Positions 1-64,000 of a DNA stretch of 64,000 nt are shown here, piece after piece; position 1 is the stretch's first letter; each line of letters starts with the position of its first letter. Source of the stretch: Loxodes magnus (Eukaryota; Ciliophora; Karyorelictea; Loxodida; Loxodidae); NCBI GenBank assembly GCA_946699065.1, contig CAMPDV010000502.1, positions 62,001 to 126,000 of the forward strand, in the 5' to 3' direction. The notes under the pieces are model-generated. The model made no database searches and had not been told where the DNA came from. It worked only from the letters and a program-made list of their open reading frames with translations. Made by a program: the position numbers and the translations under genes.

Positions 1-1653
1 TAGTTATTTAATCAAATTTGTGATTATTAATGTTAAGTTTAAAACTGCTTTTTCGATTATTTTGACTGTTAAAATAGTTCTATTTGTTTAATCCCTAATT
101 TAGATTACTGCTCTCAATAATGTTAAAGTGATTGAATTAATGATGAAATATGTGATTATGATTGTTATAACTTAAACTGCTCTTATGATGGATAAGATTG
201 TGCTTTTTAAAATCGTTATTAAGATAATTGTACTTGCAATTAATTACTTAGATATAATAAAAATTGTGATTCTTAATGCCTAACCAAGGAATGTCATTAT
301 GATTGACCAGATTGTAGTTACTAAAAGTGTAGTTAAAATTGTTATTGATCATGAGTTTACGATGGTTAATGTGATATCTCTTGTAATGTTAGTTCTTGTG
401 ATTATGATGGAGGAGATTGTATAAATGGTGTGAAAGGAATTAAAGTTAATGATGATATATGCGAGTAGAAAGGATGCCCTAAATATTGAAAAGGAGATAA
501 AATGTGCGATTAGAAATGTAATATACCTGAATGTAATAATGATAATGGAGATTGTTCTAACTGTACTTGCTCTAAAAATATAATAGGAAACAATGAATGT
601 GACAAAGAATGCTTTACAATAGATTGTAAATTCGATGCAGGAGATTGTGATCATTAGTTAACTTACTGAAATCTTTGTGCATAAAAAGGCTGCATTAACT
701 AAAACATCTAAAACTTAGTATGTAACCAAGAGTGTAATTTAATAGAATGCAATTATGATAATTTTGAGTGCATAGATAGTGATATCAAGATTAAGTAGCA
801 AAAGTGTCTAGAAACAGGCTGTTAAAGCATATCATTTTTATATAATGGAATATGTGACTAGAAATGTAATAATGAGCAGTGTAGTTATGATGGAAATGAT
901 TGTAAGTATGTCCAAACAAAATACAGAAAACAATGTAAATTTTGAAACTTATAAAGATGTGCTTATAATAACTCTTTATGAGATAGATTGAATTTTACCT
1001 CAGGAATTCTCATGGCTATTATATTAGTTGTTATAATGATATATTTTATTATATTATTGATGTTAAAAAAAATAAAGAGGAAATAGTTTATTTAAAAAAT
1101 AGAATAAGCAAACTTAGAAAGTTATTCTTAAGGTAAGATTTTTAAATTTAGTGAAGAATAAAATTAAGAAAAAAGTCCTATATTCTTATGAAATAGATAG
1201 CAATCCTAAATACTTGCAAATAAAGCTTTCAATTTAAAAGGAAATTTTTTATTTAAAATAAAATAGTTAAAATGCTTCGTAACCTCAATTGCAAGAAATT
1301 TGAAAGTAAATTCTAACTAGGTATTAAGTGAGTTGAATGTATAGCAAAAGGAAGAAATTTTGAATACTTCGAAAGATGAAACAAAAGAATTTGATAAATA
1401 GAAATAACTAAATCTTTATCTTAAAGAAACAGAAAAATAAGACTGAACACTTTAAATAGATTTAGCAAAAATATCCAAGAAAACTAATCTTTAATGAATT
1501 AAACTAATTCCATTCATGAAGATTCTTATATCTAAACTTATCAAGAAAAACTTTAAATAAGTGATCGAAAATAGATAAAGAAGTGAAAGAGGAACGAATT
1601 TGAGCTTATCTCATTCAATACATTTTTAACTTTTATTTAACATCTTAAATTGA
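1..1653 (+). CDS. LNR (Notch-type) repeat membrane protein, 3' part
   Basis: Frame 1 is open from the first base, so the 5' end lies outside the window. About 340 residues hold repeated cysteine modules of LNR type (CDxxCxxxxCxYDGxDC), ending near position 900. One hydrophobic span follows (about 1010-1065, ILMAIILVVIMIYFIILL), then a basic, Gln/Lys/Glu-rich tail of about 190 residues, presumably cytoplasmic. The juxtamembrane segment KYRKQCKFWNLQRC matches the equivalent place in the giant LNR protein at 36-46 kb (KYRKKCKFNSVQRC), so the two are paralogues. UGA is read as Trp several times (for example YWSWVYDGQC). The end is the UGA at 1651-1653, 25 bp short of a possible convergent stop; an earlier stop at 1446 or 1497 cannot be excluded. 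Whether the missing N-terminus is also a channel is unknown. Confidence 0.75.
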
Positions 1654-1678
1654 TTAAAGATTAAGGAACTTTAAGATT

Positions 1679-2627
1679 TCACTTGATTTTATAAATTATC
1701 GTTTGAGTCTCATAAATGTTAACCTTTTACCTTTCGATATAATCATTCAAAATAATAAATAATCAGTTAATATATCCTTACTTTAGTTTTTTGCAAGAAC
1801 ATTAAGACAAAATTTTGCATGATTTCTTTTTAAGAAGGTTGTTTATAATGGCTTTAGACCCTTTAATCAAGTCCGCTCTTCATTTATATTACAATCATCT
1901 TAATACATTTTTAAATGATTGATGTTTCTTATAAATAAAATCCAGTGTATATATAAACCTTCTCTTGTTAAATTAGTTAATTTTGATATACTTGTTAATA
2001 AGCACATAAATTAGTTTAAGGTAATATCTTTAACTAGTTTATATTCTGAAAGTTCCATTTCATACAGAAGTAATAGCTTAAAAAATTCTATTAGTCTACT
2101 CTTTGAAATTTTCTTTTTTATTTCTAAATATTTTTATTTATAGTCAGTTGTTTGCTATAGCTAAAGATCTCTATATCACTACTGTCCTTGCATTTTATTA
2201 CAATTCATCATTTAAATCGAATAATAATTTGATCCGGTAGCTTTAATATTAGCTCTGACAATTATTTTTATCTAATTTTAAATTCAAACGCTATCTCTCC
2301 TTTCTGATACTTTAATATCAATGATATACTCCAGTTATATTATATACTTTTATGCCATACTAAGCTAAACAAGACGACTTACTGAATCAAGTAGTGATTT
2401 TCGCTTTTTAATTAAGTTAAAATCTTTCTTTTAGTTAAATTTGATTTTCAATTTTTCTCTAGCATTTACTAAATTTCTTAAAAGCAATATCATTATAATC
2501 ATATATAAGCTCAATATCTTTCAATTAAATCTTGTAATCTCATTTTAACTTTTCGATCGTATTTTTTCATCTTAACCAATTAATTTACAGAATTTCCTTT
2601 TTGGTCAAACTTTTCTGAGTACTTTTT
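1679..2627 (-). CDS. possible hypothetical protein, frame uncertain
   Basis: The plus strand is T-rich here, as expected over a minus-strand gene. One minus frame begins with ATG at 2627 (MKKYSEKFDQKG) and stays plausible through motifs such as KGEIAFEFKIRQKQ. A second frame, ending at a UGA whose complement is 1679-1681, also reads well (TKKEILQINWLRWKNT), so an intron or a wrong frame is possible. I do not recognise a family. The stop would face the stop of the LNR gene at 1653, and the start would diverge from the plus gene at 2874. Confidence 0.3.
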
Positions 2628-2873
2628 CATTTATCTTCATAAGTTTCTTAACTTGATTTTAAAAATACACTAAGATAGATAAAAATGATAATTAATTTTC
2701 TAACTATATGAGAAATTTTTAAATTCCAGGCTAAGTATAACTAGATTTATTTCTGCTGATTTTATAAATTTAAAATGTATTATAAATTAAAAAATAAATA
2801 TACACTTGCTTGTTTACTCTTTTAATATTTTTAAATTATTTATCTTATATTGTTTAACTAGAAATGTTTAGAT

Positions 2874-4948
2874 ATGATAATTAATTTTATCAAGGCGCTA
2901 AATATATTAACTATTTTTAATGTTTTTGTGGCATTTTTTCATTTCTTTGCTTTTTGGAATTCTTATTATCTTTGCTTTTTATTTTTCCGAGCTATCAAAT
3001 TTGATTTCTCTTCATTTTTTGCATTTCATTTCTATTTCCTTAATCTTAAAAATCTAATTCTCTCTCACTCGTAATTTTAAAATCTTATGATTTCATATAT
3101 AATTTATTAGAAGCTTCTGAAATTTAGATATTGCAATTATTACAAAATTATGATATTTTTATAGTATTTATTTGAGTCCTTGATTCTTTATTCATTTATT
3201 AAGAACAAACTAACTTTCAAAATACTTGCAAAAGCTAAATTAAACTTCTTGTGTATTGCATACCTAAATTTTAGATTGATTGCATTGATTAGGCAATTTA
3301 ACTTTAAAATTTCTTGTTAAAGAAATCTCTTATTACAGCTCTAAACTCAGATAAGAGATTTGAGTAATTAATATTATGATAAGTTAAAAAGTATCAATCT
3401 TAAAGGAAAAAATCATTTTCAAAAATTGTTATTTGGACTTAATCTTATAATATGTCTTTAATTTATACTTTTGCTTAAACTTTACTCATTACCAATTTTT
3501 CCATTCAAAACCAAAGTAACTAAGTTTGACTAATATAATCGAGAAGTATTTTTTGTCTCAATTCTAGTAATTTTACATAGTAAATTAATTTTTTATCCTC
3601 TTTGAGCATTAAAAATTTCCTTTATTTCTCTTAACTATTTTAGAAATAATCTTAATTATAACTTTCTTTATTGATCCTTTAGTTTAGCTATCTAAAGGAG
3701 TTAGTTGTAAATAATCTGCTTTTCTAATATTTTTCTTTTGTTCTTTATGATAATTAATATTTCAATATCACTTGAAGGATCTAATATCTATTTGGCTTGT
3801 CTTGCTTACTTTAATAATTTTAACTATCCAATTGATCAAACTTTGGAGCATTTATCTTAATCTGTTTTTTATTCGAACTTTAATTAGGATAATTTCACTT
3901 TTCTAATATCTTAAACTAATCTAGTTAATCTCTATTTTGCTGGATAGTTCAGTCTGCTTAGTTTAACAAAGCTATTGTATTTCTTGAGCTATCTTTTAAT
4001 TATTGTTGGCAGATCTTGTTTTTCTTTTAAATAATCTAGGGAATATTTGATTACTTTCCAGACAAGTTTCTTCAAAATTATTTGGAGGAAAATGTATAAG
4101 AAAGTTAATGGAAATGTAACTGTCTTTAACTCCCTCCAGTTCTTTTACTATTTATTAGTAGTAAACTCTTTAAAAAGTACTCAGTGGATCTGATTAATAG
4201 CTAGCTTTCTAAATATTCCTATAATTATTCCAACTTTCAATTCTATCCTTATGGATCTTTATTCTCTTTACTTAATTTACTATTCTATTATTTTAAATAG
4301 TACAGAATAAGATATTTCTAAGTAAACTAAAAAACAAGGAAACTCAGATTTTGAAATTATCAAACTTTGGAGTTAAAAAAATGTAGAAACTTGTTAAAAA
4401 ATTAAGAAAAAGGGGTAGAAACACTAAGCCTGACTATATAGGAAGTTACATTATATTATCGGTAGAAAATATTGGTTCAAGCTATTAAATTAGCTTCTAT
4501 AGTAACTAGTAAAAAAGAAAGAATAACCATTCCAAATTTCTATTTAAAGAGCAAGAAGTTAAGTTAAAATATAAGGAAGCAGGCTAATCAAGCAAAAATA
4601 GAGTTAGAAGGAGAACTAAAATAAGAAATAGAAAGATAAAGATAAAGTTAAAGCATAATTAGAATAAAGATGAATAGTAAGTAATAGGTTACTACTGTGA
4701 TTGCTAAACTATTGCATTAGTATTAATAAAGAATAGCCTAATAGCTGTAAAAGCCTTTCTAGGTAAAGTGTATATAGCGTAAATTTAATGCTGCCTTTAT
4801 ATTCAAATATAGTGTAGTTATAAAGTTGTTGTTAGCATATTTGTATGAAGATAAAAATTTGGCTTCCAATTTGAGACTAATATAAAAGTCTTAGCATTGA
4901 GAATAACTTTTCTAAAATAGATCGGAATCATTAAGCAGAAGCAGTTGA
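2874..4948 (+). CDS. large membrane protein with basic/coiled C-terminal region
   Basis: ATG at 2874 opens a hydrophobic N-terminus (MIINFIKALNILTIFNVFVA...) in frame 3. From about 3060 onward frame 2 is the coding-like frame, so a short intron near 3060-3110 is inferred but not placed. Frame 2 continues through hydrophobic stretches and then a charged region with coiled-coil character (QAKIELEGELKQEIERQRQ, near 4580). UGA at 4946-4948 is the preferred stop; if it is Trp, the next stop is near 5147, inside the convergent hydrolase gene. No family recognised. Confidence 0.45.
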
Positions 4949-5023
4949 AATAGTTTATAGATCTAAAAATTTAAAGTTCTAAAGGAAGTTTAAAATAACT
5001 CTCAACTTAAAAATAAACTATCA

Positions 5024-5995
5024 TCAAGATTTGGTGTTTATATAATTAACCCACTAAATGCTATTTTGTATTATCTAAACTGCCTCTGGTTCTCTAAAGG
5101 CTAAATGCCACATTCCTACTTAGTATAGTAAAAGTCTTTCCTATACTTGTGAGTTTCTAATCAGTTGTCTTGATAGTTGCTCGTCGCAGTATTTGTCCAT
5201 CCCTCCCTGAATTAGTAAAAAAGGAGATTTCAGCAGTTCGCATATTATCTTGCTCTGTCTTAGGTACCTTCCTAGTGTAAGGTATGTTTCAGCTGAAATT
5301 TTGCCTTAGTAATTACTTTCATCTTCCCGCCACATATCTTATACAGCAGGATTACGACTCATTGGAAAATCATGATAAGGCTATCTAAAAACTTTTGCGT
5401 TTTTCATGCAGCATTTGCTTAATAAATGAAGTTTACAGGAATCTAAATCTTTGAAAGGCAAATGCTACAGCCAAGGCTAAGATAAAATGCAGCCAGAAAT
5501 TAAATTAGGTATTTCAACAGCAACATGCATTGCAATATTAGCACCTAAGCCTTGTCCTAATAAAAACGTTTTTAAATGCTCTCTTCCGTTTTACATAAGT
5601 GTTATTATTTCAATTGCATCTTCAATAGTATCATCTGGTAAAAATGATCCTTAAGCTCCAGGCGAAAAACCATGGCCTCTTCAATCAAAAGCAAAAACAT
5701 CATATCCATCTTAAGCAAACAAGAACCCTGGATAAGCAAGTTCATTAGAGTGACTTAGCCAAGGATGCCTATATTAGAAATATTACAGCATGAGGATCTA
5801 TCCTTTCACCTTCTTTTCTTGAGAAGAATGCTTATAGATCCTTAAAGGCTAATTCTCCCAAACTCTTTCAGGAAACGAAAGACCATAGCCAGGAATTAGC
5901 TCTCTATCCTATTCATTAGGTTTTAAGTTGTTCAAAGTGTTCTTACGTATAATAGCTAAATTAGAATGAACTTGTTAGTTTTCTTCAATTTACAT
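5024..5995 (-). CDS. alpha/beta-hydrolase (monoacylglycerol lipase-like), nucleophile Ser replaced
   Basis: The 323-residue protein starts MQIEENQQVH and follows the lysophospholipase/monoacylglycerol lipase layout: HPWLSHSNELA, then YDVFAFDWRGHGFSPGAQG with the Trp encoded by UGA, then the elbow LLGQGLGANIA, the acid segment LLIQGGMDKYCDE and the histidine segment YQVGMWHLAF near the C-terminus. The family normally has GxSxG at the elbow; here it is G-Q-G-L-G, so the catalytic Ser is Gly. Asp and His are kept. It is therefore either a non-catalytic member or has another role. The UGA stop at 5024-5026 faces the plus gene ending near 4948. Confidence 0.85.
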
Positions 5996-6290
5996 CAATA
6001 TACTATTATTGAATCTTATCTTACCTGACTTATTTAGTACTCTTATTAAACTAGATATTAAACTAGATATTACACTAGTATAGCTTCAACCTTATATATG
6101 ATAGAACTTAATTTTAAACTAGGATATAATAGATTAGGCTAAATGTAGTACTGAGTATCTTGCTTATTAGCATGTGATAGAGAATAGCTGTATCTGGAGT
6201 AAATGAAAGGTGGTAATGATTTATAAGCTAAAATATGAAATTGATGAAAACTTAAAAGGCAGAAAAATAGAATGGTAATGATACAGAAAG

Positions 6291-7694
6291 ATGAATCTGT
6301 ATTATTATTCTTTAGCTATAAAGTATAAAGAATACTTACTTAGTTGTATATTTTATAGGTTTAATTATTATATTTAGTTATATGAATAAGTATGGTAAGC
6401 TTATCACATTTTAATTGCTTTTGAAAGGCTCGAAATAAATAAACCTTTTCAAAATCTTAAGGAAAGATAAATCAAGATAATGAATAATAAGGAACTTTAA
6501 ATTAGATCAAATCATGATATAATAAAGTGCTTATCTAGTGCAATAGTATTAAGATTTGTCTAGACGCATCTTAATTTTATTTAAAATAGTATAAAATTAA
6601 TAAAACTGGCGAGTTGTATCGTATGATTAAAATTATAGGATAATGGCCATTTTATTAGCTCTTAAATAAGCGATTTCGTTATTTCTTAAACCAAACAATC
6701 CATAATTTTGGCTATTTCACATTAATCAAAGAAATAATAGTACTTCTCAAAGCTTATTCCAAAGTATTTAGAGATATAAATATTTTTCATTCTTAATTAG
6801 GTAGAAAATTTCATTATTAATCCTAATTTTTTATAATTAAAACAGTTTCTTCTTCATTTATAAAGTGTTAAAAGTAAAATAGCTCCATGTTGATTTGTAT
6901 TTTAAATATATCTATAAAAATAGTAGAAATTCACTTCAGACTAATTTAAACTGAATATATTAATTAAAGATTTGATAGCTATTAATAGTATACTTTTAGC
7001 ATTCCATCTTCCTATAGTTGGTATTTAATTAAAAGATAAATCATTAGCATAGATTGCATATTTAGTGTTATGTTTCAGCAATAATAAGAAAATAAACTCT
7101 TTATATGTAAAATATTAATTGAAGCAAGGATTGAAAGATTATAGGCTTTACTACTCCTTATTCTTATTTAATGCACCTTAAATTAGAGTAGCTTAAATAA
7201 TATAAACATATATGATTTATGTATTCCATATTAATAATACAAGAGTAGATACTTTGAAGGAGTTTATAGATCTAATATATGAGATAATAACTACGTTATA
7301 AGAATCGCTAGCTTTAGTTCTTATTGATTATTTACTTTTTTCATGTCTTTTTGCAGTTAGTTTCACATATTTTAATCGCATTAATTTGATTCAATATCTT
7401 ACTCAGCCTCATTCTTACAATGGTGATTATATGTGTTGTTTCAATTCCTCTAATAAATCGGAAAACTTGATGTAATAAGCTTAACTCCTTTCTTATTCCT
7501 TTTCCATTTATAAAATATAAAGAATAAGTTTAGCCAAATACTTTGATACTAACGATTCTATACCAATCAATCGCTAAGCCACATATCATATCTATCCAAA
7601 CTAAATTGATTTCCCCTAAAATTATCTTGTTTACTCATTAATTACCAACTTATCAACTATTTAAAAATTAGCTTAGATAAGCATTATTAAGTGA
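6291..7694 (+). CDS. hypothetical protein, 467 aa
   Basis: A clean frame runs from ATG (MNLYYYSLAIKYKEYLL) to UGA at 7692-7694, with only two internal UGA codons (read as Trp) in 467 codons. Mixed alpha-helical composition with hydrophobic stretches around codons 190-330; the C-terminal 90 residues are polar (YFDTNDSIPINRQATYHIYP). No family recognised. It lies 48 bp upstream of the AGTRAP-like gene on the same strand. Confidence 0.6.
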
Positions 7695-7741
7695 TATAGT
7701 GAACTAAGAGGATTAAAGTATATCGGTTTATTTAAGAATTA

Positions 7742-8332
7742 ATGGTGAATTGTGAAATTTTAGCTCCTAAAATTTTTATATTCTGCACTTTTTTATCTAT
7801 TCTGACTTCTTTAGCACGTCCTGACTACAATTCAGCGCTTTTTATTTTTGCGTGGTTTTCTTGGAAGGAATCAGAGCGCATTATAAGATAGAGACTGTTC
7901 TTTCTGCTACTAATTACTGTTATAATAGACTCAATATGATTACTCTACTGGGGTCCTTTTTGGGATGATCAAGAGCTTGGTAATTGGGAGTCTGGATTGC
8001 ATCGATTTACGGTTGCAATCTCAATAGTTGGCTTTATATGTAAAGGAGTAGCATTAATTTTAGTAGGGATATCAGAGAAGAATACAATAGTAACACCTGG
8101 TATTGAAGTAAATAACATGACTAAAGGCTTTGCTACTAAATTTTAAATGTCTGATGTTATCTAATCATAGGGAGGTGTCGTTATGAACTAGTAGTTACTT
8201 AATGAACAATTACCTGGTCCAAAGTATTAAGGACAAGTACATTAATTTATGTTAATTAATATCAAACTTTCTTAGTCATTCTCAATCTTCACTTTCACAA
8301 AAATAAGACAGATAAAAGAGTTTATAGTCTGA
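7742..8332 (+). CDS. AGTRAP-like small multi-pass membrane protein
   Basis: 196 residues from ATG (MVNCEILAPKIFIFCTFLS) to UGA at 8330-8332. Four hydrophobic helices occupy about residues 6-120, with RPDYNSALFIFAWFSWKESERIIRQRLF and a WLLYWGPFWDD loop. The order of helices and the Trp/Asp loop resemble the AGTRAP family (PF06396), a guess from memory of the fold pattern. The hydrophilic C-terminus carries Gln-rich sequence ending near LPGPKYQGQVHQ; the last 35 codons look less protein-like and a 39-nt GT..AG segment there could be an intron. One UGA in the TM region reads as Trp (DSIWLLYW). Confidence 0.7.
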
Positions 8333-8429
8333 AAGATAACGTAATGGAAGTAATAAATAAAAGGGTAAGAATGGTTTACATGTTTTATTAGCTTAAATTA
8401 AATAGTTTAAAGTAAAAGTAAATAGTAAC

Positions 8430-8855
8430 TCACTTTAAAGGAATAAATCTTGAGCTGTGTGTTGCACCAATTCCAGGTCTTCCGTGTTTAACAGGCTTAT
8501 AGGTAATTGCAAATTCGCCTAAATAATGTCCAACCATATCTGGCTTAATCTCAACAGATGCAAAGGCTTTTCCATTATAAATAGCGATAACTGAATGAAC
8601 CATTTCAGGCAATACTATCATATTTCTGAGGTGGCTTTTAACAGCTTTGGGCTTCTCTCCTTATGGAGCATCTTTTACAGCTTATCTAACTTTTTTCAAG
8701 AAGCGTAAATATTTGTGTTTCAATCCTCGATTCATCTTTCTCCTTTATCTGGCACTTAATAGATCAACTAAATTTTCCTATTTCATCTCTAAAAGATCTT
8801 TGAGCTCGATTCCACGATATGTGTATTTCTTAAAAGTCCTACGCTCCACCTCCAT
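8430..8855 (-). CDS. RPS15: 40S ribosomal protein uS19 (RPS15)
   Basis: 141 residues, the usual eukaryotic length, from ATG ([18 protein letters not shown]) to UGA at 8430-8432. The C-terminal half is nearly identical to other eukaryotes: [38 protein letters not shown] and [19 protein letters not shown]. Small-subunit head protein near the decoding site. In-frame TAA/TAG codons fall at conserved Gln positions ([14 protein letters not shown]), which anchors the code reassignment. UGA is used only as the stop in this gene. Confidence 0.98.
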
Positions 8856-8905
8856 ATTATAATTATAAAACTTTCTAAAAATTTCTTAAGTCTGAAAACA
8901 GAAAA

Positions 8906-9055
8906 ATGGACGAGAAGCATACAAACAGCAAACCATAAAATTAGCATAACTAGTTTCAACACAATCAAGTAATTAAGCCATCATCTCACCAGTATACATC
9001 TTCGATACTCACTCTAATGACCTAGCACTTCATTAGAATCAATCAAATGGCTTGA
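8906..9055 (+). CDS. small hypothetical protein, possibly longer
   Basis: ATG 50 bp from the divergent RPS15 start opens MDEKHTNSKPQNQHNQFQHN..., a Gln/His/Asn-rich N-terminus followed by QYTSSILTLMTQHFIRINQMA and UGA at 9053-9055. If that UGA is Trp, the frame continues with a plausible acidic segment (RTLGDQVKWISGNEEFKDLF) near 9190-9250. No family recognised. Divergent arrangement with RPS15 suggests a shared promoter. Confidence 0.45.
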
Positions 9056-9366
9056 TCACTTAGTATTTAAATTAGCTATAATATAAATAAGCTTATACTT
9101 AGGTATATTTTAAAATATATGCTTATAGCCTAAAGTCTTTATATAGTATAACATAGTATGTAATATTAGCAAATACATTTAAGGATCTTAAGTAGAACTC
9201 TAGGAGATTAAGTAAAATGAATCTCTGGAAATGAGGAGTTTAAGGATTTGTTTTTTGATGATGGCAGTTGATGTGGGTGTATGAAGTGAAGTGATTGCTT
9301 AGTTATAAATATAGCTTTGTATCTTTAATTTTATTAAAAGACAAATTGTATAAATGAAAACGAGAT

Positions 9367-10683
9367 ATGGAGGTGGAGGACATATTTTGGATGATTAGCA
9401 TGCACTAACCATATAGAAAAGTTATGCTAAGTAATAACAGAGAATGCTACCAGCTTAAGATTCAATTTCTTTCTACTTGTAAGTATATTTTATGCAGACT
9501 TGCTTCTGAAGAAAGAATGAGTAGAGTTAAATCGGGAACGTAACTATCGAAGGCAATACAAATTCAATAAAACTGGTTTTTGTCTGAAGGAAAGAAGAAT
9601 GAATAGAAGGATCCTATTTAGTAAGAGGATGTCAAACCTAAAATTGATAAGCCGAAGAAAAAAAGAACTATAATCTAAACTACAGATCAAAAAAAACAAA
9701 CTTAGCAGTAAATTAGAAGTTCAAATTTACTGAAATAAAGCATTTAAAACAATAAGAAAATTATCTTATCATATAAAGAATAAAAAGAGAGGAACAAAAA
9801 GGTTAAGAAACAAGTTGAAGCTCTGTAGATGCTTTAAAATATTATAAACGAAGACTAAAGATTTGGGTCGAAGTAATAAAACTTAAATGGTAATTTTGTT
9901 TCCGAATCCCCAAAATAAATATCATCACCAATGAACTAATATATTCATGCTGTTTAATTCAGCCCTGATATGGAAAAATTCAAACTGGAGCATCTGGATA
10001 GTTTTTTTCTTGCCAAATTTCAATTTATTTCAGATTACCTTAAAGAAGGGCATTTTAAAGATAGTAAAAAAAGTAACCAGAAAAAATAAGAGGGAGCATA
10101 AGATAAAGCGCAGGCTAATAAATAAAAATTTAGAGCATCGAAAAGTAGCATTTAGCTTCCTTAAATTAACTTAAACGGTAATTTATCGTTTTAAGATTAA
10201 GTCTGGTAACAATAGCTTGTTAAACTCGAATAAATAGACAAAGAACTTATGCAAAAAATAGATCAGGAGATAAAGTAGCACTAAAAGTAGCAAGAAGAGT
10301 ATTAAAGAAGCCTTCAGAATTTTAAAAAGTTTATATAGAAGAGTCATAACCGTAAAAGGAATTAAGTATATGTAGATCCTAGAAGCAAATGGATGAGAGG
10401 ATAGGGAAATGATCCTGTTTTAAATTTGAGGATTAAATTAAGTAAAGATTAAGAAATTACTCATACTAACGAATCCAACTTTAACTAGGAATATCAAATC
10501 GACAAACCATTTTTAACAGAAGTAAAAAGCCTTCCTCTTTCTCCAAATTCAAGTATATCTACTAGGAATTAAAAGGTGTTTGATGTAATAAAGGAAAATT
10601 AAGAAATGGAAAAAATTCTCTATAGTCTATTTAAAAAGAAGAAGAACAGTATATAAGAAAATTTTTACCAGAAGTATATGTGA
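9367..10683 (+). CDS. Lys/Gln-rich coiled-coil protein, 438 aa
   Basis: ATG (MEVEDIFWMISMHQPYRKVM) to UGA at 10681-10683, with no internal UGA in 438 codons, so frame and stop are secure. The N-terminal 90 residues are mixed (YQLKIQFLSTCKYILCRLAS); residues about 110-330 are Lys/Gln/Glu-rich with coiled-coil character; the C-terminus has VDPRSKWMRGQGNDPVLNLR and ends KKKKNSIQENFYQKYM. Probably cytoskeletal or ciliary by composition only. Its stop faces the minus gene ending at 10753, 69 bp away. Confidence 0.8.
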
Positions 10684-10752
10684 ATTAGTCAATTGCTGAC
10701 AATATTACTTGCTTAATATAATTTCTTAAAAATATAATTTCATTCTTAACCC

Positions 10753-11367
10753 TCACGAATTATAGTTGCTCCAGTATTTTCATACTGGTTTTATAGCAAT
10801 GTAATATATATCAATATCTAATTTAATCATATCAATATGATTTCTAAAACGTAGTTATTCTATTTAATAGTTTTATATCTTATTAAGGCTAATTAATAGT
10901 TAGTTTATTACTTAAATTTATCTTAAGCATTCCATAATTTATCTATCAGCTTTTACCATTTTTCCAACTAACCTAATTTAACTTACTTTATTAAAACTCT
11001 TTATTTTTAGTTCCTTTTTGATTGTTTTACTTTTTTACTTTCTGATACACTATTATCTTCTATTAGCAACTTCGTGATATTCTAAACTAAGCTTCTTATC
11101 TCTTTACTTTATACAAAATATCTTTAATAAGGTTTATATAAGGAGATTGCCTTTTTGTAATATCTAGCACACATATTTGCTATTTTTATTTCTTTGATAC
11201 TCTATTCTTGATATATTCAGTTATTTTCTTTTATCCCTAAAGGAATATAAGCATGTTTTGCCACTATATACTTCTCGGCAATCAAACAAAGATGTTAATA
11301 CTTTAATAAATATTCTCTTTTTTCCTTTTTAAATCTAAATAAGATTAACATAACAAACCTTAGTCAT
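10753..11367 (-). CDS. basic hypothetical protein, 204 aa
   Basis: ATG (MTKVCYVNLIQIQKGKKRIF) to UGA at 10753-10755. A basic, helical protein with IQ-like spacing of basic and aromatic residues (YSFRDKRKQLNISRIEYQRN, EYHEVANRRQQCIRKQKSKT) and a C-terminus rich in Trp/Tyr encoded partly by UGA (IKPVWKYWSNYNS). Not recognised. Tail-to-tail with the previous gene. Confidence 0.65.
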
Positions 11368-11538
11368 TTTTATTAACTAGCTCTAAAAAATGTGATTATG
11401 GGATTTTTGAAAAGTCTTAAAGAAATTTACAAAAAAGAGGAAAATAAATGGTAAAATCTGATGTAATAGTATTATGATAATAGATGCTTATTACCTTAAT
11501 AGTGAAGAAGCATTAAGAATCATAGAAAGAAATATTAA

Positions 11539-12264
11539 ATGAAAGAAAGAATGCTATTAATTTAAATCCTTAATGCTCCTTAAGTCTTAGCATAACTAAT
11601 TTCCAAATTAGGATAACTAATTAAATAGAATTATTATTTTGATTTTAATACATCTTAAGAAGATTTTCATGCACTCAAATTAATAATATTTCGTTATACA
11701 GAAAAAACCTTAGAGGTAATTGATATTATACTTGAAAGAGCAGAATGGAACAAGAAACTAGAAATAAAGATTTAGAATCACAATGCAAGCTCTTTTTTTC
11801 TAAGTTTTATGAAATTCAATTTTATATCCTCATAAATATCCTAGCTAAGGACTAAAGTTTAAATTGAAGATAGTCATCAAAGGTACTATTAATTTAAATC
11901 ATTTTGGATCTTAGCTACTACGTAATTTATATAAGGTCTAGCTTTTATATTTCAGAATGAAACCTAAAGCTCATAAAACTAAACAAAAGGTTTTAGTTTC
12001 TGGAAACTCAAAAGTTTTAAAAGCATTAAGATGATCAGGGTATTATCCATGATATCGACCTCTTATATTTATATTTCTTGTTAAAAAAACAACTAAACAC
12101 TCTTATTAGTTAGAAACGTTAAGTACTATATATTAACTTAGTATTAAATGGGTGAGCAGACTTAGAAAAAAGAGAGTATAAAAAGCATTTCTTAACAATA
12201 ATTGGCTTAGTTATTATAAAAAAGTTATTTAAAAGATAGGATAAATTTATTGGTGCTATGGTGA
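11539..12264 (+). CDS. hypothetical protein, 241 aa
   Basis: ATG (MKERMLLIQILNAPQVLAQL) to UGA at 12262-12264. Segments such as EKTLEVIDIILERAEWNKKLEIKI and LRTKVQIEDSHQRYYQFKSF give the frame. No family recognised; the helical spacing recalls signalling helices of ciliate sensor proteins but this is weak. The 297 bp downstream to the HMG-CoA synthase stop remain open in the same frame, so the true end could be later. Confidence 0.5.
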
Positions 12265-12561
12265 AAGAATTCTAGCTATTTAAATGCTTCCTCTGTTTAG
12301 GTTTGCTAGTCTAGTATCAGGTTTTTTCATTACAATGATAGATAAAAAAATGTATTATAACATCCCTACTCATGAACTTAGATTTCATACATACCTGATT
12401 TTACCGGTATTTTTATTTAAAGAACGTAAGACATACTTATACATCTATGACTTAATATTCTAAGCTGAGTATAAAAGCAAGTAAAGTGTTTTAAATAAGG
12501 AAAATAAAAAGTAAAAGGATATAATATGATGAAACGATATTAACTTTTATTAATAGTCCAG

Positions 12562-13812
12562 TCAGAGTTTAGCTAAAGGCTTAAGAGTATACTTTCTTTT
12601 ATGATTTCTAACATACTCAAGATAATAAGTTCCTTCTAGAACTTATTCTAAGTTTTTATCTTAAAACTCTTAAGGGTTTATATTCTGCTTGTTAAACTTT
12701 TACCTTATGCTGTCTAGCTTTAGCAAAAATTATTTCACTTGTAACTAATCTCTATTTTTTAACCTCCTTTGTAGATTCAAATTTCTTCTGATTGAATCTA
12801 ATTAAGCTATTGCATTTTGATTGTTTGGTACTTTTAGCCAAAAAATAGAGGAAGTTGAACCTGATCCATAGCTGTACATCATTATCTTGTTATCAACTAG
12901 AGAGGAAACAGGGATAGAATGATTGGATAATAGACTGCAAAGGCATAAGTATAAAGAACCAGTGTAAATGTTTCCGATTTGTCGATTGGCCCAACAAGCA
13001 GGCTCTACCTGCTTCTTGTAAATGCTATCATATTCTTGCGGAAAATCGTCTAATTAACATAATCTGAAAGCAGCTTTCTAAACTAACTTCTAGAAAGGAC
13101 AGTGAAATAGCATATAATCTAGCTGCTTTAGATTCTGTATTTTAGTCTTTTCTTTAAATATTGCATAGCATTTTTCCAGTGAAAGTAAAAAATTCCTAAT
13201 AGAAAAACTTCCTTCTACAATGGGATAAGGTTCATTTAACTATGGCTTTCAAAAATCGTATACATTTTACATATAGCTTGCTCTTTCAGGCTATACAATC
13301 AAAGGAGCATTAGGACCTATAAGCATTGCTATAGAGCCACTTCCTCCTGTTGGCCTTTCATGAGGATGCTTATAAGAAGCAACATCACTACAAACAACAA
13401 TTCCCAACCTTCCATCCCATGAGGGTGAATGCATTCAATCAACAGTATTAAATAAGCCTTAAGTTCCACCATAGCAAGCATTAAAAACAGTAACTCCTTC
13501 GATATTAGTGTTTTCATAGAAAAGTTCCATTAAATAAGTCTTCATAGATTTAGAATGATCATAAAAGGTTTCAGTTCCTACTTCCAATCTACCAATATTT
13601 CTATAGTCTATTTAGTATTTAGTAAGCAGATTTTTAACTGCAGTCAATGCCATTGAAATAGCATCTTCCCTATCCGAAATAACACTTTAATCTAATTACC
13701 CTAATCCCTGTGTATATTTATTCTTATCCACCTTATCAAACATTTCTAACTATTCCATGCTAACATAGCTTTTAGGAACATAAATCTCAATAGCCAAAAT
13801 TCCTATATTCAT
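12562..13812 (-). CDS. hydroxymethylglutaryl-CoA synthase
   Basis: 416 residues from ATG ([17 protein letters not shown]) to UGA at 12562-12564. HMG-CoA synthase condenses acetyl-CoA with acetoacetyl-CoA in the mevalonate pathway. Landmarks in order: [33 protein letters not shown] with the general-base Glu, [18 protein letters not shown] with the catalytic Cys (about residue 118), [22 protein letters not shown]-like MLFHCPFQKLVQK with the active-site His, and the C-terminal [17 protein letters not shown]. The Trp in [13 protein letters not shown] and in YDFWKPQ is UGA. The region between the His segment and the C-terminus is shorter than in animal enzymes. Divergent from the gene at 13842 with only 29 bp between start codons. 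Confidence 0.95.
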
Positions 13813-13841
13813 ATTTTAGTTCTTTTATTTAATTTCTTAAA

Positions 13842-16800
13842 ATGCTAATTCTTTATACTTGCATAAGCTTAGTTATGCTATATGTTAGTTAATTATATAT
13901 GTCTTCTTATGTAATTACTGATTAAGTATTATTCTTATTACGCTCGCATTTTTACCTTTAGCGATACTGAAGGGCCACTATCTAGTTAGTTCTTTATTTA
14001 GCTGTTTATTTTCTCTTGTTACTATGGTCATAATTTTTGAAATATGCTAGATGAAAGAAGGATTAAATGGCTTTGATAGTTACCTACGTGAACTTACTAT
14101 CGTAATTTGCTTTATTTGAGTGTCCTAATTTATATCTTAATCTCGCTTTCCTCTTAATTGCTTTTACTTAGCTTCTATATAAGTTTTACCAATAGAGATA
14201 TTATTATATGTTATTGCCAGTAAATCAAAAATATAATCAAAGATGGACTTGAAGTCTAAAATGTAAATAAAACTGATAGAATAGCTTCCCTAACCAGCAT
14301 AACTGATTACCTAAAATAATATAGATCTAGTAATAAAGCTTAGTAGCTATCCTGAAGAGAGCGAAGTAGAACATTCTTTATAAATCCTAAAACTCAGTAT
14401 AGCTAAAAAAAGATCTAGTTAAAGCTTAAATTTCTATATATTATATAATTGCTCATTTAACCTACTCTTTTCAAAAGGATAATAATATGACCAAATAATC
14501 CTTAATAGAGCTTTCTTAAGAAGTAATAGGTGATAGAAGAATGATAAGATTAAGGTAAAGTAAAGGGTAAAATTCCTAAGTAAAGAGTTTGTTTCAATAG
14601 GAACTAAGTCTCTTCTTAAAGCACTAAATCTAAACATTTTAACATACTTTTGCATTTAATAATAAACCATAATGTGATAGATAGACAGATGCTATTAATG
14701 TTTCAATAAGTTAGATTTTGTTTTGACTGACAGATTTGGAAAAAAGATTGACTGGCAAAAAAACGTCTATTAATTGTCTGTAAAATATGCATTTATAATC
14801 CAGACTAATAATGAACTTATCGAACTTTTAACTTGTAAGCTAATTAAGAAGTTAGCAATTCAGGTCAAAATTAGAATCTTCTGATATAAGCTAAAGTTTC
14901 AGTGGAAAAGAACGAAATAAGTACTACAATAAACAAATAATAGCTTTGATTATAGAACTGAACTAAATAAGTTATACATATAGCTAAATGCTATATTCAT
15001 ATGAACTATTTTAAAAATCCAAAAATGGATTGAAAAATAACTAGAGATTAAAGGATAAGATAGAAAAGAAAGATTTCGCTTATTAGTGTAATATGGAACT
15101 TTATAAATAAACTAAGAAAGGCTTAATGATCTATAGCATTTAGTGCTAAATTGATTGATTAGGCATAGAGAGTATTAAACTGCATGTTGATACTCATTAA
15201 TTCTATAAACACAAGATCAAACTTCCTTTAAAAGCTTTATTAATTCCCTTGAGAACTGGATATCAACTATGCAAATTATATAATTACTTAATAAATTCAT
15301 TACATACTAAATCTAATGATTCTGCCTTACAATATCAAAAGCCATGTCTAAAGAGCATCTAAGTTATAAGTATTTAAACGGTTAATATATTTGAATATGT
15401 TATTTGCATTCAAAAGGTATACAAAAAAGCTTTGATGATTACTTTAACGAATTTAAGAATTAGAGAATTAAACAACTAATTGGGTATTAGACTATAAAAA
15501 TGCTTTATAGTTTCTGGTATTATAGTTGAAATGAAAGTTCAATTAACCATAATAATTAAGGAAGTTAAGTTGCTTAGGTTTAATACAATAGAAGAAAAAG
15601 GTTATTGATTATTAACTAGTTAGTTCAATAAAAAAGTATATGAAAAGGATAATATAAATGAAATCAACTCAACTGTAGGAATTGAATCTTGATCTAAAGA
15701 AATTCATAATTTATAATAAATAATAGTATTAATCCTGTCATCATTAGTATGTTATTTTAGGTACATGCTTCTAGTAGAGATTATTTTAGAATAAGGAGCT
15801 TATAATTCACAAAAATTAACTTTGCCGGCTTTATTATTATAAGTCGTAATATATAAAAATTATCATATCAGAATAGCATATTTATAGAGAATTAAAAATA
15901 TGTAATATATGGAATTAAAATCAAAATATGTAAGTTTAGAAAAATCTGGGAACCTATATATCAAATAAATATATTTGAAATGCGATATTAATAAGTCATT
16001 ACTTTACAAATATATCGAGATAGCCTATATCAATCAGTTCTAGCAAATGAAATTGAATACAAGCAGCTAAGTTTATAATAGAGATAGTAGAAGGACTAAT
16101 ACAAATTTATAATTTGACTACTTAATAAATGGTAATTTTTATTAGATTAGAATCGATCTAAAAAGTAGGTGAATTAGATGTTATTAAAATCAAGGACATA
16201 GTTATCATTGCTTATTAAGATATATTAATAATACATTTCCTAACTTTTATAGGGTATAAGCTGATTGAATTCAAATTATACTTAGAGAGCAAAAAATTAT
16301 TTTAATAGCTTTATAAATCTTTTATGTTTCTTGCTTTTATAAGATAATCCAAACTTGAAAAACGTTATTATATTCGTTATAGAACTCAAGTAAAAATTCT
16401 ATACATCATTGAAAGTACGCAATTCAAAATGATTTAGAGATCAGTATTTTATTGCCATGAACAAAATTGACATCATTTGCTAAATCTAAATTATTTAATC
16501 TACTTTATTGTTTGCTATTTGTCTTATGAATCTAAGCTATTTGCCAAATAACTTTAATAACGATTTTTTCCTTTTTTTCGTTTTATGTTTATATATTATA
16601 AAACTTCTTTAATATTTAAATATTCTTAACTTTAAAAATAGACTTAGATTTTAAAATTATCAAATAAATAAAAGTTAGAAATATTTCTTAGCTTTTGGTT
16701 AGAAAATCCCTATCTGCTATAGATATCTTAAATTAAATATTGTCTTTTCAAATACTTGGCTTACTATATTGCCTTCTATTTTTATATCTCATTTCTTTTT

Positions 16801-17236
16801 AAATTACCAATCAAATCGAATCAGAGGATTACTCTCAGATTATTAATTGTGGTATATTTACCTTAATACTTTCATAAGAACTTTTAATTATTTTAATATG
16901 ATTTAATATATTTCCTTTACTCTTTGTCTAAAGTTGCTATCAACTTATGACCAAGTAATAACACTTGAATACAGAATGAAAAATAAATATTACTCTAGAT
17001 TAAGAAATTCAGTAGTAGATAGAGTTATTTTATCGTATCCACCTTAACTTTGTTATATCATCCAGTTATATCCATGTAAATGCTTCCTAGTTTCGATCTA
17101 CTGTGATTATTAAAGTTCCAGATAAGCTGGTAACTGTACATTAAACTAGTATGAAAATCTTTAAATTTATGAAAAGTTACGAAATCTGTTAGTTAGAGTA
17201 GTGACATTAGAATGGTGGCTAGGTAGTAATTAGTGA
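13842..17236 (+). CDS. large membrane protein, 1,125 aa, possible PAS/sensor-like
   Basis: Starts MLILYTCISL, then a 17-nt intron (13872-13888) restores the frame that continues to UGA at 17234-17236. N-terminal 130 residues hold three to four hydrophobic helices (YVFLCNYWLSIILITLAFLP, LFSCLFSLVTMVIIFEI, LTIVICFIWVSQF). The segment LIEQLPQPAQLITQNNIDLV resembles the start of a PAS domain, and later stretches (VLANEIEYKQLSLQQRQQKDQ) resemble the linker seen before histidine-kinase-like modules in ciliates; no H-box or ATPase motif was found. About a dozen internal UGA codons must be Trp. Could instead be two adjacent genes split near 14677. Confidence 0.55.
13872..13888 (+). other. inferred 17-nt intron
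   Basis: GTTATGCTATATGTTAG begins with GT and ends with AG. Removing it joins MLILYTCISL to the hydrophobic frame LIIYVFLCNYWLSIILIT, which is otherwise without a start codon. Supported by frame only. Confidence 0.6.
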
Positions 17237-17306
17237 AACTGATATTTTAACATTTACATTCTGATGGAAAAAAGTTAAGTTTTTAGTTTATTTATTTAAG
17301 TTTAAA

Positions 17307-18090
17307 ATGTCAAGTTCGTTTGAATTGGAAGCTTCTCCAGGTCGACTTCGACTAGCTGCTCTTTCAGATAAATTGCAAAATCTGCATTCAGGTCTAGAGG
17401 AGGAAAAGGTAGCAAGAAGAGATGCCTTTGAGAATAAGGTGAAGAATCTTGAGGAAAAAATGTAGAGATCTTAAATGACCGAAGAAACCAAATTCAAACT
17501 CTTGAAAGATCAAACTACTAAATTGGAGGAAGGATTGGCTACTGAGAAAATTGCCCGTGAAATTCTAGATGAAAGAAAGTCCAAAGAAATAAAACTAGTG
17601 GATAATAACATTCAGTTGGATCTGAACGTCGAGAAACAAACTAGAAAAGAGACTGAGCAGAAACTTGTAAAAAATCTAGACGAAAAAGTATTTTCACTCA
17701 GATTAGAACTCGCAAAGGAGAAGAAATCAAGAGAAGAAATGGAAGAGCAACATTCTAAAGATCTAGCTGAGCAGTTAGTTAAATTATAGGAGCTTCTTGA
17801 ATAAGAAAATTAGCAAAGAGAAGAAATTTTTGACAGGCTAACAAGAAAACTAAGTGAAGAGATAGCAAAATTCCACGAAATGATTAATTTAGAGAAAAAG
17901 GTAAGATTTAATATAGGTAAGAGAAGAAACCTAAGGTGCTATGTTCAAGATGCTAGATGATATGTAGCAACGTATGTTGCATGAAATTTAATTAGAAAAG
18001 AAAGATAGAGAAAACACTGAAGAAACCATCCTTAGATTACTTGAGGAAACTTGTCATCGTGTTGAAACTGGACTTCGTTCTAACTATTGA
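17307..18090 (+). CDS. SF-assemblin (striated fibre/rootlet coiled-coil protein)
   Basis: 255 residues after removal of a 16-nt intron. SF-assemblin forms striated microtubule-associated fibres at basal bodies. Sequence shows the diagnostic non-helical Ser/Pro-rich head (MSSSFELEASPGRLRLAALS) with the SP motif, then an unbroken coiled coil (KLQNLHSGLEEEKVARRDAF ... EEQHSKDLAEQLVKLQELLE) and the conserved end EETILRLLEETCHRVETGLR. Length and layout fit the family. No internal UGA. UGA stop at 18088-18090, tail-to-tail with the WD40 gene about 50 bp away. Confidence 0.93.
17901..17916 (+). other. 16-nt intron in SF-assemblin
   Basis: GTAAGATTTAATATAG interrupts MINLEKK|VREETQGAMFK. Without removal the conserved SF-assemblin C-terminus is out of frame; with removal it reads perfectly to the stop. 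GT..AG ends. Confidence 0.93.
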
Positions 18091-18140
18091 CCACAACTTT
18101 TTATTTAATTTTATCTCATTCAATGTTTTTTTATCTAATC

Positions 18141-19859
18141 TCATAAATATCTCTAAATAACTTACTCATTCAGGAAGCAAAAGGTTATGAGTGGATGAAA
18201 TAGAGTGGAGTGATCTCGTCTAAGGTATATTAAATTAAAAAAGTTTCAATAATAATTTTAAATCCATAACTAGACAGAATTAGCAATAAGTACAGTTAGG
18301 CAATAGATAGTTATTTAATGTCTGAAGGGAGCTTAAATCTAATATACTATATTTGTAGAAAATAAACAATTAAATTACCTTTAAGAAAGATATGCAAATA
18401 CCTTTATCTATTGAACCATGTTAAGTTCATTTCTTCATTTCTATATTTTCTTACTTAGCATATTAAAAAATTAAATAGATAGTGCATTACTAATAACTTC
18501 ATACAGTATATATTATATAAGTGGTAATTTGCTTATATTTAAGTACTATATTTATTATCTTATTCTCTAGACATTTTTACTGAGATGCCTGTCATGATTT
18601 GATATTAGTGAATAGCAAATCTTAACTAGGGATAATATCACCTTAAGGTTTAATTTTGACTAAGTATTTATTTAATAGGCATATTTTAACGTTGATAAAG
18701 AATTAATAAATTATATCTGAGAATTTTCTTCTTCCAAGTTGATTACTTTACTTTCGCTCCCATATACATACACTTTAGCCAGTCCTAGTATTATTATTTC
18801 CTAAGTAAATGGATGTACTACTGCTTTTATTATCCTCTCATTTAGCTTTATACTTTGTAAAATGTTAAGCTTTTTACTCGTTAACTCGAAGTCACTTAGG
18901 TTGTAGAGAACCAGGTTTTTAGGGTTATATTTATTAATTACTATGAGTGAGCGATATTCACTTAGAATTGAGAACTAAGAAAACTATAAAGGTTGCACTT
19001 CAAGCTTAATAGAGTCATATAGCTTAACGTTGTATATAACCTCAGCCAGTTAAGGACTGCGTTATAAAAGTCAGATAATAAAGTCCCCAATAACATTTCT
19101 AGTGATGTAGAAATCTTTGTTGTATACTTAAGACTTAGTTAGGAAGCATGGAGATAAGACATCTGTTATCAATCAACAGGTTTAGACCTTCTAAAACTCA
19201 ATTGTCTGTTTATCTTCTAAGTAAATTTCAGGAATTTTTCATACTGCTAATCTAATATCATTTGAGCTAGTTATTATCAAGTCATAGGTATAGGAAAAGC
19301 ACATATCAAAGAATTAATCTTTTGGTCAATGAATATGCTAGAATTTTACTAGTTAGATTTTAGAAACGTGGTTCCATAAAGAAATTGTATTGTCTAGACT
19401 TAAAGCGGCTAATAAATGTTTATGAACTTAATCGAATTGAATCATAATAACATTATTGATATGACCTTGGAGTTCAAACTATTAGATGTTTTCATCAATC
19501 TCAAGTATTTTAATTAGCCCATTTTCAAGCCCTAGTGCAATCTTGACAGTGCTAATGTCTTAAAGATAAATCTGATCAACACATAGCATTCTTATCTAAC
19601 TCTCTGCTGATGATATGAGTTCTATTTTAGAGTTAAGTTAATAGATTTCGAATTTGTTTTAGAATAGAACAAGAACTGAAGTTTTACTTTTAAAGTAGTT
19701 AAATATGATTAAGTCTATAGGGTATGTGTCTGGATTAATAGCGTAACTTTTTTTCAGGCCAAGCTTTTAAAATTATGGATCATTTTCTTGAGAAACGTCT
19801 AAGTTTTTGAACTGCTATATGCATGATTCTAGTTTTTGCAGGTTACTTTGGCCTATCAT
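18141..19859 (-). CDS. WD40-repeat protein, 572 aa
   Basis: ATG (MIGQSNLQKLESCIQQFKNL) to UGA at 18141-18143. The middle shows WD repeats: KIALGLENGLIKILEIDE, LQGHINNVIMIQFDQVHKHL, AALSLDNTISLWNHVSK and SSNDIRLAVWKIPE; in the last the WD-motif Trp is UGA. Short LQGH/SLW cores suggest at least five blades before residue 330, followed by a helical C-terminal 200 residues (RHLSKNVQRIRQQIQYLN). Function not identifiable. An alternative stop is UGA at 18246-18248. Confidence 0.8.
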
Positions 19860-20180
19860 TTTTATTTCTAGATCTTAAATTTATGCGGCAAATTTTAATT
19901 TAAAGATTAAAAACTAATTAGCTTATCATAGCTCAATTAAGCTATCTGTATTAATACGAAAATATCCTTGACAGAATAATGGTAAATATGCTTCTTATAC
20001 TATTAACTAGTAATGATAGAAATAAATTATATGATATAACACTTCAAATTTAAATTAAAGATATGATGAAATAAAGTTTAATGAAACCTTACCTCACGCA
20101 TTCTACTTTTTAGCATATATAAATTATATTGGCTGCTTTCTAAAGAGCTAGCTTCATTTGTTTTTTTATAGGATTTAGTT

Positions 20181-21595
20181 ATGAATTTTGAGTACTTCTT
20201 AATTATTATTTTTGTAGTTAGAAAATTCAAATTTTAAGAGATTTCTTTTTTCAAAATTTTTGTTTCGAAAAATTCTGGTTAAAATTGTTTAATCATGCAA
20301 GATTAACTTGCTTTTTCTTATTTTTAAAGGCAAATGTTCATAGATACTAAAGCACCATTTGAATGAAATAAAAACTATAAATAGTGATCTATTTATTAAT
20401 ACTATTAACTATATAAGTAGGAGAATATTGAAATGCTTTAAAAAGAGAAGCTTTAGCATTTATTAAGACCATGAATGTTCTTTAGTTTATTAATGGAAAT
20501 TGTTGTGATAATACATTGTTATTGACATAAATCGGAAATACCTTCTATCATCATTAATAAAAAAACCCTTGTACAACACTATTAAAGTCAATCTTGACGT
20601 ATTTTATAACAAATCTTTATCCATTTACTTGATGTATAAAGTAACTATTATCACAGATATAATACAAATCACTTTAAGAATAAACTATTAAGGAAGAATT
20701 TAGTAAGGAAAGAGAAATAAACTAATAATATACTAGCAAGAGTTAGCTGAATTAATTATATGAAATTATACTTCAAAGAAGATACTCATATTATATCCAC
20801 CATTTCCTTCTTCTTTGATCTTATTATTTATTCACTAGAATTCTTGCTTCAAATTACTTAAAACGATGAAATCGTAAATCAGTATTCATTACAATTGCTT
20901 GATATTATTATAGACATACGAAAAACGAAAGAAAAGCTTGATAAGGAAGACTAGCTCTTTATCTTTTACTAGATGCTATGTTTCCATTCGATTAGTACTT
21001 TAAAATTCAGATTCTTACTTTATTTGAATAGATTGAATTTATGCTTATTTATTTTAGAGTTTATGCTATAGACAATCTCATTTCTATAGCTAATTCTATT
21101 TTTTATTATGCTTTACTTCTAATCTAAAAATAAAAGGATTTTTTAGTTTAAAGCATTTATTGCACATATTAATACCTAATTTCAGTTCAAGACTTATAAC
21201 ATTAATATAGTTAATTTTCTTTAAGCAATTTTAGATTTTTAAGGGCAGTTAATTTAGAAGAAAGGTAGATCTGATGATACTGAGAAAGTAAAACTAGAAG
21301 AACTATCAGCTTCTCTTACATTAAGTTAACTTTCTTAACCCTTTTTACAATTCTCTTCTGAACTCTTTCTTACTATACAAGCATATTCCAAATTTCAAAA
21401 GCAGGAATATCTTTACCTTACTATATACTTAATAACGATATATTATTACGATACTTTCTTATCAAACCCATTACTATAAAATGCTAAAACAATTAGTTTA
21501 TATTTTGGAGTATTTTATCTACTTATATAAATAGACATAAATTAATTGTTTAAAAAACGTCACCAGGATGCAGTAATATTACATTTAATAAACTA
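20181..21595 (+). CDS. hypothetical protein
   Basis: ATG (MNFEYFLIIIFVVRKFKF) opens a frame that stays coding-like to at least 21590, with motifs EDTHIISTISFFFDLIIYSL, EFLLQITQNDEIVNQYSLQL and GRSDDTEKVKLEELSASLTL. The first clear in-frame UGA after this is at 21756-21758, which would overlap the next minus gene by 160 bp; an unplaced short intron or stop near 21590 is more likely. Helical-repeat-like composition. No family recognised. Confidence 0.5.
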
Positions 21596-22978
21596 TCATA
21601 AAAATTTATTTTCAGACTTCTTTCTATCCATTATAAACTAGCTCTGCATACTTTTCATATCTCTTAACTGCTAACTTAGAATTTTATTTTCACTTATTAA
21701 GTTTATACTTTTTTCTTCCAACGCTTCATAATCATTTTTAAGTCTCTTGTATATTTGAGATCATTCTAACTTCTGCTTTTTATGCTTTTAATCTTGCTCC
21801 TATATTTTTAACTGAGATTCCTTTATTTTTAGATTGTATTGTTCTTAGATTTATTCGAATTTCTTGCTAAGCATTTGTATTTCAGAGTCTTTTCTTTAAA
21901 GCTGTACTTCAAAGTCTTTAAAAAACTTCTTCTATATATTGTTCAAATTTTAGTTTTGAGATATCACTCTACTGATCAGCTCTGACTTTTCATCTAATTA
22001 CGTTTCAAGCTTAGATATTTACTCATCCTTACTTTTGATTTTTAAATCCTTCTGCTAATTCTCTCTACTTAGTATTTCTATTTGCTATTATAAGGACTGA
22101 ATTAATTTGAAGGAATTAGATGACTAACCTTTGTTTTAGAATTCTTAATTGCTCTAGATTATCTCTGAAGGACTTTTCTTTATAATTTTTTGAGTATTTT
22201 AATGGATGTTTTGGTTTATCTGTTTTATTTGGCTCACATAATTGTTCTATAAAGGCTTATACTTAGGCTATTTATTCAAGACATTCTGTTTAATATCCTT
22301 TATTACTGATTCCTTCTAAGGCTAAGTGAACTTATTTTTAATCTAAAAGGTATGAAACTTCTCCTAGCTTTACTACTATGGGAATTTTTTAAACTCCTAT
22401 GTTAGCTACTCTTTTGATAGGTTCCTAGGAGAGCAAGTAGGTGTTACTTAAGCACTAAAAAACTTCATGTTTTGCTTAATTTAAGCATTCTGCTTTTCTT
22501 CCTCAAAAGATTAGTTAGCAGATTTTAGTGAAAATACTTATTCCGACTGTATGTTTTTGCTCTACTTTACAAAATCGTCAAACTTCCTGTGCATTAGTGA
22601 TTGTAAGCTCTGTATTTCGGTTTAGAGATTCTAGAACTCTTACCTAGTTATAAACCTCTGCTTAAAATGAGTTTCGTTCTCAATCATTTTAGGCTATATT
22701 ATATCACTTTATTTCGGTATGCTAGCCTTCCTAGTATTAAATTCACCTAATTTCAACCCCTCTGATACAGGTGTCTAGGCATTTTGACAACTTATTAAAT
22801 CAATAATTTAATTCTGAAATGAATCCTCATTCGTCTATAGATTATTAAACCTTACCAGCTTATCAGCGAAAAACTAAGTCTACTCTTTAGAATGAATAGG
22901 GCTCTCATTCAAATTCATCAAGTCGAACTTTTTTAAAGTATTTTAGCTGCTAGAGTTTAACTGAAATTCTAGTTACAT
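21596..22978 (-). CDS. coiled-coil protein, 460 aa
   Basis: From ATG (MQLEFQLNSSSQNTLKKFDL) to UGA at 21596-21598, with one internal UGA read as Trp (KLEWSQIYKRL). Residues 1-290 are polar with Ser/Gln/Asn; residues about 300-460 form a continuous coiled coil (SLQQQIEILSRENQQKDLKI, SKLETQLDEKSELISRVISQ). The frame is also open upstream (NLSHNGVLEQYQSQQ), so an upstream exon is possible. Likely structural; family not recognised. Confidence 0.75.
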
Positions 22979-23263
22979 TTTTAAATTGAAGAATAATTAA
23001 ATCTTCAGATATTAATTTTCAGCATTAGCTTCTTAGTTTAAATATTGATATTATATGCTTCTTTTATTGCTTTATACCTATTATGATTAGTACTGTTCTA
23101 ATACTCCATTATGACTAAGGTTTATCTCACTAAATCTACTTTTATTAAGTTCAGATATGAAAGTGAAAAAGATATTCAAGGACTAATTTGACTATATGAT
23201 TAAGCTAGTGCTAGTTATACTTATTCATTTATATATTTTACAGTCACATGAATGGTATGAATT
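22979..23263. other. intergenic spacer between divergent genes
   Basis: 285 bp between the coiled-coil gene and the gene at 23264. No sequence motif recognised; parts remain open in the minus frame of the coiled-coil gene, so it may hold an upstream exon of it. Confidence 0.4.
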
Positions 23264-24523
23264 ATGACTCATTTAAAGTAGTTTATAGAAGGTTATTTGA
23301 TTCAAAGTTCTTAAGCTTATTGGATAATTTACCAATCAAATATTTCTTAAATATTATAGCATCTTTTTCTTCATTAGACATATCGGATTTTATGGAGAAT
23401 AAAGCATAAACTAAATTTAAGAATCTACTTTATAACTTTGACAACAGAAAAGCTATATTAATAGATTGAAAAGGAATTTAAGGGTATAAACTTAAAAGAA
23501 TTGTTAGTGATGTAAAGGAAAATTTTTGCTTATATTGATTTTATGAAAATGATAGAGTGTTAATCAATATAATTAGATTCAATCGTACACTTTTTAAAAG
23601 GTATAAACCAAACATTTGTAAGAACTGTAATTTGCTATTTAGTCATTTTTCTTTTTTCTCCTAGATCATCTAAATTTCTTTAGGCGATTTATTTTAAATT
23701 AATAAAGCTTTTTCTATACTATTGCTACTATCCAGTAAGTTAAAGCTTCTGCTAATTAGCTTCTTCCCTAACTTCGCTTATATAATATTTTTGCTTATAA
23801 TATTGTCTTTTCTGAAGCAAATACTACTATGATCATCATTAATATTAGGCCTGTAATGTTCACATTACTTTATATGTTTGCCTTATAAATATACTTAGTA
23901 ACAATTAACTAACACTAAATAGATCTATAATACTAGCAGATAGTTTACCTATCATTTTGCTTGGATTTGTATCAATAATTAGAAATAAAGAACATTGCTA
24001 CCATTCCTTTATTTAGTATAATAGCCCTCAATCTTATTTAGCTATAGTCAAGTAAGCAAGTTGTAGCTTCTTAAAAGTTAGATATGCAAGAACTTTAGAT
24101 AAATTAATGAAAGACAATCAAGTAAAACCAAATTTATCTTAAGTATAAAGCTAAAAAGAATAACAAGAATAACAAGAATAGCAAGAATAACTTTAAGAAG
24201 CTATTAAATCAATTGTGTAATCATTTTAAAACCTATCAAATACTTCAAATGTGCAAACCAGATTAAGATTATATCATCAGATAATTTCAACCAAATAGCA
24301 ATAGTTAAAGCTTAAATTTAGATTAAGATTTGGGTTACTATTTTAAAGTTAAATAGACTCTTTATTAAATACTCAAGCAAAATATAAACCATACAGAACA
24401 AATATCAAAAATAGAGAAACTTAGGAATAAAATATTACAAGTAATTCAAAGCTAAAATACAATTAATAGGATATCAAATAGCTTGAGATAATCCTTTGGG
24501 ATTAATATATCTAAATGATCTGA
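23264..24523 (+). CDS. hypothetical protein, 3' half duplicated elsewhere
   Basis: ATG (MTHLKQFIEGYLIQSSQAYW) to UGA at 24521-24523, 419 residues with one internal UGA. The N-terminal part has LTTEKLYQQIEKEFKGINLK and hydrophobic YLVIFLFSP. From 23851 the gene runs into a 1,436-bp block present again at 49164-50599. In that part lie the segment SIIRNKEHCYHSFIQYNSPQ and a perfect EQQ tandem (KEQQEQQEQQEQLQEAIKS). A second frame in the block is also open, so the reading is not certain. Function unknown. Confidence 0.5.
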
Positions 24524-25286
24524 TATTTGAATAATATAATTAAGACAGATTATAAACATATCATTCTAAATAAATTAAGATAAATCAAATTATCAATAAT
24601 TAAAGTCAAAGGAGCTCATTAATAAAATGCTGAATCCATTTCTCAGAAGAATTTAGTTTCAATGCCTAATTATACTTTATTATAAGAGACAAGCTGATAA
24701 AAGAAAATTAAAAAATCTATCTAAAAGGTAATATTTAAAAGAGATGCGAATAAACCAAATATGAATTACTTCAGAAGTGTATAGAAATTATGTTGAGAAA
24801 TAGATATACTTATAAATTTGTCTTAAATGATTAAAAATAGCAAATCTTCTTTATAATCTATATTAGGATTAAGAGCTTAAAACTATAATTACTTATATTT
24901 ATAAGTTTCTACTAAGATTATTTACTAAATAATTAATTTATCTATAAAATCTAAATTAACTAAATATAAGTTGATATCTTCTATTATTATCTTAATATTA
25001 AAGATCTTATTAACTCTAAAGTAATTTATATAAGCCATTATTAAATAAGATATCTAGCAGGTTATTTAATTATTATAAAGCATAAATATTATTAAATTTA
25101 AGTAGTTACTATCTACTTTTAATAGTTATACAATTCTTTATCCTCTTCCTTTTTTAAAATGTTGAAATACTTATAAGTATTAACTCATAAGAATTACATT
25201 TCTTTATTTAAGTTTATAAAGTGTATGTTTAATTTATTTCCATGCAAGTGTATTATAACTACACTAATGAGATTTAGCTTTATATA
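23851..25286. repeat. 1,436-bp segmental duplication, copy 1
   Basis: Matches 49164-50599 base for base over the whole length in direct orientation, with one difference noticed (C at 23973, G at 49286). Flanks are unrelated upstream. It begins inside the gene at 23264 and extends about 760 bp past its stop. No terminal inverted repeats or target-site duplication seen at the ends. Confidence 0.95.
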
Positions 25287-26450
25287 TTACTTTAATTACC
25301 TCAATGATAAGACTTGCTTAGCCATAACTTTATACATTTTTAGAAATTACTTTTACTTTAGTTTACCAATATACTTTTTAAATTATTTTAGCTTTAAGTT
25401 AATGTTAATCATAACTTTAGTAACCTAATTAGAAAATAAATTATCTTGCTTATCATTATAATGTTTCAATGTAAGTTAGCAATTAATAGGATTCTCTAAT
25501 TGCTTTGCTTTTAGACTTATGTTAACCCTTTTAATTATGTTCGTTGATTATTAGTTCTTTTCCTAATTGACTGATAAAATGAGATGTATCGTAATAGTTT
25601 AGTTGTAATAATAGCAGAATCTTAAGAAACTTTCAATGATACTATTTTTAGATGGGATAATTGATTCTCGTTCTGATCTACTTAATCTATTGAATGAGAA
25701 GTACCATTTAAGTGGTTACTCTTAATTAGAATGATTCTCTAGAAAGGTTTCTTAATTGTAACAAGCATATAATAGATTTAGTTAATTAACCTTATAATAT
25801 GCTTGACAGTCTTAAATATCTACTTTGCTACTAGCAGTTTAAGTTGATATTTATTCTCTTATACTACTTTAGTTATATTTTGCATACCTTTAATGTATCT
25901 TTTCTATAATTAGCATAAGTTATTAAGATGCATAATAAGTATATAGTGGCAGATAGGTTAATGTGCTTAAATTACTAGTGTTTTAAGCGCTGGCTTATTG
26001 AATATTGCAACTATTGTAATAAAGGAACAATTTACTCTAATTAAGATACATTTAATATAGTATGAAGATATAAAACTAATTAAATAGATTCTTCAAGTTT
26101 ATAATTGGAGTAGTCTTAAATAATCTTATGAGCAAAGCTTTGTCTCATAGATTGCATAATCATGAGTATCTGGATAGAAACTATCATTATTCTTTTATTA
26201 AATCAATTCTACTGCCTAAGCATAAATCTAATCATTTCAAGTTAAGATCAATGGCTAATAGCTAATAGACAAATATAAGTTAACTATGAAAATAATAACT
26301 TTCATTACTCTTATTAATATAAATATTTATAACCTAGTTCAAAGTAAGCTTTTAGTTAAGTCCTACTCTTATTAATATCGATATTTAAATCAAAGAGTCT
26401 TATATACATTTTTATATATTTATTGATTAACCATTCTAAAATCAGATACA
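24524..26450. other. A+T-rich stretch without an assigned gene
   Basis: The first 760 bp belong to the duplicated block, where a frame different from the gene at 23264 stays mostly open on the plus strand (for example KIEKLRNKILQVIQSQN). The rest may be the continuation of the large minus-strand gene. Nothing recognisable by homology. Confidence 0.4.
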
Positions 26451-29400
26451 ATTAAAAAGATTTCTTTGTAGTAAACACTAATAAACTTAGCTATTAAGCT
26501 TGATAGATATAAATTTATTTTAATTAACTTGCAAAATAACTTTCACTATATTAGTTGTCTATTAATAGCAGTTGCTATATACTTATCCATAATAAATTTC
26601 TATAATTCCTTAATGCTTTATAGTCTTCGAAGCAGCTAATTATTCTTATAACTAATTAAAGAATCAAACATTTCTTCTAATCTTTAGAATCTTATTAAAG
26701 CCTTAAATATTTATAAATAAGCTTTCTTTATTAATTGATAGTCTTGATATTATAATCTAGCTATTCAATAGTTACATAAAGCTTATAAAGGTATTCAAAC
26801 TACAATACTTTACTAAGCTTATGATATTTAGCTTAGTGCTGTTTAGCCTATTATATAAACTAACCTTAGTCATTTCCATTAACTAAGCTAAGTCTATTCT
26901 TCTAACTCTATCTATTATTATATGTACTGCTTGCTTTAATCGCTATTTAAGATACTTTTAGTAAAACTATCAAATTGTTTAAGAAAGAGAAAAGTTAACC
27001 TAAAATATAGATAAACTGAAATAAGCTTATCAATTAAAGGAAGCTTAGTTAAGCAAATGCTTGTAAATTACGACTATCATCTGATGAGACTAAGATAAGT
27101 ATCTTTAATAGAAGAGCTATATTTCCATATCTCTATCTCAAAGTAGATTTTTAATTAAGTTAAGACTAATTTCTATTTAAGTTTAGATAAGATAGTTTCC
27201 TAAGTCATTAAAAAGTCTATAAATTATCTTCAGAAATAAATCTCCTTACTGTAATAATTCATTCAAATGAATCAACTTTTTTAAATAACCCAAAGGTAGC
27301 AAATAATCCAGCAAGTATTTGGCAGTATTAAGATAGCTATTATCACTATTTTTCTTACTAAACCTTCAACTGTTTTTGTGGAAGTAATAGATGCAATTAG
27401 CGATTATTTGCTACAGTGATTCTCTTTCCATTTCATAATTTGAAAGTTTTATTTTTTATCTTATGTTAAAATATTAGAATTCATATAATCTTAATCCATA
27501 ATACTCTTGGCTAGACAGAACTATCATAACAATCCTACTCTATCTCCTTAATCTCTTAATTAAGCATAAAGCAATTTGATATAGAAATATTTTGATTTTG
27601 CTTAGATTTATCTTCTAAATTAATATTTCTTTGCTTTTAGTCTAGCTACTTTAGATTATATTTATACTTTAGAAGTTCTTAAGTTGCTCACTTAATAAAT
27701 AGCTAGACATGAAACTTTTAGCAATTCTAAAAATTAGCCTATTAACATAAGGTAAAGCAACTACTAACTATTCTATTTCTAAAATGAAATCCCATATAGG
27801 TTATTCCTTTTAACTAAGTAATAATAGAAGCCTAATAGGATTATTAATTACAGATTAGAAGTACAATGCTCTTGCTTCTATTATACTTTATATTTTGAAT
27901 TATAGTTATATCTTTTAATTAAGTAATTTTAAAACTAGCATTTAGTTGCTAGATAAAACTATTTACTTATACTAACATTTAAAAAGCTTCTTTAATAGCG
28001 CTAAAATATAAGATACGAAAGATACAAATTTAGAATATAAGGATTAAGTTAAATCATACTTGTATCTGAGTTACTAAAATGCTTATTATAGAAATTATTT
28101 AAATACAAGTTCCTATTTAAATAATTAATTATCATTACCTATATTTCAACTATACAAACCATTTAAAGGCTTAGATATCTTTACTATCACCATTAGTTGG
28201 ATCTTAGTAAAAACATTTAGCAAAACTTGAAATTTCATTAATTTCAAATCTTTTTACTAAAATGAATCATAATTTCTATATGCTAAAACTTATGTCTTCA
28301 ATAATTATATAGAGCTTTAATTTCAAGTAATTGCTTTTAAGTAACATTAGCACATTCTATAATTCCATCTAAACTCCTCAATTTCTCTATAAAAATCCAA
28401 TCCCTACAATTGCTTGACTAGACTTTCTCTATTTTTTTAATTTTGTAGCTGAGCTTTTTGCTTAGACAATAACTTACTTTAAAATGTATCTTTCACAACT
28501 TTGCATAAATAATTTAACTTTATCTGTTGTTAAAATTTTTATTTGGTAGCTTATAATAATAACTCTTAAAAATTCTTCAAGTCCTTGCCGCCTAATAAAG
28601 TAGTTTCTACTGCATCTTCGATATTAGTTTTCATTGAGGAACTAGTTTTAATTTAATTTGTAGCTTTCATTCCTAAATAACTTAATGGCTAATAAGTTAA
28701 GTTCTCTGTCCTTAATACTTTGAAATATCTTGAAACTCCTGTGTTTAACATAAAGCCTATTTGATAGCTTTCTGGTTTTTTGTTGCTATCTCTTTTAATT
28801 TAGTTCTTTTAAAATTAAGCTTCTTACTCTAAAGTTTCTTATAATCTTAATTAATCATCTTCATCAACCCTTACTTCACCAAAGTCAAATATGATACCTT
28901 TTGTTTCAATTATAATTTTGAATGCTTTTTAGTTATTAGCTAAGCTTAAATCTTTTTGCTGTAAGTGATGCTTTTTAGTCTATAAGAATCTCAAATAATC
29001 AGCCTTTTTGGTTTTATTCTCCCTTAAGCTGTTTAAAATTATTTGCCAAATCTTAATTTTATATAATATTTGCTAGTATAATCATAGCAAATTTTATTTC
29101 CATCCAGATTAAAAACCAAATTCCTTCAAGAGTTCTATTCGTCTTCCCATTTCATAGCTAGATATTTAAAATTCGCATTTATTGCTAAGAGTCCAGGACA
29201 ATCAACTGGAAATTAAAGTTCTTTTTAAAAATTAGTTTTTTAAGCAATTATTTCATCTAAAAATCAAACTTGTAGAAATGAAAATTGGCTCAATCTTTAA
29301 CTGAGGGAAACTAAAGCATAGTTTTAAAAATTGATGGTAACTATAAATACTTTCTTATTTTTATCCTTAAATTAAAAGTTAGTAATTTTAGCGTTGTTTC

Positions 29401-29484
29401 TGCTTCTGTCTTTGATGTTAATTATCTTTAATTTAATTTTTCTAGCTAGCTATCTTAGAATTTTTCCTTCTTATGGCTACTCAT
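26450..29484 (-). CDS. large hypothetical protein, multi-exon, end not fixed
   Basis: A convincing start is ATG at 29484 (MSSHKKEKILRQLARKIKLK), followed by FKDKNKKVFIVTINFQNYAL and VDCPGLLAINANFKYLAMKW. Strong coding segments follow in more than one minus frame, for example IETKGIIFDFGEVRVDEDDQ, GFMLNTGVSRYFKVLRTENL, NIEDAVETTLLGGKDLKNFQ and DPTNGDSKDIQAFKWFV, so several short introns are implied. The lower part is long-helical (KYLLDYLLPLGYLKKLIHLN; TKVSLYNRLNSTKLNIISLV). The overall layout, a beta-rich N-terminus then helical repeats, is compatible with a large intracellular scaffold or channel, but I cannot name it. The 3' end is approximate. Confidence 0.5.
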
Positions 29485-29701
29485 AAAATAACTTATGTAC
29501 ATTACTGTTAGATTTTTATTAATTTAAGTTAAAACTTTGCTTCATTTTTCCTTCATGGGTATTTCCGCTTGACCAATATTGCTCCCTTTTAAATAAAGCA
29601 TGAATCCTTTTTAATTTTAAGTTAAAGGTTGCTTAATTGAATTAAGATACTACAATTGAATTAAAAGATTTCTTTAAAATCCTAAAGTTAGATCACTATT
29701 A

Positions 29702-32700
29702 ATGTAATTGCTATAGATAACTTTAAATTGCTATGTGATTATATCAATTATATAGCTTACTTTAAATAAGCTATTATCAATTATTATTCTACTTTCAATC
29801 TACTTAACCTACATCCTTAATTTAATATTCAACTAATTGCCTTTTAAACTTGTTTAAGGGCTAAGGCTCTTTATTTAATCACTTAAATTTATAAGTTTCT
29901 TCTAAACTTGTTTATCCTACTAGATATGTTTTAAAGCAAAGTATTAGCAATTATATTTAAGTATTTTAAACTAGTAATGCTTTTTAAATAGTTTGATAGA
30001 AGGATCAACTCAATTAAATTAAGAGGCTTTTCTATCCTTAATTTGACTTAGTATAATGATTATATTATTCATATTTTAGTTATTCAATAGACTTTCTCTT
30101 TTTCATTTGGACGAAGTTAGTTTATTTTAAATATTGGTGATTGCTTTTAAAATTTATCTTGATTATTTGATGCTGACAATACAGCAAGCAGCATTAATTG
30201 AGTTTTTAGTAACTTTCCTTGATAATTTCTAAAAATTGAAGTAAGTTTACCATAAAATGCCTGTTCTATTAATTTTATCATATAAGTAATATAAATTTAT
30301 GGTTTGCTAGCTTGATTTCTTTATAAATAGGTAAAGTAGCAACTAGACAATTGATTAAAAGTTTATATTTTGTAAAATAGCGAAATAATCTATTAACTAG
30401 CTTGTTGATCTCTTTAGTTAGAGATGTTTATATCAATATTTATTGATATTTGCAAACTTATTTTATATTCTAGTTAATTGATACTCTTATAGTTAACATT
30501 TTTACTGATTTATTAGGTATAGATTTAGGATCAAACTTTTTACTTTTTATTTCCAATTTATTGCATCATTATTGCCTGCTCCATTCTTTAAAAGGGGCTT
30601 TACTTAGCGAATTCCTCTAAAATACGAAATTTTAACTAAAAGTAAAACTCTTGTTTAATATATTCCTAAAGCTACCTAAATTAATTATTTACATAAAATA
30701 AGGTTTTAAGTAGCTAGCATAACTCTTCCATAAAAGTTGTAAGAGGTTAGTTTCTACAGTTATAGATAATGATTGCTTTTGGGCCATTTAAGATCTTAAT
30801 AAATGCATAGTTAAGCATAACTGTTTAACTACTTCTTTTATAATGGAACTACTTCTTTCATTCTTAGTTTTATATTTCAGATGAGTAGTTCTGCTTACTG
30901 ATACTATCCCATTAATAATTTATCTACTAAACTAAGCATTTTCGCATTCCTTCTACTTTATCTTTTCTAAGTAGCAGCTTTAGACAAATATCTTATATTT
31001 AAGCTTATTGAGATTTGTAAAAGGCAAGTGATTTTAACTTCTTACTGTAGGTTTAATTACTTTGTGAGTCATTAAAATTACTTCTGTGAGGTATTTTTGC
31101 TTTTTTCTCTAATCATTTAAATCTATTGATCTATAAGCTTCTTTCAACTTTTTTATGCCAGTCCAAATAAAGAAAGAAGATAGCAAATTCACTCATCTTT
31201 ATGCTTGGATTACTTAATAAAGACAATTTGGGTGAGAAGTTACTTTTTAGAAACTGAAAAATAGATTTGTAAGCAGATTGCATTTAGTTACAATTAGGTA
31301 GAAATTAACTTGTTCTTCCAGTATTTTCACCTATTTTTAGTATAAGCACAATAAGAGAATAGCATGTAAAAGCATCTAACTCATAATCTTGATCAGAAGT
31401 ATGCTTGCATCAATAAAAGTAAGAGTTTTACCTAAAACTAAAGGAATTAAACTATAAATTTAGAATCTAAAGATTTAAATGAAAAAGAAAACTTCTTTAT
31501 CTTTAGTTGCATCTGAACAACTTTCTACTTATATAAGGAATCATCAAGTAAAGCTATTTACTCAACAAATTAAATCATCTGCCTTTGGAATAAAGAACCT
31601 TTTAAGAAGCTTAACAGCTAAAGAAGTTTATTTCTTAAGAAGGAGGAAAGGATTTTAAATTCACTTAGTTTTTGGCTAATTTAATTTAAATTAACATTAT
31701 GAAATTAACTATTGTAAGGCATAATCTGAAAGCTAGAAGGCTATAATCCTTTAATATTTTTAAAGAATGCTAGAACTAAATAACTTTATTAAAAGAAACT
31801 TAAAGTGAAAATATAGCAAAAATATATCAGTCATTATCCTCACGAAATAAGTGAGTTAAATGTTATAGTTAATATCCAACTTGAAAAGAAAGCCATAAAT
31901 GAAAAATACTCTTTGATCGATTTAAAAAGCTAGTTAAAAGAATAAATGTTTACATTCTTAGTTTTTGCTCTCGGTGTTTAAATCATAAGTAAGATTTTAT
32001 TAAATAAACATCATATAGCAGATATTTAAATAGCTTGAATTAAAAAATAATATATTTAACTAAGTGAGATTCTAGCATATGAAGAATAAAGACAATCAAC
32101 TTTATATAAGGGTAAGGAGGGACAGATAAGATCTCTAAATGTAATATGAATAAAAAATATAAATGATATCATATTAAAAGATTAAGAGGAATTAGAAATC
32201 TAATTAATAATGAAAAACTTTGAAAACAATTATTTATTTAATTATCTCAAAAAGCCATTTATAATCTTCAAAAATTAAAAGTAAAATCCAGAAACTTAAT
32301 TTTATACATCATTTAGAGTGTAAAATCACCAAAGTTTAAGACTTGGCTTACTTTCGACTAATTATAAAAAATCACTCTAAATCATAAGGAATGAAAATAG
32401 CATACAATAATGCTCATCAATAAATTTAAATTACTTTAATTCTTTGAGAGTTTTTCTTAAAAGCTGATTTTAGAAACTCTACTAATTATAAAGCTACTAT
32501 TTATATAAATAATTGATATTTATAAAATTATTAAGTAAACTTAGAATAGTTTCATAGTGTCATTTATATATAAGAATATCAAAATCAATTATCTTATTAA
32601 TATTCTATTTTTAATTGGATGTCAAACTCTAGTCAGCTGAGTAAATAATCTGGTGCAGTGTTTACTGCATTGCAAGTACTCTTGTAATAGATGCCACCAA

Positions 32701-35700
32701 AAATAAGTAAGGACGTGCCCTTGTGTGATAAGTCTTACTTATTTGAGAGTTCTCTTTATTGGTAAGAGAATCTGACTAGGAAGCATTGAAGTTATATCTC
32801 AGAGTTATCCTGCCTCTATATGTCATTAATTTGGTCGAGAATTGGAAAAGCCTAAAAACACGACTGAGATCAGAAATTATTTTTTATTTGGAATAATTTA
32901 ACTCTACACAAGAATCGGATTATTCTCTAACCTCTTCTAACTCGTGCCTTCGGACTGACTCACGAGAAATTGAGAAAGAAGGTAATCAATTTGATTTTAA
33001 ATATGGAGAAAAAAATGAACAAAGAGACCAGATGAAGCTAGAACATTGCTAAGCTTTTATTAAGAATAAAATTATATTACTTTTATTTATCATGGTGAAC
33101 TCAATAAAGGTGAAACCACGTTACTTAATTAATTAATTTATTATTTATGTAGCATCTTTTAAAATTCGCTCTTAAATAACTTTGCTTAATTTATTTTTAA
33201 TTTTAGTTATATTACTTTGGCAATTTTAAGCAATTAGCAATTTTCAATTAAAAAATTGTAATTATTCAGAATGAATGCATAAAATAACTTTTTTGTGGAG
33301 AGTAGATTACTTTACAAAATCTTTATGACTTCTCTTCTTATGAAATCAACTTGGCATATTAAAATTTGTTCGTAATGTTTAGACATAAGCCTGCATTCTT
33401 AGCTAAATAAACGACTGATGGACTTATAAATGGAAATTGTCTCAATATTAATATTAATTCTTAGATAGGAACTATTTAAAATAAGTTTATCTTCTAAGTT
33501 ATTTTTAAACCTATTTATATTTCTTTTTCAATTTTTTCTTATTTCTTTTTTATTTCTGCTATATACTGAAAACATCATGTCTCTAATAGATAATTTACGA
33601 CTTTCTCTGCTTTATCTTTTATATGTCTTGAGAATGCATAACTGATACTTATTTTACTTATAAATCTTTTTTCTCTTGCTTTTTAAATGCCAAATTTAAT
33701 CCCATCAAACTGTCTTTTATAAATCCAATATTTCTACTTAAGTTGGTTTTAAAAGCTTGTAATAGTTTTTGAATTTAGCTTATGAATCTTAAATTTGACA
33801 GAGATAAAGTCCATTGGATTTAATAAAAGATTTGAATGATTTGAATGAAATTAAATTTAATCTAGTAGTTAATTATCATAATTAACCTTAAAAAGTCAGC
33901 TTTAAAGTCTTACTAAGAGAAGTTTTCTTATTTAGTCTAATTGCATGCTATTACTTTACATAATTCATTCTTAAATTGCTTTTTTCGTCTCAAAACAAAA
34001 AACTAGGATGTTTTAAATAATCAAATAGATAACAAAAAGCAGGCTACTTTGAAAAGGATAAATAAATAACTAAAATTTGCATTAAGTTAGATTAAGAAAT
34101 ATTAAACAATATACTCAAAATAAAAAAGAGCGATCTGGCTTTATTTTATAATTTAAAAAGGGAAGAACAATCCTCCAACTGAGATTTACTTAAACTCTGG
34201 TATCAGGAAGTACTAGGAGAGACGAACTGAGTGAGATTCTTGCAGGAGCCAAGATAAAAAGAACTAGAGGCATCAAGTAACACTAGATGAAAGATTATTA
34301 GATCTCTTAGGGTATTATTTCGATAATGTCCTATTAGAAGACAGGATTTCCAAAGAAATGATAGCACTGGAGTAACATCCAAAGAGTAACTTTTGCAACT
34401 TTAAAAAATTAATTTTAAGAACTGGTCACCACGAAGTACTACACGCTCTGTAATCCAGTTAGTTTAAATAGAATTAAAAATAAAAAATAAGAATAAACAA
34501 TATGTCAAAAGAAATTTAAAAATGTTAGCATTTTTCTTAATAAAGAATTTTCTGTCTAAAAGAGGAAACTAACTAAAATTTTATTCTTTAAGGAGAAAAA
34601 TGTAATAAAATATTTAAAAGGAGTGAGATTTTCCATATAAAAGCGAATTAAAAGTAATAATTCATAATAAAGTTGAGTTGTAGTTTGTGTTGCAAAAGAA
34701 TTACCTTATAAAGTGTGTGCTTTAATGCTGTAAAATGATATTAGATAAGATAAGGATATTTGTTTAACTATATATTAGACAATTTAAGAATAATTTAACC
34801 AATCTTTAAGAACTATTCTGAATAATTAGCAATTCGATACTTTATGCAAAAAATAAATATGAAATGACAATAAGAATTAAAGTTTCATCTACTTGCATTT
34901 AACTAAATAAGAAATTTTTTCTAAATTAAATAAGATGAAGTAAAGTGAAAGTCTCAATTTAATAGAACAAAGTAAATTAGCATAGACAGAGTTAAAAAAT
35001 ACTTTAAGAAAAATAAGAGATTTTATCTGGTTAAAATAGAAAAATTGATAGCTTAGTAAGCATAAGTTATTTTATCTAGCACTATAATATATTTTATATA
35101 GCATTAGAAAGAACTTAGTATAACTTTAGCCAATTGTTAAAGCAATAGAATTCAAAAATTTATAAAATTGAATACATTCTTATTCCTTTCCTGCTTTCCT
35201 ATTATTAAATTTTATAATATTATCACGCAATTATGTATTTCATCCCTTTGAATATTATCCAACAAAATAAAGAATCAATACTTAGTAGAAATTAAAATAA
35301 AAGTAACTAAATTCTATTTCTCAGCCAACTTAAATTGCAAACTAAGATTTAAATATTCCATTAAGAATAAACTTGACCAATTACCATTTTAAGCATAGGT
35401 TAAATAATACTCTCAACTTTTACTCAAAAGTAATTGAAATCTATCAAAGCTCAAATTTTAAATAATAAAATGCTAATTGTGTTCCTAGAATAAAGTATAT
35501 CTAAATGATGAGCAATCCTAATAAGCTTAATATTATTCTTGTCTGTAGAAACGTTTATTCGCTTAACCAAATATTTACTTTATTTCTAATATGACTTATA
35601 ATAAAATAATTATAAATTAACCACTCTGAGATTATATCTGTAGAGTCTAAGATTGCTTTGTACATATTTAATCAAGTAAAGCTCTGCAGGATTTTATTTA

Positions 35701-35954
35701 GGAATTTCAAGACTAAGAAATTATGATTTACTAAGATTTTAGAGATCAATCAAGGCTATCTTAGTATTATTTCCTGTTTAAAAGCGGTTAAGCAAAATCT
35801 ATTTAAGTGTTCACTAAAAGTTGCGAGGCGGAGGATTGAAATTCTCGATTGAAATGATGAACTACTGCAATAGGAATAGTTTGGACAAATTTAAGCAGTA
35901 GAAAAGGAAGAAAAAGATAAATATTAGCAGAAGTAAATTAAGACTGATGAATGA
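29702..35954 (+). CDS. very large multi-pass membrane protein region, boundaries tentative
   Basis: Frame 2 stays coding-like from ATG at 29702 to about 35640, then frame 3 gives a convincing C-terminus ending at UGA 35952-35954 (KVARRRIEILDWNDELLQQE ... KYQQKQIKTDE), implying at least one short intron. Many hydrophobic spans occur at 29.7-31.1 kb and 33.1-33.7 kb, with soluble parts between (KYISHYPHEISELNVIVNIQ; TQESDYSLTSSNSCLRTDSR; TLDERLLDLLGYYFDNVLLE). From 31155 another frame opens with a good ATG (MPVQIKKEDSKFTHLYAWIT) and stays plausible to UGA at 32445-32447, so this may be two or more genes. Size and layout recall ciliate giant membrane proteins of the TmcB/PAS type; no motif proves it. 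Confidence 0.4.
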
Positions 35955-36133
35955 AATGTAAATTATTTTTTATTACCTATATGGAAATATAATATAGAAT
36001 TATTAATTGGCATTATTATTACAATAGAAGTTAAAAATTAATATAACTTTTAATAAAATTAAAGGAAAATTTAAAATTTAAAATCAATTTACTTAAAAGA
36101 GTTAATAGGTCATACAGAATCAATGTTACGCAG

Positions 36134-39100
36134 TCACTAATTTTATTATTCAATTCTCAACTATATATCATCAATTTATAATTTTCCATTTCTGCTCTGG
36201 ATATTACATTCTCTTTCCATTTCTCTTTAGCTTTAAGGATTTGTATCTATATCAGGTAATGTTTAGATAACTTTTTAATTCTCAACTAGCTATTTTAAAA
36301 GTTCTTTGGCTTAAATGTACTTAGAATTGCGTTCAACTTTATAAGAGTTTAGATCTATCTTACTCAACTATTCTTCCACTAAAATAAAGAGCTTACCTTA
36401 AGAGAAAGTACCTTATTATTAATCTAACTTATTTGCATATTATCTTCATTTAAATCCCTAATACACACATAAAATTATTCATCATATAATTACAAAACCT
36501 ATAATGATAAGCATAAAAATTCCTGACACTAGGTAAATACTATCTTTTATGGAGTTGGTTTGAGTACATCGTTAAACACTGTTAAATTTACATTTTTTTC
36601 TATACTTTATTCATTCATTCTCGCAATCATTTCCATCATAATAGCATGCTTCATTATTACATTTCTCATCACAGACTCCATTATAAAGGAAAGATATAAA
36701 AGGACATCCTGTATCTAAGCATCTCTTTTATCTGCCTTGAATTATTGAATCAACGCACTCAAAATTATCGTAATTACACTCTACTATATTGCATTCTTAA
36801 TCACATATCAAATTATCTATATTTTATTTTGTGCATCCTTTTTAAGCACAAACATTTCAATAAGTAAGAGTATTTTTACAATCTCCACCATCAAATTTAC
36901 AGTCAATTGAATAACACTCTTTATCACACTTATTATTTCCAATCATTTCTAATGGACAAGTACAGTTAGTGCAATCTCCATCATCATTATTACATTCTGG
37001 TATGTTACATTTATAATCACATATTCTATCTCCAAGTCAGTACTTAGGACATCCTTTCTACTCACATATCTCATAATTTACTTCTATTTTTTTATCACCC
37101 TAGGAACAGTCTCCTCCATCATAATGACATGAACTAACATTGCAAGCTAAATCACATTAGCCATCATAGACTCATTACCAATAGCAATTTGTACTACATT
37201 AAAAGTAATTGCAATCAGGTCAGTCATAATGGCATTCTTTATTTAAGCATTATCAATCACATTTTTTATTATTTCTTAATAATTAATTGCATGTACATTT
37301 GCTATTGTAACGATTTTAAAAAGAACAATCCTCTCCATCAAAATTGCAATCAAAACTATAGCAATCAAAATCACATATTGAATCGTTTATTCAGTTTGCC
37401 TGACATTTCTTAGAGCAAAGTTCTTAGGTAGGAAGTAACGAAGAATTGTACTAGCAATCAAAATGATCATACTTACAATTGTAAACTTAGCAATAATGGT
37501 CACAAACTCCATTCTATAGTTAACTTAAATCACAACCTGTTGAGCATTCGCAATCTCCGTAATCATAATTGCATTCTTAGACATCACACTAAGGATCACA
37601 AAAACCATCTCCTAAATAGTAAGGTTAGCAAGAAATCGAACACTCGCAATCTCCATAGTCAAAATAGCATTCTCTAGTTAAGCAAAATAAATCACATTGC
37701 TAATTTCCTAAATTTTTTGCATCGCATCCTTACGAACATTAACATTCATAATTGTCCCAATTACAACCAATTAAAGCACAATTTCAATCACATAATCCAT
37801 TATTACTCAAAGCTCTACATTCTTCAGGACAAGAGCAATCATTATAATCAAAATTGCAGTTTTTGTTATAACATTCAGGATTGCATATAGAATTATTTAA
37901 AGAAGAATTATGACATAGTTGAGTACAAAAGCAATCATAATAATCATTAAAACAATGATGATAATCACAATCTAAATCGCATTCCTAATTTCCTAAAACT
38001 GGAATACAAGAATCTGGACATTTACAATCATGATTATCAAAATTACACTGTGCATTATCACATTGAACTTGGCACATATCATCTCCAATAAAATAATCTT
38101 GACATTCGAATGAACATCTACAATCTTATAAATCATAAAAGCATTCTTTAAAATTACATTAGAAATCACAAATACCGTTTCCCAATAGAGTTACAGAACA
38201 ACTGCGATGACATAAACAATCGTGATTATCATAATTACATTATTCTACGTTACATTGAAGTTAGCAATAACCATCACCTATCAAAAAATAATAACAGTCT
38301 TCATTACAAATACATTTTCAATTGTCATAATTACAAGTAATATAATTGCATTCTTCATCACATACATTATTGTTTAATAATTATTTTGTGCAACCAGAAG
38401 GACATTAACAATCGCCGCTATCATAATTACATTGCTCTAAATTACATTATTCATGACAATATCCATCTCCTATATAGTAATCTGGACAACTTTATGAGCA
38501 CGTGCATTATCAACTATCGTAGTCGCAAAATTATTAGTTACATTCTTAATCGCAATTTTTATTATTTAACATATTCTCTGTACATTAAGAAGAACATTTG
38601 CAATCACCGTTATCATAATTACATTATTCTATATTGCATTAAGTATTGCATAATCCATTTCCTAGTAAATTGTTTGGGCAATTCTTTTCACATGCACACT
38701 ACTTTCTATCATAATCACACTCTTCATAACTGCAAATTTAATCGCATTTATTATTATTTAATAGAACTTCTGTGCATTGAGAAGGACATCCGCAATCACC
38801 GTTATCAAAAGAACATTCTTCTACATTGCATTATATTTAACAAATACCATCTCCTATATAGCTATCAGAGCATTTAAAAGCACAAGAACATAACCAATTA
38901 TCAAACTAGCAACTTGTATAGTTACATTCTTAATCACATATGGTATTTTTTAATAGATCTTAGGTACATTAAGATGGACATCCACAATCGCCATTGTCAA
39001 AATTGCACTACTTTATATTACATTATTTATGACAATATCCATCTCCTATATAATCATCTAAACAATTTTAAGAACATGTACATTATCAGTTATCCCAATT

Positions 39101-42100
39101 GCAAAACTATTAATTACATATTTAATCGCACTAGTTATTATTTAGCAGATTATCAGAACACTATGGAGGACATTTACAATCACCATTATCATAATTACAG
39201 TGCTCTATATTACATTAAGTATTACACTATCCATCTCCTATGAAGTTATTTGGACAGTTCTTTTCACAAGTACATTTTCAATTATCGTAATTACATTATT
39301 TAAAATTGCAGATATAATCGCATTAATCATTATTTAATAAATCATCTGTGCACTGAGAAGAGCATTAGCAATCTCCATTATCATAATCACATTATTCTAG
39401 ATTGCATTGTGTTTGACAGTATCCATCTCCAATATAACTTGTTTTACAATCTTATGCACAATTACAGTTTCAATTATCATAATTGCAAAATTAAAAGTTG
39501 CATGCTTAATCACATACGTTATTATTCAGGAGTTCTTATGTACATTAAGATGGACATCCGCAATCTCCATTATCAAAATTACATTATTCTACATTGCAAT
39601 AAAAGTCGCAGAAATCATCGCCGATAAGAATAGACTTACAATTTTAAGCGCAATTACATTATCAATTATCATAATTGCATGTTTTATAATTACACTCTGG
39701 ATCACATTTATCATTATTTAAAAGATCTTAAGTACAAGAAGAAGGACATCCACAATCGCCACTATCTCAATTGCATTATTTGATATTACACTCCATTTAG
39801 CAAATACCATCTCCTAATTAATAGAAAGGACAATTTACTGAACATAGGCATTATCAATTATCAAACTAGCAAGTTCAATAATTACATTCTTCATCACATT
39901 CATTGTTGTTCAATAAGTCTTCTGTGCATTCCTGTGGACATCCGCAATCACCATTATCTCAATTACATTACTTGACATTACATTAAGTATCACACTCTCC
40001 ATTTCCTATGTAATTTGTTCAGCAATTTAAAGCACAATTACATTAATAATTATCATAATTACAAAATTTGAAATTACATTCTTCATCACATTCATTATTA
40101 TTCAGCAATTCTTAAGTACATTAAGTTGGACATCCGCAATCACCATTATCTCAATTGCATTATTCTATATTACAGTAAGAATCGCAATTTTCATCTCCTA
40201 GTAGATTGGCTTAACATGATTATGAGCAAGAACATTATCCATTATCATAATCACAGTTTTTAAAATTACATTCATAATCACATACTTAATTACTTTATAA
40301 ATTTTTTGTACATCTAGATGGACATTTGCAATCATTATTATCTCAATTGCATTATTCTACGTTACACTCATCATCACAATTTCCATTGCCTAGTTAATTG
40401 ACTGAACAATTGGTTCGACATGAACATTTCCAATTATCAAAATTACATTCTTTAAAATTGCAGATTTAATCGCATTTATTATTATTAAGTAAATCTAAAG
40501 TACATTAAGAAGGACATCCACAATCACCATTATCAAAATTACATTACTCATTATTACATTAAAAATCACAGTTTTCATTTCCAATTTAATTTGTCTAGCA
40601 GTTTTTGGTACATTGGCACTATTAGTTATCAAAATTACAATTTAAATAATTGCATTCTTAATCACATACCTTATTATTTAGAAGTTATTATGTACACTAC
40701 GAAGGACATCCACAATCACCATTGTCTCAATTACATTATTCTACATTACATTATGAATCACAAGTTTGATCTCCTATAAAAGTTATATTACAATTTAATC
40801 AGCAATTGCAATGACCATTATCATAAAGACATGTTTTATAATTACATTCTTAATCACACTTATTGTTATTTAAAAGATCTAAAGTGCATTCAGATGGACA
40901 TCTGCAATCACCTTTATCTCAATTGCATTTCTATACATCACAGAATGAATCACATTATCCATTTCCAAGCTATTTGAATTGGCATTTTTTAGCACAAAAG
41001 CAGTTTTAATTATCAAAAAACTAACAGCTCTCAAAGTTGCATTCTTCGTCACATTCATTATTATTCAATAATTCTTCTGTGCATTCAAATGGACATCCAC
41101 ATTCTCCATTATCATAATTACATTGTTATGTGTTACAATAAGGATCACAATTTCCATCTCCTATTTGTAAATATGGACAATTTTAATCGCAAATGCATTA
41201 GTAATTATCATAATTACAAGTTTTGTAATTACATACAAAGTCGCACTTATTATTATTTAGCAATTATTTAGTACACTAATTAGGACATTTGCAGTCACCA
41301 TTGTCAAAATTACATGATTCTTAATAGCACTGAGAGTCACAAGTTCCATCTCCTATATAGTTGTCAGGACAATTTTACGAGCAAGTGCATTATCAATTGT
41401 CAAAATAGCAGCTTTCGTAGTTACAAACCTTGTCACACTACTTATTGTTTAAAAGATCTTATGTGCATTATTCTGGACATCCACAATCTCCATTATCATA
41501 ATTGCATATTTACACATCACACTGAAAATTGCATCAGTTATTCTCAATATAATAGTCTGGGCAATTAAATGAGCAAGTGCATTCTTAATTATCGAAGTTA
41601 CATTTTTTTATATTGCAGATTTCATCACATTTATTATTATTTAATATTTCTTAAGTACAGTAAGATGGACAATCACATTAACCATTGTCATAATCACAAT
41701 CTTTGACATTACAAAAATTATCACATTCCAGATTTTATAATAAAACGTCTGAGCAATTTTAAGTGCAAGCACATTACCAATTATCAAAATAACATTCTTC
41801 AAAATTGCAGATTTAATCACATTCATTATTATTTTAAAGATCTTCTATGCATATAGTTGGGCATCCACAATCACCTTTATCAAAATAGCAATTTTCTACA
41901 TTACAATAACTATCGCATTTTCCATTCCCTAAATTACTTAAAGGACAACCTTTTGCACATTTACATTTTCAGTTATCATAATTGCAATATTAAGAATTAC
42001 ATTCTTAATCACAAATATTATTATTTCTTAGATCCTCTGTACATTAAGGTGGACATTTACAATCACCACCATCATAATTACATTATTATACTCAGCACTA

Positions 42101-45100
42101 GCCATCACAATATCCATCTCCTATATAGCTATCAGGACAATTATCGAAACAAAGACATTGTTTGCTATCATAATTGCATACTTTAGTGTTGCATTCTTAG
42201 TCACATTTATCATTAATTGATAAATCTTATATACATTTTCTAGGACATTTACAATCGCCTTCATCATAATTGCATTAGTTAACATTACATTAAGAATCGC
42301 ATTATCCATCTCCTAATTAAGCTTCAGAACAATTTTATGAACATAAACATTATTAATTATCATAATCGCAAAATACAAAATTGCATTCTTAATCACACTT
42401 GCTATTATTTAGTAGATCTTACGTACATTAAGGAGGACATTTGCAATCTTCGTTGTCATAATTACACTCTTCTACATTGCACTAAGGATCACAATGGCCA
42501 TCATCTTTTAAATTATCTTAACAACTCTTGGAGCATACACAGTTTTAGTTATCAAAATCGCATTCTTCAGAATTGCAGATTAAATCACACTTTTTATTAT
42601 TTAATAGGTCTTATGTACATTAAGAGGTACATTTGCAATCATTATTATCTCAATTGCATTATTCTATATTACACTCATCATCACAATTTCCATCGCCTAA
42701 TTAAGTTTATAAACAGTTTTTTTCGCATGGACATTTTCAGCTATCAAAATTACATTCTTTAAAATTGCAGATTTAATCGCATTTATTATTATTAAGTAAA
42801 TCTAAAGTACATTAAGAAGGACATCCACAATCACCATTATCAAAATTACATTACTCATTATTACATTAAAAATCACAGTTTTCATTTCCAATTTAATTTG
42901 TTTAGCAGTTTTTGGTACATTGGCACTATTAGTTATCAAAATTACAATTTAAATAATTGCATTCTTAATCACATACCTTATTATTTAGAAGTTATTATGT
43001 ACACTACGAAGGACATCCACAATCACCATTGTCTCAATTACATTATTCTACATTACAATAAGGATCACAATTTCCATCTCCTAATAAATTGTCTTGACAA
43101 TTTTCAGAGCAACTACATTTTCAGTTATCATAGTTGCAATTTTAAAAATAGCAATTTAATTCACATTAACTATTATTTAATAAACTTTCTATACATTCAG
43201 ATGGACATCCACATTCTCCATTATCTCAATTACATTATTCTACATTACAATATGGATTGCAGTTGCCATCTCCTATTAATAAAAAGGGACAATTTTAATC
43301 GCAAAGACATTAGTGATTATCATAATTGCATTCTTTAAAGTTGCATAAAAAATCGCACTTTTTATTGTTCAATAATTAATTAGTGCACTAAGAGGGACAT
43401 TTACAATCCTCGTTGTCATAATTGCATTACTCTACATTGCATTGGTAGTCACAATATCCATCTCCTATGTAAAGTCAGAGACAATTTTATGCGCAGGCAC
43501 ATTATCAATTATCATAGTTGCAGATTTACAAACTGCATATTTAATCGCATTATCTATTATTTAAAAGATCTTAAGTACATTATATTGGACATCCACAATC
43601 ACCATTATCATAACTACAAGATTCTACATTGCAAGTATTATCACATGCTCCATTTCCTATTTAACTATCAGGACAGTTTTTTGAGCAAGTACACTTTTAA
43701 TTATCATAATTGCATGCTTAATAATTACATTCTTAATCGCATTAATTATTTTTTAAAAGCTTTTAAGTGCACTTAAGAGGACAACCACATTCTCCATTAT
43801 CATAATTACATATCTCTATGTTGCAGATTTCATCGCATTATTTATTATCCTTTTTTTCTTCACACTCGGAATTGCAATTTTTATTACTCAGTACCTAGAA
43901 ATCTTATTTTTACAGTTTTAGAACATAATTATATCAGTAGCAGTTATCTTCCATTTTTACTAAGCATGTTTAATTTTCCTTTGTAAATATTTTATTATTG
44001 CTTAAAATTAAAATAGCTACTATAGCATGTATTATTAAGGATATCTTCCATATCTTTTATATTAAAGTCCAGACTTATCAATGCAATTTTACATGTTTAT
44101 TATCTCTAATAAATATTTATGTTTTATCGAATCAATATTTTATGAAGCATCAAACAAAAAATATCGAACCTAGAAAAGGTATTCCTGTCATAAATGTCAG
44201 ACTAGTAGCAAATATGGCACATATTTTAGATATTTGCTCCAAATATTCATACTTAAAAATCAATCATTCCTTATTCTTTAAGTACTGTATCTATTCCTTT
44301 TTTTTATTTCTCTTACATAGTTTAAAGCATTGCTTCAATAATGAAATGAAAAATTCCGTAACCAAAACGAGCAGTGTTGTAGTAATTTGCTTACCAACGT
44401 TTAAATATCAATATCTATCAAAAATTTAATTGCTAAAACAATCAATAATTAGAATTGTAAAAGCATAGTTTATGTACTAAAAGATGAACATTTTTTTCAT
44501 TAGACTTATTTAGAATGCTTCTTTGTCTTGTTTCACGTTAAACTTTTTAAAATTCTTTAAGATGAAAATTATAATTTTATTTCATATAAAAATTACAATT
44601 GATTTACATATTTGTATTCCTCAATAGCGTAAGATTTCATTTCTGAAATTTCTACAAAATTATGCTTCCTAAGAACTTCCTGTCATAACTTCATAATAAT
44701 CTTTATAGTGACACCAACAATAATACCCTTTTGAATTTTTGTCGAATTTATAGGTTTCCATTCCATAATCTTTTTCTAATTCTTAAATGCTAAGTTTGGT
44801 CTCCTTTAAAATAAACTTATTTATTTATATATAATATTATTAACATTCAGATTTTGTAGGAAAATCTTCGTTTTAAGCCAATCCAATCAAATATATCAGC
44901 GCAAATGATATGCCTAATAAAAAAACAATAAAAATTATAAATTCAATGAGAGAATATAGCTTTCCTTTCCAGTAAGATGTTCCCAATTTTTCTCATAAGA
45001 TTGAAGAAGGTTCTGCTGCTTATTCTACACAAAGAGGATATTTATTTTTTCATCGCAGCTCAGGTTTTTGAAATTTAGTAAAGAACTTTGTTCATCTATA

Positions 45101-46213
45101 ATCTTCAATACATTTAACTTAAGATTTGACGCTCTAAAAAATGATAAAAACTTTTCCAACATCCTTTTTAATTGGTTCTTAGTATTCTTTTTTTTAAATT
45201 TCATTCATTTATTTCTTAATTTTGTTTAAATCATCTTATAAACCCTTTTTACAAGTTAATCATCTGTAGCAAGCATTTATTGGATAAATACATTTACAGA
45301 TAAAACTTTTTCATTTACTTTTTTTATCCGATTTCTTGAGATCTTCAGATGCTTTTTGAATTTAAAGCTTTTTTCATTTCTTAAAGGTGTTTAGAAGATT
45401 TTTATGTTCGCTTCCTATTTCAATTTCATGAATTAATCCGTATTTTTGTTCAAAAAAATTTTTAAGCTCTTATTCATAAACACCTTTTTTAGGCAAACCA
45501 GTTATTTAAACAGCGTATTTTCCTACGAATAAATCATCTTCTTTGTATCTTTGAATTCTTTTTTCTAGTTTTATTTCGTAAATTATAAAAAAGGCTAGAA
45601 ACACTAAGCACTAGAGGAAATCTATAAGTCCTATCTACCAATTTCTCATTAATGATTTGTCAATCATTTTTTATTCGTATTCAAGTTACTATTAGTCTTT
45701 GTTTAGCGATTTTTCAACGTTTTCCACTTCTATTCCTCGTGCTTTATATCATTTATATGTGTATTTATTCGTATCCTCTGAATGGTCAATTTTGTCGGCA
45801 TATTCCTCGTCGAAAATTCAAAAGTCTATAATTCCTTTTTACGTATCTAAGTTACCAATTGTGAAAATTTCCAAGTACCCAGCTTCTTGTTCTTCATAGC
45901 CATGTCCTTAGTAAAAGATAATGAGCTTTCAGATATTCATGCAACTTAAGAAAGCAAAACAGATAAACAGTCATTAGATGAAATTGAAATATAGTTCATA
46001 TCCCAATCCTAGCCCTGCTAAGTTTTCGGGGGAAGTTTTACAAACTGATAAATTTTATTCTTCCTGATGTAATTTACCTTAAGTTGACTTCCTTTAAGAA
46101 TAAATTTGAGCCTGATTTTAATCTCCTTTTTTAGTGAGTCAGTCAATATTCTGCTCGAGTAAATAAAGTTCTTCCTTGCTCATACTACTAAGCTTCTCAT
46201 CTGAGATATCCAT
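36134..46213 (-). CDS. OSCA/TMEM63-like channel fused to a giant LNR-repeat array
   Basis: One frame of 3,360 codons from ATG at 46213 (MDISDEKLSSMSKEELYLLE) to UGA at 36134-36136; start, LNR array and C-terminus are all in the same frame by coordinate arithmetic. Residues about 1-745 resemble the OSCA/TMEM63/CSC1 (DUF221) family: TM GYELYFNFIQWLFICFAFLS, a second TM (GLIDFLQCLVFLAFFIIYEI), a cytosolic RRM-like domain (VGKYAVQITGLPKKGVYEQE), the hallmark AEPSSILWEKLGTSYWKGK, then further TMs including ICAIFATSLTFMTGIPFLGS and IIHAIVAILILS. Residues about 760-3,200 are LNR modules. A last TM (YLVSGIFMLIIIGFVII) precedes a 110-residue cytosolic tail. UGA is Trp in ILWEKL. Channel activity is inferred from family only. 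Confidence 0.75.
40435..40750 (-). repeat. 316-bp near-identical internal duplication, copy 1
   Basis: Matches 42742-43057 over 316 bp with one substitution noticed (CTAG versus TTAG near 40596/42903). Other repeat units differ much more, so this pair arose recently by gene conversion or unequal exchange. Confidence 0.92.
42742..43057 (-). repeat. 316-bp near-identical internal duplication, copy 2
   Basis: Partner of 40435-40750, 2,307 bp apart, which is 12 repeat periods of about 192 bp. Confidence 0.92.
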
Positions 46214-46970
46214 TTTTATAAATTTAGAAAATTACGCTCACTCAATGAAAAAATGGAGTTTTAAGGATAATTTGAAAAGAATATAAAATTACGTTATAAA
46301 CTTAGTATTCAATCTCATTTAATTTAATCTTAATTCTTGTGAAGGATTACTAAATAGAAATAGATTAAGTTAACTAGATTTCTCTAAAGATAAGACTAAT
46401 AAATAACTAATGTTCCTTTAGAAAAATGAAAGAGAAGATTATTAAATCTGTAACTAGAGGATTTATATAAGAACTTAGTTATAAATCTTACCTTAGACTT
46501 TTATTCTTTTATTCCTTTTTTATTTTTGTACTTTACCTGCTTACTCATTTAATTATTACTAAAGGCTAGATAATCTTCTTAGTTGAATCAGACAATTTAA
46601 AGTCATAAAAATAATAACAAGGTAGTGCTTTGATAAGCTAATAAAGGAATTATCAGTTGAAAAATAATAAAAGCTTAACTTAAATTTAATAGAATTAAAG
46701 AACTAAAAGACTTATTCAAACATAATTATTAACTAATTCAAAAGAAAGTATATTAGGATTAAGAAAGGATCTTTTAATCTAAACAAAGGAAAAGATAATA
46801 TCTTTTAAAATTAAAAGATTTAAAAATAATAAAATAACACTTTATTAGCTAATTATTTTTATTAAAGTATAACACTATTTTACCTTCAAAACTATTCAAA
46901 CCATCAATCTAAAACATTATTGCTCTTCAGAGTGACTATATAATCAATTGATCATAGCTTATTTTTTCAA
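46214..46970. other. A-rich spacer upstream of the channel-LNR gene
   Basis: About 750 bp between the start at 46213 and the stop of the minus gene at 46971. Low-complexity A/T-rich sequence; no gene or motif recognised. It should hold the promoter of the channel-LNR gene. Confidence 0.5.
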
Positions 46971-49150
46971 TCAAGGTTTGTAAAGATTACTAATTCTATA
47001 TTTTCTTAGTTTAAGCTCTTTGTTTAAGAAATTCAAACCTTCATTGATGCTTATTTAAGCTTCTAAATCCACTGATAATTGAGCGTCTTTCACTCCATCA
47101 TACTTAGGATTTTACTATATTAAAGTAGAAGTATCGCCTGTTCTTAACTTAGCTTTTTTAATATTTGAATTTTGAACTTATATTATGCTACAATGATGAT
47201 TGTTGGTTTTCTTAATAAATATTTATGTAATTCTATGTCAATGCTTTCTTCATTTTAATAATCATTTTCATTCTTACCTCTACCATTCTTGAACTAGTAA
47301 ACTTCACTTTTCTTTAGTAATCCTGCTTACTGAATAACTAATAAATCTCAACTGATTGCAATTGCTAAATCTAAATAATTTTATAATTTTTATTTCATTT
47401 CTTAAGTTACTTAGCTATTCTATGTCTTTAACTTTACCAAGAAAAGCTCTCGTAAATTTTTAGGTTTTTTGTTCCAACTACTATAAATTAAGAATATATC
47501 GAAGGTATCTTGCTCATAATCACTATTTTGCTTGCTTAGTTTCCTTTTAGATTCAATATGACTATTACTAAACTGTTTCGTTTCTCTCTTAATTGAGATT
47601 AGCTTCAAAGCGCTTTACGTCATCCTTCTTTTTTAGGGTCTTTAAATTTTAAATAATATTGCTTTTCCTTCTAATTTTAACTTATCTTTATTAAATTTAT
47701 TTGGCTTTTTTTATTTCTCTAGTGGGTAAATTTTGAAATATTTCGAATTTCATATGAAACTAGCTTAATCTTAGTGTTAACTATCCTTTTGTTAATTTTG
47801 ATTCTTGTTTTTTTTTCCTTTGTGATTTATATTTTTCTTAGTACTTGATTTAGAAATCTAGATAATATAAGTTTATTTACTTGCTTGATCGCAACAATTT
47901 TCTAATTTTAGTAATGATAAGTGTTCTTCTTAAGGGTCTAAAATATCTTGATTAATACTCTTGTTGTTATAATAATGTTAATCAGCTCTAAACATTGATT
48001 AGCTCTTTAATAGTTGTATCTACTAGTTTATTATTTTCTAAGTAAGCTTTTTTAATTATTAGCTTTCATAGAGATACTGTTACTCTTATTAAATATATGA
48101 GAATTAATTAATCTTTATAGAATATATCATTTTATAAGCTACCTAAAATTACTCTATTTTAGCCTAGCTTTTAAATTTTAAATCCTTTTACTAAATTTAA
48201 ATATATTAAGTTAAAGTTGCTTTATCTAAGCTTATTAATCTTCAACCTAATGGACTATCAAATCTTTATTATAAAAGAGTATATTGCTACTAACATATCC
48301 CAGTATTTGTTATTATTATACTTTAGTCTTTTAGATTAAATAATTTTAAGAATATTAGAATAGTATAAGTTAGTTAGGCTTGTAAGTTAATTATGATTAT
48401 TTATCTTATGAGTAATATAATTAAGGATTTAATCTTTAATTGGTCTTTTAGGATTTAACCAAAATAAGTCTTTTAAGTAAGTTTTAGTAAATTGTCTTTT
48501 ATCTATTATATTTTATGCTCTCCATAGCAGGTTATTTCTAGTATATCTTTTATTTATTTTTTCTAATCTTTTTCAAGTTTTTATACCTTTAATTGATTTA
48601 TTCAAACCAGCCAAAATACCTAAATTATTATTGAACTTAATTTTCAGGTTTTTCAAAAGGTAAATCTTGGTTAATATTTTGATAATGGAAAAATGTTTCA
48701 GTATGTTCTTATCTCTTACAATGTAATTTGGTTTGTAATTTGTATTTAAAGCAGATATTTATATTGATTATCTTGATTTGAATATGTTTGAATTGTATTT
48801 AGTGCTATATTGGTTCCAAGCTTATAAATATTGATTATAGTTTGATTACTTTGCCTTCTACTAACTACTTTGATTGGTGCTACGATAATTATTCTGTCTA
48901 ATCTGCTTATTATATCACAAACTTGCAATTAACTTGATTATAAAATAGTATTTTTAGTTTATTAGTAATACTCTAGACTCTTTACTTATCTAACTCTTAG
49001 TTATTATATATTTTATCTATGTTGCAATAATTCAAATAATCCTAGTTAATTAATAAACAACTATTTCAATACAATTTTAGCAGCCTATCTGCATTATGTA
49101 AGCCTAAGCTATATTCATATTATTGTATATCTTATAGAACTTATTAAAAG
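46971..49150 (-). CDS. large hypothetical protein with basic central region
   Basis: One minus frame is coding-like from about 48930 to 47060: LDRIIIVAPIKVVSRRQSNQ, NNKSINQDILDPQEEHLSLL, LKLENCCDQASKQ, a Lys/Asn/Gln-rich basic tract, then NGRGKNENDYQNEESIDIEL. The C-terminal part reads in another frame (KLRTGDTSTLIQQNPKYDGV, SVDLEAQISINEGLNFLNKE) to UGA at 46971-46973, so a short intron near 47110-47170 is inferred. The start is not fixed; it lies near 49150, close to the edge of the duplicated block. No family recognised. Confidence 0.55.
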
Positions 49151-49163
49151 TAAAGTTAATCAT

Positions 49164-50599
49164 CTGTAATGTTCACATTACTTTATATGTTTGCCTTATA
49201 AATATACTTAGTAACAATTAACTAACACTAAATAGATCTATAATACTAGCAGATAGTTTACCTATCATTTTGCTTGGATTTGTATGAATAATTAGAAATA
49301 AAGAACATTGCTACCATTCCTTTATTTAGTATAATAGCCCTCAATCTTATTTAGCTATAGTCAAGTAAGCAAGTTGTAGCTTCTTAAAAGTTAGATATGC
49401 AAGAACTTTAGATAAATTAATGAAAGACAATCAAGTAAAACCAAATTTATCTTAAGTATAAAGCTAAAAAGAATAACAAGAATAACAAGAATAGCAAGAA
49501 TAACTTTAAGAAGCTATTAAATCAATTGTGTAATCATTTTAAAACCTATCAAATACTTCAAATGTGCAAACCAGATTAAGATTATATCATCAGATAATTT
49601 CAACCAAATAGCAATAGTTAAAGCTTAAATTTAGATTAAGATTTGGGTTACTATTTTAAAGTTAAATAGACTCTTTATTAAATACTCAAGCAAAATATAA
49701 ACCATACAGAACAAATATCAAAAATAGAGAAACTTAGGAATAAAATATTACAAGTAATTCAAAGCTAAAATACAATTAATAGGATATCAAATAGCTTGAG
49801 ATAATCCTTTGGGATTAATATATCTAAATGATCTGATATTTGAATAATATAATTAAGACAGATTATAAACATATCATTCTAAATAAATTAAGATAAATCA
49901 AATTATCAATAATTAAAGTCAAAGGAGCTCATTAATAAAATGCTGAATCCATTTCTCAGAAGAATTTAGTTTCAATGCCTAATTATACTTTATTATAAGA
50001 GACAAGCTGATAAAAGAAAATTAAAAAATCTATCTAAAAGGTAATATTTAAAAGAGATGCGAATAAACCAAATATGAATTACTTCAGAAGTGTATAGAAA
50101 TTATGTTGAGAAATAGATATACTTATAAATTTGTCTTAAATGATTAAAAATAGCAAATCTTCTTTATAATCTATATTAGGATTAAGAGCTTAAAACTATA
50201 ATTACTTATATTTATAAGTTTCTACTAAGATTATTTACTAAATAATTAATTTATCTATAAAATCTAAATTAACTAAATATAAGTTGATATCTTCTATTAT
50301 TATCTTAATATTAAAGATCTTATTAACTCTAAAGTAATTTATATAAGCCATTATTAAATAAGATATCTAGCAGGTTATTTAATTATTATAAAGCATAAAT
50401 ATTATTAAATTTAAGTAGTTACTATCTACTTTTAATAGTTATACAATTCTTTATCCTCTTCCTTTTTTAAAATGTTGAAATACTTATAAGTATTAACTCA
50501 TAAGAATTACATTTCTTTATTTAAGTTTATAAAGTGTATGTTTAATTTATTTCCATGCAAGTGTATTATAACTACACTAATGAGATTTAGCTTTATATA
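49164..50599. repeat. 1,436-bp segmental duplication, copy 2
   Basis: Direct copy of 23851-25286. It lacks the first 196 codons of the gene at 23264, so it carries only the 3' half of that coding sequence plus downstream DNA. The one difference noticed (G at 49286) turns a TCA codon of the copy-1 frame into TGA. Confidence 0.95.
49167..49836 (+). pseudogene. 5'-truncated copy of the gene at 23264
   Basis: The frame used by the 23264 gene is intact to its UGA but there is no matching N-terminal half upstream; the preceding bases belong to the neighbouring minus-strand gene. Probably a non-functional fragment, unless the alternative frame starting ATG at 49169 is the real gene in both copies. 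Confidence 0.5.
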
Positions 50600-52784
50600 C
50601 TAATATATAAGCCTTTATTGCTAATTAAAGTGTCTCATGATATTATATTCTACACTGATCAAGCTTTTTATACTTATATAAGCTTATGAATATTATAAAT
50701 GTAAAGCTATAATACTTTACTAAGATATATGATACTTAGCTAAGGGCTATTTACCTAGAATATAATTAACTTAACTCTCTTCTATTTTATTATTAGACTA
50801 TTAAATTAAATCTATTCCTTCATCTTCTAATTTTCATATCCTTGTCTTAAATAAAAGAACTAGTTTGGCTTTTTTTAGTTTTGACTAATTAGTATTCAAA
50901 TTAAAATAAATTAGTTTGCAAGACGTTTATTGAGGAAACTATAAACTTTTCTTAGTGAATTGATTCTCCTCTAATGAAAGTATTGATTCAATTGGATCTA
51001 TAACTTTAAATTAAGACTAGAGATAACAAATAATTATTAGTATTGGTAACTCTAATTCAGCTTATTATTAGTCCTCTTTATTAAAGCTTTAATTTTTCTT
51101 GAGAAATGTATATAAACGCAATTAGCAAGGATTTCTCATACTTAGACTCTTTTATTTTCATAATTCTAAAAATAATTTTTTATCTAATTATAAAACTTTA
51201 GATTTTGCATGGCTTTTATTCCATCATCAATAAGCTAAGTGTAACCAATTATAATGAATCTACTCTTTTCACTAAATTTTGCTCGTAATAATTCTTTTTG
51301 AACAAAAAAAGTAAAAATTACTTAATCTATTCTTGCTTAATTTAACTTCTATTTATAATTCCCTTTTTTGAGTCTGGTTACTTATGATTATATCTAATAT
51401 AAGAAACTCTTAATTAGTTATTTAATAAGTTCCAATTAATCTAGATAGAGTTCCTTAGCTTTTCTATAAATTAGACATCAAGCATAGTTAAATTAGTAAT
51501 GAAATTCTCATATAATCTACATTTAAAAGCTATGTTTAAGCTTAAATAACTACTAAACTTCTATTTATTACGCTTTTATGTCTTCAATCACAAACATAAC
51601 GATAGACAGTATAGGTAGATAAAACCTTCTTGATAGTAATAATAATAAAGATGAAGAAGGAATATTGACTTAGAAATAAAGTGGGTAATATTAAGAGTGA
51701 TTCTTAAGAAAAGGTTTTGATTATAGTTTATATTTTGAATTATTATATACTTTGCTTTAGTTATTTTAAAAGAATATTAGCATCTAAATTTGGCAGACAA
51801 ATAAACTTATTTATACTAAAAAAATTAGGATTTGAAGTGCTTAAAAGCGGTAAAAAGTATAAGATACGAAAGATAAAAACTAACATACTAGGATGTAAAT
51901 TAAAATGCTGATTATATCTAAATTACTAAAAAGTGTTATTATAAACATACTTTTAATACTTATGCTTTTAATAAAGCTTTAATAAGAACTAATTATCAAT
52001 AACCTAATAATATCTCCCTTATCTTAAAGAAAAATATGATTTCTTGCATATTATTAATAAGCTTCCATTGAGCTAAATTTATCTGTTTGCTAACAGGTAT
52101 TTATCTTATATCAAGAAATAAGTTTTTTCTAAACTTTGATAACATTGTAAAATAGTAGCTTTGTGCAGCTTTGAAGAGCCATTTCTTTAAATAGAACAAG
52201 ATTTATCCATCTGATTATTAGAAATTCCAGATTTTATTTAGACATCACTTTTGAGATATAGAAATTCCTGGTTATATGTTATTAAAAGATACTTCCAATC
52301 TTATATCACTCGCTTATACACCCCATTTAGAGTATTACTAAGCTAACTTAGTTCTATAGATACTCATTTAATTCGGGTTACCATTTGCATCTTTTATGAG
52401 CATATATTTTTATGATAAATTTGCTTTCTTAAATTTTTTTTCCTTTATTAAGAATCGGAATAATTACTATAAATCAGGATTTCCAAATCGCGAAATTGTT
52501 ACACATGACTTTTTTAATTATAGTGATATAAATAACATCTTAACGTGGTCGACTAAATTCCATTCTTTCCATATCAATAGTCTCCTGATTGAAATTCAGT
52601 TTTTCTCATCTTTTTTACTTCTCTTTCTTACTAGGAAACTAGCTCACTAATTTAGACTGATCATTAATATATAATTCTCATCATAAAAACTTTTATCCTT
52701 TTAGCTTCCAGAATTACAAAAACATCTTATAGTCCATTTCTAGAAGAAAGTAGAACTTAAACTTAACTACTCCTACTATTGTTT
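50600..52784. other. diverged duplicate sequence, no firm gene
   Basis: Parts resemble 26.8-28.1 kb (for example the AATACTTTACTAAG block near 50715 and ATAAGATACGAAAGAT near 51858), which lies in the large minus-strand gene. It therefore looks like a decayed copy of part of that gene. From 52784 down to about 52400 the minus frame of the ATPase-like gene also remains open past its UGA. Confidence 0.4.
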
Positions 52785-54500
52785 TCAACGCAAGAATCTA
52801 TCCAATCTTACACTTAACTTTAACTAAGGTTATTTCCACTAATAAAGTCTTCTTTTTAAATTACTCAGATTACTATTTAAAGAACTAAATCCTTCAATTA
52901 TTATTTTCATTCGTGTTTTCCAAATTATCTTAAAATGTAAAATCCAAGCTTTCATTAAGTTTTACTTAATACCAAGAATTTACTCTACTTAGTACTTAAT
53001 TAGAACTACCAAAATCTAAAGGCACGATATCACAATTTGAAAGTTAACTATTAAAGTATTACTACCAGCATTATAAAGGTTAGAATATCCTCATAATATG
53101 AACTTCTAATCTACTTAATCTTACCAATAAGTTACTGTATAACTCATCAACAGATATGAATCTTCTATTTGAGTTTAGTTATACCTTCTTAACTAGTTTA
53201 CAGCAAGCTTTAGACAGACCTATTCTACTCTATCTTACATCTACTATTAAAATTTTCAGTCTGGTTACAATATTATGTCTATATAGCAACTAAAATACAG
53301 AATTTTCTCTAAACCTTAGCTATTTTTTTGGCTATTACTAAGCAGAAAGATTTAAAGGCCAGAATATTAAATGATTAATGTTAATTATGTTGAGCTAAAA
53401 AAAAGTTAGATATCCCTTTAGGTAAAAAATAGAAATTAAATAAAAAGCTGCAGTACCTTTAATATATATATTATCAATACAATAACAAACACAGGAATTG
53501 TAAGAAACAAAAGTTTTTCAAATATTCCTACTGTGAACAATGTGATCGATGTTGATGTTATTATTCCGCATGTTATGTTCCCACAACTTAAGATCTTTTC
53601 TGGTTTCTGTGTTTCTTATACCATCTGTCCCTGTACTGTTTTATCACCTGTATTAAATACAACCCCTAAGGCTTCGCCTGAGTAGCATGAAGTTCCAGCT
53701 AATAAGATGTTTGTAGCTTAAAATCAGATATCGTTTGATTGTGTTTCTATTGTTATTTCTGAGTTTCTAGGGAGCTTCGAGTTATCGCCTGTTAGAGGAG
53801 AGTTATCGACTGTAACTTCTCCCTGAATTATTCTAATATCAGCGAATATTTTTGTAGCTCCTTGTACTTTAACGATATCACCAGGTACTAAGCCTGTATT
53901 TGGTATAGACTATTCTTCCCCTTATCTAATTACCGTTACAGTAGGAGGAGTGAAAGTTTTGAATATGCTTGATAATCTCTCTTAGTCTTATAATTTCTTT
54001 TATTTTCATAGTCCAATAGCATAAAATATAGCTCATATACTTAATCCAACACATCCTTATGCTATGTTTCCTTTATTATGGAACTAAGTCAGACTCAATA
54101 AGGAATACAGAATAATAAGGAAAGTAAGCAAGGAAACTTTCTTACTGAAAGATTTGTAATATTTGCCTACCTACTTTTGGGTTATCTAGTTTAGTCCATA
54201 ATTTTTCAACCTTAACTCTGCCTCTTCGTTATCCAGGCCTTTATTTAAATCAACTTGAAATCTGTTTAGCAAACTATTAACGGAAACCTTATGGAAATAA
54301 AAGCCTTCTAAGTCCTAGTCTTCTGGTTCGCTCTACTTATCCTCATCTTTATGGTCTATAATGATTTAAATCTAGTCTGACTGCTCCGAACGTCCTGATT
54401 ACTCTGAATGTGAGTCTGATTGGTTCTGCTCAAACTTAGCGTTTGCTTCGGGTTCAACTTTAACACTCTATTCATGAACAATTTAAGCGTAATCTGACAT
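52785..54500 (-). CDS. P-type ATPase-like (Na,K-ATPase type) protein lacking P and N domains
   Basis: ATG (MSDYAQIVHEQSVKVEPEAN) then an acidic Gln/Ser-rich N-terminus. The P2C ATPase start is clear: FHKVSVNSLLNRFQVDLNKGL, YGLNQIT, TM1-2, FTPPTVTVIRQGEEQSIPNT, LVPGDIVKVQGATKIFADIR, VDNSPLTGDNSKLPRNSE and ALGVVFNTGDKTVQGQMV. The actuator TGES is TGDN. After TM3-4 (KLLFLTIPVFVIVLIIYIL) no DKTGT phosphorylation motif follows on this strand down to 52.4 kb; instead 250 residues of unrelated helical sequence lead to UGA at 52785-52787. Trp in NDIWFQATNIL is UGA. Either a truncated ATPase-derived protein or a decayed gene; the frame is also open past the stop. Confidence 0.75.
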
Positions 54501-55459
54501 TGTTTTATGAAAAATCAATTAAACAATAAGTGAATGCTATGAAAAAAATACAACTCATCTTATTCATAACGTTCATTCTGTATTACGACTCACAAAGCTT
54601 CACCTATCTTTTATATCTAACCTTGTAACCTTCTCGACTAATATCAACTAAGTCAGATTTTCTTTCTATCTAATCAATAATTTAATATAATCATTTATGA
54701 ATTCGACATGTTATATGAAAATAAGTGCTTGAATATAAAATTATAAAGGGAGAGTTTTAAAAATAGCTTTATTATGTTTAATTATATTTACTTATATGCT
54801 TATTTATTTTAAAAGCATTTAATAAGGGATTTATAAACTCTCCTTTATAGTTTAGTGATTGATTAAGAATCATAGTTTTATTATATACTAAACTGTTATT
54901 ATAAATAATTCAACTCAGAGAAGGATTTATAAACACCTATTATTACTTTAAATACACATTATATTGATCATATAGTAATTATCATTCCTATAGAATCTAC
55001 AATGAGGCTAAAAAAGACTAACTTTATAATAAGATTAAATAAAAAAGTATGAAAATTTGATGAACTAACGATCAAAATAGTTCTAAGGAAGCGAGCTTTT
55101 AATCCTCGATTTATTATAGTTTTGGTTATTATCCTTAGTATTTATATTAAAATATTTCTATATCTAAGTTATTATTAATAATATGATATATCATATACAT
55201 ACATTAATGTAGTATTTTTATTAACTATATTTCATTTTTTCAATTACTTTGCTTTAAAGCTTTGAATTAATTAGATAGTATAAATTTAAAACATCTATAA
55301 ACTTGATTTTTGTATGAAATTAGCTTGAGGAAATATAATAATTCTACATGTAATGTGCTAAGATAATACTCATTTTAAGTAAAAATCGAATTTTAGTCTT
55401 TCTTTAAAAATTCTATTAATTTTCTTGTTTAGTGAAGATTTATTTTTTAATAAGAGTTT
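54501..55459. other. intergenic A+T-rich DNA
   Basis: About 960 bp between the ATPase-like start and the next minus ORF. No gene or motif recognised. Confidence 0.5.
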
Positions 55460-56821
55460 TCATCTTCTAAAGATTTGAATTTAATACCACTTTTCCTTCT
55501 ATTTTTACCTATTAGTAAGGCTTTTTTTTCTCTGCCATTAAAAATAGCATTTATTCTAGAGTTATTTAAATAACTCATTTGTTTTACTAAAATAAGGAGT
55601 TAGAGATGATATGAAATAAGCTGCTAATACTTACATATTAAAGAAAACAATCAAAAAACATAGAGAAGGATAATTCTTATCATTTTAAACTTGTATAAGA
55701 CAATACTAATTTATACTTCTATTTATCTTGCTCACTATGACTTAGCATTGATTTATTATTACCCAAGACTTTGCAAATCCTTAAAAATAAAAATGAACAA
55801 TTTTAGCTATAGAAGTTAAGCAATCAAATCCTTTAATTGAAGCACCTCTCTTCTCCTATTATTGATAAAATGAATATAAATATAACAAATTTTCCTAGAA
55901 ATATATAATCAGATATATCTCCTCTAATGCTCTGGCTTTTAAATCATAGAAATATATCACATATTAAATTATAAATAGCTAGACTTATTTCATTTAAATT
56001 TAACAGAAGAGATTAAGATGTTTAAGAAAGGGCGTTAATAAATGAATATGATATTTAACTATAGGGATTTGAAAATAAATATAATTTTGTTCTTTTTGCT
56101 ATTGTAAAAAGTTAAAAATATATAATTTTAAGACTTTAGTATTAAGAATAAATTAATGTGAAGATTAGGAAAATTCTAAGAAGAAATAGGATATTTAATA
56201 TTTATAATAGTAAGCTATTAGAAAATATTTAATTTAATGTTTAGTCATCCTTTATGTTTAATGCTGAGAGGGCTTAAAGACATAGAATTTGTTTTACTGA
56301 TAGTCAGCTTCTAAGTAAGTTCCAAGTTTATAACTAAATCTACAGCCTATTTCACCAATTGTACCATACAAACATATTCATTTCCCTCCTTCTTCTTACT
56401 CCAACTATTCTTTAACATATTAAGCGAAATTTGATTTTTTGGTTGCTACTGCATAAATTATATTTTTTTTTATTTTTTCTTACAACTCTTAATTACAATC
56501 CGTATCAATTACTTCAATATCTTGCTTGAAAACCGTACTTCCTTAGGGATATTTAAAAATGATAAATCTTTTATTTTAATATTTAGCGTCAAAAAATGAA
56601 CCTCCTTAAAAATGAATTTATCATTAAAATTATTAGCCAAATATGCAAATCCATTTCCCTCCTTGACCTTATTCCATTTAACCTTAAATATACTCAGGTA
56701 TATTAGGTTTACTAGCTTAAATAGCATAAATTATTTGTTTTTTGGTAAATTCTTGCAGTTCAAAATTTTGATCTGTTTCATTTATTGCGAAATCCTGGAT
56801 ATCTTATCTCTTTGAAACCAT
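55460..56821 (-). CDS. double dynein-light-chain (LC8-type) domain protein 1
   Basis: ATG (MVSKRQDIQDFAINETDQNF). Two LC8-like halves: EYIQGQMEQGQGGKWICIFG followed by GGSFFDAKYQNKRFIIFKYP, and AQYVKEQLEQEEGGKWICLY followed by YKLGTYLEADYQQNKFYVFK. Dynein light chains of this type are homodimeric hubs on dynein and other partners; a tandem fusion would supply both protomers. The first Trp is TGG, the second is TGA. The recognisable domain ends near 56264, but the first in-frame UGA is at 55460-55462, so either the stop was missed through an intron or there is a long tail. Tandem paralogue of the gene at 58303. Confidence 0.7.
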
Positions 56822-57737
56822 TTTTCTAAATAAAGGTAAGAGAGAATTTATGTACATAGTTTATTTTGTAAATTTCTTCTATTACAAACTGTTTATCAGA
56901 GCTATATTATTCCTTTTTATTATTAATTAAAGCCATTAGAATTTCTATTTACCTTAGATTAGCTTTATCAATTTTTTATATAATATTTTGGTGGTTTTAA
57001 TGAAATTATTAGAGATTTTACAATCTTAATTAGTTTAATGTCAGTTTAATTTTTATATACACTATTTTATTTGTTTATTTGTGTTGAATCAACTCAATCT
57101 TTAAGCTCATCTGCATCTTAAGTTTTAAAAGTGACACCAGCAACATTTTTTATTCCATTCCATTCCACTCTACTTAGTGATGCTTGATTCCTTAACTTTT
57201 CTAATAAATATAAAACTTATCATATTTGAATAAATCTAAATATCTATATATCTTTACTATCACTTCATTCTAGTTTCAGCTTTATCAACAACCATTTTCT
57301 ATACATTAAACCCTAAGATATGCTAATTTATCTTAAAATATATTTGCCATATTTTGATATCCTAAATAATAGATATCTACAACAAATGCAGGTCAAATGC
57401 ATAAAAAGTTTCATTAAATAGTATCTTACCTATTTTTAATTAAAAGGTTATAATGTAGATTATAATATTAAAGTGACATTCTTCTTCATTATGTAAAGTA
57501 ATAAGATAATAAAGCTATCAACCTTTTAATACTATTATAGTAAATGGCCTTTATATATACACTATTTAGAAGTCGTTTATCCAATAAATCGTTACAAAAG
57601 CTTTACCTATTTTTTGGTTAAGTCTATTATAAAAGCAGGTAAAGTTATTAGATTTATATAAGTGAGGATGTAAGAATAATGTGCTTTATAATTAGAAGAT
57701 TTGAAATAAAACTGTCTTTGTAGATTCTTAATGGAAT

Positions 57738-58303
57738 TCAAGTTTCTGAAGGCTTAAAAATGAAGAATTTAAACTCTTGATACTCAGCTTCAAAATAGGT
57801 CCTTATTTATAATTAAACCAGCCACCTGTTTAATCTATGTTTCCATATATACAAATTCATTTTCCATCTTAATCCTTCTCAAGCTATTCAACTATATATT
57901 TCGCACAGTTTTGCTGCTTAGTTTCAATAGCATTAATTATCTCCTTCTAAATCTTCTCTTGTAATTATGTATCGCAGTCAGTTTTTAATATCACCAAATT
58001 ATCACTAAACCTCAAAGTGTTTTGGAAAGGCCTAAAAACATAGAAAAGTTTCCCTTAATAATTGGCTTCAAAATAAGATCCCAGCTCGTAATCAAAAAAG
58101 CATCCGAAGCTTTCTCCATAAACACATATTCAGCGTTAGCCCATGCTTTCCATCTGCTCTTTAATATACTCAGCGATATTAGGATGATTGATTTGCATGG
58201 CATAGATAATTTGCATTTTGGTAAACTCCTACAATTCTAAACTTTGGTCTGTTTAAATAATCTGGAATTCTTCGTTTGAGATATCAAGACTTTTTGAAAC
58301 CAT
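57738..58303 (-). pseudogene. double dynein-light-chain domain protein 2, with 1-nt frameshift
   Basis: ATG (MVSKSLDISNEEFQIIQTDQ). First domain: EYIKEQMESMGQRWICVYGE, SFGCFFDYELGSYFEANYQG, KLFYVFRPF. Second: CAKYIVEQLEKDQDGKWICI YGNIDQTGGWFNYK. Just after that, near 57799-57803, one base is missing relative to the paralogue; in the shifted frame the expected end YFEAEYQEFKFFIFKPSET and UGA at 57738-57740 appear at once. Both conserved Trp codons (RWICVYG, KWICIYG) are UGA. Could be a decaying gene, a sequencing error or a tolerated shift near the C-terminus. Confidence 0.75.
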
Positions 58304-58730
58304 TTAAAATAAAAGACTTATTATAAGCTTTATAGCCTATCTTTAAATTGGTATTACCAGATACCTTGGTTAGTAGATTAAAACTCATTAGAGAGTAACA
58401 GCTACAAACCCAATTTTGCCCTCGGCAAATATCAATCCCAAGATACTCCCTTATCTCAATACACTCCACAACCCTCATTATAAGAAACCTGGTATTACAA
58501 TCCATAGCTTAAGATACCATTAGTACTTAAAGTGGAATGAGCATAAAGCAAAATAGGTAATATATGTTATAGGGTGTAGAGAAGGTATTAGTTTAATGTT
58601 TTGTAATATCTATAATTACAGTCATTTATTTAAAATGCAGCCAAATTTGGAAAGTTAATAGTAAGAAGATTAACTAAATAAACCTGAATAAACCTTTCTA
58701 AATGTTTAAGCAAGTTAATAAGTGTACCCT

Positions 58731-59882
58731 ATGATGGAGTTTATTAAAGTATTAAAATAGAAGCGCAAGAATAATGTTGTCCCCTTAAACCAAGATTAGA
58801 AATTGTATCTACCTAGTAATAGTGAAGAGTAAGTTGAAAGAAAGTAAAAAGGAACTTCATCTGTTGGTTCTTCTCCTATTATTAATAATCTGTCGCCTTT
58901 TGCTAAATCGGATATATCGAAGTGAATGGCGCTTGAGTCTGTTGGTTTTATGCTGCCTAACTCAAATCTTGATTCTTAAGATCCGAATCTTAGTTCAGAT
59001 GCTATGTATATAAGCCCTTTAGTATGTGGTGTAGCGGATGGAGTGGGATAGTGAAAAATATTTTAGATTAACCCAAAAAATTTCGCTTAATAGCTGTTAG
59101 AAAAAACTTGTACTGCATTAATAAGCTTTTTCAAAGACTATAAAATGCTAGATTAAAATACATAGTTTAGACAGGAAGTAGGGAAATTAATAGGCAACGA
59201 AGCCATAAGGAAGGCATATAATTAATTGAATTGTGCAGGCAGCAGCACAATACTGATTTACTTTATCATAGGAGATGTCCTTGAAATAAACTATATCGGA
59301 GATAGTTAGTTGTTAGTCATCAGACCAACAAAAAATAACAAATTTGTGTTCATTTATAGAACAAAAGCAAACTAATATGGATTTAATTAACCTTGCTAAC
59401 TGATTTAGTGGCCAAGCAAAGAGTTTGTTAAGCAACTAGGGAAAAAATACCCAAAATTAGCAGAAGATTTGATCAAACTAATTAATTAAAATCCAGGTAT
59501 TAATATACTAGACTCCGTAAGATGTGTAGTACCACTCAAAGAAAACGATATAATCATATGTGGAACTGATGGCTTTTTCGATAATATTAGCGATGAAGAT
59601 ATAATACAACTAGTGTCAGACAACTACTAATTAAGTCTAGTATAGCTTGGGGATTTATTATGCACAACTGCTTACTAACTTTCGATGGAAGTTGATTTTG
59701 ACAGTCCATTTGCCAAAGAGAGTAGGAAGCATGGAATAAATCATATAGGCGGGAAGCAAGATGATATCACAATATTAATTTCAAGAGTAGTATTAGCTAA
59801 GAACTAACGAATCTAATATTAATATAATTATGTTCAAAAAGCTTCACATCTTATGGAATTAGGTTTTCTCTTTTTTTCTTGA
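58731..59882 (+). CDS. PP2C-family protein phosphatase, PTC7-like
   Basis: ATG (MMEFIKVLKQKRKNNVVPLN), a Ser/Gln-rich leader, then SVGFMLPNS, GVADGVGQWKIFQINPKNFA, LNCAGSSTILIYFI, LEINYIGDSQLLVIRPTKNN, DIIICGTDGFFDNISDEDII and GGKQDDITILISRVV. These contain the metal-binding Asp residues of PP2C (ADGVG, TDGFFDN, QDDIT). The Trp after ADGVGQ is UGA preceded by TAG=Gln, a direct read of both reassigned codons side by side. In-frame stop UGA 59880-59882; the conserved domain ends near 59805. Ser/Thr phosphatase of PTC7 type, often mitochondrial, but no targeting call is made. Confidence 0.9.
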
Positions 59883-60219
59883 TTGATACAATCGAGTCAT
59901 CACTAAATTGGCGGTAATTTGAAGTAATTAATACCTGATAAAGCTGCCTATACTTAGTTCCTCGGAAAATAATTAAGTACCTAGATATTTCTTAGAAAGT
60001 GTCTTTTAGCTTGCTTGAAGCACCAATTTGTAGAATTTAGTATCTCTACAAATTAATAGTATACCTAGCATACTAAGTTCATATCTTATAGCTTCTAAAA
60101 ATAGATGTTTATGTCTAACCTAGTCATCTACTTATTCTATCTATTAACATATTCATTAATAAACTACCAATATCAGCAACATACTCTAAATTTTATAAAG
60201 TAAACTAGCAGAAAGCCAT
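59767..60219 (-). CDS. small hypothetical protein overlapping the PP2C 3' end
   Basis: ATG (MAFCQFTLQNLEYVADIGSL) to UGA at 59767-59769, about 150 residues. Helical and basic (RISRWLGQTQTSIFRSYKIW, SSKLKDTFQEISRYLIIFRG). No family recognised. Its last 38 codons overlap the PP2C tail on the opposite strand; probably one or both proteins end earlier through an unseen intron. Confidence 0.6.
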
Positions 60220-60629
60220 GTGATTGCAGTATAATCAGAAACGGTAAATGAATCTGAGAATAAGCCTTAAACTTAAATTTAAGCTCCAAACTACAAGTTT
60301 CGTATAATCGAAAGAGAAAAGTTAGAAAATCAGAGCTAGCTTTAGATATCTTTAAAAATGATATAGTTTCTTTAATTAATATAAATTGATTTACTTTAAT
60401 TATTCTTTAATAACTCAAAAATAAGTATGTTAAGCGAAAGATTTTTCTAGAAGATAGCACGATTTTCTGTAAAATCAGCTATATGCTTAACATTTTCTTG
60501 ATCTCTTTTATCATTGAAAACCTTTAAAAACCGCAAGGACTTTTTATCAAATATTAACCAAGAAAACGCCCAGTAAAACTAATATCTAGACTAAATTTCT
60601 ACAGGAGATTTGCTGTTTGTTAATTTCAA

Positions 60630-61413
60630 ATGTTCAGCTGCTCATTAAAATGGATAATTGTTAAGGTGCTATAAGGATAAATTTTTTAGGGGGTTTGCTT
60701 AGGTATTTAGAAAATAGCATCTATATAGATTAGGAACGTTTCAAGATGCCGTTGTTGTTCTTTAGGAATAAGTTATGAGAGAGAACGCCTAGTAGTTTGT
60801 ATGTGGAAAGTGCTTCGGAACATTTTTCATACGTGATCTTTATTAATTTATTGCTGATCCTATGATTTCTGAGGTTCATATAAGAAAACTATAACTTAAC
60901 GAAGAATTAAAATATCTAGAGCCAAAGAAACTTTAAGCTGGAGAATTGATATTTAATGATGTGGAAAAATTACTACATAAACAGACTCTTTTCAAAGAGT
61001 TTCTTTTACGAGTCACTAATTTAGATTATTTCAAAACTTACGACATCAAAATCCGTGACAGCAGAGATATCATTCTCAACTTTTGGTTTAAAGCAGAGCT
61101 GATAGATAAGTAGAAACTATTTAACGCCTTTAAGTAATAAGTCGGAGATTTTTAGAAGACTAAAATCAGACTTTTGAAACCGCAAGTTACGTACACAACT
61201 ATCAAATAGCTATTTTAATTTAACTCATAAGACATAATTTTTACTGTTTTGCACTTCTAATACTTAGCATTATTGATTTCCAGATAAGTTTATATTTCAA
61301 TAAAATATCAACTGAAATACATTCTCTTAGTCATTAGATAAACAAATCAATGTTATCTCCTAACTTAGAAAGTCTTAGTAATTAACTAAGATGGAAATTA
61401 TTTAACTAAATGA
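60630..61413 (+). CDS. hypothetical protein with duplicated body, copy A
   Basis: Exon 1 from ATG (MFSCSLKWII) is joined through a 16-nt intron to DKFFRGFAQVFRKQHLYRLG. The body includes VCGKCFGTFFIRDLYQFIAD, EPKKLQAGELIFNDVEKLLH and NLDYFKTYDIKIRDSRDIIL, a well-formed alpha/beta-like sequence without a name. UGA stop at 61411-61413; the last 80 residues after KTKIRL are less convincing. Bases 60693-61173 recur at 63343-63823. Confidence 0.7.
60660..60675 (+). other. inferred 16-nt intron
   Basis: GTTAAGGTGCTATAAG lies between the start-codon frame and the conserved body frame; removal joins SLKWII to DKFFRGFAQV. Same size and ends as the SF-assemblin intron. Confidence 0.7.
60693..61173 (+). 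repeat. 481-bp duplication, copy A
   Basis: Identical in length to 63343-63823, one difference noticed (T at 60915, G at 63565). Covers most of the coding body of the gene at 60630. Confidence 0.95.
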
Positions 61414-61996
61414 AGTTGACCTTTATATAATAATCTATAAATTAATTGATAACTTATTAAGTTTAAAATAAGCCAGAGTAATAAGTACTAAATGTTTTAT
61501 TTATATACTACTCTTTTAAATAACTATCTAAATTAATTAAAATAGATATGCTTTTTTATTTTTTGCTTATCTTTCTTTTTCATTTCTATACTCTAATCGT
61601 TTTGGATGGATGTATGGAATATATTTAGTATATATAATACCAGTTTGGTTCATGAGTAGAGACAGTTGATATTCATTTCATGGAGCTAGTTTCTTTTAAA
61701 AATAGCTGTAACTTAAATATGCTTCATGTTACCTACAATGATATTGATTAAAGACAACTTAAACTTTAATTATCTCTTTTCTTATATCTAAATGGAAGAG
61801 CTAATATGTTTAAAATTCAAGCTTATCTATGCAAATTTTTGCTGATATCACTAACTTCGCCTGAAATCAGACATTCTTTAAAAAAGGCTATTAAATTTAC
61901 GAATTTCAAATTGTTCAAGAAGAGAGAAGCAAGACAAATTTAAGAGAAATGAATAAGTAAGAAATGTAGTAAATAACCAAATAAATTAAGCTATAT
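61414..61996. other. A+T-rich spacer, possible small ORF
   Basis: A plus-strand frame from ATG near 61680 (MELVSFKNSCNLNMLHVTYN) and a second frame (FADITNFAWNQTFFKKGYQI) are both mildly coding-like. Neither is secure. Confidence 0.3.
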
Positions 61997-62182
61997 TCAT
62001 CCCACCCTTCTCTAATACCTCTATCTTCTCCTGAACTTTCTTTTCTCTCGCAAATATTTCAGATCGGAGTATTACTAAAGTGTTAGGTCATCCCTATTAA
62101 AGTTTGCATTGTGTACTTAATGCATCCTCTATCTTTCTTGCAAGCTTCTCTCAGCTTCATCTCTGTCTTCATTCCTTTTCAT
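61997..62182 (-). CDS. possible small basic protein, 61 aa
   Basis: ATG (MKRNEDRDEAERSLQERQRM) to UGA at 61997-61999. G+C is higher than in the surroundings and the composition is strongly charged (LKYLREKRKFRRRQRYQRRV). A neighbouring frame also gives a good segment (LRSEIFAREKKVQEKIEVLE), so an intron or other frame is possible. Confidence 0.4.
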
Positions 62183-63277
62183 TTTATTAATAAATAAAAT
62201 GAAAAGTTTATATATAGATAGTTAAGTGATTTCAATAAAGTATAACCAGTAAAATTAAACTAAGCTTTTAATTTTTAAACTTCCTTACATTGTTCAATTA
62301 AAGTTTTTTCTTATTAAATAATCATTATATTTCAACAATACGTGTAATATACGTTTTTCACATATCTAATAAACTCTTAAGGTTAATTAATATACATTTC
62401 CTTATTTTGTAACCTTTCATTTTTACTCGGTCTACATATCAAAAGTTTTTTCATATTTCTTACTCTTTCCAATGATATTAGCCAAATAATTCTTCACCTA
62501 TAAATTAATTTATTCAAATTAGTTATTTCATAGCGAGGTTTTGTTTTAATTATTTTTAATCATTTAAAATTTTTAGTTGATATTCGTTAACGCTTTCTGC
62601 ATATGAATCTACCCCACTAAATTGTTTATTTTCCTTCTTTTTAAAGCGATTTTAATTGGTTATTCTTTAAGTCTTGTTCTGATCCCATTTTTAAACCTCA
62701 TCTAAAATTTTGGTGCCTTAGTTAATTAAAAAAAGATTGCACTACATAAAGCTATTAATTGCTCGCCCAATTAGTTATATAGTCTCTTAAGTTAATCTTT
62801 AATCATTCTCTTTAGTATCCAATTTCATTGTTATCATAGGCAGAGTTTATTATAAGTATATCAACATAAGAAAATACTGTAATGGTCTTAATTACGATTA
62901 CTAAATTCTATCTATCTATTTTAATACATGCAATCTTCTTAATCTCCATCAACACTTGCATTCCTCAGTCATAAGTAGAAGGTTAGCAGAGCCGCGCGGA
63001 TAAAATCAGAATTGAACAAAATCCATTACAATGTAATGCTCATAGATTCTGGTAATTTGATAGTTTTAAATAAAAATGAATATTTTCTTTTAAATTTCTT
63101 AAAAAGACTAATAAAGATATATTAAGATATATATATTAGCTATAAATATCTAATAAGATGTTACTTTCTCCTTATAGAATTATATTAAATTTATTAGGAT
63201 ACTAAAAATAGTAATTAGTGATATTTAAGTTGGAAACATGCTACACTTCTTAAGAAGGATTTATATTGCTTTTTTAT
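62183..63277. other. A+T-rich DNA without a recognised gene
   Basis: About 1.1 kb; nothing recognised on either strand. Confidence 0.5.
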
Positions 63278-63859
63278 ATGCAAAAATTGCCTATTGGAGG
63301 GTTAGAAAAGATAAAAGGTGTAGGTAAGATATTAAAGTATGAGTTTGCTTAGGTATTTAGAAAATAGCATCTATATAGATTAGGAACGTTTCAAGATGCC
63401 GTTGTTGTTCTTTAGGAATAAGTTATGAGAGAGAACGCCTAGTAGTTTGTATGTGGAAAGTGCTTCGGAACATTTTTCATACGTGATCTTTATTAATTTA
63501 TTGCTGATCCTATGATTTCTGAGGTTCATATAAGAAAACTATAACTTAACGAAGAATTAAAATAGCTAGAGCCAAAGAAACTTTAAGCTGGAGAATTGAT
63601 ATTTAATGATGTGGAAAAATTACTACATAAACAGACTCTTTTCAAAGAGTTTCTTTTACGAGTCACTAATTTAGATTATTTCAAAACTTACGACATCAAA
63701 ATCCGTGACAGCAGAGATATCATTCTCAACTTTTGGTTTAAAGCAGAGCTGATAGATAAGTAGAAACTATTTAACGCCTTTAAGTAATAAGTCGGAGATT
63801 TTTAGAAGACTAAAATCAGACTTCAATTTAACACAACTGATTAAACATTATCTAAATGA
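63278..63859 (+). CDS. paralogue of the 60630 gene, copy B
   Basis: A distinct N-terminus (MQKLPIGGLEKIKGVGKILK) runs in frame, without an intron, into the duplicated body FAQVFRKQHLYRLGTFQDAV. The copy leaves the duplicated block after KTKIRL and ends 12 codons later at UGA 63857-63859. Shorter C-terminus than copy A. Because the body is essentially identical, it looks like a recent duplicate that acquired a new start. Confidence 0.65.
63343..63823 (+). repeat. 481-bp duplication, copy B
   Basis: Direct copy of 60693-61173, 2,650 bp apart; sharp ends, no flanking repeats seen. Confidence 0.95.
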
Positions 63860-64000
63860 AGAAGTCAAACAATACTTGAATTTTGTTCTGTTTGTCTTAT
63901 TTTCATATTCTATAGTCCAAACAATTACTCATTTTTGATGAGTTTATGGGATATCTTTAGTTTTAATATTCCAATTTGATTAAATTTATAACAAATGATA

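Follow-up and report, generated by a model that had tools for sequence, protein, structure and literature searches.

The window analysed here is a 64,000-nt stretch of a Loxodes magnus contig. Its minus strand encodes, from 46213 to 36134, one protein of about 3,360 residues (TAA and TAG read as Q, TGA as W), called LNR-OSCA below, in which a channel-like domain is followed by a long array of LNR modules, a last hydrophobic segment and a tail (Table 1). The start aligns with those of four paralogues (L011, L014, L016 and L017). The frame holds 209 TAA, 41 TAG and 58 TGA codons. Since the translation reserves no stop codon, an open frame is meaningless under this code and was discarded as support for a single gene; the evidence lies in domain content and conservation. 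Two stops are candidates, TGA 36136-36134 and the next in-frame TGA, 36112-36110. Two in-frame TAA codons stand 3 and 4 codons upstream of the former, in conflict with the UAA depletion reported ahead of stops in excerpts of PMC11441545, so that the exact stop is uncertain. The first-pass annotation had argued from a start, LNR anchors and a stop in one frame: the single coding region from 46213 stands, the open frame is no proof of it and the stop is not fixed. In the window, Rfam at its gathering threshold and ARAGORN under the bacterial code gave no match.

Table 1. Features of the LNR-OSCA locus in window coordinates
Feature	Position	Strand	Basis or remark
Whole coding region, LNR-OSCA protein	36134..46213	-	3,360 codons including TGA; ATG start 46213
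TM1, residues 70-103	45905..46006	-	hydropathy; no TM0 upstream
TM2, residues 191-220	45554..45643	-	hydropathy
RRM-like cytosolic domain (PF14703 PHM7_cyt), residues 233-408, AEPSSILWEKL at end	44990..45517	-	Pfam
TM3, residues 414-449	44867..44974	-	hydropathy
TM4, residues 531-557	44543..44623	-	hydropathy
TM5, residues 574-594	44432..44494	-	hydropathy
TM6, residues 606-633	44315..44398	-	hydropathy
37-residue hydrophobic stretch, residues 660-696, read as TM7-TM8 hairpin	44126..44236	-	hydropathy and profile
TM9, residues 714-745	43979..44074	-	hydropathy and LNR-less paralogue alignment
LNR array, 72 canonical six-Cys modules (residues 780-3197) and 2 irregular	36623..43876	-	Pfam and pattern
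TM10, residues 3219-3256	36446..36559	-	hydropathy and tail profile
Putative intron GTAAGCTCTTTATTTTAG, 18 nt, in-frame, phase 1	36379..36396	-	paralogue comparison
Cytosolic tail motif SYKVERNSKY	36317..36346	-	conserved in family

The LNR array

The Pfam Notch model (PF00066) recognised 72 stretches in LNR-OSCA, with a protein score of 1061.6 bits against a cut-off of 21.2, and an independent six-Cys pattern likewise counted 72 modules over the residues given in Table 1. Two irregular modules, identified by eye in linkers of 42 and 40 residues, bring the total to about 74; the long array announced in the first-pass annotation is thus confirmed, with its figure of about 75 corrected. The array follows TM9 and is succeeded by TM10, that is, it lies after the penultimate hydrophobic helix as had been proposed. 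Cysteine spacing is 3-9-3-4-6 in 65 of the 72 modules, and a 192-nt period, equal to two modules, runs over about 38.1-43.8 kb. A stricter pattern gave 71 matches in the gene and 5 elsewhere in the window, in a second paralogue, whereas 20 resamples of the gene under an order-2 Markov model all gave none.

All 72 modules carry Asp at C6-4. The complete set of Ca2+-ligand-type residues (D/N at C3-3, D at C6-4, D/E at C6-1), at positions which we take to be the Ca2+ ligands of LNR modules, is found in 43/72. Among the first 60 modules the C6-1 residue is acidic in 29/30 odd ones and in 2/30 even ones. In the PDB the array matched the Notch3 NRR (2e-11). The array would lie on the extracellular side, with modules that may be disulfide-bonded and Ca2+-binding. 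With Pfam hits accepted up to E=1, the window protein matched Notch/LNR and PHM7_cyt alone; the EGF, LNR and ANK combination of Notch was not found.

A divergent OSCA/TMEM63 channel domain

PF14703 matches the window protein at E=5.8e-5 with 23.8 bits, or 26.7 bits if only the channel part is submitted, and so narrowly misses the curated cut-off of 27 bits. It is exceeded in L014 (45.1), L036 (33.6), L007 (35.3) and L048 (28.3), and PHM7_cyt is found at E<=0.01 in 15/17 members of alignment A1 and 15/21 of alignment A4. PF02714 (RSN1_7TM) has no match in the window protein; it reaches E<=0.01 in 5/17 A1 and 8/21 A4 members, and passes its cut-off in the LNR-less L007 and L008. In the Pfam check suggested earlier, PF14703 is thus present in the family, just below threshold in the window protein, and PF02714 is unmatched in the latter, so that OSCA/TMEM63 membership rests on paralogues and profiles.

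Profile A2, built from 15 channel domains of LNR-bearing genes alone, retrieved from the PDB CSC1-like protein 2, presumably TMEM63B, at E=2.3e-8 and TMEM63A at 2e-4, so that the similarity predicted for residues 1-745 does exist. Profile A5, which also takes LNR-less kin, matched CSC1-like protein 2 at E=7e-14, as well as ERD4 and OSCA1. RRM proteins also score in the PDB search, as does a designed protein (6m6z, 6.5e-7 with A5), hence the RRM-like part by itself is no proof of membership. Comparison by hhalign with three of the genome's own canonical OSCAs gave 92% and 6.2e-7, with 17% identity over 319 columns. Protein databases returned no match with the channel alone (E<=0.01, 7,836 candidates), with profile A1 (E<=0.001, 7,999 scored) or with the giant's residues 1-800 (E<=0.01, 2,237 candidates); these null results weigh little if, as we assume, databases seldom translate this code. 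Matches to the neighbouring families were weak: anoctamin-6 in the PDB at 1e-4 with one profile and 0.009 with A2, Pfam Anoctamin in 2/21 A4 members, and the TMC domain PF07810 in L008 alone (E 0.016, 16.1 bits for a cut-off of 25). Membership of TMC or TMEM16 was ruled out, the RRM-like domain being present and the TMC score below cut-off.

The RRM-like domain, placed at the N-terminus in the first-pass annotation, actually sits between TM2 and TM3. The TM7-TM8 region aligns weakly by profile to residues 610-678 of CSC1-like protein 2 (second domain, 8.6 bits). Hydropathy detects no hydrophobic segment ahead of TM1 in the window protein, L007, L048 or L049, whereas the canonical L003-L005 of the same genome have one at residues 4-41. 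This points to a divergent sister clade on the OSCA plan, not to a canonical member, and LNR-OSCA is, as predicted from its sequence, a ten-TM OSCA/TMEM63 channel homologue devoid of TM0.

One gene within a large family

The same genome holds at least 57 loci of this channel type, and in 35 further, more distant ones the match ends at the insertion point. In 35/35 paralogues from the two groups whose downstream sequence was retrieved, the channel leads in frame into LNRs, as it does at 30/30 retrieved loci of the closest group, window copy included. Module counts are 6 (Pfam) and 41, 72 and 76 (pattern). The short form L048, on C89, joins the channel domain to 6 LNRs in one open frame of 1,155 residues, with 28.3 bits for PF14703 (cut-off 27) and 105.8 bits for LNR (cut-off 21.2); C89 and C47 have six LNRs each, four canonical and two irregular by eye. 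LNR-less sister genes also occur in this genome. Two of them, L007 and L008, align to the channel at 26% identity and pass from TM9 to TM10 with no array.

The end of the protein belongs to the same family. A tail profile made from 9 LNR-less genes only matches window residues 3232-3302 at 3e-7 when the putative intron is spliced and 7.9e-5 when it is not, and of the 422 sequences searched, the 16 that score below 1e-3 are all family tails. The commonest family form of the tail motif is [ST]Y-x-I/V-E-x-N-P-K-Y. Introns of 18-19 nt occupy the matching place in C928, C502a and C418 as well as in the LNR-less L047 and L050. The putative tail intron was missing from the first-pass annotation.

These data bear on whether a channel gene and a neighbouring LNR gene were merely joined, through UGA readthrough near 44.0 kb or an assembly join. 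In-frame TGA codons do occur there (44152, 44134, 44080 and 43936), UGA doubles as a stop in the L. magnus code according to excerpts of PMC11441545, and the stretch from TM9 to the array contains one in-frame ATG (Met 754). However, no hydrophobic signal stretch follows Met 754, and the junction TGA codons coincide with Trp positions: 23/24 other rows have Trp at W694 (17 TGA, 6 TGG), W688 and W712 being less conserved. TM10 and the tail beyond the array are homologous to the ends of LNR-less sister channels, the phase-1 tail intron is common to LNR-bearing and LNR-less genes, L048 and L049 carry channel and LNRs in a single frame, and the 30/30 loci keep the channel's frame. Two genes joined by a missed UGA near 44000, the alternative first envisaged, is thus contradicted and hardly credible; the single channel-LNR gene is upheld, and on these comparisons the array is inserted between TM9 and TM10 of one gene.

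Selection was estimated from nonsynonymous/synonymous rates. Between the window and C928 (99.3% nucleotide identity) the array gave 0.08-0.25, and it is under purifying selection in this one near pair. For the channel, near-identical copies gave 0.85 on 30 changes (window-C159) and 0.71 on 4 (window-C928), and 20/21 pairs with dS under 1 (13 LNR-bearing rows) gave dN/dS of 0.17-0.57.

The channel part might conduct nothing and serve as a membrane anchor, or a lipid scramblase, for a cysteine-rich surface coat. The weak constraint in the near pairs and the anoctamin match in 2/21 members would agree with this, as would the presence of scramblases (TMEM16) in the superfamily, as stated in excerpted literature. 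But the dN/dS values of the other pairs, and the joint retention of channel, RRM-like domain and tail motif, none of which an anchor needs, make it improbable.

A serious if lesser contender is a recognition or adhesion receptor, in which the array would be a variable surface ectodomain (for prey, mate or self) on a channel that signals when bound, force not being the stimulus. It would account for the family size, the several loci found on each of C502, C76, C805, C1602 and C198, the 10,515 places in the genome flagged as LNR at first look (150 of them scored) and arrays ranging from 6 to 76 modules. It fits poorly with purifying selection on the array, seen in one near pair compared in full, and with rigid module spacing, unlike fast diversification.

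Putative force gating and known systems

In excerpts of the OSCA structural literature, TM9-10 adjoin a lipid-filled cleft (PMC6235563), and M10 lines a central cavity that changes in area from the contracted to the extended state, H651A reducing pressure sensitivity (PMC10319725). In solved OSCA channels TM9/TM10 flank the lipid-filled inter-subunit cavity, which widens upon activation. In OSCA1.2, TM0 touches lipid and faces TM6 and TM9 (excerpts of PMC12346119).

From this anatomy and the published structures, we favour, at roughly even odds (about 0.5), a mechanically gated channel whose Ca2+-binding loop would pull TM9/TM10. The extracellular TM9-TM10 loop would have grown into a chain of about 74 LNR modules that is attached at both ends to one and the same channel, at the outer tips of TM9 and TM10. 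A pull on the loop, exerted by contact, flow or a bound partner, could move TM10 (and TM9), which might open the pore or change its sensitivity to membrane tension; Ca2+ on the modules would set loop stiffness. The sequence itself shows that there is one gene, that it is homologous to channels, where the array is inserted, that array sizes are graded, that purifying selection acts on the array in one near pair and that the tail is conserved; extracellular side, disulfides, channel activity, force transfer and Ca2+ binding are presumed. A free-ended tether was ruled out, both array ends being anchored, and the 'spring or tether' of the first-pass annotation should be read as conjecture.

Several observations count against force gating: TM0 is missing, the Pfam channel score of the window protein falls just short and PF02714 is unmatched, constraint on the channel is weak between near-identical copies, the many near-copies and their clusters on few contigs also fit a recognition or coat role, and an array with two fixed ends differs from a simple tether.

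In the part of the open-licence literature covered, we found no OSCA/TMEM63 homologue whose TM9-TM10 loop contains a large folded domain and no LNR modules in any channel, in line with the earlier remark that no such architecture had been described; a word search of the L. magnus genome paper for Notch, LNR, OSCA and channel gave no match. The family offers a natural dose series on one channel scaffold (0, 6, 41, 72 and 76 modules), which allows a direct test of whether a tether, in addition to lipid tension, can gate OSCA-type channels, and dozens of genes built alike make it possible to test an unusual family of putative force- or contact-sensing channels. LNR-OSCA genes are candidate mechanosensors in Loxodes gravitaxis, a behaviour for which the literature passages covered name no molecule. 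More speculatively, and on balance doubtfully, they may represent a new class of directly force-coupled channel, a pore subunit with a built-in extracellular spring that is two-ended, tunable by Ca2+ and made of as many as 76 LNRs or more. A single insertion between TM9 and TM10 of a TM0-less OSCA/TMEM63 channel would have given rise to it, followed by amplification to roughly ninety loci. Such channels would sense touch, flow or gravity in a karyorelict ciliate, perhaps also in its statolith (Mueller) organelle.

LNR-OSCA shares with OSCA/TMEM63 channels the PF14703 IL2 domain between TM2 and TM3, the TM3-TM9 order, the TM7-TM8 hairpin, TM10 and the cytosolic tail. Those channels have eleven TMs, with TM0 and an extracellular N-terminus, and a short TM9-TM10 loop, whereas in LNR-OSCA TM0 is absent and this loop runs to about 2,450 residues. 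Other superfamily relatives are TMC channels and TMEM16 anoctamins, with ten TMs and a cytosolic N-terminus; they match the LNR-OSCA family weakly, and the RRM-like PF14703 domain of LNR-OSCA is an OSCA/TMEM63 trait. With the Notch NRR, LNR-OSCA shares the six-Cys LNR module (PF00066), but Notch, a type I receptor, has 3 modules, while LNR-OSCA has 72-74 in a channel loop, with no other Notch domain found and with alternate modules mostly lacking the acidic residue ahead of C6. Tethered mechanotransduction channels include NOMPC, with its ankyrin spring, and TMC1, with the PCDH15 tip link. In these, long repeat elements act on a channel, as they would in LNR-OSCA if the proposed mechanism is right; in LNR-OSCA, by contrast, the repeats are part of the channel polypeptide, probably lie outside the cell and are anchored at either end.

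Reading frame and domain content

The L. magnus genome paper (PMC11441545) gives a macronuclear assembly of 706 Mbp, a mean intron length of 19.3 bp and NCBI table 27, where UGA is Trp or stop; the assembly that we searched has 705,730,643 bases. Translation was with TAA/TAG as Q and TGA as W. Use of UGA for Trp is supported by the aligned channel rows, whose Trp codons at columns with at least 80% Trp are 64 TGA and 34 TGG. The minus frame starting at 46213 encodes 3,360 residues. Because the code sets aside no codon purely for stop, this open frame is no proof in itself. Two in-frame TAA lie 3 and 4 codons upstream of the presumed stop TGA, counter to the depletion reported for L. magnus, and the true stop may be the next TGA in frame.

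The Pfam matches belong to two families: Notch/LNR, with 72 stretches and 1061.6 bits, and PHM7_cyt PF14703, the RRM-like domain of OSCA/TMEM63 (E=5.8e-5, 23.8 bits). Both had been predicted by the first-pass annotation. The PF14703 score lies just under the curated cut-off of 27. An independent six-Cys pattern also gave 72 modules, with spacing 3-9-3-4-6 in 65/72, and two further irregular modules were seen by eye in linkers, in keeping with the earlier count of about 75 in one ORF. With a stricter pattern the gene gave 71 modules, against zero in 20/20 order-2 Markov resamples of it. Hydropathy places eight hydrophobic stretches N-terminal of the array and one C-terminal, so that the array follows the penultimate hydrophobic helix, as had been proposed.

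Most of the array repeats every 192 nt, with 29 copies in register, which corresponds to pairs of modules. Among modules 1-60, Asp/Glu precedes the sixth Cys in 29/30 odd and 2/30 even ones; at this position all of the last 12 are acidic. This alternation is present in paralogue C502a (76 modules) and absent in C418 (41). Ca2+-type residues, scored at positions that we take to be the ligands of Notch LNR-A, are complete in 43/72 modules; Ca2+ binding itself is predicted. The gene is 99.3% identical to its C928 paralogue over 3,300 codons. Nonsynonymous/synonymous rate ratios for this pair are 0.25, 0.08 and 0.15 in the three array thirds; residues 1-700 give 0.71 (4 changes) and residues 3200-3315 give 1.07 (12 changes). 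Among 13 LNR-bearing rows, channel ratios were 0.17-0.57 in 20/21 pairs with dS under 1; the window-C159 ratio was 0.85 on 30 changes. The protein stretch of a duplication inside the array is likewise doubled in C928 (by eye). Elsewhere in the window, a repeat with one copy each side of the gene, each containing a short TAACAAGAA tandem array, is perhaps a recent interspersed element.

Features of the window and of the encoded protein
Feature	Position	Strand	Remark
LNR-OSCA gene	36134-46213	minus	
In-frame TAA pair and presumed stop	36110-36146		
Candidate true stop, TGA	36112		
PHM7_cyt	residues 233-408		
Hydrophobic stretch	residues 660-696		length sufficient for TM7-TM8 hairpin
LNR modules	residues 780-3197		72, six-Cys pattern
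Tail-profile match	residues 3232-3302		
Duplication in array	40435-40750; 42742-43057		316 nt, 99.7% identical
Direct repeat	23851-25286; 49164-50599		1,436 nt, 99.93% identical
Direct repeat	60693-61173; 63343-63823		481 nt, 99.8% identical
Second LNR-OSCA paralogue, C-terminal end	1-1500	plus	
Strict LNR modules of second paralogue	109-903		5

Paralogues and the question of one gene or two

A search of the assembly with residues 1-785 returned 59 rows, representing 57 distinct loci on 22 contigs, a lower bound since 57 candidates were scored out of 474 first-look ones. Query residue 765 or further was attained by 57/59 rows, the other two being N-terminal fragments of matches that were split. 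In 30/30 loci read (the window's own and 29 others of the closest group), the channel is followed by LNR modules in the same frame; 24 of these loci have 13-15 modules in the ~500 residues read. In L012, L015, L023, L032, L033 and L034 there are fewer (2 or 7) and the array stops or exits the channel frame; these loci may be pseudogenes, have short arrays, contain introns that escaped recognition or reflect errors in the assembly.

The LNR-less sisters L007 (C108) and L008 (C39), 26% identical to the window channel, have no array between TM9 and TM10. With L007 as query, 53 scored candidates of 617 gave 84 rows. Eleven loci were read besides its own: nine (C10, C46, C117, C28, C6, C168, C94, C178, C9) link TM9 to TM10 by a short loop, and C89 and C47 carry six modules each, four canonical and two irregular (six Pfam stretches in C89). 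Matches end at L007 residues 705-709 in 35/53, C89 and C47 included, and LNRs are present in frame at that point in the 4/4 additionally read (C198, C481, C31, C1203). LNRs are found at the insertion point in 35/35 paralogues read from these two groups (29 + 2 + 4). In C61, a locus detected through PF02714, the same helix precedes a short array in a shifted frame (by eye). All locus counts are lower bounds from scored candidates and include near-identical contigs, possibly haplotypes or assembly copies (C1289/C1908 match at the same coordinates).

The second paralogue in the window has a TM10-like helix and a SYEIDSNPKY motif in shifted frame; its channel part would fall left of the window and is absent from the scored matches. 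LNR (PF00066) gave 10,515 first-look candidates across the assembly and 147 matches from 150 scored, with strong copies on C143, C155, C1023 and C1305.

Two genes fused by a missed UGA stop had been considered as the alternative. A profile of TM10 plus tail was made from nine LNR-less genes only and run against 422 sequences (family sequences and six-frame translations of loci and window, training loci excluded). It matches the window C-terminus with E=3e-7 when an 18-nt intron is spliced out and 7.9e-5 unspliced. Matches below 1e-3 comprise 16/16 family tails, including that of the second paralogue; the best other domain is at 0.063. LNR-bearing and LNR-less members have a common tail motif, most often [ST]Y-x-I/V-E-x-N-P-K-Y. 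A phase-1 intron of 18-19 nt occupies the matching position in the window, C928, C502a and C418, and also in LNR-less L047 and L050. C61 has a 19-nt candidate there, its motif not recovered; L045 and L046 shift frame at this position, but the intron pattern found none there; L007, L008, L048, L049 and L051-L055 read through without an intron. PF14703 scores 28.3 bits and LNRs score 105.8 bits in the short form L048 (C89), each over its cut-off, and its 1,155 residues lie in a single open frame. We reject the fusion: LNR-less sisters exist in this genome, their tail profile finds the window C-terminus, the intron occurs in both kinds, and L048 holds channel and LNRs together. At the sequence level, the genome's own paralogues settle the question for a single gene, and the far end of the array (TM10 and tail) is part of the channel.

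The channel part and a possible role of the array

Against PDB, a profile of 15 LNR-bearing rows alone matched CSC1-like protein 2 (which we take to be TMEM63B) at 2.3e-8, TMEM63A at 2e-4 and calcium permeable stress-gated cation channel 1 (8k0b) at 5.5e-4, bearing out the annotated OSCA/TMEM63 similarity; an RRM protein (0.0088) and anoctamin-6 (0.009) came lower. With LNR-less kin added (25 rows), CSC1-like protein 2 reached 7e-14, ERD4 2.3e-6 and OSCA1 3.1e-4, among 29 matches that include RRM proteins and one designed protein.

According to PMC10319725, M10 of OSCA1.1 borders a central cavity that has different areas in the contracted and the extended state, and pressure sensitivity is lowered by H651A, which changes a residue next to a putative lipid at the cavity's extracellular side. 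Being attached to TM9 and TM10, the array would be placed where outside force could act on the M10/cavity region. Animal TMEM63A/B were observed as monomers (PMC10319725), so the dimer part of the comparison may not apply. Notch LNR modules bind Ca2+ and unfold upon chelation (PMC3145759). At a guessed 1.5-2.5 nm per module, the folded array would measure 110-180 nm. Gravity sensing in Loxodes uses a statolith of barium sulfate (PMC5460273); a tie to LNR-OSCA channels is speculation.

Aligned by hhalign with three canonical OSCAs that this genome also encodes, the family gave 92% probability (E=6.2e-7, 17% identity, 319 columns). An ML tree built from 30 channel domains separates the canonical OSCAs at 100/100 and requires a single change for the LNR trait, though support there is just 61/76 (58% of bootstrap trees). 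The extra N-terminal helix TM0 is present and hydrophobic in canonical L003-L005, whereas hydropathy gave no TM0 in the window, L007, L048 and L049; the window channel therefore belongs to a TM0-less sister clade and is not a canonical OSCA.
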